This document shows, one piece after another, positions 1 through 64,000 of a stretch of 64,000 nucleotides of DNA. The DNA is taken from positions 1-64,000 of the forward strand of contig CACJQX010000001.1 of the NCBI GenBank assembly GCA_902595595.1. The letters run 5' to 3'. The translations under genes and the position numbers were made by a program. Origin of the DNA: an uncultured Pelagibacteraceae bacterium (GTDB taxonomy: Bacteria > Pseudomonadota > Alphaproteobacteria > Pelagibacterales > Pelagibacteraceae). Positions within the stretch are counted from its first letter, which is position 1; each line of letters begins with the position of its first letter. The notes beneath the pieces are model-generated. The model was not told the origin of the DNA and made no database searches. It saw nothing but the letters and a program-made list of their open reading frames with translations.

Positions 1-361
1 TTTCTCCATCGTAATCAAAATATTCTACTTCACACTTACTAGGTCTATCAATTTCTGCAAACTGATTTGGCACAGAAAGACATCCTTCCTCATAAGTTGC
101 TTTTTCAGGATCTTTATTTTTTATAACTGGATTTACGAAATATCTTGGCTCTTTTTTGATCTCATCTTTACTTATATCCATTACAATAATTCTCTTTGGT
201 ATACCAACTTGTATCGCTGCGAGACCAATTCCGTTTGCGTCATACATTGTCTCTAGCATATCATCCATTAATTTTTGTTCTTCTTTACCAACACGATCGA
301 CTGGTTTAGAAATTTGTCTAAGTAATTTATTAGGTTCTGTTATTATAGTTCTGATAGCCAT
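1..361 (-). CDS. def: Peptide deformylase (partial, 3' end outside window)
   Basis: Reverse-strand translation MAIRTIITEPNKLLRQISKPVD...NGIGLAAIQVGIPKRIIVMD...EEGCLSVPNQFAEIDRP; GxGLAAxQ and EGCLS motifs. Confidence 0.95.
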   Translation of the reverse strand, partial: MAIRTIITEPNKLLRQISKPVDRVGKEEQKLMDDMLETMYDANGIGLAAIQVGIPKRIIVMDISKDEIKKEPRYFVNPVIKNKDPEKATYEEGCLSVPNQFAEIDRPSKCEVEYFDYDGE

Positions 362-382
362 AACTTGATTTTATTATAATTT

Positions 383-2146
383 TTATACTTTTAAAGGAAG
401 AACTTTAAGCAATAGTTTATTTCTAATTAAATCAACATTTAATTGATTTAAAGTATTGATAATAAAATAAACTGTATCTTCATCAATATTTTCAATTTTG
501 TCAGGTCCAATTACCTCAATTATTCTCAACAATGCGGCACCAATCTCATTATTATCTATCATTGTTTGAATATCGGCAGGCATTTCTGATTGCTTCACCT
601 CATAAAGACCGTCATATTTTTTTGAAATTTCAACTCCATCAGATTTAAGCGCCTCTAGGAAAATTATATCTTTTTTTGATAAAGAATATTTTTTATCTTT
701 TTTAATTTTTTTTAAAAATTTATCTAGGTCCTCTTCAATTTTAGATTTTGCATAGTCTCCATTGAAATAATTTATAAGTTTTGATTGATGTAAAATTTTA
801 CTATTATATTTAATCTTTTTATCTGCTGTCTCTTTCTCATTTAAATTACTATTATAAAATGTCGTAAAATTTGATGGAACATCCTCAACATTAATTTCAC
901 CTAAAAATTTTTTTAATTCTAAATCAAAGGCATCACCTATATCATCAGATATAAATAGATCCTTTAAAATTTTTATAAATTCTAATTTGATTTTTGGTTC
1001 TTCTGTTAAAAGAGTTCTTTGATATAAAAGAGCACGTCCCTCAATTGAAGATAGAGATTTATATGCCTCTTTTGCATTTAAAAATTGATTAATATTAAAT
1101 TGGAATTTTTTATAAAATTCGAATAATTCCTCCTCAGAATAATTTTTATCATTAACAGCTTTTTCTATTGTAGAAATTTTTTCTACATCAGTAATCTCTA
1201 TATCTTGAATTTTAAAAAGTAAATTAGTAGCTGAAAGATATTTCCAAATTATTTTAGGTGTATCTTCGCTTGGTTCATAAGAAAACTCAGGGTTAGTTCT
1301 ATGAGCTAAATGAAAATCTAAAATTGAATTTATTGATATTTCTTTATCTGCTTCATCTAAATATCCAAATAAATAATTTATTTTGTTTTCATAATAACTA
1401 TCTTCAAAACCTAACTCTTTTTTTAAATCTAAGATTAGTTGTGCTTCTTCATTCTTTCCATAATTGATTAAACAATATAAATTAAATTTTGATAGATATT
1501 CATCTTGAATGGGTTCAGAATTTTTAGAAAAAATCTCACATGATTTTTTTACGTTTGATTCTGATAAATAAGTATCTACCAAATATCTTGTTAAATTTGG
1601 ATGCAAATTTATTATTTGATTTTTAATTAAATATTCTTCTATTAATTCTAAGTTTGCATCTTTTATTAACCAATCAGATTTAAAGCTCATAAATTCTTTC
1701 TCAGTAATATTTTGAGTTGGAGAATAAGCGTTGGTTAATAAAGATATGTGCATTATGTCAGATGCATCCTCAGAAAGATTAAACTTATTAATATTTTGAA
1801 ATAAATTTTTTAATTTAGTTCCATCAGAATTTGACCACATATCCATACTCAAACCGTATTCACTAGGATCATATAGTCCAAAAATTTTAATTTCTTTTGA
1901 TGAAAATTCTTTATCAAGTTTAATAATATCTGTTTGTTTATTTGTCTGAAGTTGGTAAACACTTTTCTGAGTAGTGCCGCTAGAATTTTCACTTGAAATA
2001 TTTGTTTCTGAAATAACCTGACTATCTTTTTTTTCTATATTCCAAATATCAATCGGTTTCTCTTCTGCAAACGCAGATGTAAAAAAAATAAGACAAACCA
2101 ATTTAATCAAAAGAATTTTCTTATTTAACAATTTTAAAATTTTCAT
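383..2146 (-). CDS. Hypothetical secreted/periplasmic protein with signal-like N-terminus, mostly helical
   Basis: Long ORF; likely start is the internal Met MKILKLLNKKILLIKLVCLIFFTSAFAEE (signal peptide with AFA-EE cleavage). Family not recognised. Confidence 0.7.
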   Translation of the reverse strand: MKILKLLNKKILLIKLVCLIFFTSAFAEEKPIDIWNIEKKDSQVISETNISSENSSGTTQKSVYQLQTNKQTDIIKLDKEFSSKEIKIFGLYDPSEYGLSMDMWSNSDGTKLKNLFQNINKFNLSEDASDIMHISLLTNAYSPTQNITEKEFMSFKSDWLIKDANLELIEEYLIKNQIINLHPNLTRYLVDTYLSESNVKKSCEIFSKNSEPIQDEYLSKFNLYCLINYGKNEEAQLILDLKKELGFEDSYYENKINYLFGYLDEADKEISINSILDFHLAHRTNPEFSYEPSEDTPKIIWKYLSATNLLFKIQDIEITDVEKISTIEKAVNDKNYSEEELFEFYKKFQFNINQFLNAKEAYKSLSSIEGRALLYQRTLLTEEPKIKLEFIKILKDLFISDDIGDAFDLELKKFLGEINVEDVPSNFTTFYNSNLNEKETADKKIKYNSKILHQSKLINYFNGDYAKSKIEEDLDKFLKKIKKDKKYSLSKKDIIFLEALKSDGVEISKKYDGLYEVKQSEMPADIQTMIDNNEIGAALLRIIEVIGPDKIENIDEDTVYFIINTLNQLNVDLIRNKLLLKVLPLKV

Positions 2147-2303
2147 TTGGAATAATTTTTTCAATTTCTTTTTTTGGTGCAGGAAAATCAATTGTACTTA
2201 GAAAAAAAATAACACCTAAAATAACCCCTAATCCAATTATAGATTTAATCACAAGTCCTATGATACTTGCTTTGCCTGAACTTGTGTTTTTAATGAATTG
2301 CAT
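2121..2303 (-). CDS. Small single-TM protein (60 aa), overlaps start of downstream secreted protein gene
   Basis: ORF MQFIKNTSSGKASIIGLVIKSIIGLGVILGVIFFLSTIDFPAPKKEIEK with one hydrophobic segment; same strand, overlapping next gene. Confidence 0.6.
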   Translation of the reverse strand: MQFIKNTSSGKASIIGLVIKSIIGLGVILGVIFFLSTIDFPAPKKEIEKIIPNENFKIVK

Positions 2304-2360
2304 ATACTTTTAGATAATTTCAAATTAAGACATATTTATGTTTTTTCAATAAAGAAACTT

Positions 2361-2874
2361 ATGAAATCAAAAGAAAATCTAGTTTTTTTAGGGATGATGG
2401 GTTCTGGTAAGAGTTCTATTGGATCTTTAGTAGCTAAGAAATTAAAATTAAATTTTGTAGATATCGATAAAGAAATTGAAAAAAATTTAAACATTACAAT
2501 AAAAAAAATCTTTGAAGTTAAGGGTGAGAATTATTTTAGAAAAATTGAGGAACAAACAACTTTAAAAAAACTTAAATTAAGCTCTACTGTGATTTCACTT
2601 GGTGGGGGGGGCTTTTACAAATAACAACATTAGAAAAGAAATTTTAAAAAATCATTTATCTTTTTGGCTAAATTGGGATGATAAAACATTGTTAAATAGA
2701 ATTAAAAATAGTAAAAAAAGACCATTAGCGATTAATGCAACCGATGCTGAGTTAATTGATTTAATTAAGAAACGATCTTACATTTATTCTAAAGCTTTAT
2801 ATGAGATAAAGTGTGATAATCTTACTAAAATTGAAATAGTAAAAAAAATTGTAGAAATTTATGAAACAAACTAG
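2361..2874 (+). pseudogene. aroK: Shikimate kinase, frameshifted at a G8 homopolymer (2604-2611)
   Basis: Two ORFs in different frames: MKSKENLVFLGMMGSGKSSIG...VISLGGGG and AFTNNNIRKEILKNH...KRPLA...; removing one G restores SLGGGAFTNNNIR. Confidence 0.85.
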
Positions 2875-3967
2875 ATTAAATATAGTAACTAAAACTGAAA
2901 AATATCCAATAATTATTGGATCAAATTTGACCTCAAGTTTATCAAAAATTTTTAAATCAAATTCAATTGATTTTGATAAATGTTTAATTGTTATTGATAA
3001 AAATGTTCCAAAAAAATTTGTCTTAAATATTAAAAAGTCTTTAAAAAATAAAAGTATTTTTGTTTTATTTTTTAATGCTAGTGAAAAAAATAAAAATATT
3101 AATAGCGTTAATAAAATTCTAGAAGTTTTATTAAATAAAAACTTTTCAAGAAATGATGTTTTAATTTCTTTAGGAGGAGGAATTACAGGCGATGTGAGTG
3201 GATTTGCGGCTAGTCTTTTCAAAAGGGGCCTAAAGTTTGCAAATATTCCAACAACTCTTTTAGCTCAAGTTGATTCATCAATAGGTGGAAAAACTGGAGT
3301 TAATTCTAAGTATGGTAAAAATTTAATAGGAAGTTTTTATCAACCATCATTGGTTCTCTCAGATATTCAATTTCTTAAATCTTTATCAAAAAGAGAGATA
3401 ATTTGTGGATATGGAGAAATATTGAAGCATTCATTAATTAAAAATAAAAAATTTTTTATTTTCTTAAATAAAAATCTTAAAAAGATTTTAAGTCTTTCGT
3501 CTCCATTTATTGAAAAAGCAATTTATGAAAGTTGTAAAATTAAGAAAAAAATAGTTGAAAAAGATGAGAGAGAAATAGCATTAAGAAAAGTATTAAATTT
3601 TGGCCATACATTTGCCCATGCTTATGAGGCGGGCTTAGGGTACAGCCATAAACTAAATCATGGTGAAGCAGTTATACTTGGAATGAAAACTGCACTAAGT
3701 TTTAGTTTTAAGGAAAACATGCTTAGTAAAAGTGAATATAATTTAATTATAAATCATATTGATAATTCTGGTCTACCTTCTTCTATAAAAAAATATTTTT
3801 CTATCAAAGATTTAAATAAGATTTTATCTTTTATGATCAAAGATAAAAAAAATAATTCTGAAAAAATTAACTTAGTTTTATTAAAAAAAATTGGTAAGCC
3901 AATTTTTAACAAACAATACCCCAAAAAAAAGTTAAATTTATTTCTAAAAAAATTTTTAATTAATTAA
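2861..3967 (+). CDS. aroB: 3-dehydroquinate synthase
   Basis: LISLGGGITGDVSGFAASLFKRGLKFANIPTTLLAQVDSSIGGKTGVN and GHTFAHAYE motifs; follows aroK. Confidence 0.97.
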   Translation: MKQTRLNIVTKTEKYPIIIGSNLTSSLSKIFKSNSIDFDKCLIVIDKNVPKKFVLNIKKSLKNKSIFVLFFNASEKNKNINSVNKILEVLLNKNFSRNDVLISLGGGITGDVSGFAASLFKRGLKFANIPTTLLAQVDSSIGGKTGVNSKYGKNLIGSFYQPSLVLSDIQFLKSLSKREIICGYGEILKHSLIKNKKFFIFLNKNLKKILSLSSPFIEKAIYESCKIKKKIVEKDEREIALRKVLNFGHTFAHAYEAGLGYSHKLNHGEAVILGMKTALSFSFKENMLSKSEYNLIINHIDNSGLPSSIKKYFSIKDLNKILSFMIKDKKNNSEKINLVLLKKIGKPIFNKQYPKKKLNLFLKKFLIN

Positions 3968-4216
3968 AATTTGGATTGAGTGAATAAATTTTTTTAATTC
4001 TTGATCTAAAATCTTGTAAATTTTTTTATTACTTTCAATTTTATTCATTTTTTTTAGTTCTTGAGAAACAATAATTAATTTTAAATGATATTTTCCTTCT
4101 TGATTTCCTTTATGATTTTTATGAAGAAAAGATTTATCTTCAATATTTATACTTTCAATATTTATTTGATTTAATAATTTATTTTTTACAATTGTAATTA
4201 ACTCATTTATATCCAT
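3956..4216 (-). CDS. BolA family protein
   Basis: MDINELITIVKNKLLNQI...HKNHKGNQEGKYHLKLIIVSQELKKMNKIESNKKIYKILDQELKKFIHSIQI; BolA-like length and pattern. Confidence 0.8.
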   Translation of the reverse strand: MDINELITIVKNKLLNQINIESINIEDKSFLHKNHKGNQEGKYHLKLIIVSQELKKMNKIESNKKIYKILDQELKKFIHSIQILIN

Positions 4217-4233
4217 ATATGTTATTATATAGC

Positions 4234-4767
4234 ATGAAAAATATTTGTGACTGGAATAATTGTAATGAAATAGGTGAATATAAGGCACCAGTTGAAAAAG
4301 ATAATAGCAGAAAATTTAGAATGCTTTGCCTTGAGCATGTAAAAGAATTTAATAAAAATTGGAACTATTTTTCAGGAATGAATGATGACCAAGTAATGGA
4401 TTTTTTAAAATCTGACATGACCTGGCACAAACCCACGCAAAGCTTTAGCTCTTCAGATAATTTTTTCAAAGTGTTATGGAATACAACTTTGAGAGATGAG
4501 TTCGATAAAGAAAAAATAAATGGAGATTATGATCATATGCGTCAATTTAAATTCGATCATAAAGATATAAAAGCTTTTGGAATATTGGGAGTTTCTGTAG
4601 GTTTAAAGTGGAAGAAAATACAAGATAAATTCAAATTACTTGTGAAAAAATTTCACCCTGATATGAATTCTGGAAATAAAAAATACGAGGAAAAACTTAA
4701 ACTTATAACATTAGCTTATACCCAATTAAAAAATACCTATAGAGAAAAAATTGACACCAAATCTTAA
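4234..4767 (+). CDS. J-domain (DnaJ-like) protein
   Basis: C-terminal [41 protein letters not shown] with HPD motif; N-terminal CDWNNC...CLEH. Confidence 0.85.
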
Positions 4768-5725
4768 CACAGAACCAGATATTAAAGTTTCACTAAAACA
4801 AACTTTTGGAATTGATTCAGAAATGGAAGTTGACGCATTTTCAAAAAAAAATGAATACGTTCCTGAAATTGATAAAAACTACAAGTTTGATAGAGATACT
4901 ACTTTAGCCATTATTTCAGGATTTGCGTTTAATAAGAGAGTCTTAGTTCAAGGGTATCATGGCACTGGAAAATCTACTCACATTGAACAAATAGCTGCAA
5001 GATTGAATTGGCCTTGTATCCGTGTAAATTTAGATAGTCATGTAAGTAGAATTGATTTGATTGGAAAAGATGCGATCGTTCTTAAAGATGGTAAACAAGT
5101 AACTCAATTTAACGAGGGAATTTTACCATGGTCCATACAAAATCCAGTTGCACTTGTTTTTGATGAATATGATGCTGGTAGGCCTGATGTGATGTTTGTA
5201 ATTCAAAGAGTTTTAGAAGCTGAGGGAAATTTTACATTACTAGATAAAAACAAAGTAATTAAACAAAATAAATTTTTTAGATTGTTTGCTACTTCAAATA
5301 CTGTTGGACTTGGTGATACGACAGGTCTTTACCATGGTACCCAGCAAATTAACCAAGGTCAAATGGATAGATGGAATATCGTTACAACATTAAACTATCT
5401 TAGCCTAGATAGAGAGATGGACATTGTTTTGTCTAAAAATAAAAACTTAAATAACGCAAAGGGAAAAGAGAAGGTTGCTAACATGATAAAAGTAGCATCT
5501 TTAACGCGTAAAGGATTTATTGCAGGAGATATTTCAACAGTGATGAGCCCAAGAACGGTATTACATTGGGCAGAAAATGCTGAGATATTTAAAGATACTG
5601 GTTACGCCTTTAGAGTGACTTTTCTTAATAAATGTGATGATATTGAAAAAAATACTATCGCAGAATATTATCAAAGATGTTTTGGTGAAGAATTGCCAGA
5701 ATCTTTGATTAATATTCAAATCTAA
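4751..5725 (+). CDS. cobS: CobS-like AAA+ ATPase (MoxR/cobaltochelatase CobS family)
   Basis: [50 protein letters not shown] Walker A and CobS signature; adjacent CobT. Confidence 0.92.
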
Positions 5726-7524
5726 TGAGTAGTAAAGAAAATAATTTAAAAGAAAAATTCAAAATTGCTTTAACTTCTACGGCAAAAGTAATTGCTGATG
5801 ATTTTGATGTGAAAAAAACAAATTCTGAGGAAAAAAAAATAAAAGAATTTAATTTTCTAGAGATCGATAATTTAACTAGTCCAGCTGATTTTATAAGATT
5901 ACGTGCAGAAACAGATTCCTCTGCTTTAAAAAAAAAATTTTGTAACGAAACAATTTATAAAAAAAACCTTCCCTCAAATACATCTTCTAGATCTCTTTAT
6001 AATATCGCTGAAAAAATACGTTATGAGGCTCTAGGAGGAAAAATGCTAAAAGGAATTGAGAAAAATTTTCAGGAAAATTATCATCAAGTAATAAATCATA
6101 AAAGAAAAGATCAATTAAAAACTAAAGAGGATGTATCTGTTTCAGAGGCATTCGAGCTATATATGCTTAAGAATTTTCATAAAATTAAGCTAAATCCTCT
6201 AACAACAAAAATGCTTAATTTTTGGGAAAAAGACTTTGAGAACGCTATAGAAAAACATAAAGAATTTTTGCTTAAAAATCTTAAAGATCAAAATATTTAT
6301 AGCTCAAAGTTTACAGAAATATTCGAAGAAATGGATATTTTTCAAAGTGAAGATGAGGACGAAAGAAAAGAAGAAAATCAAGATCAAGGACAAGATAATC
6401 CATCAAATGAAGATGAAAATAATGAAAAAGAAGATAATAAAGATGAAAAAGATGAAAATTTATCAGAAGCTTCACTAGATGCTGATTATAGTGTTGATGA
6501 ATTTAACTTTGACGAGCAGCTATCTGACACAGAGTCAGATGAACAAAACTCTGAGCAAGTAGCTCAAAAAAAAATAGATAATATCAATTTAGATTATAAA
6601 ATATTTACAACTCAGTTTGATGAAGTTGTAAAAGCTGAAAATTTAGAAAATGCAGATGAAGCAGCAAAACTAAGAAGAAATTTAGATCAACAATTAATAG
6701 GCTTTCAAGATATAATAACAAAGCTTGCTAATAAACTTCAAAGACAATTGCTTGCAAAACAAAATAGAGCATGGGAATTTGATTTAGAGGAGGGATTATT
6801 AGACAGTTCAAAACTTCCAAGAGTTATCATGGATCCATATAATTCTTTATCATTTAAAAAAGAAAAAGATTTAGATTTTAAAGATACGGTAGTGACTCTG
6901 CTCATAGACAACTCTGGATCTATGAGAGGAAGACCAATCACTATTGCAGCTATATGTGCAGATATCTTGTCCAGAACGTTAGAAAGGTGCTCTGTTAAAG
7001 TCGAAATTTTAGGCTTCACAACCAAAAATTGGAAGGGTGGACAGAGTAGAGAATTATGGACTAAAAATTCTAAACCGAAAACACCAGGAAGATTGAACGA
7101 CCTAAGACATATAATTTACAAAGGAGCAGATACCCATTGGAGACAGGCAAAAAATAATTTAGGACTAATGCTAAAAGAAGGATTGCTCAAAGAGAACATT
7201 GACGGAGAAGCTATATCGTGGGCCTATAATAGAATTAAAAAGAGAAAAGAAGAAAGAAAAATATTAATGGTTATTTCTGATGGAGCTCCTGTAGATGACT
7301 CAACTCTTTCTGTAAATTCAGGTGACTTTTTAGAAAAACATTTAAAAAAGATTGTGAAATTTATTGAAAATAAATCAGATATTGAAATTTTAGCCATAGG
7401 AATTGGTCATGATGTTTCAAGATATTATAACAAAGCTATCAAAATTACAGACGTAAATGAATTAGGAGATGTTATGATATCTCAATTAAGCTCATTATTT
7501 GAAACAAAGAACAAATACCACTAA
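5725..7524 (+). CDS. cobT: CobT-like protein with acidic linker and VWA domain
   Basis: Acidic mid-region, [33 protein letters not shown] (MIDAS) and [17 protein letters not shown]; start codon abuts cobS stop. Confidence 0.92.
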
Positions 7525-8801
7525 ATATTAAATAATTCCTTATTCTTCCATCTAATAACAACTTCAGCACCATTACGCGTTTTTGAATTTCTACAATTAA
7601 CTGATGCAAAATTTTTTTCTAATAAAGTTTTTCCAATAAACAATCCTAAACCTAAACCCTCTTTAGATTTGTCTTTAGAGTAATTTGATTTCAAATATGG
7701 CTCACCAATTTTTGAGATTATGTCTCTAGGATAACCATCACCATCATCCTCAACTGTTATTTCAGTTATTACGCTATCACTTTTCAAATTAATAAAAATT
7801 GTATTTTTGGCAAATTTATTTGCGTTTCCAATAAAATTTCTTAACCCATAAACTAATTCTATAGATTTAGTTATCTTTTTTGGGTTTGAGTCCTGATCAA
7901 AATTAAAGACAAATTCCTTTTTACTTATTTCCTTAAATGAAGAAATAATTTCATGCAAATAATCTCGAATATTAATATCTTTATCAATAAATTCATCTTC
8001 TTCTACAGGATTTAAAGTTAATCGCTTTAAAATTTCATTACATCGCTCGACTTGACTATTCAATAATTCTATGTCTTTTTCTAAATCTTTTTGCCCCTTA
8101 AATTGTTTCATTAAATCATGTGTAATAATTGTTATCGTAGAAAGTGGCGTACCTAATGAATGTGCAGCTGCAGCAGCTTGACCACCTAAAGATAATAGTT
8201 CATGTTCTTTAGCCATTACCTCTTCCATTTTTCCTAATGCTTCTTTTCTTAATCTAGATTGTGTACCAAATGTCATTGCAAAATAATTTAAAAAAACCAA
8301 GGCAACAATTAAGGATGTTGGTATAGAATAGTAAAAATAATGATTATTATGAAAATCACTGTTTAAATTAATTGGCAAATCTTCATAGTTAAAAGTTAGA
8401 AGAATAATTATAATTATAGTTAAGGTTACTAATAATATATTAGTTCTTAAACTCAAATTAGATGAAGAAAAAACACTTGGTATTAATATAAAAATTACAA
8501 ATGGATTGGTTATTCCTCCTGATAAATAAAGAAGAATACCTAATTGCAAAATATCTATAAGTAGAAAGAGAAAAGCAGATCTATCTGATAATTGTGTTTT
8601 TTTATAATTAAAAATTAAATATAAATTACTTAATATTCCTAAAAATATAACTAAATTTGATGTAATAAAATCAAAACTAGGATTTAGAAATAAATATACA
8701 AAATTTACTGCAATTAATTGTCCGATTATTCCGATCCATCTAAGAGTTATATATGTTGATTTTTTGAAAGAATGATATTTAGAAGTTTCAAAAAACTTCA
8801 T
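7521..8801 (-). CDS. regB: RegB/PrrB-type sensor histidine kinase
   Basis: Multiple TMs, SGGITNPF motif, H-box [14 protein letters not shown], Cys in [13 protein letters not shown]-terminal [14 protein letters not shown]. Confidence 0.85.
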
Positions 8802-8803
8802 TT

Positions 8804-10876
<2,073 letters not shown>

Positions 10877-10896
10877 TTATGGAAAAAAGAAATTAT

Positions 10897-10918
10897 AGCA
10901 TTTTTTAAAAAAAATGCT
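10897..10918. terminator. Possible hairpin/terminator between tRNA-Ser and gyrB
   Basis: AGCATTTTTT-AA-AAAAAATGCT inverted repeat; low GC and 2-nt loop make it weak. Confidence 0.3.
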
Positions 10919-10981
10919 GTTTTATCTTTCTAAATTATCACTAAAATTTGTAAATAAATGTTGAAAAATATAGCTTATTTA

Positions 10982-11071
10982 TGGCGGAGAGAATGGGATT
11001 CGAACCCATGAAAGAGTTACCCCTTTACACGCTTTCCAAGCGTGCGCCTTCAACCACTCGGCCACCTCTCC
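10982..11071 (-). tRNA. tRNA-Ser (GGA), CCA encoded
   Basis: Reverse complement GGAGAGGTGGCCGAGTGGTTGAAGGCGCACGCTTGGAAAGCGTG...GGTTCGAATCCCATTCTCTCCGCCA; long variable arm, anticodon GGA. Confidence 0.96.
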
Positions 11072-11080
11072 ATAAATTTA

Positions 11081-12379
11081 CTATATGTACTTTCCTAATT
11101 TATACACTTTAGATTTAGTTTTTTTTTCATCAATTATATTCCAACAATCAATAATTATTTTATTTCTAGATTTTAATAATTCATATCTAAAATTCTTAGA
11201 AGGATACATTAACAGTAAAATTTTAGAATTTATTATAAATTTTTTTAAGTTTTCAAAATAAGATAATTTATATTTTTTTAAATATTCTGTTGATGGCTTC
11301 ATGTTATTATCATAAACATTAATTTTACTTAATTTTTTCAGATTAATTGTTCTTATCAAATCATAGGATTGACTATCTTTTAAAATTGAAGTTTTATCTT
11401 TATATGTAAGACCCAATATACCTAGATTAATTTTATTTAATTTATTTTTAGAAATTACCCTTTTAATTATATTAATTAGTCTACTTGTTTGAGAATTATT
11501 AATTTTGTCAACAAATTTAGGTAATGAATTTCTTATCTTTTTTCTTACAAAATAATCTAGAGCTTTATTATCTCTAGGAAAACATGGCCCAGAATACTTA
11601 GTTCCAACAGCTAGATAAGAATTTCCTATTCTATGGTCTTTGCCTATAGCTTTCAACACTTTTGATCCATCAACATTTTTTTCACTTTCGCAAATTTCTG
11701 AAATAAAATTTGAAAAAGTTATTTTGGAGGTTATATAAGAATTAATTGAAATTTTGACTATTTCTGCTTCTTGAGTATTTAAAAAAGATATGAGAATTTT
11801 ATTTTTATAAATTTTGTTGTAATAAGAAACTAATTTTTTTCCTCTTTTATCATCTGCACCAATTAGAACAAAGTCTGGATTTTCTAAGTTATTTATTGTT
11901 GTGCCTTGAGCGATAAAATGTGGATTATAAGTAATTATAAAATCTTTATTATTTTTAAGTCCTTTAGATTTAAGAATTTTACAAAATACGTCTCTACAAG
12001 AACCTGGCATTACTGTGCTAGTAATATTAATAATATGTTTTCTTTTTTTTTTTTTTATAAAGGGAGCTAATTTATTCAAACAATCAATTATATTTTTATT
12101 TGAGAATGAATTATTTCTTAGACTAGGAGTAGGTAGCACTAAATGAGATATATCGCTTTTATTGATTATTTCAGAAAGATCTGAAGTAATTGAAATATTA
12201 TTTTTATATTTTTGTAAATACTTTTGAGTATAGGGTTCAATATAAGGAGATTTATTTTTTTTTATATCATCAATAATTTTTGGGTTATTGTCGTAACATA
12301 AAACTTTTATTTTTCGTGAAGCTAAAAAAAGTGCAAAAGGAAAGCCTAACTTTCCCAATCCTATAACAGATGAAATCAT
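11081..12379 (-). CDS. UDP-glucose/GDP-mannose dehydrogenase family (nucleotide-sugar 6-dehydrogenase)
   Basis: MISSVIGLGKLGFPFALFLASRKIKVLCYDNN Rossmann motif; GPCFPRDNKALDYF active-site Cys; GLTYKDKTSILKDS. Confidence 0.9.
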   Translation of the reverse strand: MISSVIGLGKLGFPFALFLASRKIKVLCYDNNPKIIDDIKKNKSPYIEPYTQKYLQKYKNNISITSDLSEIINKSDISHLVLPTPSLRNNSFSNKNIIDCLNKLAPFIKKKKRKHIINITSTVMPGSCRDVFCKILKSKGLKNNKDFIITYNPHFIAQGTTINNLENPDFVLIGADDKRGKKLVSYYNKIYKNKILISFLNTQEAEIVKISINSYITSKITFSNFISEICESEKNVDGSKVLKAIGKDHRIGNSYLAVGTKYSGPCFPRDNKALDYFVRKKIRNSLPKFVDKINNSQTSRLINIIKRVISKNKLNKINLGILGLTYKDKTSILKDSQSYDLIRTINLKKLSKINVYDNNMKPSTEYLKKYKLSYFENLKKFIINSKILLLMYPSKNFRYELLKSRNKIIIDCWNIIDEKKTKSKVYKLGKYI

Positions 12380-13290
12380 ATTATATATTTAAGCTTATTT
12401 GCTTCGCTTATTCTCTGAGATAAAGAATTTTCCCATATTTCTATATCTTTTTCCATTTTATTATCTGCAATATTTCTCAAATAAGTATTATCAAACTCGT
12501 CGGTATTAGCTTGAGCATTAAATTCTTTAAACTTAATTTTTTGTGAATATATAACTTTATTAGATCTTTTTGCCAAATCACATATCCATGTGTCTAAATA
12601 CCAAAAATTAAATAATTCACAACCGACATATCCTAATCTTCTATACCATTCTCTATTAATTATTGGAAAATGACAAAATAAATATGGATATTTGTTACCT
12701 GAGTTTACCCATACACACAGCGGTTCTTTTTTTAAGTTTTTTGAAAATTCAATATCTAATAAATGATCCCAATCTTTTGTAACAAAAATCATATCATCAT
12801 TAGCTGGAAATAAAATTTCTCCTGAACATTTAGTTGCTAGAAAATTATTTCTTTTTGCATGTGTTTGAATATTTACATGAAAAACTTTAATATCTAATTT
12901 TTGATATTTTAGACTAGTTATAAATTTAATATATGCATCCTTCTCAGGATCATCGGAGTCTACCAAAACTAAAAATTCGCATCTATCAATCAAATAGGTA
13001 TTTTTAATTATACTATTTATAAATCTTTCAAACTTTAACACTCTCTCTCTAGTTGGAATCAAAATCGAAATTTTGCTTTTTGTAATTTTATTTTTTGATA
13101 TAAAAAAAACCAAAGATTTATAATAATATGAAATTAAAAATTTATTTTTCCAATATAATTTTTTGCTAGTAATTTTTATTTCTTTAAAAACGCTTTTAAA
13201 AATATTTTTTTTATTTTTATTTACTTTAGATCTATAAGATAAATTTTGTTTCTCAATAATATCTTTTCTTTCTTGATTATCTGTTTTCAT
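12376..13290 (-). CDS. Glycosyltransferase-like protein (GT2-like fold)
   Basis: KISILIPTRERVLKFERFINSI...FLVLVDSDDPEKD...LFPANDDMIFVTKDWD; 4-nt overlap with downstream gene. Confidence 0.7.
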   Translation of the reverse strand: MKTDNQERKDIIEKQNLSYRSKVNKNKKNIFKSVFKEIKITSKKLYWKNKFLISYYYKSLVFFISKNKITKSKISILIPTRERVLKFERFINSIIKNTYLIDRCEFLVLVDSDDPEKDAYIKFITSLKYQKLDIKVFHVNIQTHAKRNNFLATKCSGEILFPANDDMIFVTKDWDHLLDIEFSKNLKKEPLCVWVNSGNKYPYLFCHFPIINREWYRRLGYVGCELFNFWYLDTWICDLAKRSNKVIYSQKIKFKEFNAQANTDEFDNTYLRNIADNKMEKDIEIWENSLSQRISEANKLKYII

Positions 13291-14176
13291 CTTTATTACT
13301 TAATATTGGCATGCTAGTTTCTTCGTTATTTAAATTATAACTAAAACTATCCTTAAATGAAAAATTTGTATAATGGAGTATATTAATTTTTCTTCTTGGA
13401 AAAGAAGGCGTTAAAAATAAATTATCCTTTTTTATTATAGGTTCTGATTTTGAAATAATCCAATTATTAGTTGTATCTAAAATAGAAACAGATTTAAATT
13501 TTTCGTAAATAATTTTGTTTAAAGATAATTGGTCTGTCTTTACTCCATAGCTAGTTTTAGCTTTACTTAAAGCATTTTGATATTCATTTTTCCATTTCTC
13601 CCAAATTGTTGAATCATCTCTCATGCAAAAAACTCCATTATTAAACAATGGATTAAAAAATAATTTTTCTCCTAAATTTTTTCCGAAGTATCTATTGTAA
13701 TTTTTAAATGACCATCCAGAAATTTTATAAATTGATAAAAAAATTTTCTTTATTCCAAAGTTTGAATTTTTAAAAACATATGACTCACAACTTTCTGGTG
13801 TAATTGCTAAATCTTTTTCTTCTGTAGCTTCGTCTAAATTTTTTATTGCATCGACATCTAGTACTTCTGTATCTGCATCTAACCATATATATTTTTTATA
13901 ACCTGGAAAATATTCTCTAATATATGGTCTCTCGGTGAGTAGTTTGTGCCAATTTTGTTTATCTTTATATTTTATGTTAACACTGAAGTTGGCTGGTTTA
14001 CTTTTATTTATTAAGTCGTTTATTTCAGTTATATAGTTATTATCTTCATCAACAGTCAAAATACATAAGTCACAAATATCTAAAGACTGTGATTTTTTTA
14101 AGGAAAAAACTAAATTTTTAAGAAAAGGAAAATATTTCTTATCAGCACCTGTAACAATTGCAATTTTCTTAGTCAT
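13277..14176 (-). CDS. Glycosyltransferase-like protein (GT8-like)
   Basis: KIAIVTGADKKYFPFLKNLVFSL...YKKYIWLDADTEVLDVDAIKNL (DxD) ...FNPLFNNGVFCMRDD. Confidence 0.65.
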   Translation of the reverse strand: MTKKIAIVTGADKKYFPFLKNLVFSLKKSQSLDICDLCILTVDEDNNYITEINDLINKSKPANFSVNIKYKDKQNWHKLLTERPYIREYFPGYKKYIWLDADTEVLDVDAIKNLDEATEEKDLAITPESCESYVFKNSNFGIKKIFLSIYKISGWSFKNYNRYFGKNLGEKLFFNPLFNNGVFCMRDDSTIWEKWKNEYQNALSKAKTSYGVKTDQLSLNKIIYEKFKSVSILDTTNNWIISKSEPIIKKDNLFLTPSFPRRKINILHYTNFSFKDSFSYNLNNEETSMPILSNKDENR

Positions 14177-16139
14177 TATTTTTTAACTTAAAAGATATAT
14201 ATGTATCGCCTGAAGAAACTAATTTTGGATATTTTTTTTTCAAAACGCCACCTCCCGTAGCAATAACTATTAAATATTGCTCATTATCTCTAACATATGT
14301 AGTAGGTGCAACAAATGATTGATGTGGTAGTGTAAATTCCCATAATACTTCACCATTAATACTTGAGTAAGCTCTTAATTTTTTATCTAAACTGCCGCTT
14401 GCAAATACTAAATTACCTCTTGTACCCAGTGCACCTGCATAGTTTTCTGTTCCTGTAATAGGATAATCTTTTTCTGAAAGTTCTTTAAATTCTCCTAATG
14501 GTACTTTCCAAATTAACTTGCCATTTTTTAAATTAATTGCATTTAAACTCCCCCATGGAGGTTTTGTTCCTGGAAATCCATTAATTAAATTAAAATTTTT
14601 AACTTCAAATTTTTTATTTTTTTTATTGAATTTTATTATTCCAGGGATTTTATTTGAATTTACATAAAGAATATCATTTTTGTCGTCAAATGAACCTCCT
14701 GTCCATGGTATACCCCCGTATCCAGTCCAAGTTAGCAAATCATAGTTTTCATCTGGTTTAATATAAAATCCAAATTTTTTTTCTTTTATTTTTTTAAGGG
14801 CTTCGACTTCTAAATTTTTTTTAAAATTTATTAAATCAGATTTCAAAAATTCAAAATTTTCAACTGGTTCAGGTTTTTCAAGATCTAAATAATATTTATT
14901 TTTATCATTTTTATCTTCTCCAAGTCTATATCGCATATCAAATACTGGGGCTCCAGTATATCTGTCTAAAACAATAATATTACCTGTTTTACTTAATCCA
15001 ATTACTATATTTATATTTTTATTTTTAATTTTTAAACTTCCTAATATTGGCGGAGAGGCCATATCTCTATTCCATACATCATGGGGTATTTCTTGAAAGT
15101 CAAAAATTTTTTTTTTATTTAAAATATCTAGAGCGATGATTGAATTACAAAATTTATTAGATCCAAGTCTATTATTTCCATAATAATCTGGTTGGGCATT
15201 TCCTGTAGTTACATAAACAATTTTTTTATTTGTATCAGCCGAAATACCTCCCCATGGATTACAACCACCCAATCTTTTATAACTATTTACATATAATCCT
15301 TGATGTTTTTTTTTAAGAAAAAACTTCCATAAAGTTTTACCTGAATTTATATCAATAATATCTATAGATGGTGCAAAAGTTGAAATTATTAATTTATTAT
15401 CAATTATTAACGGAGCCGTTTTTGATAAATTAGTTTTTATAAAACCCTTATCTCCAAAACTATAATCCAATTTACCGTTAATACTTAATTTATAAAGTCC
15501 TGAATGATCAGAAAAAAAAATTCCTGGTTTGGATATTTTGTTTCCCTCCCAATATACAAGACCTCTTTGCGCTGGGAAACTTGATTTTGACTTAAACCTC
15601 CACAATTCTTTTCCAGATTTGCTATCAATTGCAACAATGTTATGACCTGGAGTAGGTGTAATTATCTTATCATCTACAATAATAGGATTGGATTGTATCT
15701 GTCCTTCGCCATCACCTGACTTATAAATCCATGCTACTTCTAAATCTCTAACATTTGTGGAATTAATAATATCTAGCTCAGAAAATCTTTGAGAAGAATT
15801 ACTTTGATTGGACCTATGCCATTCTTCAACATACATATCTTCTTCTATTTCACTTAATTTATTTTCTAAGTCAGAATAAATATATTTATATTTTGGATAT
15901 ATTTCATTTTTGATTTCGTTGTTATTTTTTTGGTTTATTTGAAAAAATATTTTGTTTATTAGTTTTTCACCTTTTAGAAATGTTTTTTTTATAAATGGAG
16001 TTCTTATATTATTAAAATCAATCTGAATTGGAGATCTATTTATATATTTAGAATCATAATCAAATGATTGATATAAACCTAAAAAAGAGAATAAGAATAT
16101 GATGCCAACTAAAAACTTTAAAAAATATTTAATAAACAC
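14169..16139 (-). CDS. PQQ-dependent (quinoprotein) dehydrogenase, N-terminal TM anchor
   Basis: WHRSNQSNSSQRFSELDIINSTNVRDLEVAWIYKSGDGEGQIQSNPIIVDDKIITPTPGHNIVAIDSKSGKELWRF; HDVWNRDMASPPIL; IVLDRYTGAPVFD. Confidence 0.85.
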   Translation of the reverse strand: MFIKYFLKFLVGIIFLFSFLGLYQSFDYDSKYINRSPIQIDFNNIRTPFIKKTFLKGEKLINKIFFQINQKNNNEIKNEIYPKYKYIYSDLENKLSEIEEDMYVEEWHRSNQSNSSQRFSELDIINSTNVRDLEVAWIYKSGDGEGQIQSNPIIVDDKIITPTPGHNIVAIDSKSGKELWRFKSKSSFPAQRGLVYWEGNKISKPGIFFSDHSGLYKLSINGKLDYSFGDKGFIKTNLSKTAPLIIDNKLIISTFAPSIDIIDINSGKTLWKFFLKKKHQGLYVNSYKRLGGCNPWGGISADTNKKIVYVTTGNAQPDYYGNNRLGSNKFCNSIIALDILNKKKIFDFQEIPHDVWNRDMASPPILGSLKIKNKNINIVIGLSKTGNIIVLDRYTGAPVFDMRYRLGEDKNDKNKYYLDLEKPEPVENFEFLKSDLINFKKNLEVEALKKIKEKKFGFYIKPDENYDLLTWTGYGGIPWTGGSFDDKNDILYVNSNKIPGIIKFNKKNKKFEVKNFNLINGFPGTKPPWGSLNAINLKNGKLIWKVPLGEFKELSEKDYPITGTENYAGALGTRGNLVFASGSLDKKLRAYSSINGEVLWEFTLPHQSFVAPTTYVRDNEQYLIVIATGGGVLKKKYPKLVSSGDTYISFKLKNND

Positions 16140-16143
16140 TTTA

Positions 16144-17952
16144 TTATTTTTCTTTACTAATTTTTAATACTCCAATAAATGCTTCTTGTGGAATTTCAAC
16201 TCTTCCAAATTGTTTTGATCTAGCTTTTCCTTTTTTCTGTTTTTCTAAAAGTTTTCTTTTTCTATCGGTTGCTCCACCGCCATGAATTTTAGTTAAAACA
16301 TCTTTTTTAAATCCTTTAATTGTTTCTCTAGCAATAATTTTTCCTCCTATAGCAGCTTGAACTGGGATCATGAAGTTATGTCGAGGTATTAAATCTTTTA
16401 ATTTTTCACAAACTTCTCTACCTGTTTTTTGTGCAAAATCCTTATGTATCATCATCGCTAAAGCATCAACAGGTTCTCCATTTACTAGAATACCAAGTTT
16501 TACTAAATCTCCCTCTCTGTGCTCGATGATTTCATAATCAAAACTAGCGTATCCACTAGTCATAGATTTTAACCTATCATTAAAATCAAAAACAACTTCG
16601 TTCAATGGTAACTCATAATTTACAACAGCTCTATTTCCTGAATAACTTAAATTAGTTTGAATTCCTCTTTTATCCTGACACATTTTCATAATTGAACCTA
16701 AATACTGATCAGGTGTAATAATCGTTGCTTTTATCCATGGTTCCTCAATAAATTTTATTAAAGTTGGATCTGGTAAACTCGATGGATTTTGAAGATCAAT
16801 TACATTTTCATTATTTAGATGAACTTTATAAACAACACCAGGTGTTGTTGTTAATAGATTAACATCAAATTCTCTCTCCAATCTTTCTGTTACAATTTCG
16901 AGATGAAGCAAGCCTAAAAATCCACATCTAAAACCCAATCCTAAAGCTGAAGATGACTCTGGTTCAAATGAAAAACTTGCATCATTTAATTGTAATTTAG
17001 CTAAACCATCTTTAAGTTTTTGAAACTCAGAACTATCTACTGGAAATAAACCGCAGAAGACTACTGGTTTACTTGGTTTAAATCCTGGCAGAGCTTCTTT
17101 TAATGGTTTAGAGGCATCACAAATTGTATCTCCAACTTTTGTTTCAGATAAAACTTTTATTCCTGTTGTAATAAATCCTATTTCACCTGTTTTTAATTCA
17201 TTTATGTCTACTGCTTTTGGGGTAAAAACCCCAACTTTTTCAACAATATATTCTTGATTGGTAGACATCATTTTTATTTTCATATGTTTCGAGAGTTTAC
17301 CATCAATTACTCTTACTAAGATAACTACACCTAAATAAGTGTCATACCAACTATCAACCAATAAACATTTTAAATCTGCTGAATTTTCTCCTTTAGGAGC
17401 GGGTAATGTTGTGATTATTTGTTCCAGAATATCTTCTATTCCTTCTCCAGTTTTACCAGAACATGGAATTGCATTTTCAGTATCAATTCCTATTACTTCC
17501 TCTATTTGTTTTTTTGTTCTATCTAAATCTGATGCTGGTAAGTCAACCTTGTTTAAAACTGGTACTATCTCATGATTAGTATCTAAAGCTTGGTAAACAT
17601 TTGCTAAAGTTTGAGCTTCTACCCCTTGTGTACTATCTACGATCAAAATTGAACCTTCGCATGCATATAAGGATCTGCTTACTTCATAACTGAAATCTAC
17701 ATGACCTGGAGTATCAATGATATTTAAAATATAATTTTTTCCATTTTTAGCTTTATAATTTAATTTTACAGTTTGAGCTTTAATTGTGATTCCTCTTTCA
17801 CGCTCAATATCCATAGAATCTAAAACTTGAGCTTTCATTTCTCTTTCGGTTAATCCACCACAACTATGAATAATTCTATCAGCTATAGTAGATTTTCCAT
17901 GATCAATATGTGCAATAATTGCAAAATTTCTAATATTATCAATTGAACTCAT
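16144..17952 (-). CDS. lepA: Elongation factor 4
   Basis: [84 protein letters not shown]. Confidence 0.98.
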
Positions 17953-17960
17953 TAATTATT

Positions 17961-20369
17961 TTAAGAACGAATTTTAGCACCAGTTTTTTTTTCAACTGTT
18001 TCTATTATTAAATTATTGATTTTTTCTAAATCATTATCAGTTAATGTTTTTTCTAATGATTGAATAGTAACACTTATAGCAATTGATTTTTGATTTTCAG
18101 GAATATTTTCTCCCTCATAAACATCAAATACTTTAATGTTTGAGATTAAATTTTTTTCAATACTAGATATTACACTTATTAAATCTTGTACTTTTATTTT
18201 TTTATCAATAATAAATGCAAAATCTCTTTCAGATTTTTGAAAGTCTGATACTGAATATTTTGTTTTTTGATCTTTTAAAGGTTTTTTAGGTAATTTTAAA
18301 TTATCTAAAAATATCTCAAAACCTACTAAAGACTCTGTTTTAACATCTAGCGTTTTAATAATATTTGGGTGAATTTCGCCAAAATAAGCAGCTACCTTAT
18401 CTTTTCCCTTATTTAGAAATATTCTTCCTGATTTTCCTGGATGATAATAATTTGGGCTTTCATCATCGATATAAAATTTTTCTGAATCATAACCGGCTTC
18501 TACTAAAGTTTGTGTCACATCTCTTTTGATATCAAAAACATCAACATTTCTCTCTTTTTCAATCCATGAAAGTCTAGATTTTTTTCCAGCCGACAAACCA
18601 CAAACAACTGTTTTTTGAGCCCCAGGTTGTGAACCATAAAATATTGGCCCTATTTCAAATATTGATAAATCTTTAATTCCTCTATCTAAGTTTTTGCTCA
18701 TGTACATCACTAAATTTGAAAAAATAGAATTTCTTAATACTCCCAATTCAGAGCTAATTGGATTTACAATTTTTATTTCTTTATTGGCTTCTTTAAAGTG
18801 ATCGTTATATTTTGAGTCTGAAAAAGACCAGGTAATTGCTTCCAAATACCCTTTAGATGCTACTGCTCTTTGAAGAAAATGAAATAACTTTTGAGTTGGA
18901 TTTAAAGTGTTTTTTGATCTTTCTTTAATAGGGTTTTCAATTTTTATTTTTTCATAGCCACTAATTCTTACAAGTTCCTCAACTATATCAATTTCTTGAA
19001 CAATATCTGGTCTCCAAGATGGAACTGATAATTTAAAGAATTTTTTTTCTTTTTTTAATTTAAAACCAAGTTTTTCTAAAATATTTATCATTTCTTTGGT
19101 TGAAATTTTTAAACCAGTTATTTTTTCAAATGTTTTTGGTTCAAATTTTATTACTTTTTTTTTGTAGGATTCTATTTTTTGAATATCTATTTTACTAATT
19201 TCGCCACCACAAATTTCCTTAATTAAAATAGCTGCTTTATTTAATCCATTTTCAATTGATAACTGATCAATACCTCTTTCAAATCTAAATTTCGCATCTG
19301 TATCAATATTCAGTTTTTTAGCAGTTTTTCTGATTGATCTTGGCTCAAAATAAGCCGACTCTAATAAAACATTTTTTGTATCTATCTCTGTACCAGATCT
19401 TACTCCTCCAATAATTCCACCTAAACCTAAGACACCTTTGTTGTCGCTTATTATACACATTCCATCATCTAGTTTATAATTTTTATTATCTAGAGCAGTA
19501 AATTCTTCTCCTGATTTTGAATTTCTAACGATTATTCCCTTATCAATTTTATCAGCATCGTATGCGTGCAAAGGACGATTAATATCAATCATGACATAGT
19601 TAGTTATATCTACAATTGCAGATATTGGTTTTTGACCTATAGAGATTAATTTATCTTTCAACCATTTAGGACTTTCTGTATTTTTGACGTTAGTTATTAA
19701 GCAGCTACCAAAAGATAAACAGCCTTGATTTTTTTCTTTTATTATTTTTACTTTTAAAGTCTGTTTTTTATTAGATTTAATTTTTTTATCTTTTTCTGGT
19801 TTTAAGTTTCCAAAACCTGCCGCTGATAAATCTCTCGCTATCCCCCGAACACCAAGACAGTCTGGTCTATTTGGTGTAATTGATAAATCGATAAGATTAG
19901 AACTTGGTTTAGAAAAATAACTTTTTCCAATATTTTTAGCATATTTGGATGACAACAGCTCAGTAATCCCATCACTTTCATCTGATAAATTCAATTCAGA
20001 TTCAGAACAGAGCATTCCATAAGATGTAATATCTCTAATTTTAGCAACAACAAGTTTGGTTTTGTTTTTTGGGATTATAGCACCTGGTGGGGCATATACA
20101 GTAAGAAGGCCCTCTCTTGCATTTGCAGCTCCACAAACAACCTTTTTGATTTCTTTATCACCAACATCAACATCGCAAACTTTAAGTCTATCTGCGTTAG
20201 GATGTTTTTCTGTTTTTAAGATTTTTGCTACCTTAAATAAATCTAACCCTTCAGATAAGTTTTCTATACTCTCAACCTCAAGACCTATGTCTGTTAGTTT
20301 CTCGAGAAGTTTATCTTCTTTAGCGCTTATTTTTAAATGATCTTTTAGCCAATCATATGTAATCTTCAT
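17961..20369 (-). CDS. pheT: Phenylalanyl-tRNA synthetase beta subunit
   Basis: [12 protein letters not shown]...[54 protein letters not shown]; adjacent pheS. Confidence 0.97.
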
Positions 20370-21433
20370 CTGCTTAAACCTCTGTAATTTGAAGGAACAT
20401 CAAGAGGATCAAAACCAAAATGATTTAGCCATCTGTAGTCACAATCAAAAAACGCTCTTAAATCATTAATGCCGTATTTAAGCATTGCTAATCGATCTAT
20501 CCCTATACCAAAGGCATATCCTTGATATTTTGAAGGATCTACTTTTACATTTTTTAAAACATTAGGATGCACCATACCACAACCTAAAATTTCAAGCCAC
20601 TTATCTCCTTCTCCAATAATAATTTTGCCATCTTTTATTTCATAACCAATATCAACTTCTGCAGATGGTTCTGTGAAAGGAAAATGACTAGGTCGAAATC
20701 TCATTTTAATTTTTTCAACTTCAAAAAATTCTTTAATGAAATAATTCAAGCATCCTTTCAAATGCCCCATATTAATGTTTGTATCAATATGTAAACCTTC
20801 TACTTGATGGAACATTGGTGCGTGTGTTTGATCACTATCAGATCTATAAGTTCTTCCTGGAGCAATGATCTTAAATGGGGGTTTGTCTTTTAGCATAGTT
20901 CTAATTTGAACTGGTGAAGTATGTGTTCGTAATAAAACCTCTTTTGTTTCATCTAAGTAAAACGTATCATGCATATCTCTTGCTGGATGATTGTCAGGTG
21001 TGTTTAAAGCAGTAAAATTATTATATTCATTTTCAACATCAGGGCCTTCCTCAACACTAAATCCTATTTCAGAAAAAATAGATGAAATTTCATCAATAGT
21101 TTGTGATACTGGATGAACTTTTCCTCTAACGAATGGTCTTTCAGGTAAAGTTATATCAACTTTTTCCTTTTCTAATTTTTCGTTTATTTTTTTTCTATCT
21201 ATCTCACTAATTTTAGAAGTTATCAGATTTTGAAGTTCGTCTTTAGCTTGATTTAAATCTGATGCAAATTTTTTTCTATCAGTCTCTGGAATTAATCCTA
21301 TTGTTTTAAATTTTGACGAAATTAAACCATTTTTACCGAAGAGCTCGGACTTGATTTCATTTATTTGATCAATGCTTAAATCATTTTCAAGCTTTGATAT
21401 AAACTGATCTCTAATATTTTTTATCTCTGACAT
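20366..21433 (-). CDS. pheS: Phenylalanyl-tRNA synthetase alpha subunit
   Basis: [60 protein letters not shown]. Confidence 0.98.
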
Positions 21434-21476
21434 ATTAGTAGATTATTTCCTTAAGAAATAAAAACAATAGCGAAGA

Positions 21477-21833
21477 TTAATTTAAAGCTGATTGAGCTTT
21501 TTGTACAATTGTTTTGAATGCTTCTGGGCTATCGTAGGCAATTTCAGCAAGAATTTTTCTATCTATTGCAATACCACATTTATTTAATCCATTAATAAAT
21601 TTTGAATAAGTTAAGCCCTCGGCTCTAACTCCAGCATTGATTCTCTGTATCCACAATGATTTAAAATCTCTTTTTTTATTTCTTCTGTCTCTGTAAGCAT
21701 ATTGCATGGATTTTTCCATAGCTTGCTTAGCAACTCTAATAGTATTTTTCCTTCTACCCCATTGACCTTTTACAGCTTTTAAAACTTTTTTATGTTTAGC
21801 TTTACTAGTTACACCTCTTTTAACTCTTGCCAT
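21477..21833 (-). CDS. rplT: 50S ribosomal protein L20
   Basis: [68 protein letters not shown]. Confidence 0.98.
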
Positions 21834-21835
21834 TA

Positions 21836-22042
21836 TTAACCTCTTAAACTGTAGGGCATGTATGACTTAACAATTTTTCCATCTTGTTTAGACAATGTTG
21901 TAGTGCCTCTTAGTTTTCTTATTTGTGAATTCGTTCTTTTGATCATACCATGTCTTTTACCTGCTTGAGCAGAAATAACTTTACCCTTAGCTGATATTTT
22001 AAATCTTTTTTTTGCTGAGCTTTTTGTTTTTAGTTTTGGCAT
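21836..22042 (-). CDS. rpmI: 50S ribosomal protein L35
   Basis: [47 protein letters not shown]. Confidence 0.97.
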
Positions 22043-22095
22043 AATTCTGCGGACTTATACAAAGAAAGATATAATTTTACAACCTCTATTAAGGC

Positions 22096-22641
22096 TTATA
22101 AAGGCTGAATTACCATTATCATTTGCTTCCCATCAAACTTGGGATGTAATTCTACCTTACCGATATCCTTCATATCTTCTTTAATTTTGCCCATTAGTTC
22201 ATTTCCTAGATGGGAATGCTGAAGTTCTCTACCTTTAAATCTAATAGTGAATTTAACCTTATCTCCTTTAGCTATAAATTTTTTAGCATTTTTGACTTTA
22301 AACTCATAATCATGAGTTTCCGTAACAGGTCTCATTTTAATTTCTTTTAAAGAAACAATTTTTTGTTTTTTCTTTGCAAGATTTGCTTTTTTCTGAGCAT
22401 CATACTTATATTTACCCATATCCATTATTTTACATACAGGAGGATTTGCATTAGGTGCTATTTCAATTAAATCTAAACCTTGATTTTTTGCCATGGAAAT
22501 AGCTTCATTGGTGTTTATCACTCCAAGATTTTCTCCATCACTTGCTATAACTTGCACATCAGGAGAAGAAATTCTATTATTAGATCTTGGACCTCTGTCC
22601 TTAGTTCTTCTTTGAAAATAATTTTGTTTGAAGTCTGCCAC
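22096..22641 (-). CDS. infC: Translation initiation factor IF-3
   Basis: NNRISSPDVQVIASDGENLGVINTNEAISMAKNQGLDLIEIAPNANPPVCKIMDMGKYKY. Confidence 0.97.
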   Translation of the reverse strand: MADFKQNYFQRRTKDRGPRSNNRISSPDVQVIASDGENLGVINTNEAISMAKNQGLDLIEIAPNANPPVCKIMDMGKYKYDAQKKANLAKKKQKIVSLKEIKMRPVTETHDYEFKVKNAKKFIAKGDKVKFTIRFKGRELQHSHLGNELMGKIKEDMKDIGKVELHPKFDGKQMIMVIQPL

Positions 22642-24558
22642 TTAGTTTGATGATGCTTTGTTTAAAGCAGAGAATGTTTTTAAGAATTGATCTATACCCA
22701 TATTTTCTTGTTTATTAGAGTCTAATCTTCTAATCGTTACTGAATTGGAGTCAACTTCTTTTTTACCACAAATTAATAAAAGCGGTATTTTTGCCAAAGA
22801 ATGATCTCTAATTTTATAATTTAAATTATGATTTTTTAAATCTACTGCAGAACTTATACCTGAATTTTTAATTTTATCTGATACCTCAACTGCATAATCA
22901 TTAAATTCTTCTGAAATAGGTATTACCATAGTCTGTAAAGGAGATATCCAAAATGGAAACTTGCCTGCATAGTTTTCAATTAAAATTCCAATAAATCTCT
23001 CTAGAGAACCAAATAATGCTCTGTGCAGCATAACAGGAACTTTTTTGGTTCCATCTTTGTCAACATAAGAAGCATCTAATCTTCCAGGTAAATTTAAATC
23101 TACTTGTAATGTTCCACATTGCCAATCTCTGCCAATAGCATCTCGTAAAACAAACTCAATTTTAGGACCATAAAATGCTCCCTCACCTTTATTAATAGTG
23201 TATTCTAATTTAGAAGCTTTAACAGCTTCAAGCAAAGAAGCTTCTGCTTTATCCCATACTAAATCATCACCAACTCTTACTTCTGGCCTGTCTGCATATT
23301 TTAGAATTACATTTTCAAAACCAAGGTCCTTATAAATATCTAGTATTAGATTTGTTACAATTAAACATTCGCTAGTAATTTGATCCTCAGTGCAAAAAAT
23401 ATGGGCATCATCTTGAGTAAAGGCTCTTACTCTTAATAACCCATGTAAAGCGCCTGATGGCTCATAACGATGAACTTTACCAAATTCAGCAAAACGTAAC
23501 GGAAGATCTCTGTAACTTTTTAAGCCTTGATTAAATACCTGGATATGACCAGGGCAATTCATTGGTTTAATTGCAAAAACTTTCTCATCTGGTGTTTCAG
23601 AAGTATACATGTTTTCTCCATATTTTTCCCAATGCCCAGATTTTTCCCATAGTTGTCTATCTAGTACCTCTGGAGTATTGACCTCTTTATAACCAGCTTC
23701 ATCTTGTCTGCTTCTCATGTAGTTAATGAGCTTTTGAAATAAACTCCATCCTCTTTCATGCCAAAATACTGAGCCAGGGCTTTCTTCTCTAAAATGAAAT
23801 AAATCCATTTCTCTACCTAATTTTCTGTGATCTCTTTTTTCGGCTTCTTCTATTCTTTTTAAATATTCATCTAGGTCTTTTTGAGTTGCCCAACTCGTAC
23901 CATATATTCGTTGCAACATTTCATTATTAGAGTCTCCTCTCCAATATGCTCCTGATACTTTTGTAAGTTTAAAATATTTCCCTATTTTACCTGTAGAGGA
24001 TAAATGTGGGCCTCTACATAAATCATGCCATTCTCCGTGAAAATAAATTGATACATCTTCATTTTCAGGTATTGCTTCAATTAGCTCGGCTTTATAAATT
24101 TCTCCTTTTTTTTTAAAATGACTAATTGCTTTGTTTCTATCCCAAACTTCTCTTTTTGTTGTTTCATTCCTATCGACAATCTCTTTCATTTTATTTTCAA
24201 TTTTAACAAGATCATCCTCTGTAAATGGTTCTTTTCTAGCAAAGTCATAATAAAATCCATTTTCAATCACGGGTCCAATTGTAACTTGTGTACCAGGAAA
24301 TAATTCTTGAACAGCCATAGCTAAAATATGAGCTGTGTCATGCCTTATAGTTTCCAAGCCCTCAGGATTTTTTGAGGTAAAAATTTTTACAGAACAATCA
24401 TTTTCAATTAGAAAATCAAGATCTTTAAGTTCACCATCAACACTTATGACCATGGCTTGTTTAGCTAACGATTTGCTAATTTTTTCAGCTACTTCTAGTC
24501 CAGTAACTTTATTAGGAAAATCAATATTGTTTCCGTCGGGTAATGTTATTATCGGCAT
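22642..24558 (-). CDS. thrS: Threonyl-tRNA synthetase
   Basis: HDTAHILAMAVQELFPGTQVTIGPVIENGFYYDF; MNCPGHIQVFNQGLKSYRDLPLRFAEFG. Confidence 0.98.
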   Translation of the reverse strand: MPIITLPDGNNIDFPNKVTGLEVAEKISKSLAKQAMVISVDGELKDLDFLIENDCSVKIFTSKNPEGLETIRHDTAHILAMAVQELFPGTQVTIGPVIENGFYYDFARKEPFTEDDLVKIENKMKEIVDRNETTKREVWDRNKAISHFKKKGEIYKAELIEAIPENEDVSIYFHGEWHDLCRGPHLSSTGKIGKYFKLTKVSGAYWRGDSNNEMLQRIYGTSWATQKDLDEYLKRIEEAEKRDHRKLGREMDLFHFREESPGSVFWHERGWSLFQKLINYMRSRQDEAGYKEVNTPEVLDRQLWEKSGHWEKYGENMYTSETPDEKVFAIKPMNCPGHIQVFNQGLKSYRDLPLRFAEFGKVHRYEPSGALHGLLRVRAFTQDDAHIFCTEDQITSECLIVTNLILDIYKDLGFENVILKYADRPEVRVGDDLVWDKAEASLLEAVKASKLEYTINKGEGAFYGPKIEFVLRDAIGRDWQCGTLQVDLNLPGRLDASYVDKDGTKKVPVMLHRALFGSLERFIGILIENYAGKFPFWISPLQTMVIPISEEFNDYAVEVSDKIKNSGISSAVDLKNHNLNYKIRDHSLAKIPLLLICGKKEVDSNSVTIRRLDSNKQENMGIDQFLKTFSALNKASSN

Positions 24559-25713
24559 TTAATTTAATAATCTCTTATACTCTGAATAAGTAGAAAAGCA
24601 CATTTTTTCAACATTAAATTTTTGAACTATGTTTTTTCTTCCCTCATTACCAATTGATTTTAATAGAGTTTCATCCATGTTAAGAGTTCTTAATATTTTA
24701 TTACTTAATGATTTAGCATTTCCTGCTTCATATAAAAAACCAGTTTTTTCATCAATTATTGTTTCATTAGAACCTCCAATGTTACTCGCTATAATTGGTT
24801 TTTCCATCGATTGTGCTTCAACAGCAACTCTACCAAAAGCCTCTGGTTCTGTTGAGGCTGAAACAATAATATCAGAAACTTTATAAGCTAATGCCATATC
24901 CTTACAATGATCTATGAATCTTATTTGTTTAGACAATCTGTATTGCTCCGAAAGTCTTATTAATTTTTTCTTATATAAATCTCTACCTTGATCACTGCCT
25001 AGAATGACAGCATAAAATGCTTCATAACCCAGTTCTATGTTCACTAAATTAATTGCCTCTATAAAAACTTCCTGTCCTTTCCAGGAAGTTAATCTACCAG
25101 GTAAAAGTATAATTTTTTTATCTTTTTCAATGTCCCATTTTTTTAATAATTTTTTTTCATCAATTTCAATTTTAGTTGTTGGGTCAAAGTAGTCGACGTT
25201 TATTCCTCTAAAAATAACCATTAATTTTTTTTTCTCATTTAAATATTTTGAATAATTTTTTTTAATATGAGAAAAAATAAAATTAGATCCTGCAATTATT
25301 AAATCTGCTCTAGTCATTACTGAATTATAAATTTTTTTTATATTACTCTTAAAATTGTATGTTCCATGAAATGTAGTTACAAATTTTCGTCCTGTGATTT
25401 TTGTTGCTAACAAACATGACCAAGCAGGTGCTCTACTTCTCGCGTGAACAAGAGAAATATTATAAACTAAAATTATTCCAATTAAGATAAAAGCATTAAT
25501 TAAAATTAGTAGAGGATTTTTGCTTTGCACTGGAAGTCTAAATATTTTAACTTTTTTTCTATCTACAAATTTAAGTAATTCACCACCGCTTGTTACAATA
25601 AATGATTTACAATTATTTTCTGGTAAATAATGTGCAATATCATAACAACCTGTTTCAGCTCCTCCATAACCTAATTTTGGAATTACTTGTAAAACTTTTA
25701 AATCAGATGACAT
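24559..25713 (-). CDS. Glycosyltransferase family 4 (GT-B)
   Basis: VLQVIPKLGYGGAETGCYDIAHYL; FHGTYNFKSN; ILLPGRLTSWKGQEVFIEAI; EPEAFGRVAVEAQSMEKPIIASNIGGSNE. Confidence 0.9.
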   Translation of the reverse strand: MSSDLKVLQVIPKLGYGGAETGCYDIAHYLPENNCKSFIVTSGGELLKFVDRKKVKIFRLPVQSKNPLLILINAFILIGIILVYNISLVHARSRAPAWSCLLATKITGRKFVTTFHGTYNFKSNIKKIYNSVMTRADLIIAGSNFIFSHIKKNYSKYLNEKKKLMVIFRGINVDYFDPTTKIEIDEKKLLKKWDIEKDKKIILLPGRLTSWKGQEVFIEAINLVNIELGYEAFYAVILGSDQGRDLYKKKLIRLSEQYRLSKQIRFIDHCKDMALAYKVSDIIVSASTEPEAFGRVAVEAQSMEKPIIASNIGGSNETIIDEKTGFLYEAGNAKSLSNKILRTLNMDETLLKSIGNEGRKNIVQKFNVEKMCFSTYSEYKRLLN

Positions 25714-25755
25714 TTGATATGATTATATATTAATAGACAAAACTTATAAATGATT

Positions 25756-26499
25756 ATGGCAAATTTCAGATTTCACCAAATATCAAATACAAAGAAAATT
25801 AGATATATTTCCAAAGTTTTTAAAAAAAGTTCTTTTATAGTTTTTTTGCATGGCTTTATGTCAGATCTTGAAGGAAAAAAACCAAATGCTTTTTTGAAAT
25901 TTGCTAAAAAAAATAAAGTAAGTTTTTTAGCACTAGAATACTCTGGTCATGGAAAATCTTCTGGAAAATTTGTAAATGGAAATATTTCAAAATGGAGTAA
26001 AGAGACGTCAATTTTAATTAGAAAATACGTTAAAAAAAAAGAATTTGTACTAATTGGTTCAAGTATGGGCGCATGGATTTCGCTCAATCAATTCAAAATT
26101 TTCAAAAAACAGATTAAAGGATTTTTAGGAATAGGGGCTGCTCCTGAATTTTTAGAAAATTTAATGTGGAAAAAATTTACTAAAAAAATGAAAAAGGAAA
26201 CAATAAGTAAGGGTATTTATCAATTAAAACATGGTAATTATGAATATCCAATTACTCTACAATTAATAAAAGATGGAAGAAAAAACAAAGTCTTAAATAG
26301 AAAAATTAATTCAAATATTAAAGTAACAATGGTTCATGGTGAAAAAGATGAGGCAGTTCCTGTCTCATATTCAAGAAAAGTTTTAAGATTATTTCCAAAA
26401 GCTAAGAAAAAATTAAATGTTGTAAAAAAAGGTGATCACAGTTTATCAAATAAAAAATGGTTAAATATAATTTTAAAAGAGCTTAAATTATTAATTTAG
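25756..26499 (+). CDS. Alpha/beta hydrolase
   Basis: FIVFLHGFMSDLEGKKPNAFLKFAKKNKVSFLALEYSGHGKSSG; GSSMGAWISLNQ nucleophile elbow; VHGEKDEAVP; KKGDHSLS. Confidence 0.85.
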   Translation: MANFRFHQISNTKKIRYISKVFKKSSFIVFLHGFMSDLEGKKPNAFLKFAKKNKVSFLALEYSGHGKSSGKFVNGNISKWSKETSILIRKYVKKKEFVLIGSSMGAWISLNQFKIFKKQIKGFLGIGAAPEFLENLMWKKFTKKMKKETISKGIYQLKHGNYEYPITLQLIKDGRKNKVLNRKINSNIKVTMVHGEKDEAVPVSYSRKVLRLFPKAKKKLNVVKKGDHSLSNKKWLNIILKELKLLI

Positions 26500-29400
26500 C
26501 TAACTTTTTTTATATCTTTTTTTAAAGTAATTGGATTTTTTAATTTATCCAACATTTCTTTAGGACACACCTGAACAAAATTATTTACTTCATCATCAAA
26601 GTTTTCAATTATTTTTTTCGTTAATTGAGACTCAGTTTCTTTGAAGTGCTCACTGACTAAATTTTTTAAATATTCTTTCCAATAATCTGTCTCTACATTT
26701 TGCCAAACTACTGATTCTGGATTTACTTTCTTTTCAAATTGTTGAGATTTATCATATATAAAGGCCATTCCACCTGTCATACCAGCTGCAAAATTATCAC
26801 CAACATCTCCTAAAATTACTACAGTTCCACCAGTCATATATTCACATCCATTAGAATCACATCCTTCAATTACAGTAACTGCACCAGAATTTCTTACAGA
26901 AAATCTTTCACCGGCTTGGCCAGCAGCAAAAAGTTTTCCTGAAGTAGCTCCGTAAAGAACAGTATTTCCTAAAATTGTATTCTCATTTGAAACTAAATTA
27001 CTCTCTTCAGGTAATTTTATTGAAATAGTAGCTCCTGATAAACCTTTACCAACATAATCATTTGCATCTCCCTTTAATACAAGTTTCAACCCTTTTGAAG
27101 AGAACGCACCAAATGATTGACCAGCTGATCCTTTAAAATTTAGAACTAAAAAGTTTTCATCAAGTTTTTCATAACCATATTTTTTATACAAATGATGTGA
27201 GATTCTTGTGCCTACTGCCCTGTGAGTATTTTTAATTTGATATTCTTTCTCAATTTTTTTAGAATTATTTAAAGCTTCTTCAATTTCTGGCCAAATTTCT
27301 TGGTCAAGAGTATCTGGTACACTATTTATTTCTTGATCCTTACAATACCTTGGATTATTTCCAGTATCAGCTTGAACAAATAAAGGATTTAAATCTAAAT
27401 CGTCTAAATTTGGAGAACCCTTACTAACTTGTTTTAACAAGTCTGTCCTACCAATCACTTCATCTAATGATTTAAAACCTAAATTTGCTAATATTTCTCT
27501 TACTTCACTGGCTATAAATGTGAACAAATTAACTACTTTTTCTGGAGTTCCAGTAAATTTTTCTCTAAGCTTTTCATCTTGAGTGCAAACGCCTACAGGA
27601 CATGTATTTGAATGACACTGCCTTACCATTATACATCCCATTGCAACTAATGCTGTAGTAGCAACACCATATTCTTCAGCACCCATCATTGCAGCTATCA
27701 CTACATCTCTTCCAGTTTTAATTCCACCGTCTGTTCTTAATGTCACTTTATGTCTAAGATTATTTAAAGTTAATACTTGGTTTGCTTCCGTCAAACCCAT
27801 TTCCCATGGTATTCCAACATACTTAACACTAGTCTGTGGTGTTGCTCCTGTTCCGCCATTATGTCCAGAAATCAATATTATATCTGCTTTTGCTTTAGCT
27901 ACACCAGCTGCAATTGTTCCTACTCCAGAGGAAGCAACAAGTTTAACTCCAATTCTTGCTTTAGGATTTATCTGTTTTAAATCATAAATTAGTTGTGCAA
28001 GATCTTCGATTGAATAAATATCATGATGTGGTGGTGGTGATATTAAGGTAACTCCAGGAGTTGAATGTCTAAGTTTAGCAATCTCCTCTGTAACTTTAAA
28101 TCCTGGTAGCTGACCTCCCTCACCAGGCTTAGCGCCTTGTGCAATTTTAATTTCTATCTCATTACAATTATTAAGATAATTAACTGTAACTCCGAATCTT
28201 GCAGAAGCTATTTGTTTTACTCTTGAGTTTGCGCTGTCACCATTATCTAAAACTTTAAATCTACTTGCATCTTCACCGCCCTCTCCACTACATGAAGCAC
28301 CTTTAATCCTATTCATACCAGTTGCCAAAGTTTCATGCGCCTCTTTTGATAAAGCTCCATGAGACATGCTCCCACTTCCAAATCTTTTTAAAATATTTTC
28401 TATTGGCTCAACCTCAGAAATATCTATTGGCCCACTTAATTTTTTTTCTCTGAAATCAATTAAGTCTCTAAGATTAATAGGTGGTAAGCTGTATATTCCA
28501 TCCGCATATCTTTTATAGGCATCATAAGAATTAGAACCTACTGCACTTTGGAGTAAATGAATTAATTTTCCTTGATATTGATGTGTTTCACCATTTTTAC
28601 GATATCTATATATACCGCCTATTGGCAATATGGTTTCAGAACTTTCAAATGCCTCTTTATGAATTTCTCTAATTTTTTTCTCTATACCCGTAAGTCCAAT
28701 ACCTGAAATTTTAGAGACAACTCCTGGAAAATAATCTGCAACAATTGTTCTACTTAAACCTACAGTTTCAAAGTTACATCCACCTCTATAAGAACTTAGA
28801 ACTGAAATACCCATCTTAGACATGATCTTTAATAAACCTGCGTTTACTGATTTTATGTATCTCTCTACACATTCATCAAAGCTAAATTGACCAAATAATT
28901 TCTTTTCATGACGCTGAAATAAACTATCAAATGCTAAATATGGATTTACAGTAGTTGCTCCAACTCCTATTAAAGTTGCAAAAGAGTGTGTATCTAAAGC
29001 CTCTCCAGATTGAACATTTATTGATACATATCCTCTTAGTTTTTTTTCAATAAGGAATGAATTAATTGATCCAACTGCTAAAAGCATTGGTATTGGAAGT
29101 TTTGAGCTAGAAAGCTCCTTATCACTTAAGATTAATTGAGTAACTCCCTGTCTTACTGCAATTTCAGCTTCTTTTTGGATTTTTTTAATTGAGTCAAATA
29201 AAGTTTCTTCCTCAGAAAAAGTACAATCTATTATAGATGAATTATTGCCAAAAAAATTTATAAATTTTTCAAACTGAGAATTTGATAATATTGGACTATT
29301 TAAAACATAAATATTTTGCTTTGTTAAATTATCAAAATTTAAAATATTTCCAAGATTTCCAAATCTTGTTTTCAAACTCATAACCTTGTTTTCTCTTAAA

Positions 29401-31001
29401 GAGTCTATAGGTGGGTTTGTGACTTGACTAAAATTCTGTCTAAAAAAATGGTATAACGGTCTATACCTATCTGACAAAACAGCCAATGGTGTATCGTCCC
29501 CCATAGATCCAGTTGCTTCTTTAGCATCTTCTGCCATAGGATGCAGTATGAGCTCAAGATCTTCTAGACTTATTCCAAAAGTATATTGCCTTCTTCTTAA
29601 ATCATCTCCCGAAAAAAAATTTTTTTCATCTGAAATAGTTAACTTATCATCTAGGTCGATAATTTGTGAATTAAAGTGTTTATACTCTTTGGCTAAATAA
29701 TCTTTTATTTGCTTGTTTGTAAATACTTTACCTTTTTCTATTCTAACTCCAATTATTTCCCCGGGACCCAATCTTCCCTTTGACAAAATTCTTTTTTCAT
29801 TTAATTCAATCATTCCTGTTTCAGAACCTGCAAATAATAATTTGTCTTTTGTAATTGCGTATCTCAAAGGTCTTAATCCATTTCTATCATTTGCAGCTAT
29901 AACCCACTCATTATCAGTTCCAGCAATAGCAGCTGGTCCATCCCATGGCTCCATTGTACTGTTCAAAAAATTAAATAATTGTTGGTGATCTTTTGGTAGA
30001 GTTTTATTTTTTTTAGACCATGCGTCTGGAACTAGCATAAGCTTAGCCAAAGGTGCAGGCTGACCAGATATATTTAATAATTCAAAAACATTGTCTAATG
30101 CAGCAGAGTCTGATGCTCCCTGTTGTATAACAGGTTTTAAGTTGTCAACATCGTCAAAAAGGGGACTATTCATCTCTTGTTCATGAACTTTCATCCAATT
30201 TTTATTTCCTCTATAAGTATTAATTTCTCCATTATGCGCTATAGCTCTAAAGGGTTGAGCTAAATTCCAGCTAGGCGCTGTATTTGTTGAAAATCTTTGA
30301 TGAAAGATAGCAAACCTTGAAACAAATCTCTCATCTTTTAAATCAAGGTAGAAATCTGAGATAGCTTCAGCTAAAAACATCCCCTTGTAAATGATAGATT
30401 TAGAACTCAATGAACAAATATAAAAATTGTTTAAAGATTTTTTAAAAGCTTCATTTTCTATCTTTCTTCTAGTTTCGTAAATTTTTCTTTCTAAATCTTT
30501 ATTTGTTAATTCTGGATTATAAGGTTTAAACAATACTTGGATAATTTCAGGCATTGTTTGGAATGCCTTTTCTCCTAAAACTTTTGGATTAACTGGAACT
30601 TGTCTCCAACCGTAAATACTAAAATCATTTTTTGTTAATTCACTTTCTACAATAGTTTTGCAACTTTCTTGCGCTGCATAATCATTCCGAGGCAGAAATA
30701 TCATACCCACACATATTTCAGAATTGTCATGTGTGTGTCCTGTCACTTCTATCTTTTCAATGAAGAAATCTTTTGGTATTTCAACATGAATTCCAGCTCC
30801 GTCACCAGTTTTCCCATCGGCATCTACAGCGCCTCTATGCCAAACTGCTTTTAACGCTTCAATACCATACTCTACAACTTTACGAGATTTTTTACCTTCA
30901 GTTGAAGCAATTATACCAACACCACAAGCATCATGCTCCATATCTTCTGAATAAACATTATTTTCTGTTAAAAGGTGAAGGTTCTTTTTATAATTTTTCA
31001 T
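26496..31001 (-). CDS. gltB: Glutamate synthase (NADPH) large subunit
   Basis: HDACGVGIIASTEGKKSRKVVEYGIEAL...WHRGA; SGHNGGTGATPQTSVKYVG; CHSNTCPVGVCTQD; 1501 aa. Confidence 0.98.
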   Translation of the reverse strand: MKNYKKNLHLLTENNVYSEDMEHDACGVGIIASTEGKKSRKVVEYGIEALKAVWHRGAVDADGKTGDGAGIHVEIPKDFFIEKIEVTGHTHDNSEICVGMIFLPRNDYAAQESCKTIVESELTKNDFSIYGWRQVPVNPKVLGEKAFQTMPEIIQVLFKPYNPELTNKDLERKIYETRRKIENEAFKKSLNNFYICSLSSKSIIYKGMFLAEAISDFYLDLKDERFVSRFAIFHQRFSTNTAPSWNLAQPFRAIAHNGEINTYRGNKNWMKVHEQEMNSPLFDDVDNLKPVIQQGASDSAALDNVFELLNISGQPAPLAKLMLVPDAWSKKNKTLPKDHQQLFNFLNSTMEPWDGPAAIAGTDNEWVIAANDRNGLRPLRYAITKDKLLFAGSETGMIELNEKRILSKGRLGPGEIIGVRIEKGKVFTNKQIKDYLAKEYKHFNSQIIDLDDKLTISDEKNFFSGDDLRRRQYTFGISLEDLELILHPMAEDAKEATGSMGDDTPLAVLSDRYRPLYHFFRQNFSQVTNPPIDSLRENKVMSLKTRFGNLGNILNFDNLTKQNIYVLNSPILSNSQFEKFINFFGNNSSIIDCTFSEEETLFDSIKKIQKEAEIAVRQGVTQLILSDKELSSSKLPIPMLLAVGSINSFLIEKKLRGYVSINVQSGEALDTHSFATLIGVGATTVNPYLAFDSLFQRHEKKLFGQFSFDECVERYIKSVNAGLLKIMSKMGISVLSSYRGGCNFETVGLSRTIVADYFPGVVSKISGIGLTGIEKKIREIHKEAFESSETILPIGGIYRYRKNGETHQYQGKLIHLLQSAVGSNSYDAYKRYADGIYSLPPINLRDLIDFREKKLSGPIDISEVEPIENILKRFGSGSMSHGALSKEAHETLATGMNRIKGASCSGEGGEDASRFKVLDNGDSANSRVKQIASARFGVTVNYLNNCNEIEIKIAQGAKPGEGGQLPGFKVTEEIAKLRHSTPGVTLISPPPHHDIYSIEDLAQLIYDLKQINPKARIGVKLVASSGVGTIAAGVAKAKADIILISGHNGGTGATPQTSVKYVGIPWEMGLTEANQVLTLNNLRHKVTLRTDGGIKTGRDVVIAAMMGAEEYGVATTALVAMGCIMVRQCHSNTCPVGVCTQDEKLREKFTGTPEKVVNLFTFIASEVREILANLGFKSLDEVIGRTDLLKQVSKGSPNLDDLDLNPLFVQADTGNNPRYCKDQEINSVPDTLDQEIWPEIEEALNNSKKIEKEYQIKNTHRAVGTRISHHLYKKYGYEKLDENFLVLNFKGSAGQSFGAFSSKGLKLVLKGDANDYVGKGLSGATISIKLPEESNLVSNENTILGNTVLYGATSGKLFAAGQAGERFSVRNSGAVTVIEGCDSNGCEYMTGGTVVILGDVGDNFAAGMTGGMAFIYDKSQQFEKKVNPESVVWQNVETDYWKEYLKNLVSEHFKETESQLTKKIIENFDDEVNNFVQVCPKEMLDKLKNPITLKKDIKKVS

Positions 31002-32440
31002 TAAGCCACTCTTTTTTCTAGTTTAGATTTACTCTCTAGATAAGTTTTTATTGAAGCTGCTGCATCTCTTCCATCTTTTATCGCCCAAACAACTAATGAA
31101 GCTCCTCTAACTATATCACCAGCTGCAAACACCCCTTTTATATTTGTTTCCATAGTATCAAAATCTGTTTTAATAGTTCCCCACTTTGTTACTTGTAATT
31201 CTCTACTATCAAATAAATTCGGTAAATCCTCAGGATCAAAACCTAGTGCTTTGATAACCATATCTGCTTTTGTTTCGTAACTTGAGCCTTCTTGTACTTG
31301 TGGCTTTCTTCTTCCTGTCTCGTCTGGATCACCTAGTTTAATTTGATCTACAATTATTTTTTCTACTTTATTTGTACCTTTAAATTCTTTAGGACTTGAT
31401 AACCAAATAAATTCAACACCTTCTTCTTCTGCATTTGCAACTTCTCTCGCAGATCCTGGCATATTTTCTTTATCTCTTCTATACAAACATTTAACAGATT
31501 TTGCCTTCTGTCTTATAGAAGTTCTTACACAATCCATTGCTGTGTCACCTCCACCGATTACAACAACATCTTTACCTTCTGCGTTTAAAATTCCTTTATC
31601 AAACAACTCAACATCATCACCTAGACCTTTTTTATTAGATGCTGTTAAAAAATCCATTGCAGGAAAAATATTATCAAGATCATTTCCAGGTAAGTTTACT
31701 TCTCTTGCTTTATAAACTCCTGTAGCAATTAAAATTGCATCGTGTTTTTTTCTCAATTGGTCTAGACTTGCATCCTTACCAATTTCAAAATTTTGAACAA
31801 ATTCAATTCCTCCATCCTTTAAGAGTTTTGTTCTTCGCTCTACAACTTCTTTTTCTAATTTAAAATTTGGAATTCCATAAATTAATAATCCTCCTGCTCT
31901 ATCATATCTATCGTAGACAGTTATTTTATATCCATTTTTTCTTAATTGTTCTGCAGCAGCTAAACCAGCAGGACCTGCTCCTATAATTCCTACGCTTTGA
32001 TTTTTTTCATCCGTTACCTTAATTGGTTTTACCCAGCCCTGAGCCCAAGCATTATCTGTAATATATTTTTCTACTGATCCAATAGTTACTGTTCCATGAC
32101 CAGACTGTTCAATTACACAATTTCCCTCGCATAATCTATCTTGGGGGCAAATTCGGCCACACACTTCAGGCATATTGTTTGTGCTTTGGGATAATTCATA
32201 TGCCTCTTTTAATCTTCCCTCTGCTGTCAGTTTAAGCCAATCTGGAATGTTATTACTTAATGGACAATGAACTTGGCAAAAAGGTACTCCACATTGCGAA
32301 CACCTACTCGACTGTTCTTTGGCTTTTTCATTGATATACTCGTCATAAATTTCGTTAAAATCTTTCTTTCTCGTATCAACTTCTCTTTTAGGTGGAGTTT
32401 GTTGACCTATTTTAACAAATTTGAGCATTTTATCGGGCAT
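31001..32440 (-). CDS. gltD: Glutamate synthase small subunit
   Basis: SSRCSQCGVPFCQVHCPLSNNIPDWLKL; VGIIGAGPAGLAAAEQLRKNGYKITVYDRYDRAGGLLIYGIPNFKLEK. Confidence 0.97.
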   Translation of the reverse strand: MPDKMLKFVKIGQQTPPKREVDTRKKDFNEIYDEYINEKAKEQSSRCSQCGVPFCQVHCPLSNNIPDWLKLTAEGRLKEAYELSQSTNNMPEVCGRICPQDRLCEGNCVIEQSGHGTVTIGSVEKYITDNAWAQGWVKPIKVTDEKNQSVGIIGAGPAGLAAAEQLRKNGYKITVYDRYDRAGGLLIYGIPNFKLEKEVVERRTKLLKDGGIEFVQNFEIGKDASLDQLRKKHDAILIATGVYKAREVNLPGNDLDNIFPAMDFLTASNKKGLGDDVELFDKGILNAEGKDVVVIGGGDTAMDCVRTSIRQKAKSVKCLYRRDKENMPGSAREVANAEEEGVEFIWLSSPKEFKGTNKVEKIIVDQIKLGDPDETGRRKPQVQEGSSYETKADMVIKALGFDPEDLPNLFDSRELQVTKWGTIKTDFDTMETNIKGVFAAGDIVRGASLVVWAIKDGRDAAASIKTYLESKSKLEKRVA

Positions 32441-32497
32441 AATATTATTTAAGTTTTGGCAAAATATACCCTGATTTATGTATATAAAGCATAAAAT

Positions 32498-32516
32498 AGG
32501 TCATATATATTGACCT
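32498..32516. promoter_or_regulatory. Inverted repeat AGGTCA-N7-TGACCT in gltD/uppP divergent intergenic region, possible operator
   Basis: Perfect 6-bp arms, 7-bp AT spacer, between divergent start codons. Confidence 0.4.
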
Positions 32517-32623
32517 TAATTTTTAAATTATTACCGCCAATTAACACGTTTTTAATTATTGCATAGCTATTATGCTTAAATCGAATTGTTTTAAATAAAT
32601 ACTTTATAAGTTACGAAGAAACA

Positions 32624-33388
32624 ATGTTTCAAAATATTATAGAAGTTTTAATTCTCTCTGCAATTCAAGGAATATCTGAATTTCTTCCTATTAGTTCTTC
32701 TGCTCATTTAATTTTGGTTTCTACTTTATATGAATTTAAATCTAGTTCTTTGCTTATTGATATTAGTCTCCATCTAGGTTCACTAATAGCTATAATTTAT
32801 TTTTTTAAAAATGAATTGTTTGATATCAGAAAAAATAAAAGAATTTTAAATTTAATTGTATTAGGATCTATTCCATTAATAATTGTTGGATACATACTTT
32901 ATAGTACAAATTTAATTTATCAGTTAAGAAATTTAGAAGTCATTGCCTGGACTACTTTAATATTCGCAATTATTTTATACATCTCAGACAAAAATCGATT
33001 TGATAAAAAAATTTCTTCAAATTTAAATTTTCAGTCAATAATATTTATAGGTGTTTTCCAAATTTTCTCTCTTGTACCCGGAGTGAGTAGGGCAGGAATT
33101 ACTATAACAGCTGCGAGAATTTTAAAATTTAATAGAGTAGATTCAAGTAAGATATCTTTTTTACTTTCAATCCCAGCATTAGCTGGAGCTAGTGTCTTAA
33201 GCTTGAAAGATGTTTTTGAACAATCAATTCAGTTTAATTACTTGGTTGTTATCGCAATTATATCTTCTTTTATTTTTTCTTTTCTAACAGTTAAATTCTT
33301 TTTAATTTATATAAATAAATTTTCAATGAATGCGTTTGTAATTTATAGAATAATAATTGCCTTAATTTTATTTAGTTTAATTTATTAA
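32624..33388 (+). CDS. uppP: Undecaprenyl-diphosphatase
   Basis: LSAIQGISEFLPISSSAHLIL; GVFQIFSLVPGVSRAGITITAARIL. Confidence 0.96.
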   Translation: MFQNIIEVLILSAIQGISEFLPISSSAHLILVSTLYEFKSSSLLIDISLHLGSLIAIIYFFKNELFDIRKNKRILNLIVLGSIPLIIVGYILYSTNLIYQLRNLEVIAWTTLIFAIILYISDKNRFDKKISSNLNFQSIIFIGVFQIFSLVPGVSRAGITITAARILKFNRVDSSKISFLLSIPALAGASVLSLKDVFEQSIQFNYLVVIAIISSFIFSFLTVKFFLIYINKFSMNAFVIYRIIIALILFSLIY

Positions 33389-34278
33389 GGGTATTTCTTT
33401 TTAATTAATGGTAGTAATTGAGACAAAAGAACTCCACATAGAATAAAAAAGCATCCAAGTAAATTATTAACATCTAGAATTTGATTTAAAATAAACCAAG
33501 CAGCTATAGTCGCAAATACACCTTCAAGAGAAAAAATTATTGCAGCAGGTGCTGGAGTAATATTGCGCTGTGCATAAATTTGTAATACAAATGCAAATCC
33601 ACCAGATAATATACCTGCATATAAAATTGAATAAATTTCCATTAAAATATTGCTGAAAATAAATTCTTCATAAATAATTCCAATTATGAAAGAAAAAATA
33701 GCTACTATTAAAGTTTGAACTGCTCCTAAAGTAAGTGGTAGATTGTATTTTGTTACTATAATACCAGTAAAAATTATATGTGTACTCCAAAATAAAGCTC
33801 CAAGTACAACCAGAGTATCACCTAACCTTACTGTAGCATCATGAAAATTTGTTAATAAATAACCTCCGATCAAACATAGAATTACAGAAGGCCAGACACT
33901 CCAATGCATAGATTTTTTACCAAATAAAAAAATGATAATTGGCACCATGGGTACATAGAAAATTGTAAAGAAGGCAGCATTTGCAACATCCGTATATAAC
34001 AAAGCAACTTGTTGGAGTGCAGAACCTAAAAACAACGAAAGTCCTATCAACAATGAATAAATGATAAAAGTTTTTTTATCTAATCTGAATTCTGATTTAA
34101 AATTTTTTAACTCAAATAAGACAACAAGTGGAATTATAGCTAAAAATCCAACAAAAAACCTTACAGCATTAAATGTAAAGGGACCGATATTGTCCATGCC
34201 TGTGTCTTGAGCAATGAAAGTTGTGCCCCAAATGAAAGTGCACAATAAAGCACTGAATAACGAGATGGTTTTAGACAT
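33385..34278 (-). CDS. DMT superfamily (EamA) transporter
   Basis: SALLCTFIWGTTFIAQDTGM...; about ten hydrophobic segments; duplicated EamA pattern. Confidence 0.85.
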   Translation of the reverse strand: MSKTISLFSALLCTFIWGTTFIAQDTGMDNIGPFTFNAVRFFVGFLAIIPLVVLFELKNFKSEFRLDKKTFIIYSLLIGLSLFLGSALQQVALLYTDVANAAFFTIFYVPMVPIIIFLFGKKSMHWSVWPSVILCLIGGYLLTNFHDATVRLGDTLVVLGALFWSTHIIFTGIIVTKYNLPLTLGAVQTLIVAIFSFIIGIIYEEFIFSNILMEIYSILYAGILSGGFAFVLQIYAQRNITPAPAAIIFSLEGVFATIAAWFILNQILDVNNLLGCFFILCGVLLSQLLPLIKKKYP

Positions 34279-34284
34279 TTCTTA

Positions 34285-35547
34285 TTATACGGCTAGTTTA
34301 TAAGCAAAATTTTTGCCTAAATTTTCTTTTAGATCATTATTAAACCTAGCTGCTTCAGCTCCATCAATAATTCTATGATCATAAGATAAAGAAATTGGCA
34401 GCATAGTTCTAGTTTGAAACTTTCCATTAATAAAAATTTGTTTTTTTTCTGATCTACCTACACCTAGTATAGCAACTTCAGGATAATTAATTATAGGAGT
34501 AAAAAATGAACCTCCTATACCTCCTAAACTCGTAATCGTCATCGAACCACCAAATAATTCCTTTTTATCAATTTTTAAATTTCTACAAAGTTCACTTACC
34601 TCTTTTAATTCTTTACTTATCAGAGAAATTTTTTTGTTATTTGCATTTCTTATTTTCGGAACCATTAATCCATTTGGCGTATCAACTGCTATCCCAATAT
34701 GGTAATATTTTTTTAAAGTCATTTTTCCAGTCTCAATTTCGTCGATAGAAGAATTAAAACTAGGAAATTTTTTAAGAGATGCAACTAAAGCCTTTATTAT
34801 AAAGGCCAGAGGTGTAATTTTAATTTTTTCTCCAGTATACATATCTGTTAATGAACTTCTAAAACTTTCCATTTCTGTTATGTCGGCTTCGTCGTGATTT
34901 GTAACATGAGGAATAGTTGTCCATGAATTTGTAAGATATTTTGATGATAATTTTTTTACTCTTGGTATATCTTTAATTTCTATTTCACCAAATTCAGAAT
35001 GTTCAAATTCGTTTTTAATTTTATCTGGTTTAATATCTTTTATTTCAACGTTGTTTTTTGAATTAGATGAAACAAATTTTTTAATATCGTCTTCAACAAC
35101 TCTGCCATCTTTCTGGCTTCCTGCTACTTGATTAATATCTACACCAAGTTCTCTAGCGAATTTTCTAGCTTTTGGACTTGCAGATGAAATGTCTGAAATA
35201 TTATTTTTAGAAAAAGTTTTTTCTTGGATTTCAGGTTTTATTACCTCAATTTTTTTAAACTCTTTTTCAATTTCTGGTTTTTCTTTAACTTCTTCATTTT
35301 TAACTTCAGAAGAACTCTCTATAGTTAAAATTAAGTCACCCTCTGAAACTTTGTCTCCTACTTTTATTTTTAAATTTTTAATTTTACCCTCTAAATTTGA
35401 TGGTATTTCTACGCTAGATTTATCACTTTCAATTGTTATTAGAGCATCATTTTTTTTAATTGTTTCACCTTCAGAAACTAATACCTCAATAACCTCAACA
35501 TCTTTAAAATCTCCGATATTTGGTACTTTAATCTCAGTTTCTGACAT
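34285..35547 (-). CDS. aceF: Pyruvate dehydrogenase E2, dihydrolipoyllysine acetyltransferase
   Basis: N-terminal lipoyl domain ESDKSSVEIPS; E3-binding domain ASPKARKFARELGVDINQVAGSQKDGRVVEDDI; C-terminal LSYDHRIIDGAEAARF. Confidence 0.95.
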   Translation of the reverse strand: MSETEIKVPNIGDFKDVEVIEVLVSEGETIKKNDALITIESDKSSVEIPSNLEGKIKNLKIKVGDKVSEGDLILTIESSSEVKNEEVKEKPEIEKEFKKIEVIKPEIQEKTFSKNNISDISSASPKARKFARELGVDINQVAGSQKDGRVVEDDIKKFVSSNSKNNVEIKDIKPDKIKNEFEHSEFGEIEIKDIPRVKKLSSKYLTNSWTTIPHVTNHDEADITEMESFRSSLTDMYTGEKIKITPLAFIIKALVASLKKFPSFNSSIDEIETGKMTLKKYYHIGIAVDTPNGLMVPKIRNANNKKISLISKELKEVSELCRNLKIDKKELFGGSMTITSLGGIGGSFFTPIINYPEVAILGVGRSEKKQIFINGKFQTRTMLPISLSYDHRIIDGAEAARFNNDLKENLGKNFAYKLAV

Positions 35548-38500
35548 TTATAATTTTGTTGGCATTGGTTTATTACTATCAATATTATACTTCTTCATGG
35601 CATCTTTTGCATATTTAGAAGTTATAAGCTGTTCTTTTGCCAAAATACTTAAACCGTAAGCAACCAAATGTTCTTTATCTACCTCAAAAAATTTTCTTAA
35701 ATTTTTTCTTGTATCACTTCTTCCAAAGCCATCTGCTCCTAATGAATAAAAACTTTTATTAGTATAAGATCTAATTTGATCTGAATTCATTCTCATATAA
35801 TCAGATGCAGCCATAATTGGGCCCTCAGTTTGGCCTAGGCATTGCTCAACATAAGATTTTTTAGGTTCTTTATCAGGATTTAAAAGATTATATCTTTCTA
35901 CCTCCATCCCATCTTTTCTTAATTCATTAAAACTTGTTACACTCCATATCTCGCTGTCAATTTGATAATCATTTTGCAAAATCTCTGCAGCAGACATCAT
36001 TTCCCTTAAGATTGTTCCTGATCCTAAAAGTTGGATTTTAGTTTTTTTGTATTTGTTAAATTCTTTTATTTTATACATACCCTTTAAAATGCCTTCCTCA
36101 CAATTTTTATCTTTTGGCATTTCTGGGTGTGAGTAATTTTCATTCATTGTTGTAATATAATAAAAAATATTCTCATTTTTCTCATGCATTCTTCTTAAAC
36201 CTTCTCGAAAAATTACAGCTAATTCGTAGTGAAATGTAGGATCGTAAGTTACACAATTTGGAATAGTTGATGCAATTAAATGACTATGTCCATCCTGGTG
36301 TTGTAAGCCTTCTCCAGCTAATGTTGTTCTTCCAGCTGTTGCACCAACCAAAAATCCTCTGGCCTGACTATCTCCGGCTGCCCAAGCTAGATCTCCTATT
36401 CTTTGGAAACCAAACATTGAATAAAATATATAAATTGGGATCATTTCGATATCATGATTAGTATACGCAGTGGCAGCAGCAATCCATGAAGACATAGCAC
36501 CTGCCTCATTGATACCTTCTTCTAAAACTTGACCACTTTTATCTTCTCTATAAGAACTTAATTGAGCAGCATCCTCAGGTTCATATTTTTGCCCCTCATG
36601 TGCATAAATTCCAATTTTTTGGAAAAAACCTTCCATACCAAACGTTCTGGCTTCATCAGGAATAATTGGAACTAATCTTGGAGATATATTTTTATCTCTT
36701 AATAAATTAGTTAGCATTCTCACAAGTGCCATTGTAGTAGACATTTCTTTTTCACCAGTCGATACTTTCATAAAATCAAAAATATCTTTGGTTGGTGCTT
36801 TTATTGGTTTTGCAAAAGTAGATCGTTCAGGTAAAAATCCACCTAATTTTATTCTTCTTTCTTTAATGTATTTTATTTCAGGTGATTTTTCATCAGGCTT
36901 AAAATATTCAATATTTCTCACCTGTTCATCTGTTAAAGGAACATCAAATCTATCTCTGTAATACATCAGATCATCAACATCTAATTTTTTAGTTTGGTGA
37001 GTAGTATTCACACTTTCACCAGATTTTCCCATTCCGTAACCTTTAATAGTTTTAGCGATAATTACAGTTGGACTTCCTTGATTTTTGGTTGCTTTATCGT
37101 ATGCGGCAAAAACTTTATGAGGATCATGACCGCCTCTGTTTAGCCGCCATATATCTTTATCAGACATGCTTGAAACTAATTCCAATGTTTTAGGAGATTT
37201 TCCAAAAAACTTTTCTCTTACATAAGCACCATCTCTTGCTTTCATTGCTTGATATTCACCATCTACGGTTTCATTCATAATTTTAACTAAGTGACCAGTT
37301 TTATCATTAGCAAGCAATGAGTCCCAATATGATCCCCAAATAACTTTTATTACATTCCAACCAGCACCTCTAAAACTTCCTTCAAGTTCTTGAATAATTT
37401 TTCCATTACCTCTAACTGGACCATCCAATCTTTGAAGGTTGCAATTGACTACAAAAATTAAATTATCTAAATTTTCTCTTGCAGCCAACCCAATTGCTCC
37501 CATTGACTCTGGCTCATCCATTTCTCCATCACCTAAAAAAGCCCATACTTTTCTTCCTTCATCTTTAATCAAACCTCTATTGATTAAATATTTCATGTAT
37601 CTAGCTTGATATATAGCAAGCATAGGGCCTAAACCCATAGATACTGTGGGGAACTGCCAAAATTTTGGCATTAACCAAGGGTGTGGATATGAAGATAAAC
37701 CTCCAGGTTTTACCTCTTGCCTAAAACTATCTAATTGTTTCTCATTTAATCTGCCCTCTAAGAATGCCCTTGCGTACATTCCTGGAGCACTATGTCCTTG
37801 GAAATATATTAAATCTCCACCAAATTTATTATTTTTTGCTCTCCAAAAATGGTTCATACCAACATCATATAATGTTGCAGCAGATGCAAATGTACCGATA
37901 TGTCCACCAAGCTCAGGATATTTTTTATTTGCTCGAACTACCATTGCTGCTGCATTCCATCTAATTAAAGATCTAATTCTTCTTTCAATATTTTGGTCAC
38001 CGCTAGACTTTACTTCAGCCTCAGGAGGTATTGTATTAATGTATGGAGTATTTTGAGTATAAGGAATATTCGCACCTTCACGATAAGCTTTGTTAATTAG
38101 TTCTTTAATTAAAAAGTGAGCTCTTTGATTTCCATCTTTCGAAATAACTGCAGATAAAGACTCTAACCAATCTTGGGTTTCAAGTGGATCAATATCAGTC
38201 CCATTAACTACTTGAATTGTGGATTGTTTTTTTTCAATTATAGATTCAGATATAATTTTTTTTTCCTCTTTTTTTTCAGCTATTGCTTCTTCAGCTTGTT
38301 TAATTATATTTTCTGTATCTTTAGGAATAGAGCTTTCTGATGATGTTTTTGATGATGATTTAAGGTTAATCAACAAATCTCCTTTAGAAACTTTATCACC
38401 AACTTTAACTGCTAAACTATCTACAGTCCCAGCCACTGTAGAAGGAATTTCAACGCTTGATTTATCACTTTCAATTGTGACTAATGGATCATTTTCTTTA

Positions 38501-38586
38501 ATTTGATCACCAGGTTTTACAAGTATCTCTATAACCTCAACATTTTCAAAGTCACCAATGTCAGGAACAAGTAATTTTTCGCTCAT
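35548..38586 (-). CDS. aceE: Pyruvate dehydrogenase E1 (homodimeric AceE type) with N-terminal lipoyl domain
   Basis: Lipoyl domain MSEKLLVPDIGDFENVEVIEILVKPGDQIKENDPLVTIESDKSSVEIPS fused to E1: DWLESLSAVISKDGNQRAHFLIKELI...GHIGTFASAATLYDVGMNHFW...AFLGDGEMDEPES. Confidence 0.95.
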   Translation of the reverse strand: MSEKLLVPDIGDFENVEVIEILVKPGDQIKENDPLVTIESDKSSVEIPSTVAGTVDSLAVKVGDKVSKGDLLINLKSSSKTSSESSIPKDTENIIKQAEEAIAEKKEEKKIISESIIEKKQSTIQVVNGTDIDPLETQDWLESLSAVISKDGNQRAHFLIKELINKAYREGANIPYTQNTPYINTIPPEAEVKSSGDQNIERRIRSLIRWNAAAMVVRANKKYPELGGHIGTFASAATLYDVGMNHFWRAKNNKFGGDLIYFQGHSAPGMYARAFLEGRLNEKQLDSFRQEVKPGGLSSYPHPWLMPKFWQFPTVSMGLGPMLAIYQARYMKYLINRGLIKDEGRKVWAFLGDGEMDEPESMGAIGLAARENLDNLIFVVNCNLQRLDGPVRGNGKIIQELEGSFRGAGWNVIKVIWGSYWDSLLANDKTGHLVKIMNETVDGEYQAMKARDGAYVREKFFGKSPKTLELVSSMSDKDIWRLNRGGHDPHKVFAAYDKATKNQGSPTVIIAKTIKGYGMGKSGESVNTTHQTKKLDVDDLMYYRDRFDVPLTDEQVRNIEYFKPDEKSPEIKYIKERRIKLGGFLPERSTFAKPIKAPTKDIFDFMKVSTGEKEMSTTMALVRMLTNLLRDKNISPRLVPIIPDEARTFGMEGFFQKIGIYAHEGQKYEPEDAAQLSSYREDKSGQVLEEGINEAGAMSSWIAAATAYTNHDIEMIPIYIFYSMFGFQRIGDLAWAAGDSQARGFLVGATAGRTTLAGEGLQHQDGHSHLIASTIPNCVTYDPTFHYELAVIFREGLRRMHEKNENIFYYITTMNENYSHPEMPKDKNCEEGILKGMYKIKEFNKYKKTKIQLLGSGTILREMMSAAEILQNDYQIDSEIWSVTSFNELRKDGMEVERYNLLNPDKEPKKSYVEQCLGQTEGPIMAASDYMRMNSDQIRSYTNKSFYSLGADGFGRSDTRKNLRKFFEVDKEHLVAYGLSILAKEQLITSKYAKDAMKKYNIDSNKPMPTKL

Positions 38587-38714
38587 TTTTTAAAAAGTTT
38601 TATATACCCAAAAAAACATTATTGGATTTTATTTTAACACATTAATAAGGTTTTTTCGTTAATCTTGTATTTTTATTGTACAAAAAATAAAAAAATAAAT
38701 GAATTTTAAGCTTT

Positions 38715-39902
38715 TTAGCTTCTCTCAATACACATAGCTATCCCCATACCACCACCAATACAGAGTGCCGCACAACCTTTTTTTTTATCTTGCTTGATCA
38801 TTTCATGGACAAGTGTAACCAAAATTCTTGCACCAGAAGCTCCAATCGGATGACCTAAAGCGATTGCTCCTCCATTAACATTAACTTTTTGTTCAGGGAT
38901 TTTTAATTCTTTAATTACTGCAATACTTTGTGCTGCAAAAGCCTCATTAATTTCAAATAAATCCACTTCATCTATTTTCCAATTTGCTTTAGATAATGCT
39001 TCTTGAATTGAGGGTATGGGTCCCAGTCCCATTAATGAAGGCTCAACCCCACAAGTTGCCCAAGATACTATTTTAACCAATGACTCTAATGATTTTTTTT
39101 CTGCTTGCTCTCTAGACATTAAAACTAAGGCTGCAGCACCATCATTTATACCTGAGGAATTTCCAGGTGTTACAGTCCCATTTTCTTTAAATACTGTTTT
39201 TAGTTTTCTTAGATCGTCTATACTTAAATTTTCTCTAGGATGTTCATCTTTTTCAAAAATAAATTTTTTATCGCCATCTTCAATTTGTAATTTAATCAGC
39301 TCATCTTTAAATCTATTTTGGCTATAAGCTTTTTCTGTTTTTTTCTGAGAATTTAAAGAAAAATTATCTTGTTCATCTCTAGAAATTTTATATTTTTCAG
39401 CAACATTCTCGGCTGTAACACCCATATGATAATCATTAAATGAATCGAGTAGACCATCTTTTATCATTGTATCTACTAATTTGTTTTCAGAAAATTTTTT
39501 ATCTTCTCTATAATAAATTGCATGAGTTGCTCGAGACATATTTTCTTGACCTCCTGCAATGACTATTTTATTTTCTCCTAAACTTATTGATTGATATCCT
39601 GAAACAATAGATCTTAATCCAGATCCACAAACCTGATTAACAATATGAGCAGGTTTAGAAACTGGTACTCCTGCACCGATTGAAGCCTGTCTAGCAGGGT
39701 TTTGACCAAGTCCAGAAGTTAAAACGTGCCCCATAATTACTTCATCAACCTCCTCTGAATCTAATTTTGATTGATAAATTACTTCTTTAATTGCTATTGA
39801 TCCTAATTTTGATGCGCTAAGATTTTTTAACGACCCTTTGTATCTACCAATTGGAGTTCTTAGTGCTGAAGTAATAACAACATCGTTAGAATTTTTGCTC
39901 AT
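38715..39902 (-). CDS. Acetyl-CoA acetyltransferase (thiolase)
   Basis: HIVNQVCGSGLRSIVSGYQSI; NVNGGAIALGHPIGASGARILVTLVHEM; AALCIGGGMGIAMCIE. Confidence 0.94.
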   Translation of the reverse strand: MSKNSNDVVITSALRTPIGRYKGSLKNLSASKLGSIAIKEVIYQSKLDSEEVDEVIMGHVLTSGLGQNPARQASIGAGVPVSKPAHIVNQVCGSGLRSIVSGYQSISLGENKIVIAGGQENMSRATHAIYYREDKKFSENKLVDTMIKDGLLDSFNDYHMGVTAENVAEKYKISRDEQDNFSLNSQKKTEKAYSQNRFKDELIKLQIEDGDKKFIFEKDEHPRENLSIDDLRKLKTVFKENGTVTPGNSSGINDGAAALVLMSREQAEKKSLESLVKIVSWATCGVEPSLMGLGPIPSIQEALSKANWKIDEVDLFEINEAFAAQSIAVIKELKIPEQKVNVNGGAIALGHPIGASGARILVTLVHEMIKQDKKKGCAALCIGGGMGIAMCIERS

Positions 39903-39975
39903 AAAGTAATTAACATAATATTTTATAAGTTAAATTACATCAAAAACTTTGATATACGGGATATATTATTAAAAA

Positions 39976-40052
39976 GGACCGCTGGCCAAATTGGATAAGG
40001 CGCTCGGCTACGAACCGGGAGATTCCAGATTCGAGTTCTGGGCGGTCCACCA
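39976..40052 (+). tRNA. tRNA-Arg (ACG), CCA encoded
   Basis: GGACCGCTGGCCAAATTGGATAAGGCGCTCGGCTACGAACCGGGAGATTCCAGATTCGAGTTCTGGGCGGTCCACCA; anticodon ACG. Confidence 0.95.
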
Positions 40053-40066
40053 AAAAGGAAATAAAA

Positions 40067-40165
40067 ATGTTTAATTGGCTTTTGAATGCATCTTTACAAA
40101 AATCAGTAATTTATTTTTTTATAATTATTTTAATTATTTTATTAATTTTAACTTTTGTATTATAA
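40067..40165 (+). CDS. 32-aa single-TM small protein
   Basis: MFNWLLNASLQKSVIYFFIIILIILLILTFVL; SD-like AAGGA 7 nt upstream of ATG; sits in the gap between tRNA-Arg and the thioesterase. Not in supplied ORF track. Confidence 0.55.
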   Translation: MFNWLLNASLQKSVIYFFIIILIILLILTFVL

Positions 40166-40171
40166 AAAATT

Positions 40172-40597
40172 ATGAGCAGTAAATTTGAGCAAATAAGTAT
40201 TAAACCTGGATTTATGAAACACAATGGGGGTGTTTTATTTAGAACTATTTCAGAAAATGAATATGAATTTAAATCTATAATTAATGAAAATCATTTAAAT
40301 GCTGCTGGAATAACTCATGGGGGTTATTTATCTGCTTTAATAGATGCAGGAGCAGGAACAGCCGCGCATAGAGCTGCAGGAAATGCACCATGTGTAACTA
40401 TCTCTTTAGATATAAAATTTATAGGCACTTCAAAAGTTGGGGATGAAATTATTGGACATACAAAAATTTTAAAAAAAACAAATACTCTTGTTTTTTTATT
40501 TTGTGAGCTAAAGTGTAATGATAAAATAATTACCTCTGCATCTGGAGTATGGAAAATTATTAAAATAAAGCCTTCTAATTTAGGTCCAGGTGGGTAA
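40172..40597 (+). CDS. PaaI-like hotdog thioesterase
   Basis: NENHLNAAGITHGGYLSALIDAGAGTAAHRAAGNAPCVTISLDIKFIGTSKVGDEI. Confidence 0.88.
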   Translation: MSSKFEQISIKPGFMKHNGGVLFRTISENEYEFKSIINENHLNAAGITHGGYLSALIDAGAGTAAHRAAGNAPCVTISLDIKFIGTSKVGDEIIGHTKILKKTNTLVFLFCELKCNDKIITSASGVWKIIKIKPSNLGPGG

Positions 40598-40599
40598 TT

Positions 40600-42921
40600 T
40601 TACTCTTTCCTTTTTAAGTTAAAGTAGCCAAATACTACTAACAATAATATTGCTATAGGATAAACGATATTTTTAGATGGTCTGTCTGAATTTTCAATTT
40701 TAAATTCACTTATATAGTCTCCCATTTCAAAACCACTTTTTTTTGCTTCTCCATTCCATTTCAAATTATCAACAACAACTTTATCATCTTGTTTCATTAA
40801 TGTAATTCCATAGTCCTCTAAAGTAAATTTATCCTCAAAAGTATTTTTTGATATCACAAATAACTTGTATCTTTCTCCGTATAAACTAGGTCTTGTTATT
40901 TTAATTTGAATTTCTTTTGTTGAGTCTAATTTTATTAAATTAATTTTAGTAATATCTTCATAATTATATTTTGGATAAAATTTGTTTAAAACAAAGTCGG
41001 GTGATAACAAGGAAATAGAAATTACTAAAAAAATAATTATTTCATACCATTTAAGTTTATTGATAAACCATCCTTGAGTGGCTGAAGTAAAAACTAAAAT
41101 TCCAATTAAAGAAGTTATGATTACAATCAATCCATGCCATATATTTTCAATACCAATAAGTAAAAGTTCATGATTAAATATGAATACAATCGGCAAAATT
41201 CCTGTTCTTAAACTATACCAAAAAGCTTGCACTCCTGTTCTTAAAGGATCTCCACCAGATATTCCTGCAGCTGCATAAGAGGCAAGTCCTACAGGTGGAG
41301 TTACATCAGCCATTAAGCCAAAATAGAAGACAAATAAATGAACTGCAATTAGCGGAAAAATAAAACCTGAGGCATTCCCAACATCCACTAATACAGTCGC
41401 CATTAAAGAAGCAACAACAACATAATTTGCCGTTGTTGGCAAACCCATTCCTAAAAGTAAGCACAAAATAATTGTTAAAAATAATAAAATAGTAACGTTA
41501 TCTTTAGCTATAGATTCTATAACAATTATTAAATTAGTACTTAAGCCTGTAGATCCAACTGCACCAACAATAATTCCTGCAGTTGCAATCGCTATACCAA
41601 CAGCAACCATATTTAAAGCGCCTTTTTCAAAACCAACTATTGTTTGATTAAACCATTCTTTAAGAGCATCTTTTTTAATTTCATTTTTAATTATCAAATT
41701 AATTAGATTTACTGAAACCAAAGTAATTGTTGCATAAAAAATTGAATATGAGGCAGTAAATCTTAAATAAACCAAAGTATAAATTAAAACAAAAATTGGT
41801 ATTAAAAAATGTATCCCAGATAAAAAAGTTTTTTTTAAATGAGGAACATCTGCATCATCCATTCCTTTAAGATTTAATTTTAAAGCTTCTAAATGTGAAA
41901 TATAAAATAATGCTATGTAAGAAATAATTGCTGGTAAGAAAGCATGTTTAACTATTTCAAAGTAAGTTACACCAATAAAACTTGCCATTACGAATGCTGC
42001 AGCCCCCATTACAGGTGGCATGATCTGACCATTGACTGATGAGGAAACCTCGATAGCACCAGCTTTTTCTTTTGAAAAACCAGTTTTTTTCATAATTGGA
42101 ATTGTAAAAGTTCCAGTAGTAACTGTGTTTGCAATTGAAGATCCCGAAATTAATCCAGTCATACCTGAACCTAATATTGCTGCCTTTGCGGGTCCTCCTC
42201 GCATTTTTCCAACCATTGCAAAAGCAAGATCTAAAAAATATTTTCCACCACCAGCAGTTTCAAGCAAAGCACCAAATAAAACAAACAAGAAAATAAAATC
42301 TACTGATACCCCAATTGGAATTCCAAAAATTGCTTCTTGATCAAGCCACTGGAAGCCTACAAGTCTATTTAAAGATAAACCACCATGCGATATTATTTCA
42401 GGCGCATACCTTCCAAAGTATGAAAACAATAAAAAACAACTAGCAATAATTACCAAAGGTAAACCAATTGCTCTTCTGGTAGCCTCTAAAAGAATTAAAA
42501 TTCCACATCCTCCCAGTATCAATTCTAACGGAAAATTTAATGTTTCTGATATCTTCAAATTTAAAAGAACACCTCCTCTTTCAACCAACTGATCATAAAA
42601 AAAATAAATATAAAGACACGATATCGCTCCCATAAAACTGATCAAAACATCAAAAAATGAAATTTTCTTACCTTTAGATATTGGGTAAATTAAAAAGGCT
42701 AAAGTTAAAGCAAAACCTAAATGAATTGCTCTTGCTGGCAATCCCTTAAACATTCCAAAATTTAGCATAAATGGAAATGGTGAAGCGTACCAAAGTTGAA
42801 ATAATGACCAAATAATTGCTATTGCTGAAACAATTTTCAAATGAAAACCAGTAATATTTCTAGTTGGTGATAAGTCTTCGCTTATTTTATTTTTAATTTT
42901 ACTACTGATTGAGTCGCTCAT
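40600..42921 (-). CDS. TRAP transporter, fused 4TM/12TM permease with C-terminal PDZ-like extension
   Basis: GGGKYFLDLAFAMVGKMRGGPAKAAILGSGMTGLISGSSIANTVTTGTFTIPIMKKTGFSKEKAGAIEVSSSVNGQIMPPVMGAAAFVM; C-terminal AKKSGFEMGDYISEF. Confidence 0.93.
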   Translation of the reverse strand: MSDSISSKIKNKISEDLSPTRNITGFHLKIVSAIAIIWSLFQLWYASPFPFMLNFGMFKGLPARAIHLGFALTLAFLIYPISKGKKISFFDVLISFMGAISCLYIYFFYDQLVERGGVLLNLKISETLNFPLELILGGCGILILLEATRRAIGLPLVIIASCFLLFSYFGRYAPEIISHGGLSLNRLVGFQWLDQEAIFGIPIGVSVDFIFLFVLFGALLETAGGGKYFLDLAFAMVGKMRGGPAKAAILGSGMTGLISGSSIANTVTTGTFTIPIMKKTGFSKEKAGAIEVSSSVNGQIMPPVMGAAAFVMASFIGVTYFEIVKHAFLPAIISYIALFYISHLEALKLNLKGMDDADVPHLKKTFLSGIHFLIPIFVLIYTLVYLRFTASYSIFYATITLVSVNLINLIIKNEIKKDALKEWFNQTIVGFEKGALNMVAVGIAIATAGIIVGAVGSTGLSTNLIIVIESIAKDNVTILLFLTIILCLLLGMGLPTTANYVVVASLMATVLVDVGNASGFIFPLIAVHLFVFYFGLMADVTPPVGLASYAAAGISGGDPLRTGVQAFWYSLRTGILPIVFIFNHELLLIGIENIWHGLIVIITSLIGILVFTSATQGWFINKLKWYEIIIFLVISISLLSPDFVLNKFYPKYNYEDITKINLIKLDSTKEIQIKITRPSLYGERYKLFVISKNTFEDKFTLEDYGITLMKQDDKVVVDNLKWNGEAKKSGFEMGDYISEFKIENSDRPSKNIVYPIAILLLVVFGYFNLKRKE

Positions 42922-42944
42922 TAAAATTATTCATACCATAAAAA

Positions 42945-42970
42945 AAAGGCCCGGTAAAAATTACCAGGCC
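42945..42970 (-). terminator. Strong hairpin between TAXI binding-protein gene and permease gene
   Basis: AAAAAGGCCcGGTAA-AAA-TTACCaGGCCTTTTT, flanked by poly-A and poly-T; internal to an apparent operon. Confidence 0.8.
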
Positions 42971-42992
42971 TTTTTAATTAATAAAAATTGGA

Positions 42993-43997
42993 TTACATTA
43001 ACCCAGCTTCTTTATAGTATTTTATTGCACCAGGATGTAATGGAGCAGATAAACCATCTTTAATCATGTTTTTCTTTTCCAAGAAACCAAATGCTGGATG
43101 TTGTTTTTTGAAATCATCAAAATTTTCCATTACAGCTTTTGTAACTAAATAAACAAGCTCTTCAGAAACATCTGCAGAAGTAACAACAGTAGCTTTTACA
43201 CCAAAAGTTGTAGCATCTTTTTTCTGACCTGTATAAGTTCCTTTAGGAATTACTGCCTGTGCATAATAATCTGCACCATCAATTAAACCTTGAACTTCAG
43301 AACCTGTTAAATTAATTGGAGATGCTTTAGCTGCACAAGTTGCTGCTTGTTCCATAGCACCATTTGGAAATCCAACGGAATAACCAAATGCATCTATTTT
43401 TCCGTCACATAAAGCTTTAACTTGTTCAGAAGAAGTAAGTTCAGTTGTTGATTTAAAGAAACTATTATCAACACCCATGGCTTTCATCAGTTCTTCCATA
43501 GTTCCTCTTTGACCTGAACCAGGATTACCGATGTTAACTACTTTTCCTTTTAATCCAGCAAAATCTTTAATTTTTGCTTTTTTTCTAGCCCAAATTTGAA
43601 AAGGCTCATTGTGAACTGAGAATACTGCTCTCAAATTACTAAATTGTTTTCCTTCCCATTTACTAGATCCATTAACAGCATGATACTGCCAGTCTGATTG
43701 CGCTACACCAAATTGGAATTCTCCAGCTGCTATCTGACCAATATTGTAGTTAGATCCACCAGTGGATGGAGCAGTACATCTATAAGCTTTAGCTGTACCT
43801 TTTTTTCTGCCGTGTTCAGCACTAATTGCTGATTTGTGCAACATTTTACAAATAGCGTTTCCTGTTTGGAAATATACTCCTGTAGGTCCGCCTGTTCCTA
43901 TCGTAAAGAACTCTGCTGATTTAGCAACAGTCGTCAAAGACAATGACGCAAATAAAACCAGTAAAGCACTTGATAGAGATGTGATTATTTTTTTCAT
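42993..43997 (-). CDS. TAXI-family TRAP transporter solute-binding protein
   Basis: Signal peptide; FFTIGTGGPTGVYFQTGNAICKML...; paired with fused TRAP permease. Confidence 0.94.
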   Translation of the reverse strand: MKKIITSLSSALLVLFASLSLTTVAKSAEFFTIGTGGPTGVYFQTGNAICKMLHKSAISAEHGRKKGTAKAYRCTAPSTGGSNYNIGQIAAGEFQFGVAQSDWQYHAVNGSSKWEGKQFSNLRAVFSVHNEPFQIWARKKAKIKDFAGLKGKVVNIGNPGSGQRGTMEELMKAMGVDNSFFKSTTELTSSEQVKALCDGKIDAFGYSVGFPNGAMEQAATCAAKASPINLTGSEVQGLIDGADYYAQAVIPKGTYTGQKKDATTFGVKATVVTSADVSEELVYLVTKAVMENFDDFKKQHPAFGFLEKKNMIKDGLSAPLHPGAIKYYKEAGLM

Positions 43998-44078
43998 TAT
44001 TTACCCCTCTATATTTATATGTCGTTATTTTTATAAGTTTATTCTAACAAAAAATAATCATGGGTGTATAGAGTGATT

Positions 44079-45305
44079 TTATAAGTTTTCTGACCAATTC
44101 TTTAGTTTATTAACACCTTCTACTACTTTTGGTGCAAACTTATTAATTAAATTTTCATCAATTTTTTTTGTTTCATCGATATTGTTCATAAACTCTTGTC
44201 CATCAAAATCTGTAAAACTTAACCTTGCTAACATTTTATCTGGATTAAACCCAAAATCAGAACCTGGTAATAAAGCAACTCCAGTATTATTTAATATATC
44301 CTTACACATTTCTGATGAAGTTTTAAATTTGTTATTTAAAAATTCTGGCATTAAATAAAATCCTCCTTGAGGTTCATTAATCAACACCTTGTTTGATTTT
44401 AAATTTGAAAAAACATATTTACCAACTGTACTCAAAATATTTACTGATTTTGTAATATAATTTGAATGATCATTTTCGTAAGCTTTGATTGCCGCATACT
44501 GAATAGGCGCGCTCACTGCAGAAAAAGTTTCACTAGCTAATATATTAATCATATTTTTTATATTAATCAATTCATCTGGAATTATAAAATAACCAAGTCT
44601 CCATCCCCCCGCACCACACCATTTACTAAGACCAGTGCTTATAATAGTTTTTTCAGGACAATAACTTGAAATAGATTTAAAATTTTTTGAAAATGTTAAT
44701 TCTGAATATATTTCATCTGATAAAATTATAAGATTATATTTTTTGGTAATTTCTGAAATTTCCTCTAGTTTGTTACAAACCTGTCCAGAAGGATTATTTG
44801 GTGAATTTAAAAATAATAAATAATTTTTATCTTTATCATTTAAAATGATTTTCTCGATTTGCTCTCCAGTAGGAAACCAGTTGTTTTCTCTTTCTGTTTG
44901 AAGAGTTTGAATTTTATTTCTCCCTAAAATAGCTTGTGGTGCATACGAAACCCAACTAGGTGCTGGCAATATAATTTCACCATCAAAAATCACATGTAAT
45001 AAAAACATTAGTTCTTTAGATCCTGGTCCAATTATTACGTTGTTCGCTTTGTAGTTATAATTTTTCTTTTTAGATGAATATTTTGCAACAGCTTCCCTTA
45101 ATCCCTCAAGACCCTGCATTGGTAAATACTTATTTTGATAAGCATTATTTTTTAATTCTTCAACAACATCACCAGGTACTTTAAATGGTGATTGTCCGAA
45201 ACCAAATTTATAAATTTTCTTACCTTGGTCTTCTAATTTTTTTGAAGTCTCGTTAATTAAAAGTGTGGATGATGGCTTTAAATTTTTAACTAAATTTTTT
45301 AACAT
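44079..45305 (-). CDS. Class I/II PLP-dependent aminotransferase
   Basis: GFGQSPFKVPGDVVEELKNN; FLNSPNNPSGQV; ILSDEIYSELTF; STGLSKWCGAGGWRLGYF. Confidence 0.93.
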   Translation of the reverse strand: MLKNLVKNLKPSSTLLINETSKKLEDQGKKIYKFGFGQSPFKVPGDVVEELKNNAYQNKYLPMQGLEGLREAVAKYSSKKKNYNYKANNVIIGPGSKELMFLLHVIFDGEIILPAPSWVSYAPQAILGRNKIQTLQTERENNWFPTGEQIEKIILNDKDKNYLLFLNSPNNPSGQVCNKLEEISEITKKYNLIILSDEIYSELTFSKNFKSISSYCPEKTIISTGLSKWCGAGGWRLGYFIIPDELINIKNMINILASETFSAVSAPIQYAAIKAYENDHSNYITKSVNILSTVGKYVFSNLKSNKVLINEPQGGFYLMPEFLNNKFKTSSEMCKDILNNTGVALLPGSDFGFNPDKMLARLSFTDFDGQEFMNNIDETKKIDENLINKFAPKVVEGVNKLKNWSENL

Positions 45306-45473
45306 TAAATTATTTTATTATTATAGAATTAAACTTATTTATGATAATCTCACTAAGTTTAAAAAGAAAATGAGAACTTTTTACCCTCCGATTCGGTCAT
45401 GTTTTAGTCTATTTTTGTTCTTTAGCAGTAACAATATCTGGTAGGTAAAAAAAAAGAAACACAAAAGATAGAA

Positions 45474-47954
45474 ATGTCTAAAAATAAAATCACAGCTGTT
45501 CTTGGTCCTACCAATACAGGGAAAACCCATCTTGCTATAGAAACCATGCTTTCTTTTGAGAGTGGAATGATTGGATTTCCACTTAGATTATTAGCAAGAG
45601 AAGTATATGACAAAGTAATCAAGAAAATAAGTTTAGATAAAGTTGCACTTATAACTGGAGAAGAAAAAATAATTCCATCTAATGCAAAATATTTTTTATG
45701 CACAGTGGAGTCTATGCCAATTGACAAACATCTTGAGTTTGTTGGCGTAGACGAGATTCAAATGTGCTCTGATCATGAAAGAGGTCATATTTTTACTGAT
45801 AGACTTTTACATATGAGGGGGGAAAAACTTACAATGCTAATGGGCTCAAGTACCATTAAAAATATTATTTCAAAATTAGATGGAGATATTGAATTTATAA
45901 ATAGAGAAAGACTATCTAAACTTACTTACGCTGGTCATAAAAAAATATCAAGAATTGACAGAAAAACAGCAATCATTGCGTTTTCAGCAGAGGAGGTTTA
46001 CGCCATTGCTGAGTTAATAAGAAGACAAAAGGGTGGTGCCGCTATTGTAATGGGATCACTAAGTCCAAAAACAAGAAATGCTCAAGTTGAATTATATCAA
46101 TCTGGGGATGTTGATTTCCTAGTTGCAACAGATGCGATTGGGATGGGAATAAACATGGATTTAGATTTTGTTTATTTTTCAAATGTTAAGAAATTTGATG
46201 GAAAAAAATTAAGAAGATTAAATTTATCTGAAATAGGTCAAATAGCCGGTAGAGCTGGCAGATACCTTAACGATGGAAGTTTCGGTATTACTGGTGATTG
46301 TAAAGAAATATCTCCAGAAGAGGTAGAATTATTAGAAAATCATAAATTTGAAGAAATAAGAACTTTGTTTTGGAGAAATTCAAATCTTAATTTCAATAAC
46401 CCAATTAGTTTAATTAAAAGTTTAGAAGAAAAACCTCAGGTGGAATGGCTAAGAAAAATTTATGAATGTGAGGATGAAAAAGCACTTAAATATTTTTTAA
46501 AAGATCAAAAAATTTTAAATAGAGAATTTGATAAGAATACTTTAATGCTCTTGTGGGAATGTTGCCAAATACCTGATTTTGTTAAAAAAACTTATGGAAA
46601 TCATTTTGAAGTTATTGGAAATGTATTTAAATTTTTAACTAGCAAAAAAGGGCTTATTTCTGAAGATTATATGAGATTACAGCTCATGAAACTGGACAAA
46701 TTAGATGGAAATGTAGATTCTTTATCAAATAGAATTGCAAATGTCAGAACTTGGTCATATGTTTCGAATAAAAATAATTGGGTAGAAAATCAAAGTTATT
46801 GGATTGAAAAAACTAAACACTTAGAAGATAGACTTTCAGATAGATTACATGAAGAACTTACTAAAACTTTTATTGACAAAAGGGCAAGCGTGCTCGCTAG
46901 AGGTTTAAAACAAGATATGGAATTTAAAACTGAAATTTTACAAAACAATGATGTTAAAATTGACGATCAATTTATAGGAAAAATAAAAGGACTAAAATTA
47001 GAACTAGATTTAAAAAAAGGTGCTTTGGAAACTGATATTAAATCTTTAAAAAAAGCTGCAAGGCAAACTATTGGTCCGGAATTAGAAAAACGTGTTCAAT
47101 CAATAATTGATACAGGATTAATTAGTTTGAATGAGGATTTTAAAATTTACTGGAATGATTTCCCAATTGCCAAATTAACAACGGGTAATGATTATTTAAA
47201 TCCTAATTTTGATTTAATTGTTGATGATGTTATTGAAAAAAACACTAAACAAAAATTAAATGACTATGTTAATAAATGGATACATTCAAAAATAAATAAC
47301 GTTCTTAAAAGTTTAATTGATTTAAAAAATATAAATGAAAATAATTCATCAATTAAAGCACTAGCATACCAACTCTATGAAAATAATGGAGTATTAAAGC
47401 GAGATCAAGTTTCTGAATACCTAAAAAACTTAGAACAAAATGAAAGAAAAATTCTTAGAGATTTAGGAGTAAAGTTTGGCAGATATCATGTTTTCCTTTA
47501 TCAATTAATTAAACCAGAAGCAGTATCTTTGCGAACATTATTATGGAAAAATTTTTATCAAAAATTTCATAATTTAAAACCTCCTACCTTTGGTTTGAAT
47601 TTTTTAGACGATAAAGAAATAAAAAATAAAAACTTTATGCTTTTGTGTGGATTTGAAAGATTTGATAATTTTTTTGTAAGAATTGATATTTTGGAAAGAT
47701 TATTTGTATTAATAATAAATTCTAGTTCAAAGGAAAATTCTGAAATAAAATTAGTTCCAGAAATGTTAAATCTTTTAGGATGTAGTAAAGATAATTTCAA
47801 AAAATTACTTCAAAAAATGAATTATAAAATATTTGAAAAAGAAAATGAAACATTTTTTAAATATAGCCCTAATAAGAAATTTAAAAAAATTACCACAAAG
47901 AAGATCTCAAACGAAAATCCATTTAAAATATTAAAGAATTTAAATTTAAATTAA
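45474..47954 (+). CDS. SUV3-like DExH RNA helicase
   Basis: ITAVLGPTNTGKTHLAIETML; GVDEIQMCSDHERGHIFTDRLL; MGSSTI; LVATDAIGMGINMDLDFVYFS; LSEIGQIAGRAGRY. Confidence 0.92.
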   Translation: MSKNKITAVLGPTNTGKTHLAIETMLSFESGMIGFPLRLLAREVYDKVIKKISLDKVALITGEEKIIPSNAKYFLCTVESMPIDKHLEFVGVDEIQMCSDHERGHIFTDRLLHMRGEKLTMLMGSSTIKNIISKLDGDIEFINRERLSKLTYAGHKKISRIDRKTAIIAFSAEEVYAIAELIRRQKGGAAIVMGSLSPKTRNAQVELYQSGDVDFLVATDAIGMGINMDLDFVYFSNVKKFDGKKLRRLNLSEIGQIAGRAGRYLNDGSFGITGDCKEISPEEVELLENHKFEEIRTLFWRNSNLNFNNPISLIKSLEEKPQVEWLRKIYECEDEKALKYFLKDQKILNREFDKNTLMLLWECCQIPDFVKKTYGNHFEVIGNVFKFLTSKKGLISEDYMRLQLMKLDKLDGNVDSLSNRIANVRTWSYVSNKNNWVENQSYWIEKTKHLEDRLSDRLHEELTKTFIDKRASVLARGLKQDMEFKTEILQNNDVKIDDQFIGKIKGLKLELDLKKGALETDIKSLKKAARQTIGPELEKRVQSIIDTGLISLNEDFKIYWNDFPIAKLTTGNDYLNPNFDLIVDDVIEKNTKQKLNDYVNKWIHSKINNVLKSLIDLKNINENNSSIKALAYQLYENNGVLKRDQVSEYLKNLEQNERKILRDLGVKFGRYHVFLYQLIKPEAVSLRTLLWKNFYQKFHNLKPPTFGLNFLDDKEIKNKNFMLLCGFERFDNFFVRIDILERLFVLIINSSSKENSEIKLVPEMLNLLGCSKDNFKKLLQKMNYKIFEKENETFFKYSPNKKFKKITTKKISNENPFKILKNLNLN

Positions 47955-47955
47955 A

Positions 47956-48366
47956 ATGTTTTTTAAAAAAGAAGAAACAAAAAATAATAATTTTCTCACA
48001 AAAGTTTGCGCTTTATTTATTCATGCTGCAAAAATAGATGAGAACTATACAGATAAAGAAGAAGAAATTATCAAAAGAACACTTAATGAGCTAGGTATAG
48101 AAAATGAAAATGTCTCTAAAACAATTGAAGAAGCAAAAATAATTGAAGAAAGTTCAAATCAAATTTTAGATTTTACTCGAGAAGTAAAGGGGTTGCCTGA
48201 ACAAGATAAAATTAAAATTATTGAGGCTTTGTGGTCTATAATCTATTCAAACAAAGATGCTGATATATATGAAACTAATTTAATGAGACGACTTGCGGGT
48301 TTACTTTACATTGACAATAAAACAATGGGCGATATTAAAGAAAAAATTAAACAAAATTTGGAATGA
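47956..48366 (+). CDS. TerB-like domain protein
   Basis: [32 protein letters not shown]...[34 protein letters not shown]. Confidence 0.75.
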
Positions 48367-48689
48367 CATATATCGTCAACGACAATTGTATTAAATGCAA
48401 ACTAACAGACTGTGTTGATGTCTGCCCAGTTGATTGCTTTTACGAAGGTAAAAATATGCTTGTAATTAAACCCGATGAGTGTATAGATTGTGGCGTTTGC
48501 GAGCCAGAATGTCCTGTCGATGCCATAAAAGCAGACACCGAACCTGGAAGTGAAAAATGGTTAGAGATCAATAAAAAATATTCTGAAATCTGGCCTAACA
48601 TAAGTGAAAAAAAAGATCCACCAGCGGATCACGAGAAATTTAAAAATGAGCAAAATAAGTACGAAAAATATTTTAAAGAAAATCTTTAA
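48363..48689 (+). CDS. fdxA: 7Fe/8Fe ferredoxin
   Basis: [29 protein letters not shown]...[17 protein letters not shown]. Confidence 0.96.
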
Positions 48690-49533
48690 AGGCAAAACAG
48701 ACAAAAAAGTGAAAAAAAAAGTTTCTAAAAAGAAGGTTGTAAAAGCTAAAAAAGTTAAAAAAGCTAAAAAAATAATTTCAAAAAAAATCAAAAAAGTTGT
48801 TAAAAAAGTTACACCTAAATTAAATAAAGCAAAAAAAGCTGTTAAAATTACAGAAACGAAAGCTGAACCTAAAGTAGATAATTTAAGAATTTCAAAAACA
48901 AATGAAGTTAAACCTGAAATAAAAAAAGTTCAGAAACAAGAAACCGAAAAAAGAGAATACAAAATTAAAGATCATGTTGTTTATCCTAAACATGGGGTGG
49001 GACAAATTACTGAATTTAAAAAAATCAACATTGGTGGAATTGATGTTGAAACGTATATTATTAAATTTGAAAAAGACAAAGCTAATGGAATGGTCCCTGT
49101 AAACAAGCAGTCTCACTTAAGACCGTTAGCCACTATTAATCAAGTTAACAAGTGTATTTCAATATTAAAAAGTAAACCAAAGATTAAAAGATCAATGTGG
49201 AGTAGAAGAGCACAAGAATACGAAGCTAAAATATCTTCTGGCAAAATATATGAATTAGCCGAAGTTGTCAGAGATTTAAACAAGGGTGATGACCTTATGG
49301 TTGATCAGTCTTATAGTGAAAGACAACTATTTGAAAAAGCTTATGAAAGAATTCTGTCCGAATTTCAGATTGTTTTGAATGTATCATTAGAAGATACTCA
49401 AAAAAAATTGGATAAAGCACTGAAAAGAAATTTAGGTGGACAGCCCCAAGCATTACCAGCAGCAAAAACTCCAACTAGTGAAATACCTGAAGACGAACCA
49501 ATTTCTGATAACGACGAGCCGATTGACGAGTAA
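48646..49533 (+). CDS. CarD-family transcriptional regulator with Lys-rich N-terminal extension
   Basis: [47 protein letters not shown] (CarD/CdnL-TRCF domain), preceded by [23 protein letters not shown] tail. Confidence 0.9.
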
Positions 49534-49539
49534 AAAAAA

Positions 49540-49570
49540 ACGCCTCTCACACAAACTGTAATGAGAAGCG
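49540..49570. terminator. Bidirectional intrinsic terminator between carD-like gene and Lys-rich peptide gene
   Basis: ACGCcTCTCA-loop-TGAGAaGCGT flanked by A9 on the left and T6 on the right. Confidence 0.85.
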
Positions 49571-49594
49571 TTTTTTGTAAAGAATACTAAGTTA

Positions 49595-49687
49595 TTATTT
49601 TCTTCTTCTTTTTTTTGCTTTTTTCTTAGCTTTTTTCTTAGCTTTTTTCTTAGTTTTCTTTGCCGCTTTTTTTCTTTTCTTAGGCAT
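49595..49687 (-). CDS. 30-aa Lys/Arg-rich basic peptide (histone-tail-like)
   Basis: Reverse-strand MPKKRKKAAKKTKKKAKKKAKKKAKKRRRK*; SD-like GGGAG about 7 nt upstream (AAAGGGAGCTAAAGATG); ends before bidirectional terminator. Not in supplied ORF track. Confidence 0.75.
   Translation of the reverse strand: MPKKRKKAAKKTKKKAKKKAKKKAKKRRRK
49617..49652. repeat. 12-bp tandem repeat, 3 perfect copies (GCTTTTTTCTTA), in-frame within Lys-rich peptide gene
   Basis: Direct reading of sequence; unit equals four codons (K/A pattern). Confidence 0.9.
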
Positions 49688-49711
49688 CTTTAGCTCCCTT
49701 TTTTAGTTAAA

Positions 49712-49728
49712 CGAATCAAATTGATTCG
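49712..49728. promoter_or_regulatory. Palindrome CGAATCAA-A-TTGATTCG upstream of Lys-rich peptide gene, possible operator
   Basis: Perfect 8-bp arms with 1-bp centre, 24 bp upstream of the peptide start codon. Confidence 0.5.
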
Positions 49729-49886
49729 CTATTAATATATTTTTATTTTTTTCTATAAGTTATGTCAATTCTTTAATTAAAAGTTAAATTTTTTTAAAAT
49801 TATTTTTAATTTTTAATTTTATAAAACTTTTTTTTATTAATTTAGTTAATATTTATGCGGGTAATAAACAGTTTGAATTAAATAGT

Positions 49887-51617
49887 TTAATAAAGATTTT
49901 CTAGCTGATTTTTATATTTTTCTGTAACTTTTTTTCTTTTTACTTTCATTGTTGGTGTCATTAAACCATTTTCAATAGAAAAATTTTCATCTATTAATTG
50001 AATTCTTTTTATCTTCTCTAGTAAAGTTAATTTTTTATTTATTTTTTCAATTACTTTATTTATTTTTTCTTTTTCATTTAAAAAATCTTTATTAGGAACA
50101 ATTAAAGCAACTAAGTAATTTTTTTTATCTCCATAAACCATGCATTGATCTATCTCTGGTTCATTTGTAATCATATTTTCAATTTTAGCAGGAGAAATGT
50201 TATCTCCACCAGCACTTACTATAATATCTTTTTTTCTATCAGTTATTTTCAAATAGCCATCATTTGGATCTATCTCTCCAATATCACCTGTATGTAGCCA
50301 TCCATTTATAATCACTTTTTCAGTTTCTTCTTTTTTATTCCAATATCCTAGCATTACATTTTCGCCTTTGACTAAAATTTCTCCATCTTCAGCAATTTTA
50401 ACTTCATTTCCTCTAAATGGAGGTCCTACAGTTTCCACTTTAATTTTATGTATTGGATTGCAACTTACTACTGGAGATGTTTCTGTTAAACCATAACCCT
50501 GAAGAGTAGGCAGCCCAACAGAATTCAAAAATTCTCCTATTCCTTTGTCTAGAGCCCCGCCACCTGAAACAAAAGCTTTCAAATTCCCACCGAACTGTTT
50601 TTTTATTTTTTTTCTAACTAATTTCTCAACTATAAAATTGAGTAATTTTTCAGAAAATGTCATTTTTTGATTTAATAGTTTTTTTCTTCCCAAACGAAGA
50701 GTTGCTTCAATTAATTTTGCTTTAAAACCTGTTTGTTTTTTTAAATTCATGTTTATTTTGTTGTAAAGGTTTTGGTAGAACCTTGGAACAGCTGTCATAA
50801 TTGTGGGTTTTGCCTCAGATATATTTTCTAAAAGTTTTTCTATTTTCTCCGCGTAAAATACTTTTGCTCCTACTGCTATCTGTGCAAATTGAACACAATG
50901 CTCATAAGAGTGTGAAAGTGGAAGCCAAGTTAAAAATACTGGTCTTGAGTTAAACAATGGTTTCATAATTTCACATGCACCTACGAGATTATTTAAGATT
51001 CCACCATGACTTAAAATTACTCCTTTAGGATTACCTCCAGTTCCGGAAGTATAAATAATACATGCAGGAGAATTTCTTTTTAATTTATTATTTTCAATTT
51101 TATCTTCTGCTAATAAATCATTTTTTATAATTGAATCAAAGTCTAAATATTTTTCTTTGTTAATTATGTTCAAGCTATTTGTTACCTTGGTTTTTTCATC
51201 CAAAGTAATAACTTTTTTGATAAAGTCTTTTTCATTAATTGAATTATTTAATTTTTTTAACATTTCGTTGTTTGAAACCACAACTAAGCTAGGCTCACAA
51301 TCTTCTATCAGGTACTTATAATCATCTTCTGTGTAGGTTGTGTATGCTGGAACTGTAATTCCACCAGCTACCATAATTGCTAAATCGGAAACAAACCACT
51401 CTGGTCTATTCTCTGAAACTAAAAGACATCTATCGCCTTCTTTTATATTTTCTTTAATAACTTTTGATAATTTTAAAATATTCTTTTCAGTTTGTTCCCA
51501 TGTGTATGTTTTTTTATTGCTTGGGTTTAGCCATTCTAAAAAAATTTCTTTTTTATTTTGTTGATTTGCTTGATTAACAAATAATTCGATTAAATTATTA
51601 AAATTATTTAAATTCAT
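49887..51617 (-). CDS. fadD: Long-chain acyl-CoA synthetase (AMP-binding)
   Basis: ACIIYTSGTGGNPKGVILSHGG; GYGLTETSPVVSCNP; GWLHTGDIGEIDPNDGYLKITDRKKDIIVSAGGDNISPAKIEN. Confidence 0.94.
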   Translation of the reverse strand: MNLNNFNNLIELFVNQANQQNKKEIFLEWLNPSNKKTYTWEQTEKNILKLSKVIKENIKEGDRCLLVSENRPEWFVSDLAIMVAGGITVPAYTTYTEDDYKYLIEDCEPSLVVVSNNEMLKKLNNSINEKDFIKKVITLDEKTKVTNSLNIINKEKYLDFDSIIKNDLLAEDKIENNKLKRNSPACIIYTSGTGGNPKGVILSHGGILNNLVGACEIMKPLFNSRPVFLTWLPLSHSYEHCVQFAQIAVGAKVFYAEKIEKLLENISEAKPTIMTAVPRFYQNLYNKINMNLKKQTGFKAKLIEATLRLGRKKLLNQKMTFSEKLLNFIVEKLVRKKIKKQFGGNLKAFVSGGGALDKGIGEFLNSVGLPTLQGYGLTETSPVVSCNPIHKIKVETVGPPFRGNEVKIAEDGEILVKGENVMLGYWNKKEETEKVIINGWLHTGDIGEIDPNDGYLKITDRKKDIIVSAGGDNISPAKIENMITNEPEIDQCMVYGDKKNYLVALIVPNKDFLNEKEKINKVIEKINKKLTLLEKIKRIQLIDENFSIENGLMTPTMKVKRKKVTEKYKNQLENLY

Positions 51618-51624
51618 AGTTACT

Positions 51625-51709
51625 TGGTGGGCGAAGAGAGAATCGAACTCTCACTTCTTGCGAAACACGATTTTGAGTCGTGCGCGTCTACCAATTCCGC
51701 CATTCGCCC
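51625..51709 (-). tRNA. tRNA-Leu (CAA), CCA encoded
   Basis: Reverse complement GGGCGAATGGCGGAATTGGTAGACGCGCACGACTCAAAATCGTG...GAGTTCGATTCTCTCTTCGCCCACCA; anticodon CAA, long variable arm. Confidence 0.95.
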
Positions 51710-51771
51710 TAGGTATTCAATTAAATTATATTTAAATAGTATAAGAACTAAATTTATATTAAAACCAAAAA

Positions 51772-52377
51772 ATGTTTCAAAGACTTTACAAAAAATGTTT
51801 AGAATTGGCTGCACATAAAAGTTCGAATTTTTATTTAGGGCTTGTATCTTTTATAGAAAGTTCTTTTTTTCCTATACCTCCAGATGCAATGATAATCCCA
51901 ATGGTTATTGCTAAAAAAAAGGAATATTTGAAAATATTGTTAATAGCATCAATATTTTCAGTTCTTGGAGGTATTTTTGGATATTTAATTGGATATTTAT
52001 TTTTTGATTTAGCAATGTATGTAATCGAATTTTATGGTTATCAAGATAAAGTTGAAAATTTAAAATTAAGCATGTCTCAAGGTAGTGGATTCCTCGCATG
52101 GCTGAGTATCCTTTTTTTAGCTGGCTTTACACCATTGCCCTACAAAGCCTTTACTATTTCAAGTGGTTTAATTGCTTTTAATCTTCCTATTTTCATAATT
52201 GTTAGCTTAATTTCAAGAAGCCTGAGATTTTTTATAGTTGCTTATTTATCTTATAAATTTGGAGAATTATTTACAGAATTCATGGAGAAACATGGATCAA
52301 AATGGTTCACCATAATTGGAATTATTATAGTTATAATATTTATTATTATTTATTTATTTTTTAAATTTAATGGTTGA
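51772..52377 (+). CDS. YqaA/DedA-like membrane protein
   Basis: SFIESSFFPIPPDAMIIPMV...GGIFGYLIGYLFF...FLAGFTPLPYKAFTISSGLIAFNL. Confidence 0.85.
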   Translation: MFQRLYKKCLELAAHKSSNFYLGLVSFIESSFFPIPPDAMIIPMVIAKKKEYLKILLIASIFSVLGGIFGYLIGYLFFDLAMYVIEFYGYQDKVENLKLSMSQGSGFLAWLSILFLAGFTPLPYKAFTISSGLIAFNLPIFIIVSLISRSLRFFIVAYLSYKFGELFTEFMEKHGSKWFTIIGIIIVIIFIIIYLFFKFNG

Positions 52378-52855
52378 GATTACTAAAACAATTACATTAA
52401 AATTAATTTTTTTAATTAGCATCATTGCTTTATCCTCAGCATTTTTTATTGAATATGTTTTAGGTCATCAACCTTGCAACTTATGTATACTGGAAAGAAT
52501 CCCTTACCTATTAGCATTAATAATTATTGTATTAAATTATAAGTTTATTAATTTTGAAAAATATTTCTTTCTTTCTCTTATATTAGTTTTTTTAGCAGCT
52601 ACTGTTTTATCTTTATATCATTTAGGTATAGAGCAAGGTTTTATTGAAGAATCACTGGTGTGTGATTTAAAAAATGGCTCTAATTTACTTTCAAAAGAAG
52701 ACATATTAAGACAATTACAAGAAAAAAATGTAAGCTGCAAAGATGTTACATTTAAAATTTTAGGATTATCACTTACAAGTTACAATATTATAATATCAAT
52801 ATTAATAGTATATTTTACAACAAAAGCTTATCTAAATTATGGAAACAATAAATAA
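52370..52855 (+). CDS. dsbB: Disulfide bond formation protein DsbB
   Basis: EYVLGHQPCNLCILERIPYLLALI CxxC motif; four TM pattern; second Cys pair. Confidence 0.88.
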   Translation: MVEITKTITLKLIFLISIIALSSAFFIEYVLGHQPCNLCILERIPYLLALIIIVLNYKFINFEKYFFLSLILVFLAATVLSLYHLGIEQGFIEESLVCDLKNGSNLLSKEDILRQLQEKNVSCKDVTFKILGLSLTSYNIIISILIVYFTTKAYLNYGNNK

Positions 52856-53372
52856 AAAGAAAATAGAAGAGTTTATTAGAGTTGATCATGCTGGAGAACG
52901 TGGTGCTGTTAAAATTTATGAAGGACAGTTGCTAGCTCTAAACACATTAGTTAAAGATGAAGCTTTAAAAAAAACTATTGAAGAAATGAAAGTTCATGAA
53001 AAAGAACATTCTGATTTTTTTGAAGAAGAAATTAAAAAAAGAAATATAAAACCGACAAAATTTTTACCCTTATGGGATTTATTAGGTGTAGGATTAGGTT
53101 TTGGCTCCACTTTACTTGGTAAGAAAGCGGCCATGCTTTGCACTGCTTCCGTTGAAGAAGTGATAGATGAGCATTATTTAAACCAAATAAAACAACTTGA
53201 TAATAATGAAGTAAAACTTAAAAAAAAAATAATTAAATTCAGAGAAGATGAGTTAAGTCATAAAGATATTGCCTATGAAAAGGGTGCTACAAAAAAAGGT
53301 CCATACTCTGTACTAGATAAAATTATTAAAACTGGATCAAAAATTGCAATAAATATATCTGAGAAAATTTAA
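52839..53372 (+). CDS. coq7: Demethoxyubiquinone hydroxylase (Coq7)
   Basis: IRVDHAGERGAVKIYEGQLLAL; KVHEKEHSDFFEEEI; ASVEEVIDEHYLNQI; REDELSHKDIA. Confidence 0.94.
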   Translation: METINKKKIEEFIRVDHAGERGAVKIYEGQLLALNTLVKDEALKKTIEEMKVHEKEHSDFFEEEIKKRNIKPTKFLPLWDLLGVGLGFGSTLLGKKAAMLCTASVEEVIDEHYLNQIKQLDNNEVKLKKKIIKFREDELSHKDIAYEKGATKKGPYSVLDKIIKTGSKIAINISEKI

Positions 53373-53938
53373 GACTCTAGTTCTACATCCCAATATAAGT
53401 AATCCATCCAGCTTTTATGTAAAAAATTTGGTGGAAAATTTTTACCATTTTTGTGTAGATCCTCTGTTGATGGTCGATAAGGATACTGATGCAACTTCAT
53501 GCCTGAATGTTTTAATAGTTTTCCACCCTTTTTCACATTGCATGCAGAACAAGCTGTTACAACATTATCCCAATTAGTTTCGCCTCCTTTTGATCTAGGT
53601 AATAAATGATCAAAAGTTAACTCTTCATTGCTTCCACAATATTGGCAGGAAAATTTATCTCTTAAAAACACATTAAATCTAGTAAAACTTGGCTTACTTT
53701 GAGGAACAATATAATCCTTTAATGCGATAACACTTGGCAATTTCATATTAAATGATGGACTTCTTATAGTTCTATCATAATTACTAACAATAATAACTCG
53801 ATCAAGAAAAACTGATTTAACAGTATCCTGCCATGACCATAAAGACAGAGGGTAGTAACTCAAAGGTCTATAGTCTGCATTGAGTACTAGCGCAGGACAC
53901 TTTTCTAATGAAACATCTTGTTCAATAAAATTGTTCAT
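53369..53938 (-). CDS. HNH endonuclease family protein
   Basis: DKFSCQYCGSNEELTFDHLLPRSKGGETNWDNVVTACSACNVKKGGKL. Confidence 0.93.
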   Translation of the reverse strand: MNNFIEQDVSLEKCPALVLNADYRPLSYYPLSLWSWQDTVKSVFLDRVIIVSNYDRTIRSPSFNMKLPSVIALKDYIVPQSKPSFTRFNVFLRDKFSCQYCGSNEELTFDHLLPRSKGGETNWDNVVTACSACNVKKGGKLLKHSGMKLHQYPYRPSTEDLHKNGKNFPPNFLHKSWMDYLYWDVELES

Positions 53939-53985
53939 TAAGTAATTTTAACTTAGATAAACAATTTTATCAATAACAAGAGATG

Positions 53986-54636
53986 TTAAATTTTTTTTAA
54001 AATAAAATTTAAAGCTGTACTTGATGCTTCAATAGGAATATGATGATCACAATTTTTTATTAATAATGTATCAACTTTAACGTTATTTCTAATTAAAAAA
54101 TCCTTTGCTTCTAGTAAATGTGTTGATGAGACAATTTGATCTGCTTCACCGTGTATAAGTAATGTTTCAGTATTATTTTTGATCCTTTTTTTCAAATCTT
54201 CTTGATTAATTATTTTTCCAGAAAAACCAACTATACATAAAAATTTTTCTTCAGATGTAAGACCAACATTTAAAGACATCATGCAGCCCTGACTGAATCC
54301 TGATAAACATATTTGATTATTTAATAACTTAAACTCTTGTTTTATTTCATTAATAAATTTTTTTAAAACTTCTTCAGCTTTAATTGATTGCTCTAATATG
54401 TAATCAGAGTCCTCTTTGGTTAAATCAAACCACTGGTAACCTGAAGGATTTATAGCACATGGTTCGTGACCATTAGGACAAATAAAAATTGTATTAGGCA
54501 TATGTCTTTTCCAATTTAAGGAAAGCATGCTTATATCCTTTCCATCACCTCCATAACCATGAAGCAAAATAACTGCATTTTTGATTTCAACACCATTTTC
54601 TGGTTTAATAATTATTGAATCTAGGCAAAATGTCAT
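53986..54636 (-). CDS. Phospholipase/carboxylesterase family alpha/beta hydrolase
   Basis: AVILLHGYGGDGKDISMLSLNWKRHMPNTIFICPNGHEPC; LSGFSQGCMMSLNVGL; IHGEADQIV; CDHHIP. Confidence 0.9.
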   Translation of the reverse strand: MTFCLDSIIIKPENGVEIKNAVILLHGYGGDGKDISMLSLNWKRHMPNTIFICPNGHEPCAINPSGYQWFDLTKEDSDYILEQSIKAEEVLKKFINEIKQEFKLLNNQICLSGFSQGCMMSLNVGLTSEEKFLCIVGFSGKIINQEDLKKRIKNNTETLLIHGEADQIVSSTHLLEAKDFLIRNNVKVDTLLIKNCDHHIPIEASSTALNFILKKI

Positions 54637-54686
54637 AGTAGATAAAATATGTTTTTTATGTCAAAACACAATCTATAATAAAAAAA

Positions 54687-54890
54687 ATGATTTCAGGGAT
54701 ATTAGTAAAAGTTTTATCAATTGCTCTTTTGATAGCTGTTGGAGTAGTTTTAATCTTAGGTATAGGGACTCTTTTTAAGGGAGGAGAGACAAGTAAGAAA
54801 TATTCAAATAAATTAATGCAGTTAAGAGTTATTTTGCAGTTTATTGCTATTATTGCTTTAGTTGGCTTTGCTTATTTTTTTAAAAATTAG
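54687..54890 (+). CDS. HIG1-domain-like twin-TM protein
   Basis: ALLIAVGVVLILGIGTLFKGGETSKKYSNKLMQLRVILQFIAIIALVGFAYFF; N..MQ.RV..Q pattern. Confidence 0.85.
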   Translation: MISGILVKVLSIALLIAVGVVLILGIGTLFKGGETSKKYSNKLMQLRVILQFIAIIALVGFAYFFKN

Positions 54891-55396
54891 TTATATTTTT
54901 TTATCCAATTAATAAATTTTTTATCTTCAAAATCAATTGAACCTATTACTCTAGCAAATTCTTGGCCCTCTTTATTAATTAGAATTGTTGTAGGGACGCC
55001 TCTTAAAGAAAACATTTTTGCTAATGTAGTAGGTGGATCAAAATAAGGTTGGAAATTTTTGATATTAAAATCTTTAAAAAATTTATTAACTTTGTCTGAA
55101 TTTTCTTTACCAATATTGATTGCAAAAATTTTAATTTTATCCAATTCTGTATTGGCTTGAAGTTTGTCTAACGATGGCATTTCTTCTTTGCAAGGTTCAC
55201 ACCAAGTTGCCCAAAAGTTTAATATTAATAAGTTGCCTCTATATTCATTGATATTAATTTTTCGATCTTTTTTGTCTAAAAAAATAACATTATCATATGT
55301 TTTTGGTGCTTTATGGATAACAATATTTTTAATTCCAGGTAGTTCTTCAGCTACAACATTTGTTATCAAAAAAATAAATATTATTAAAAATCTCAT
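54887..55396 (-). CDS. tlpA: TlpA-family thiol-disulfide oxidoreductase
   Basis: GNLLILNFWATWCEPCKEEMPSLDKLQ; SLRGVPTTILINKEGQE; signal peptide. Confidence 0.92.
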   Translation of the reverse strand: MRFLIIFIFLITNVVAEELPGIKNIVIHKAPKTYDNVIFLDKKDRKININEYRGNLLILNFWATWCEPCKEEMPSLDKLQANTELDKIKIFAINIGKENSDKVNKFFKDFNIKNFQPYFDPPTTLAKMFSLRGVPTTILINKEGQEFARVIGSIDFEDKKFINWIKKYN

Positions 55397-55420
55397 GTTA
55401 AATAGGTATAATTAAATATC

Positions 55421-56812
55421 ATGGCAAAAAATAAAAACAACCAAGCAATCTGGAACACAAGAATAAAAAAAAATGCATCAAGTTTGTTTCAAAAAGTCGG
55501 TAATTCAATAGATATTGATAAAAGACTTTATAAAGAAGATATTCAAGGATCAATTGCTCATGTTGAAATGCTTTTTAAACAAAAAATAATTTCATTTAAA
55601 ATAAAAAATAAAATTATTTATGGACTAATAAAAATTGATAAGGAAATCACAAGCAATAAATTTGAGTTTAATAAAAAATATGAAGATATTCATATGAATA
55701 TTGAAAAGAGACTTTTTCAAATTATAGGTGAAGAAGCTGGCTATGTTCACACTGCAAGATCAAGAAATGATCAAGTAATTACTGATTTTAAAATTTGGAT
55801 GAAAAATTCGACCAACGAAATAAATAATAATATTAATAAGGTTATTAAGAGCACAATAAAGTTAGCTGAAAAAAATGTCGAGACTATCATGCCTGGATTT
55901 ACACATCTTAAAAATGCCCAAGCTATCTCTTTTGCACATTATTTAATGTCTTATGTAGAAATGTTCAATAGAGACAAAAAAAGATTTTCTAATAATTTAA
56001 TCAGTTTAAATGAAAATCCCCTAGGTGTTGCAGCTTTAGCAGGAACATCATTTAATATAGATAGAAATTACACAACTAGAAAACTTGGTTTTAAAATACC
56101 TACAAATAATTCTATTGATACAGTTTCAGACAGAGATTTTGTTTTAGATTTTTTATACGCTTCATCAGTATGTGCTATGCATATTTCTAGAATTGCTGAA
56201 GAGTTAATTATTTGGAATTCTGATGGTTTTAACTTGATCAATTTATCTGATAAAGTTGTTACTGGGTCATCGATAATGCCACAAAAGAAGAATCCTGATC
56301 TTTTAGAATACTTGCGTGGAAAGTCAGGAAGCGCTTATGGAAATTTATTTTCAATGCTCACAATCTTAAAAGGTTTACCATTGTCTTATTTTAAAGATTT
56401 ACAAGATGATAAAGAGATAGTTTTCAAATCTAACGACAATCTAAATAATTGTTTAAAAATTTTTGATGAAATACTAAAAAATTGTAATCCAAATAAGAGC
56501 AAAATGTTAGAACTTGCTAATTCTGGATACATTACAGCAACTGATTTAGCTGACTATCTTGTAAAAAATCACTCAATGTCTTTTAGAAAAGCATATCAAA
56601 AAACTGCTGCTGTAGTTAATTTTGCTGAAAAAAGAAAAAAGAAGTTAAATGAATTAACTTTAGATGAGTTAAAAAAAATTGAACCTAAACTTGGAGAAGA
56701 TGTATTGAAAGTATTTAACTTAAAAAATTCAATTAATTCCAAAAAATCTTATGGTGGAACTTCTTTTGATAATATTAAAAAAATGATAATGAAATATAAA
56801 AAAGAAAAATGA
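55421..56812 (+). CDS. argH: Argininosuccinate lyase
   Basis: IWNTRIKKNASSLFQKVGNSIDIDKRLYKEDIQGSIAHVEML; HTARSRNDQVITDFKIW; GSSIMPQKKNPDLLEYLRGKSG. Confidence 0.97.
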   Translation: MAKNKNNQAIWNTRIKKNASSLFQKVGNSIDIDKRLYKEDIQGSIAHVEMLFKQKIISFKIKNKIIYGLIKIDKEITSNKFEFNKKYEDIHMNIEKRLFQIIGEEAGYVHTARSRNDQVITDFKIWMKNSTNEINNNINKVIKSTIKLAEKNVETIMPGFTHLKNAQAISFAHYLMSYVEMFNRDKKRFSNNLISLNENPLGVAALAGTSFNIDRNYTTRKLGFKIPTNNSIDTVSDRDFVLDFLYASSVCAMHISRIAEELIIWNSDGFNLINLSDKVVTGSSIMPQKKNPDLLEYLRGKSGSAYGNLFSMLTILKGLPLSYFKDLQDDKEIVFKSNDNLNNCLKIFDEILKNCNPNKSKMLELANSGYITATDLADYLVKNHSMSFRKAYQKTAAVVNFAEKRKKKLNELTLDELKKIEPKLGEDVLKVFNLKNSINSKKSYGGTSFDNIKKMIMKYKKEK

Positions 56813-56940
56813 TAAAAAAAATTACCATAATTATGTTGTTATTTTGTGTAGTTATTTCTTGTGGAAAGAAAGGTGATCCTAAATACGTAGATCCAGATAA
56901 AAAAGCAGAAATAAATGAAGTTTCAATTAACTTAACTTAA
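56809..56940 (+). CDS. Small lipoprotein, LptM/YifL-like
   Basis: MIKKITIIMLLFCVVISCGKKGDPKYVDPDKKAEINEVSINLT; lipobox VIS-C followed by GKKGDP; ATGA overlap with argH and TAATG overlap with lysA. Not in supplied ORF track. Confidence 0.82.
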   Translation: MIKKITIIMLLFCVVISCGKKGDPKYVDPDKKAEINEVSINLT

Positions 56941-58154
56941 TGAAATACATAAATAGAAGATTAACAATAGAAAAAATTAGTCTCCAAAAAATTGCAAATA
57001 AATTTGGAACTCCATTTTATTCTTATTCTTATTCTAAATTAAAAGAAAATATTAATAATTTTAAAAAAAGCTTTAGATCTTTTTCACCACTTATCTGCTT
57101 TGCAGTCAAATCCAACACAAATGTTAATATAATTAGAGAAATTAAAAAATTTGGATTAGGTGCTGATGTTGTTTCAGTAGGAGAACTGATGATGGCATTA
57201 AAAGCAGGAATTAATCCAAGCAAAATAGTATTTTCTGGTGTTGGTAAAACAACAAGTGAAATCAGCTTCGCTATTGATAAAAAAATTTTGCTTATTAATG
57301 CTGAGTCTTTAAGTGAAATAAAAGAAATAAATCGAATTGCAAAATCAAAAAATAAAAGAATAAAAATTGGTGTAAGACTAAACCCTAATACAGATGCAAA
57401 AACATTAAGCCAAATATCCACTGGGAAAAAAGAAAATAAATTTGGCGTAAATAAAAATACATTCTATGAAATTATAAATTATTGCAAGAATTCAAAAAAT
57501 ATTGATTTAAAATGTCTAAGCGTTCATATAGGCAGTCAAATTTTAGACCATAGGCCTTATGAAAAAATGCTTAAAGCGGTAAGTCAAATTCTCAATAAAT
57601 CAAATCATAAATTTGAATTTATAGATTTAGGTGGAGGTATGGGTATTACTTACACTGATAAAAATAAAAAACTTAATTATAAAAAATACAATACAGCTAT
57701 TCTTAAATTTTTAAGAAAACATAAAGTTAAAATTATATTTGAGCCAGGTAGATCAATTATTGGCAATACCGGGACATTAGTGTCAAAAATAATCTATATA
57801 AAAGATAGCGGAAGCAAAAAATTTATAATTTTAGATGCAGCAATGAACGATTTAATGAGACCTGCTTTGTATGGTGCGTTTCATAAAACCTTACCTGTTA
57901 CAAAATCTAACAAAACGTCTAAAAAACCATATGAATTTGTAGGTCCTATTTGTGAAAGTACAGATAAATTTATTACATTGAAAAAATTTCAAGTGCTGAA
58001 TGAAAAAGATTTAATAGCGATATGTGATGTGGGTGCTTATGGAATGTCACTAAGCTCAAATTATAATTTAAGACCTAAACCAATAGAATTATTAATAAAG
58101 GGATCAAAAATTAAAGTAATAAGAAAAAGACAAAAGCATAAAGATATAATTTAG
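56940..58154 (+). CDS. lysA: Diaminopimelate decarboxylase
   Basis: FGTPFYSYSYSKLKENINNF; CFAVKSNTN; LSVHIGSQILD; FEPGRSIIGNTGTLVSKI; CESTDKF; CDVGAYGMSLSSNYN. Confidence 0.96.
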   Translation: MKYINRRLTIEKISLQKIANKFGTPFYSYSYSKLKENINNFKKSFRSFSPLICFAVKSNTNVNIIREIKKFGLGADVVSVGELMMALKAGINPSKIVFSGVGKTTSEISFAIDKKILLINAESLSEIKEINRIAKSKNKRIKIGVRLNPNTDAKTLSQISTGKKENKFGVNKNTFYEIINYCKNSKNIDLKCLSVHIGSQILDHRPYEKMLKAVSQILNKSNHKFEFIDLGGGMGITYTDKNKKLNYKKYNTAILKFLRKHKVKIIFEPGRSIIGNTGTLVSKIIYIKDSGSKKFIILDAAMNDLMRPALYGAFHKTLPVTKSNKTSKKPYEFVGPICESTDKFITLKKFQVLNEKDLIAICDVGAYGMSLSSNYNLRPKPIELLIKGSKIKVIRKRQKHKDII

Positions 58155-58166
58155 CTTTTGACAAAA

Positions 58167-58868
58167 ATGATAAGAAACTTTTTATTCTCAATTTTATTTT
58201 TCACTGGTATCATCTTTATTTCGATAATTTTTTTACCATCATTTTTTTTGCCTAAACAGGTTGTTTTGATGGGGGGTAAATTAATGGGACATTGGGCCAG
58301 TTTTTGTTTAAGATTTGTTCTCTCAGTAAAAATTTCAATCAAAGGAAGAGAAAATATTATTAATAATGAAAAATTTTTTATAGCAGCATCTCATCAATCA
58401 ATGTTTGAAACTTTTTATTTACAAACAATCTTTAACTCACCTGTATTTATTTTAAAAAAAGAATTATTGTTAATTCCAATTTTTGGTTGGTACTTAAAAA
58501 AAATAGGATCAATTTCAATAAAAAGAAACAAAGTTACAAAAGATAACTTGGGTTTTTTTAATGATATTTCAAAAATGATGGCTACTTCTAATAGACCTTT
58601 AATTATTTTTCCTCAAGGAACTAGAGTTCTTCCAGATGAAAGACCACCTTTTAAAAAAGGTGCCTCGAGAATTTATGAACAGCTAAATGTTACTTGTCAA
58701 CCAGTTGCAATTAACTCTGGATATGTGTGGCCTAAAAAAGGTGAAAAAAAATCTAATAGAACTATTACAATCTCCATTCTAAAACCAATTCCTTCTGGTT
58801 TAACAAAAGAAAATTTTATTCAAATTCTTGAAAAAAATATTTATTCAGAGTTAGATTTAATTAATTAG
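58167..58868 (+). CDS. plsC: 1-acyl-sn-glycerol-3-phosphate acyltransferase
   Basis: AASHQSMFETFYLQTIF (HX4D/E-like box), LIIFPQGTRVLPDERPPFKKGASRIYEQL. Confidence 0.9.
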   Translation: MIRNFLFSILFFTGIIFISIIFLPSFFLPKQVVLMGGKLMGHWASFCLRFVLSVKISIKGRENIINNEKFFIAASHQSMFETFYLQTIFNSPVFILKKELLLIPIFGWYLKKIGSISIKRNKVTKDNLGFFNDISKMMATSNRPLIIFPQGTRVLPDERPPFKKGASRIYEQLNVTCQPVAINSGYVWPKKGEKKSNRTITISILKPIPSGLTKENFIQILEKNIYSELDLIN

Positions 58869-59977
58869 CCCTTCATAGGCATAACAACAAAAATACTATC
58901 AAAATCACCTGGATCTTTTATTAGCGCCGGTGAACCAGTATCATTAAAGAAAATTTCAACTCTGTCTCCATCTAGTTGTGAAGCAACATCTATCAAATAT
59001 CTAGAGTTAAAACTTATCTCTAAGTCATGATCAAACTTAACACTTAGAGTTTCTTTACCATCACCACTGTTAGTATTATTTACTGAAAGATCTAAAGTAT
59101 CTTTAGATAAATTAAATTTCACACCATCTTTTTTATCTAATGAAACTGAGGCTACTCTATCAACAGAATTCAAAAATAATTTTAAGTCTATTTCTAATTT
59201 TTTTTGATTATTTTTAGGTATAACTTGAATGTAATTAGGAAATTTTCCATCAATAAGTTTTGATATTAAAATACTATTATGTAATTCAAATTTTATTTTT
59301 GATTTTACATTTGAAACTTTTACATCTCCGTCATAGCTATCTAATAAAGAACAAAGTTGAAAAATTGTTTTTTTAGGTAAAATTATTGGATCAAAATCAA
59401 TTTTTTCTTCTAATCTAACTTTTGAAATAGACATTCTATGACTATCAGTTGCAACTGCTGTTAAATAATTTTTATCTTCAACCTCTGTTTGATGAAAATA
59501 TATACCACTTAAGTAATGCCTTGTTTCGTCATTAGAAACTGAAAATTTACACTTATTTAATAATTTTAATAATTGTTTTGATTTAATTATAAATTCATTT
59601 TGATTAAAATTTTCATCTGTCAGTGGAAACTCTGTTGCACTTATGCAATTCAAATTAAAAATAGATTTTTCAGACTCTACTTGTAATTTGCTTATATCTG
59701 TTAAAGAAAGATTTATTTTTTTTCCTGAATTAAACTTTCTTATAATATCATACATAATTGATGAAGTTGTGGTTGTTTTGCCCTCCTCTAGAATCTCTAC
59801 ATTATTTAATTGATGTATAAATATTAAATCTAGATCAGTCGCTGTGATAGTAAGTTTTGAATTACTTGCATCTAACAAAATATTAGAAAGTATTGGTAAT
59901 GTACTTCTTTTCTCAATAACCCCTTGGCAATAATTTAATGCTTGCTGGAGGTCTTGTTGATTAACGTTAAATTTCAT
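58865..59977 (-). CDS. dnaN: DNA polymerase III beta subunit (sliding clamp)
   Basis: MKFNVNQQDLQQALNYCQGVIEKRSTLPILSNILLDASNSKLTITATDLDL; C-terminal ...FVVMPMKG; next to dnaA. Confidence 0.97.
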   Translation of the reverse strand: MKFNVNQQDLQQALNYCQGVIEKRSTLPILSNILLDASNSKLTITATDLDLIFIHQLNNVEILEEGKTTTTSSIMYDIIRKFNSGKKINLSLTDISKLQVESEKSIFNLNCISATEFPLTDENFNQNEFIIKSKQLLKLLNKCKFSVSNDETRHYLSGIYFHQTEVEDKNYLTAVATDSHRMSISKVRLEEKIDFDPIILPKKTIFQLCSLLDSYDGDVKVSNVKSKIKFELHNSILISKLIDGKFPNYIQVIPKNNQKKLEIDLKLFLNSVDRVASVSLDKKDGVKFNLSKDTLDLSVNNTNSGDGKETLSVKFDHDLEISFNSRYLIDVASQLDGDRVEIFFNDTGSPALIKDPGDFDSIFVVMPMKG

Positions 59978-61385
59978 TTTCTTTATTATTATATAAAATC
60001 TGGTTTTTTAATTTATTTATATTATCAACCATCTCAGGATCTTTTTCTTTTATCTTTTCAATAGTTTTTACGGAATGAATTATTGTTGTATGGTCCCGGT
60101 TAGAAAATTCTCTTCCAATTTCAGGTAATGATTTAGAAGTCAAAATTTTAGTTAAATAAATTGCTGTTTGTCTAGGTCTTACTAAATATCTTGATCTTCT
60201 AGATGATAACATTTCATTTTTGCTGATTTTGAAAAACTTACAAACAATTGTTTGAATTAGATCTATTGTAACCTTATTTTCTGCTAAATTTAATAAATCC
60301 TTTAAAACTACTTTAGTCTCAGCAAGATTTGGAACTTTGTTGTAAATTCTTGAAAATGAAACAACTCTGTTTATTGCACCAACTAATTCCCTTACACTTC
60401 CAGTTATTTCATTACTTATAAAATCTTGAATTTCTCTAGAAACTTGCAATTGTTCAGAATACAAGGCATTCAATTCTTCAGTTTTTTTTTCAACTATTTT
60501 TTTTCTTAGCTCAAGGTCTGGCTTTTGAATATCAACAACTAATCCGCCAGAAAATCTTGATTTAATTCTTTCTTGAATCCTTGATAGTTTGTTTGGTGAT
60601 CGATCAGCCGATACAATTATTTGAGATCCCTTATCAAGTAATGCATTAAATGTATGAAAGAACTCCTCCTGCATAGCCTCTTTTCCACTTATAAACTGGA
60701 TATCATCGATTAATAAAATATCTGTATTTCTAAAATACTCTTTAAACTTAACCATGTCGTTTGATTTAATTGATTTTACAAACTGATACATGAAACGTTC
60801 TGCGGAAATAAACATTACTTTATTATTTTTTTTAAGCTCTAAACCTATTGAATTTAATAAGTGAGTTTTTCCCATTCCAACACCACCATAAATATAAAGT
60901 GGATTATAGTGAGATATATTTTCTGAAACTTTTAAAGAAGCTTCGTAAGCTAATTTATTACTTGAACCTGTAATAAAATTATCAAATCTTTTATTTGGAT
61001 CAATTCGATTATACTGAAGATAAGAGTCTTTTATAAATGAAACATTTTCATTAGTATTATTTTCTTTAATACTATTTTCTTTTAAAGTGATATCTTGAGC
61101 TTTTTCAACTATTTTGAACTCAATTCTAATAATGTCTTTTTTATAAACTTTAATTATTTTTAATATTTGGTCTAAATACCTTGATGTAATCCAGTCTCTA
61201 ATAAATCTTGTTGGAACTGATAATAATAAGTAATTATTGAATTCCTCTACAAAAGAAATCTTTTTTAACCAGCTCTCATAAACTTCTAAGCCAAGTTTAT
61301 TTTTCATTTCATTCTGTACTTGCTTCCATTCGAAGCTTTCAGAAGAAAAATTATTAATATCTTTTGTATTTGTTAATTTATTCAT
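59967..61385 (-). CDS. dnaA: Chromosomal replication initiator DnaA
   Basis: NPLYIYGGVGMGKTHLLNSIGLEL; LLIDDIQFISGKEAMQEEFFHTFNALLD; REFSNRDHTTIIHSVKTIEK. Confidence 0.98.
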   Translation of the reverse strand: MNKLTNTKDINNFSSESFEWKQVQNEMKNKLGLEVYESWLKKISFVEEFNNYLLLSVPTRFIRDWITSRYLDQILKIIKVYKKDIIRIEFKIVEKAQDITLKENSIKENNTNENVSFIKDSYLQYNRIDPNKRFDNFITGSSNKLAYEASLKVSENISHYNPLYIYGGVGMGKTHLLNSIGLELKKNNKVMFISAERFMYQFVKSIKSNDMVKFKEYFRNTDILLIDDIQFISGKEAMQEEFFHTFNALLDKGSQIIVSADRSPNKLSRIQERIKSRFSGGLVVDIQKPDLELRKKIVEKKTEELNALYSEQLQVSREIQDFISNEITGSVRELVGAINRVVSFSRIYNKVPNLAETKVVLKDLLNLAENKVTIDLIQTIVCKFFKISKNEMLSSRRSRYLVRPRQTAIYLTKILTSKSLPEIGREFSNRDHTTIIHSVKTIEKIKEKDPEMVDNINKLKNQILYNNKENEI

Positions 61386-61528
61386 AACTTAAGGGGAAAT
61401 CTCAGTTAGAACGATTTAAAAAAATTTGCAACAAGTTAATAAAAAAAATTAAAAAAAAATAAAATCTATGATTGTGATTTATAATGTTACAAATAAATTT
61501 AAATTTAGATCAGAAATTAAAATTTTAA

Positions 61529-61560
61529 ATTGAATCAAACATAGATTGAATCAAATATAG
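61529..61560. repeat. 16-bp direct tandem repeat upstream of dnaA
   Basis: ATTGAATCAAACATAG followed directly by ATTGAATCAAATATAG (1 mismatch), then partial third copy ATTGAAT. Confidence 0.8.
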
Positions 61561-61561
61561 A

Positions 61562-61580
61562 TTGAATGGTTAGCATTCAA
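61562..61580. promoter_or_regulatory. Inverted repeat TTGAATG-GTTAG-CATTCAA upstream of dnaA
   Basis: Perfect 7-bp arms; overlaps the third partial direct repeat. Confidence 0.45.
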
Positions 61581-61582
61581 AT

Positions 61583-61608
61583 ATTTACTAAATCTAAATA
61601 TAGTAAAT
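61583..61608. promoter_or_regulatory. Inverted repeat ATTTACTA-N10-TAGTAAAT in rpsT-dnaA intergenic region
   Basis: Perfect 8-bp arms. Confidence 0.4.
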
Positions 61609-61671
61609 GTAAATAAAGTTTAAATATATAATGTAGATACCAAGAGTTGTTAGAAAACTTAATGCTGGTTT

Positions 61672-61932
61672 TTAGATTGCAGCAATTTTTTTTGTTATTC
61701 TGGAAACATTTCTAGAAGCATTCTGTTTTTTTATTATTCCTGTTTTTGCAATTTTCATCAACTCAGAGTTTAACTTTGGTAAAAATTTTAGTGCTTCATC
61801 TTTCTTTTTACCATCAATTAGAAGGTTCATTTTCTTAAGAGCGTTTCTAAATCTGCTCTTTCTAGCTTTATTTACCGCTGTTTGTTTAGAAATTCTTCTA
61901 ATTCTCTTAATTGCTGATTTTGTGTTTGCCAT
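61672..61932 (-). CDS. rpsT: 30S ribosomal protein S20
   Basis: MANTKSAIKRIRRISKQTAVNKARKSRFRNALKKM; start chosen at internal Met of supplied ORF. Confidence 0.95.
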   Translation of the reverse strand: MANTKSAIKRIRRISKQTAVNKARKSRFRNALKKMNLLIDGKKKDEALKFLPKLNSELMKIAKTGIIKKQNASRNVSRITKKIAAI

Positions 61933-61982
61933 CTGCGCAGGGGTATAGCTTGAGAATTTATAGTGGTCAACTAAATATTTAA

Positions 61983-62846
61983 CTATTTTTGACAGGAAAC
62001 ACAAAAAAAAGTCGACCTATTTGATGTTATCTTTTTTTTTATAATGCCTTTGCAATTCGTACGACTACAATCAGCTCCGTCTTGCTGATAGACTTTAAAC
62101 TCCTTTTGAAAGGTACCTTTGTTACCTGAGATATCTTTAAAATCTCTTATACTTGAGCCTCCCTTATTAATTGCCTGTTGAAGTATTTTCTTAGAATTAA
62201 ATATAATATTTAAACATTCATTTTTATTAAGTCTTTTTGCCTTTTTAAATGGATTTATTTTACTGGCGAAAAGAATTTCACTTGCATAAATATTACCTAT
62301 TCCAGAAACAAATCTTTGATCAAGTAAGAAACTTTTTATATCCTTATTTTTTTTCTTAAAATAATTAACTACATAATTTAAGTTAAATTTATCACTAAAG
62401 GGTTCGGGCCCCATTGATTTAAATCTTTTCTGTAGATCTTGATAATTGTTAATTATTTCAAAAAATCCAAAACGTCTAGGATCATTATAAATTACTTTCA
62501 AGCTATCAAATATAAACTCTGCATGATTGTGTTTTTTAGGTAAAAAGGGTGAATGATAAAAACTAGTATTCGTAAATTTTAGAGGTTTTTTCTTATCAAG
62601 AATGTGAATTGTTCCTGACATTCCTAAATGGATTAAACAATAATCTTCATTTTGAAAATGGATAATCAAATATTTAGAAAATCTACTAACTTCAATTATT
62701 TTTTTATTTTTAAGAAAACTTTCAAAATCACTTGGTATTTTAAACCTTAAATTCCTGTTTCTAATTATTACTTTTTTTATGCTTTTTTTTTTGATCTTTT
62801 TATGAAGGGATTGTCTAACAATTTCTACTTCTGGTAATTCTGGCAT
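61983..62846 (-). CDS. mutM: Formamidopyrimidine-DNA glycosylase
   Basis: MPELPEVEIVRQSL; DQRFVSGIGNIYASEILF; zinc finger CSRTNCKGIIKKKITSNRSTFFCVSCQK. Confidence 0.97.
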   Translation of the reverse strand: MPELPEVEIVRQSLHKKIKKKSIKKVIIRNRNLRFKIPSDFESFLKNKKIIEVSRFSKYLIIHFQNEDYCLIHLGMSGTIHILDKKKPLKFTNTSFYHSPFLPKKHNHAEFIFDSLKVIYNDPRRFGFFEIINNYQDLQKRFKSMGPEPFSDKFNLNYVVNYFKKKNKDIKSFLLDQRFVSGIGNIYASEILFASKINPFKKAKRLNKNECLNIIFNSKKILQQAINKGGSSIRDFKDISGNKGTFQKEFKVYQQDGADCSRTNCKGIIKKKITSNRSTFFCVSCQK

Positions 62847-62875
62847 TTGATACTATATTCAATATATATTTTTTT

Positions 62876-63580
62876 ATGCAACAAAATCTTCAAAATAAAA
62901 AAGGACTTGTAGAAAATGTATTTAATCAGGTCTACAACAAATATGACTTGATGAATGACTTTATGTCTATGGGTGTACATAGATATTGGAAAAAAAGTTT
63001 AATCAACATGATGAATCCGAGAGTTAGTAGAAAATTAATAGATGTTGCGTGTGGGACGGGGGATGTTGGAAAGTTATTTTTAGATAGTACAAATAAAGAG
63101 GCTGAAATTACTTGTGTAGATCCTAATAAAGGAATGGTTAGTCAAGGAAAGCAAAAATTATCTAATTACAAAAATGTAAAATGGGTTATTTCTCCAGCAG
63201 AAAAATTACCAATAACAGACAATTCATTTGATTATTACACTATTAGCTTTGGGTTAAGAAATACTAAAAATTTAAATAAAGCACTTTCAGAAGCCTATAG
63301 AGTTTTAAAGCCTGGTGGACGCTATTTATGTCTAGAATTTTCTAAGATTCAAAACTCAAATCTTGATTTTATTTATAAAAATTATTCAAAACTTATTCCT
63401 ATAATTGGCCAGTTTGTAGTTGGAGAAAAAGAACCTTACGAATATTTAATCAAAAGTATTGAACAATTTATTAATCAAGATGAATTAATAGAGCTAATGG
63501 AAAAAAATAATTTTCATAAATGTTCTTATAGAAATCTTTCTGGTGGTATTGTTTCAATTCATAGTGGTTGGAAAATTTAA
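62876..63580 (+). CDS. ubiE: Demethylmenaquinone/ubiquinone methyltransferase
   Basis: VFNQVYNKYDLMNDFMSMGVHRYWKKSLI; DVACGTGDVGKLF; FGLRNTKNLNKALSEAYRVLKPGGRYLCLEFS. Confidence 0.97.
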   Translation: MQQNLQNKKGLVENVFNQVYNKYDLMNDFMSMGVHRYWKKSLINMMNPRVSRKLIDVACGTGDVGKLFLDSTNKEAEITCVDPNKGMVSQGKQKLSNYKNVKWVISPAEKLPITDNSFDYYTISFGLRNTKNLNKALSEAYRVLKPGGRYLCLEFSKIQNSNLDFIYKNYSKLIPIIGQFVVGEKEPYEYLIKSIEQFINQDELIELMEKNNFHKCSYRNLSGGIVSIHSGWKI

Positions 63581-64000
63581 TGATTAAAAAACTTATTACT
63601 TTATTTAAATTAGGAAGAAAAATTGCAAAATCAGATATTTTAAAAATTGCATCAAAATTTAAAAAACCTCCTTTAGCTGTAACAATATTATTCCAAATTT
63701 TATCTATTTCATTTGAAAAAAAGGAACAAAATAATTTAATTGAAGATGATGGTGCAAGACTATCTAGGTCATTAGAATCTATGGGTACAACTTTTATTAA
63801 ACTTGGACAATTTCTTGCTACTAGACCTGATATTATTGGAGAAGAATTATCTTTAAAGCTAGAAAAACTTCAGGATCGATTACCACCTTTTTCAATTCAT
63901 GAAGCAAAAGAAATTATTAAAGAAGATCTTGGAATTGATGCATTTAATTCAATAATAGATTTAAGTGAGCCAGTTGCTGCTGCATCAATTGCACAAGTCC
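63580..64000 (+). CDS. ubiB: UbiB-family protein (partial, runs off window end)
   Basis: MIKKLITLFKLGRKIAKSDIL...LSRSLESMGTTFIKLGQFLATRPDIIGEELSLKLEKLQDRLPPF...EPVAAASIAQV; ATG overlaps ubiE stop. Confidence 0.93.
   Translation, partial: MIKKLITLFKLGRKIAKSDILKIASKFKKPPLAVTILFQILSISFEKKEQNNLIEDDGARLSRSLESMGTTFIKLGQFLATRPDIIGEELSLKLEKLQDRLPPFSIHEAKEIIKEDLGIDAFNSIIDLSEPVAAASIAQV

Follow-up and report, generated by a model that had tools for sequence, protein, structure and literature searches.

Pelagibacter genomes carry, convergent to carD, a small gene for a minimal, putatively nucleic-acid-binding peptide resembling a histone H1 tail, and the sequences compared here indicate that the start of its translation is probably blocked by a trans-acting antisense RNA, the Rfam family RF01814. 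The gene was studied in the window, that is, the whole 64,000-nucleotide stretch of Pelagibacteraceae DNA analysed, and in its relatives. Pelagibacter (SAR11) belongs to the most abundant free-living bacteria and has few regulators and few assigned small-RNA targets. The pairing predicted here, exact to the base pair, gives the orphan family RF01814, recognised since 2009, a putative target in trans and a reason for its conserved loop, and the peptides form an overlooked family of H1-tail-like mini-proteins across Pelagibacteraceae.

The minus-strand ORF at 49595-49687 opens with the ATG at 49687 and codes for the 30 residues MPKKRKKAAKKTKKKAKKKAKKKAKKRRRK followed by a stop. Directly 5' of the ATG lies GGGAGCTAAAG, and on re-reading the sequence the minus-strand ORF, the GGGAG upstream of its ATG and the terminator downstream were found exactly as described in the earlier note on this DNA, which had put the Lys/Arg content at about 80%; the actual content is 22 of 30 residues (73%), and the peptide composition is K 54%, R 19% and A 18%. 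The ORF contains the 12-bp unit AAGAAAAAAGCT in tandem (4.3 copies with 92% match by TRF), for which an in-frame change of copy number had been suggested. Length does vary among strains (20-35 aa in Pelagibacter) and the indels are in frame, but they do not comprise only whole units of four codons. Past residue 2, no Pro is present in the Pelagibacter peptides. Trypsin would destroy a peptide of this composition, which would account for its absence from proteomes. Four Pelagibacter loci (L030, L032, L035 and L037) have an in-frame upstream ATG within the palindrome of the leader (MIR..REL(K)MAKRRKK), a possible alternative N-terminus of the peptide.

Judged from its sequence, the gene is a genuine monocistronic unit of about 200 nt, equipped with its own promoter, 5' hairpin, strong start site and terminator. 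The putative promoter (49739-49768, minus strand) comprises TTGACAT as the -35 element and a conserved A-rich -10 region, with a 10/12 consensus match. Near the inferred transcription start, the inverted repeat CGAATCA-ATT-TGATTCG (49712-49728, minus strand; -8.2 kcal/mol) probably forms the 5' hairpin of the peptide mRNA. Its stem is kept in the genus with a loop of varying length, and the 5' arm CGAATCA is kept family-wide, also where neither the 3' arm nor RF01814 is present (loci L149-L170). A dimer operator was also considered for this palindrome, but a spacer that varies from 4 to 7 agrees better with a 5' hairpin in the RNA. GANTC, the motif methylated by CcrM, occurs in both arms. In the sister genera g6 and g7 (L165, L168 and L169), longer AT-rich hairpins (CACTTAAAA...TTTTAAGTG) replace the 5' hairpin, and the peptide contains Pro and reaches 58 aa. 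The intrinsic terminator (49532-49572), with a conserved hairpin and T-run, is predicted to be usable on both strands (-17.2 kcal/mol as minus-strand RNA, -15.6 kcal/mol on the plus strand) and is common to the peptide gene and the convergent carD (48604-49533, plus strand; PF21095, E 1.9e-19; PF02559, E 1.8e-12), the synteny marker of the locus. A Lys/Arg attenuator leader peptide was ruled out, since transcription ends at the terminator of the peptide gene itself and the next gene downstream is a convergent one. CarD itself has a Lys-rich, H1-tail-like N-terminal extension (48646-48930, plus strand), with 38 Lys and 1 Arg in the first 95 residues counted from the ATG at 48646. Upstream, on the same strand as the peptide gene, lies a long-chain acyl-CoA ligase-like gene (49887-51617, minus strand; PF00501, E 1.2e-74).

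With carD as the anchor for finding peptide loci in relatives, the gene was located at the same place, convergent to carD, in almost every Pelagibacter genome whose contig was intact, and an independent promoter-plus-hairpin pattern detected it as a single copy per genome in 170 of the 297 genomes of the order. The 196 Pelagibacter loci comprised 89 ORF sequences and 52 distinct peptides. Among 164 close ORF pairs, which are phylogenetically non-independent, the differences fell on codon positions 1, 2 and 3 as 29, 109 and 274, and 274 of the 412 differences were synonymous and 138 non-synonymous. Within the family, six sister genera were covered as well; there the gene was found beside carD in 21 of 22 loci, where it codes for 21 to 58 aa, and was absent beside carD from ten loci of the order's other family. 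The unlisted ORF is a conserved gene and not a product of chance, because SAR11 genera across the family keep its reading frame, with start and stop, at the same place, together with its leader, promoter and terminator. The earlier note had named conservation of merely the A/T-rich DNA as an outcome that would refute the gene; it is the reading frame itself that is conserved in relatives. The likeness to H1 tails that it proposed became much stronger with the longer sister-genus homologues, the longest of which (58 aa, genome G190; MAKKRKKAAKKKVAKKPAKRKVAKKKPAAKKRKPAAKKKAPAKKRKPAKKKTAKKRKR) contains AKKKPAAKKRKPAAKKKAPAKKRKPAKKK and the stretch AKKKPAAKKRKPAAKKKAPAKK and has a typical H1-tail composition. 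That first reading, of an unlisted H1-tail-like small gene with in-frame repeat variation, holds; it had missed that the leader is a perfect antisense partner of the RF01814 loop. No match in Pfam or NCBIfam was obtained for the window peptide or the 35-58 aa homologues, nor in PDB for the longer homologues, and the ribosomal mini-protein families bTHX, bS22, bL36 and eL41 were likewise without a match when the window peptide was compared with Pfam and NCBIfam and the longer homologues with Pfam, NCBIfam and PDB. A literature search yielded, in the papers it covered, no mention of RF01814 or "rhtB sRNA" under those strings, nor of Pelagibacter together with "lysine-rich".

Meyer et al., who first described the RNA partner, presented it as a hairpin with a bulge, located between rhtB and a gene for a hypothetical protein; they suggested a role as terminator or cis-regulatory element and named no trans target, and about half of the elements are without a U-run after the hairpin (PMC2704228), which counts against release of a free small RNA in those genomes. 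With membership defined as a covariance-model score above the gathering cut-off of 55 bits, RF01814 was detected in 172 of 297 Pelagibacterales genomes, all of them in Pelagibacter (g1) and scoring 63-90 bits, and in none of the other genera of the order or the 14 control genomes. The window's own assembly (73% complete) gave no match, so the partner is inferred from relatives; opposite the window's G at -1, its RF01814 is expected to carry a C. In 85 of 88 loci the hairpin is preceded by an extended -10 element, TGnTAnnnT, which the opposite strand has in 1 of 88; this position implies that transcription begins at the hairpin base and that the transcript includes the antisense loop. By a motif test, which could overlook some cases, a LysE-type rhtB ORF (PF01810) starts within 70 nt of RF01814 in 60 of the 88 loci. 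The remaining 28 keep the loop although the test detected no rhtB ORF immediately downstream, which argues that the loop is not kept for rhtB alone and that its conserved partner is the peptide mRNA. In the rhtB mRNAs of L145, L146 and L147 (around position 1500), the 3' stem of RF01814 holds AGGA some 11-13 nt before the rhtB ATG; the ribosome-binding site of the exporter may thus be masked by the hairpin. Divergent from RF01814 lies a gene (L145, 1598-1894) for a conserved DUF2805 protein (PF10985, E 2.6e-25).

The leader of the peptide mRNA, GGGAGCTAAA(G/A)ATG (GGGAGCTAAAGATG), is essentially invariant in Pelagibacter and variable in the sister genera: two forms account for 145 of 145 Pelagibacter leaders, versus 11 forms among 21 sister-genus leaders, the core not being conditioned on. 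One further match in the leader scan, GGGAGATAAAGATG, was attributed to the sister-genus genome G241, whose locus was in the scanned set. The Shine-Dalgarno, spacer and start codon together form the translation start region GGGAGCUAAAGAUG (49685-49698, minus strand), the predicted binding site of the RF01814 loop, and this 14-mer typically occurs in exactly two copies per genome, one at the peptide gene and the other in the RF01814 loop on the opposite strand, giving a unique antisense match per genome. A matching RNA was sought in the sister genera with a gapped leader pattern, which placed the conserved leader form at a single site per genome, the peptide gene; the other, scattered matches are individually unchecked. 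The window leader is not itself a member of RF01814 and represents the target sequence, its antisense match of 27 bits being below the cut-off. Its predicted accessibility in the full mRNA is only about 0.5, a point against the antisense reading. A SAM-II/SAM-V riboswitch was rejected as a reading of the leader motif GCUAAAG, for which there is no conserved pseudoknot partner and an Rfam match of just 13 bits. Phage-borne copies were discarded as well, as the 16 viral matches to the 16-mer GGGAGCTAAAGATGGC lay in unrelated coding regions and the CCTAAG form had no viral match.

In all 61 same-genome pairs, the RF01814 loop is complementary to the peptide mRNA from -11 to +3 (14 of 14 positions, one as G-U), with a duplex energy of -30 to -39.7 kcal/mol (mean -36) compared with -11.0 +/- 2.9 for shuffled targets. 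When the RNA loop of the close relative G022 was matched to both strands of the window, the leader ranked best of 11,630 positions (-36.3; next -25.6; mean -8.2). Codons 2-4 (CCUAAGAAA; 49676-49684, minus strand) may extend the predicted duplex partially, with mismatches. As second targets of the RNA, the sampled recurring sites with one mismatch were dismissed, being internal coding sequence (Gly-Ala-Lys-Asp-like codons) and not start regions. Among the 61 pairs, base -1 is G-C in 55 and A-U in 6, the natural forms of the pairing site being GGGAGCUAAAAAUG and CAUUUUUAGC, respectively, and base +9, the third base of codon 3, covaries as A-U in 31 and G-C in 24. A draw of 399 genomes contained the A form at true sites in 16, of which 13 carry two copies and three have one locus and no partner in either form; genomes mixing the A and G forms were not found in this draw. 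Where both loci of a two-copy genome were read, the copies are one peptide leader and one RF01814 loop; for five of the 13, the reading covers one of the two loci. Seven A-form 14-mer matches outside both loci were chance coding matches. On the carD tree, the A form needs four changes, with two independent co-changes when well-supported branches are counted and three in the best tree, all of them in one direction, and a sign test with two independent pairs is unable to reach significance. With so few independent events of covariation, the main support comes from the exact opposite-strand complementarity, the unique occurrence, the genus-level co-occurrence and the lack of any mixed genome. The Pelagibacter RNA thus shows the conserved complementarity to a ribosome-binding site and start codon, with covariation, that is expected of a trans-acting antisense repressor such as IhtA.

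In the mechanism proposed here, RF01814's own promoter would start a hairpin of about 50 nt, whose 13-nt loop would display AUCUUUAGCUCCC and pair with the Shine-Dalgarno, spacer and start codon of the peptide mRNA. Pairing over the Shine-Dalgarno and the AUG would directly block initiation by preventing 30S binding, and translation would be repressed. The peptide itself would be an intrinsically disordered polycation of minimal size, similar to the tail at the C-terminus of histone H1, most likely coating or condensing nucleic acid, the DNA of the nucleoid in the first place and RNA in the second. The scheme presumes that both RNAs are expressed, that their pairing represses and that the peptide binds DNA or RNA.

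A nucleoid, RNA or ribosome binding role might each be envisaged for the peptide, whose composition would suit DNA and RNA alike. An RNA- or ribosome-binding protein under the same antisense control, either a chaperone or annealer like FbpB or a mini-protein like eL41, bTHX or bS22, is therefore a tentative alternative to a nucleoid protein, although a rather unlikely one. The gene is core, single-copy and family-wide, as a housekeeping translation factor would be, and the antisense control could then be autoregulatory, since polycations speed RNA annealing. However, the peptide matches no ribosomal-protein or other family, and a ribosomal protein would rarely show such low complexity or a spread in length from 20 to 58 aa, both of which are common in H1 tails. 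Where rhtB follows RF01814, control might also be reciprocal between two mRNAs, pairing shutting off the peptide and opening the start site of the LysE-type exporter, whose likely ribosome-binding site AGGA lies in the hairpin stem. This extension is improbable; if true, it would link a nucleoid peptide rich in Lys and Arg to the export of basic amino acids, within a streamlined genome that has few regulators.

The coverage of a small ORF's start region by a trans antisense RNA, as in trans-encoded type I pairs, would also accord with a toxin-antitoxin-like module in which RF01814 is the RNA antitoxin of a growth-inhibitory polycation, and overproduced HctA is indeed lethal in E. coli and rescued by IhtA (PMC3469542). 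Such a module is very doubtful, as the peptide is not hydrophobic, as a type I toxin would be, its gene is a single copy at a fixed chromosomal place beside carD, no phage or mobile copies were found, and it persists in sister genera that have no RF01814, which is not readily expected of a toxin without its antitoxin. Still less probable is that the shared 14-mer does not serve pairing at all, with a common protein or ribosome-related factor recognising GGGAGCUAAAG, or with RF01814 acting solely in cis in the rhtB mRNA and matching the leader by coincidence. The original proposal of a cis-element or terminator (PMC2704228) and the frequent proximity of rhtB fit that view, but the 14-mer has opposite orientation in the two transcripts (promoters lie on the antisense strand in 85 of 88 loci), the change at -1 is compensatory, the loop is kept where rhtB is not downstream, and a chance 14-mer match should not stay in step across a genus. 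That the ORF is no gene but an A-rich repeat with a fortuitous run of Lys/Arg codons can be practically dismissed: the DNA is of low complexity, rich in AAG/AAA, and the ORF is missing from the ORF track, but promoter, Shine-Dalgarno, ATG, stop and terminator are conserved, indels are always in frame and most differences are synonymous third-position changes.

Antisense control of an H1-tail-like peptide can be compared with several known systems. In the trans-encoded type I pairs shoB/ohsC and tisB/istR, an antisense RNA acts in trans on the leader of a short ORF encoding a hydrophobic toxin. The predicted pairing resembles theirs in covering the translation start of a short ORF, whereas the Pelagibacter peptide is polycationic and retained without the RNA in sister genera. 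The bacterial H1-like Lys-rich proteins AlgP, HctB and BpH1 have a Lys/Ala(/Pro)-rich low-complexity tail with in-frame variation in repeat number. A Lys/Ala/Pro-rich tail of this kind, with repeat variation, is present in the G190 homologue; however, the Pelagibacter peptide has just 20-35 aa and matches no curated family, the Hc1, AlgP and H1-like models included. Another comparison is with the small basic proteins FbpA, FbpB and FbpC and the small RNA FsrA of Bacillus (cited in PMC2864753). In Bacillus, as in Pelagibacter by prediction, a very small basic protein is functionally linked to a small RNA, but the Bacillus proteins assist their RNA, whereas the Pelagibacter RNA is predicted to target the mRNA of the protein itself. 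The antisense partner in Pelagibacter belongs, above threshold, to Rfam RF01814 itself, which was without a trans target as described in 2009 (PMC2704228); a trans mRNA target has now been identified by prediction, which would explain the conservation of the loop. The closest likeness in action is the small RNA IhtA of Chlamydia, which acts on the start region of the hctA mRNA encoding the histone H1-like protein Hc1 (PMC4355289, PMC3469542). Both are trans-encoded antisense RNAs whose hairpin loop pairs, in Pelagibacter by prediction, with the start region of an mRNA for a small, very basic H1-like protein. The Pelagibacter pair is not a member of this system, its partner RNA being RF01814 and its peptide having no Hc1 or other Pfam match; the sequences are unrelated, and HctA is much longer (hctA ORF +1 to +378). 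IhtA consists of three stem-loops and uses about 7 nt around the start codon, the Shine-Dalgarno not being needed, whereas the Pelagibacter RNA is a single hairpin with at least 14 contiguous predicted pairs over the Shine-Dalgarno and AUG, and repression is proven in Chlamydia and predicted in Pelagibacter. The resemblance is one of mechanism, not of ancestry. The finding suggests that antisense control of this kind over an H1-like protein evolved in a free-living marine bacterium independently of its origin in Chlamydia.
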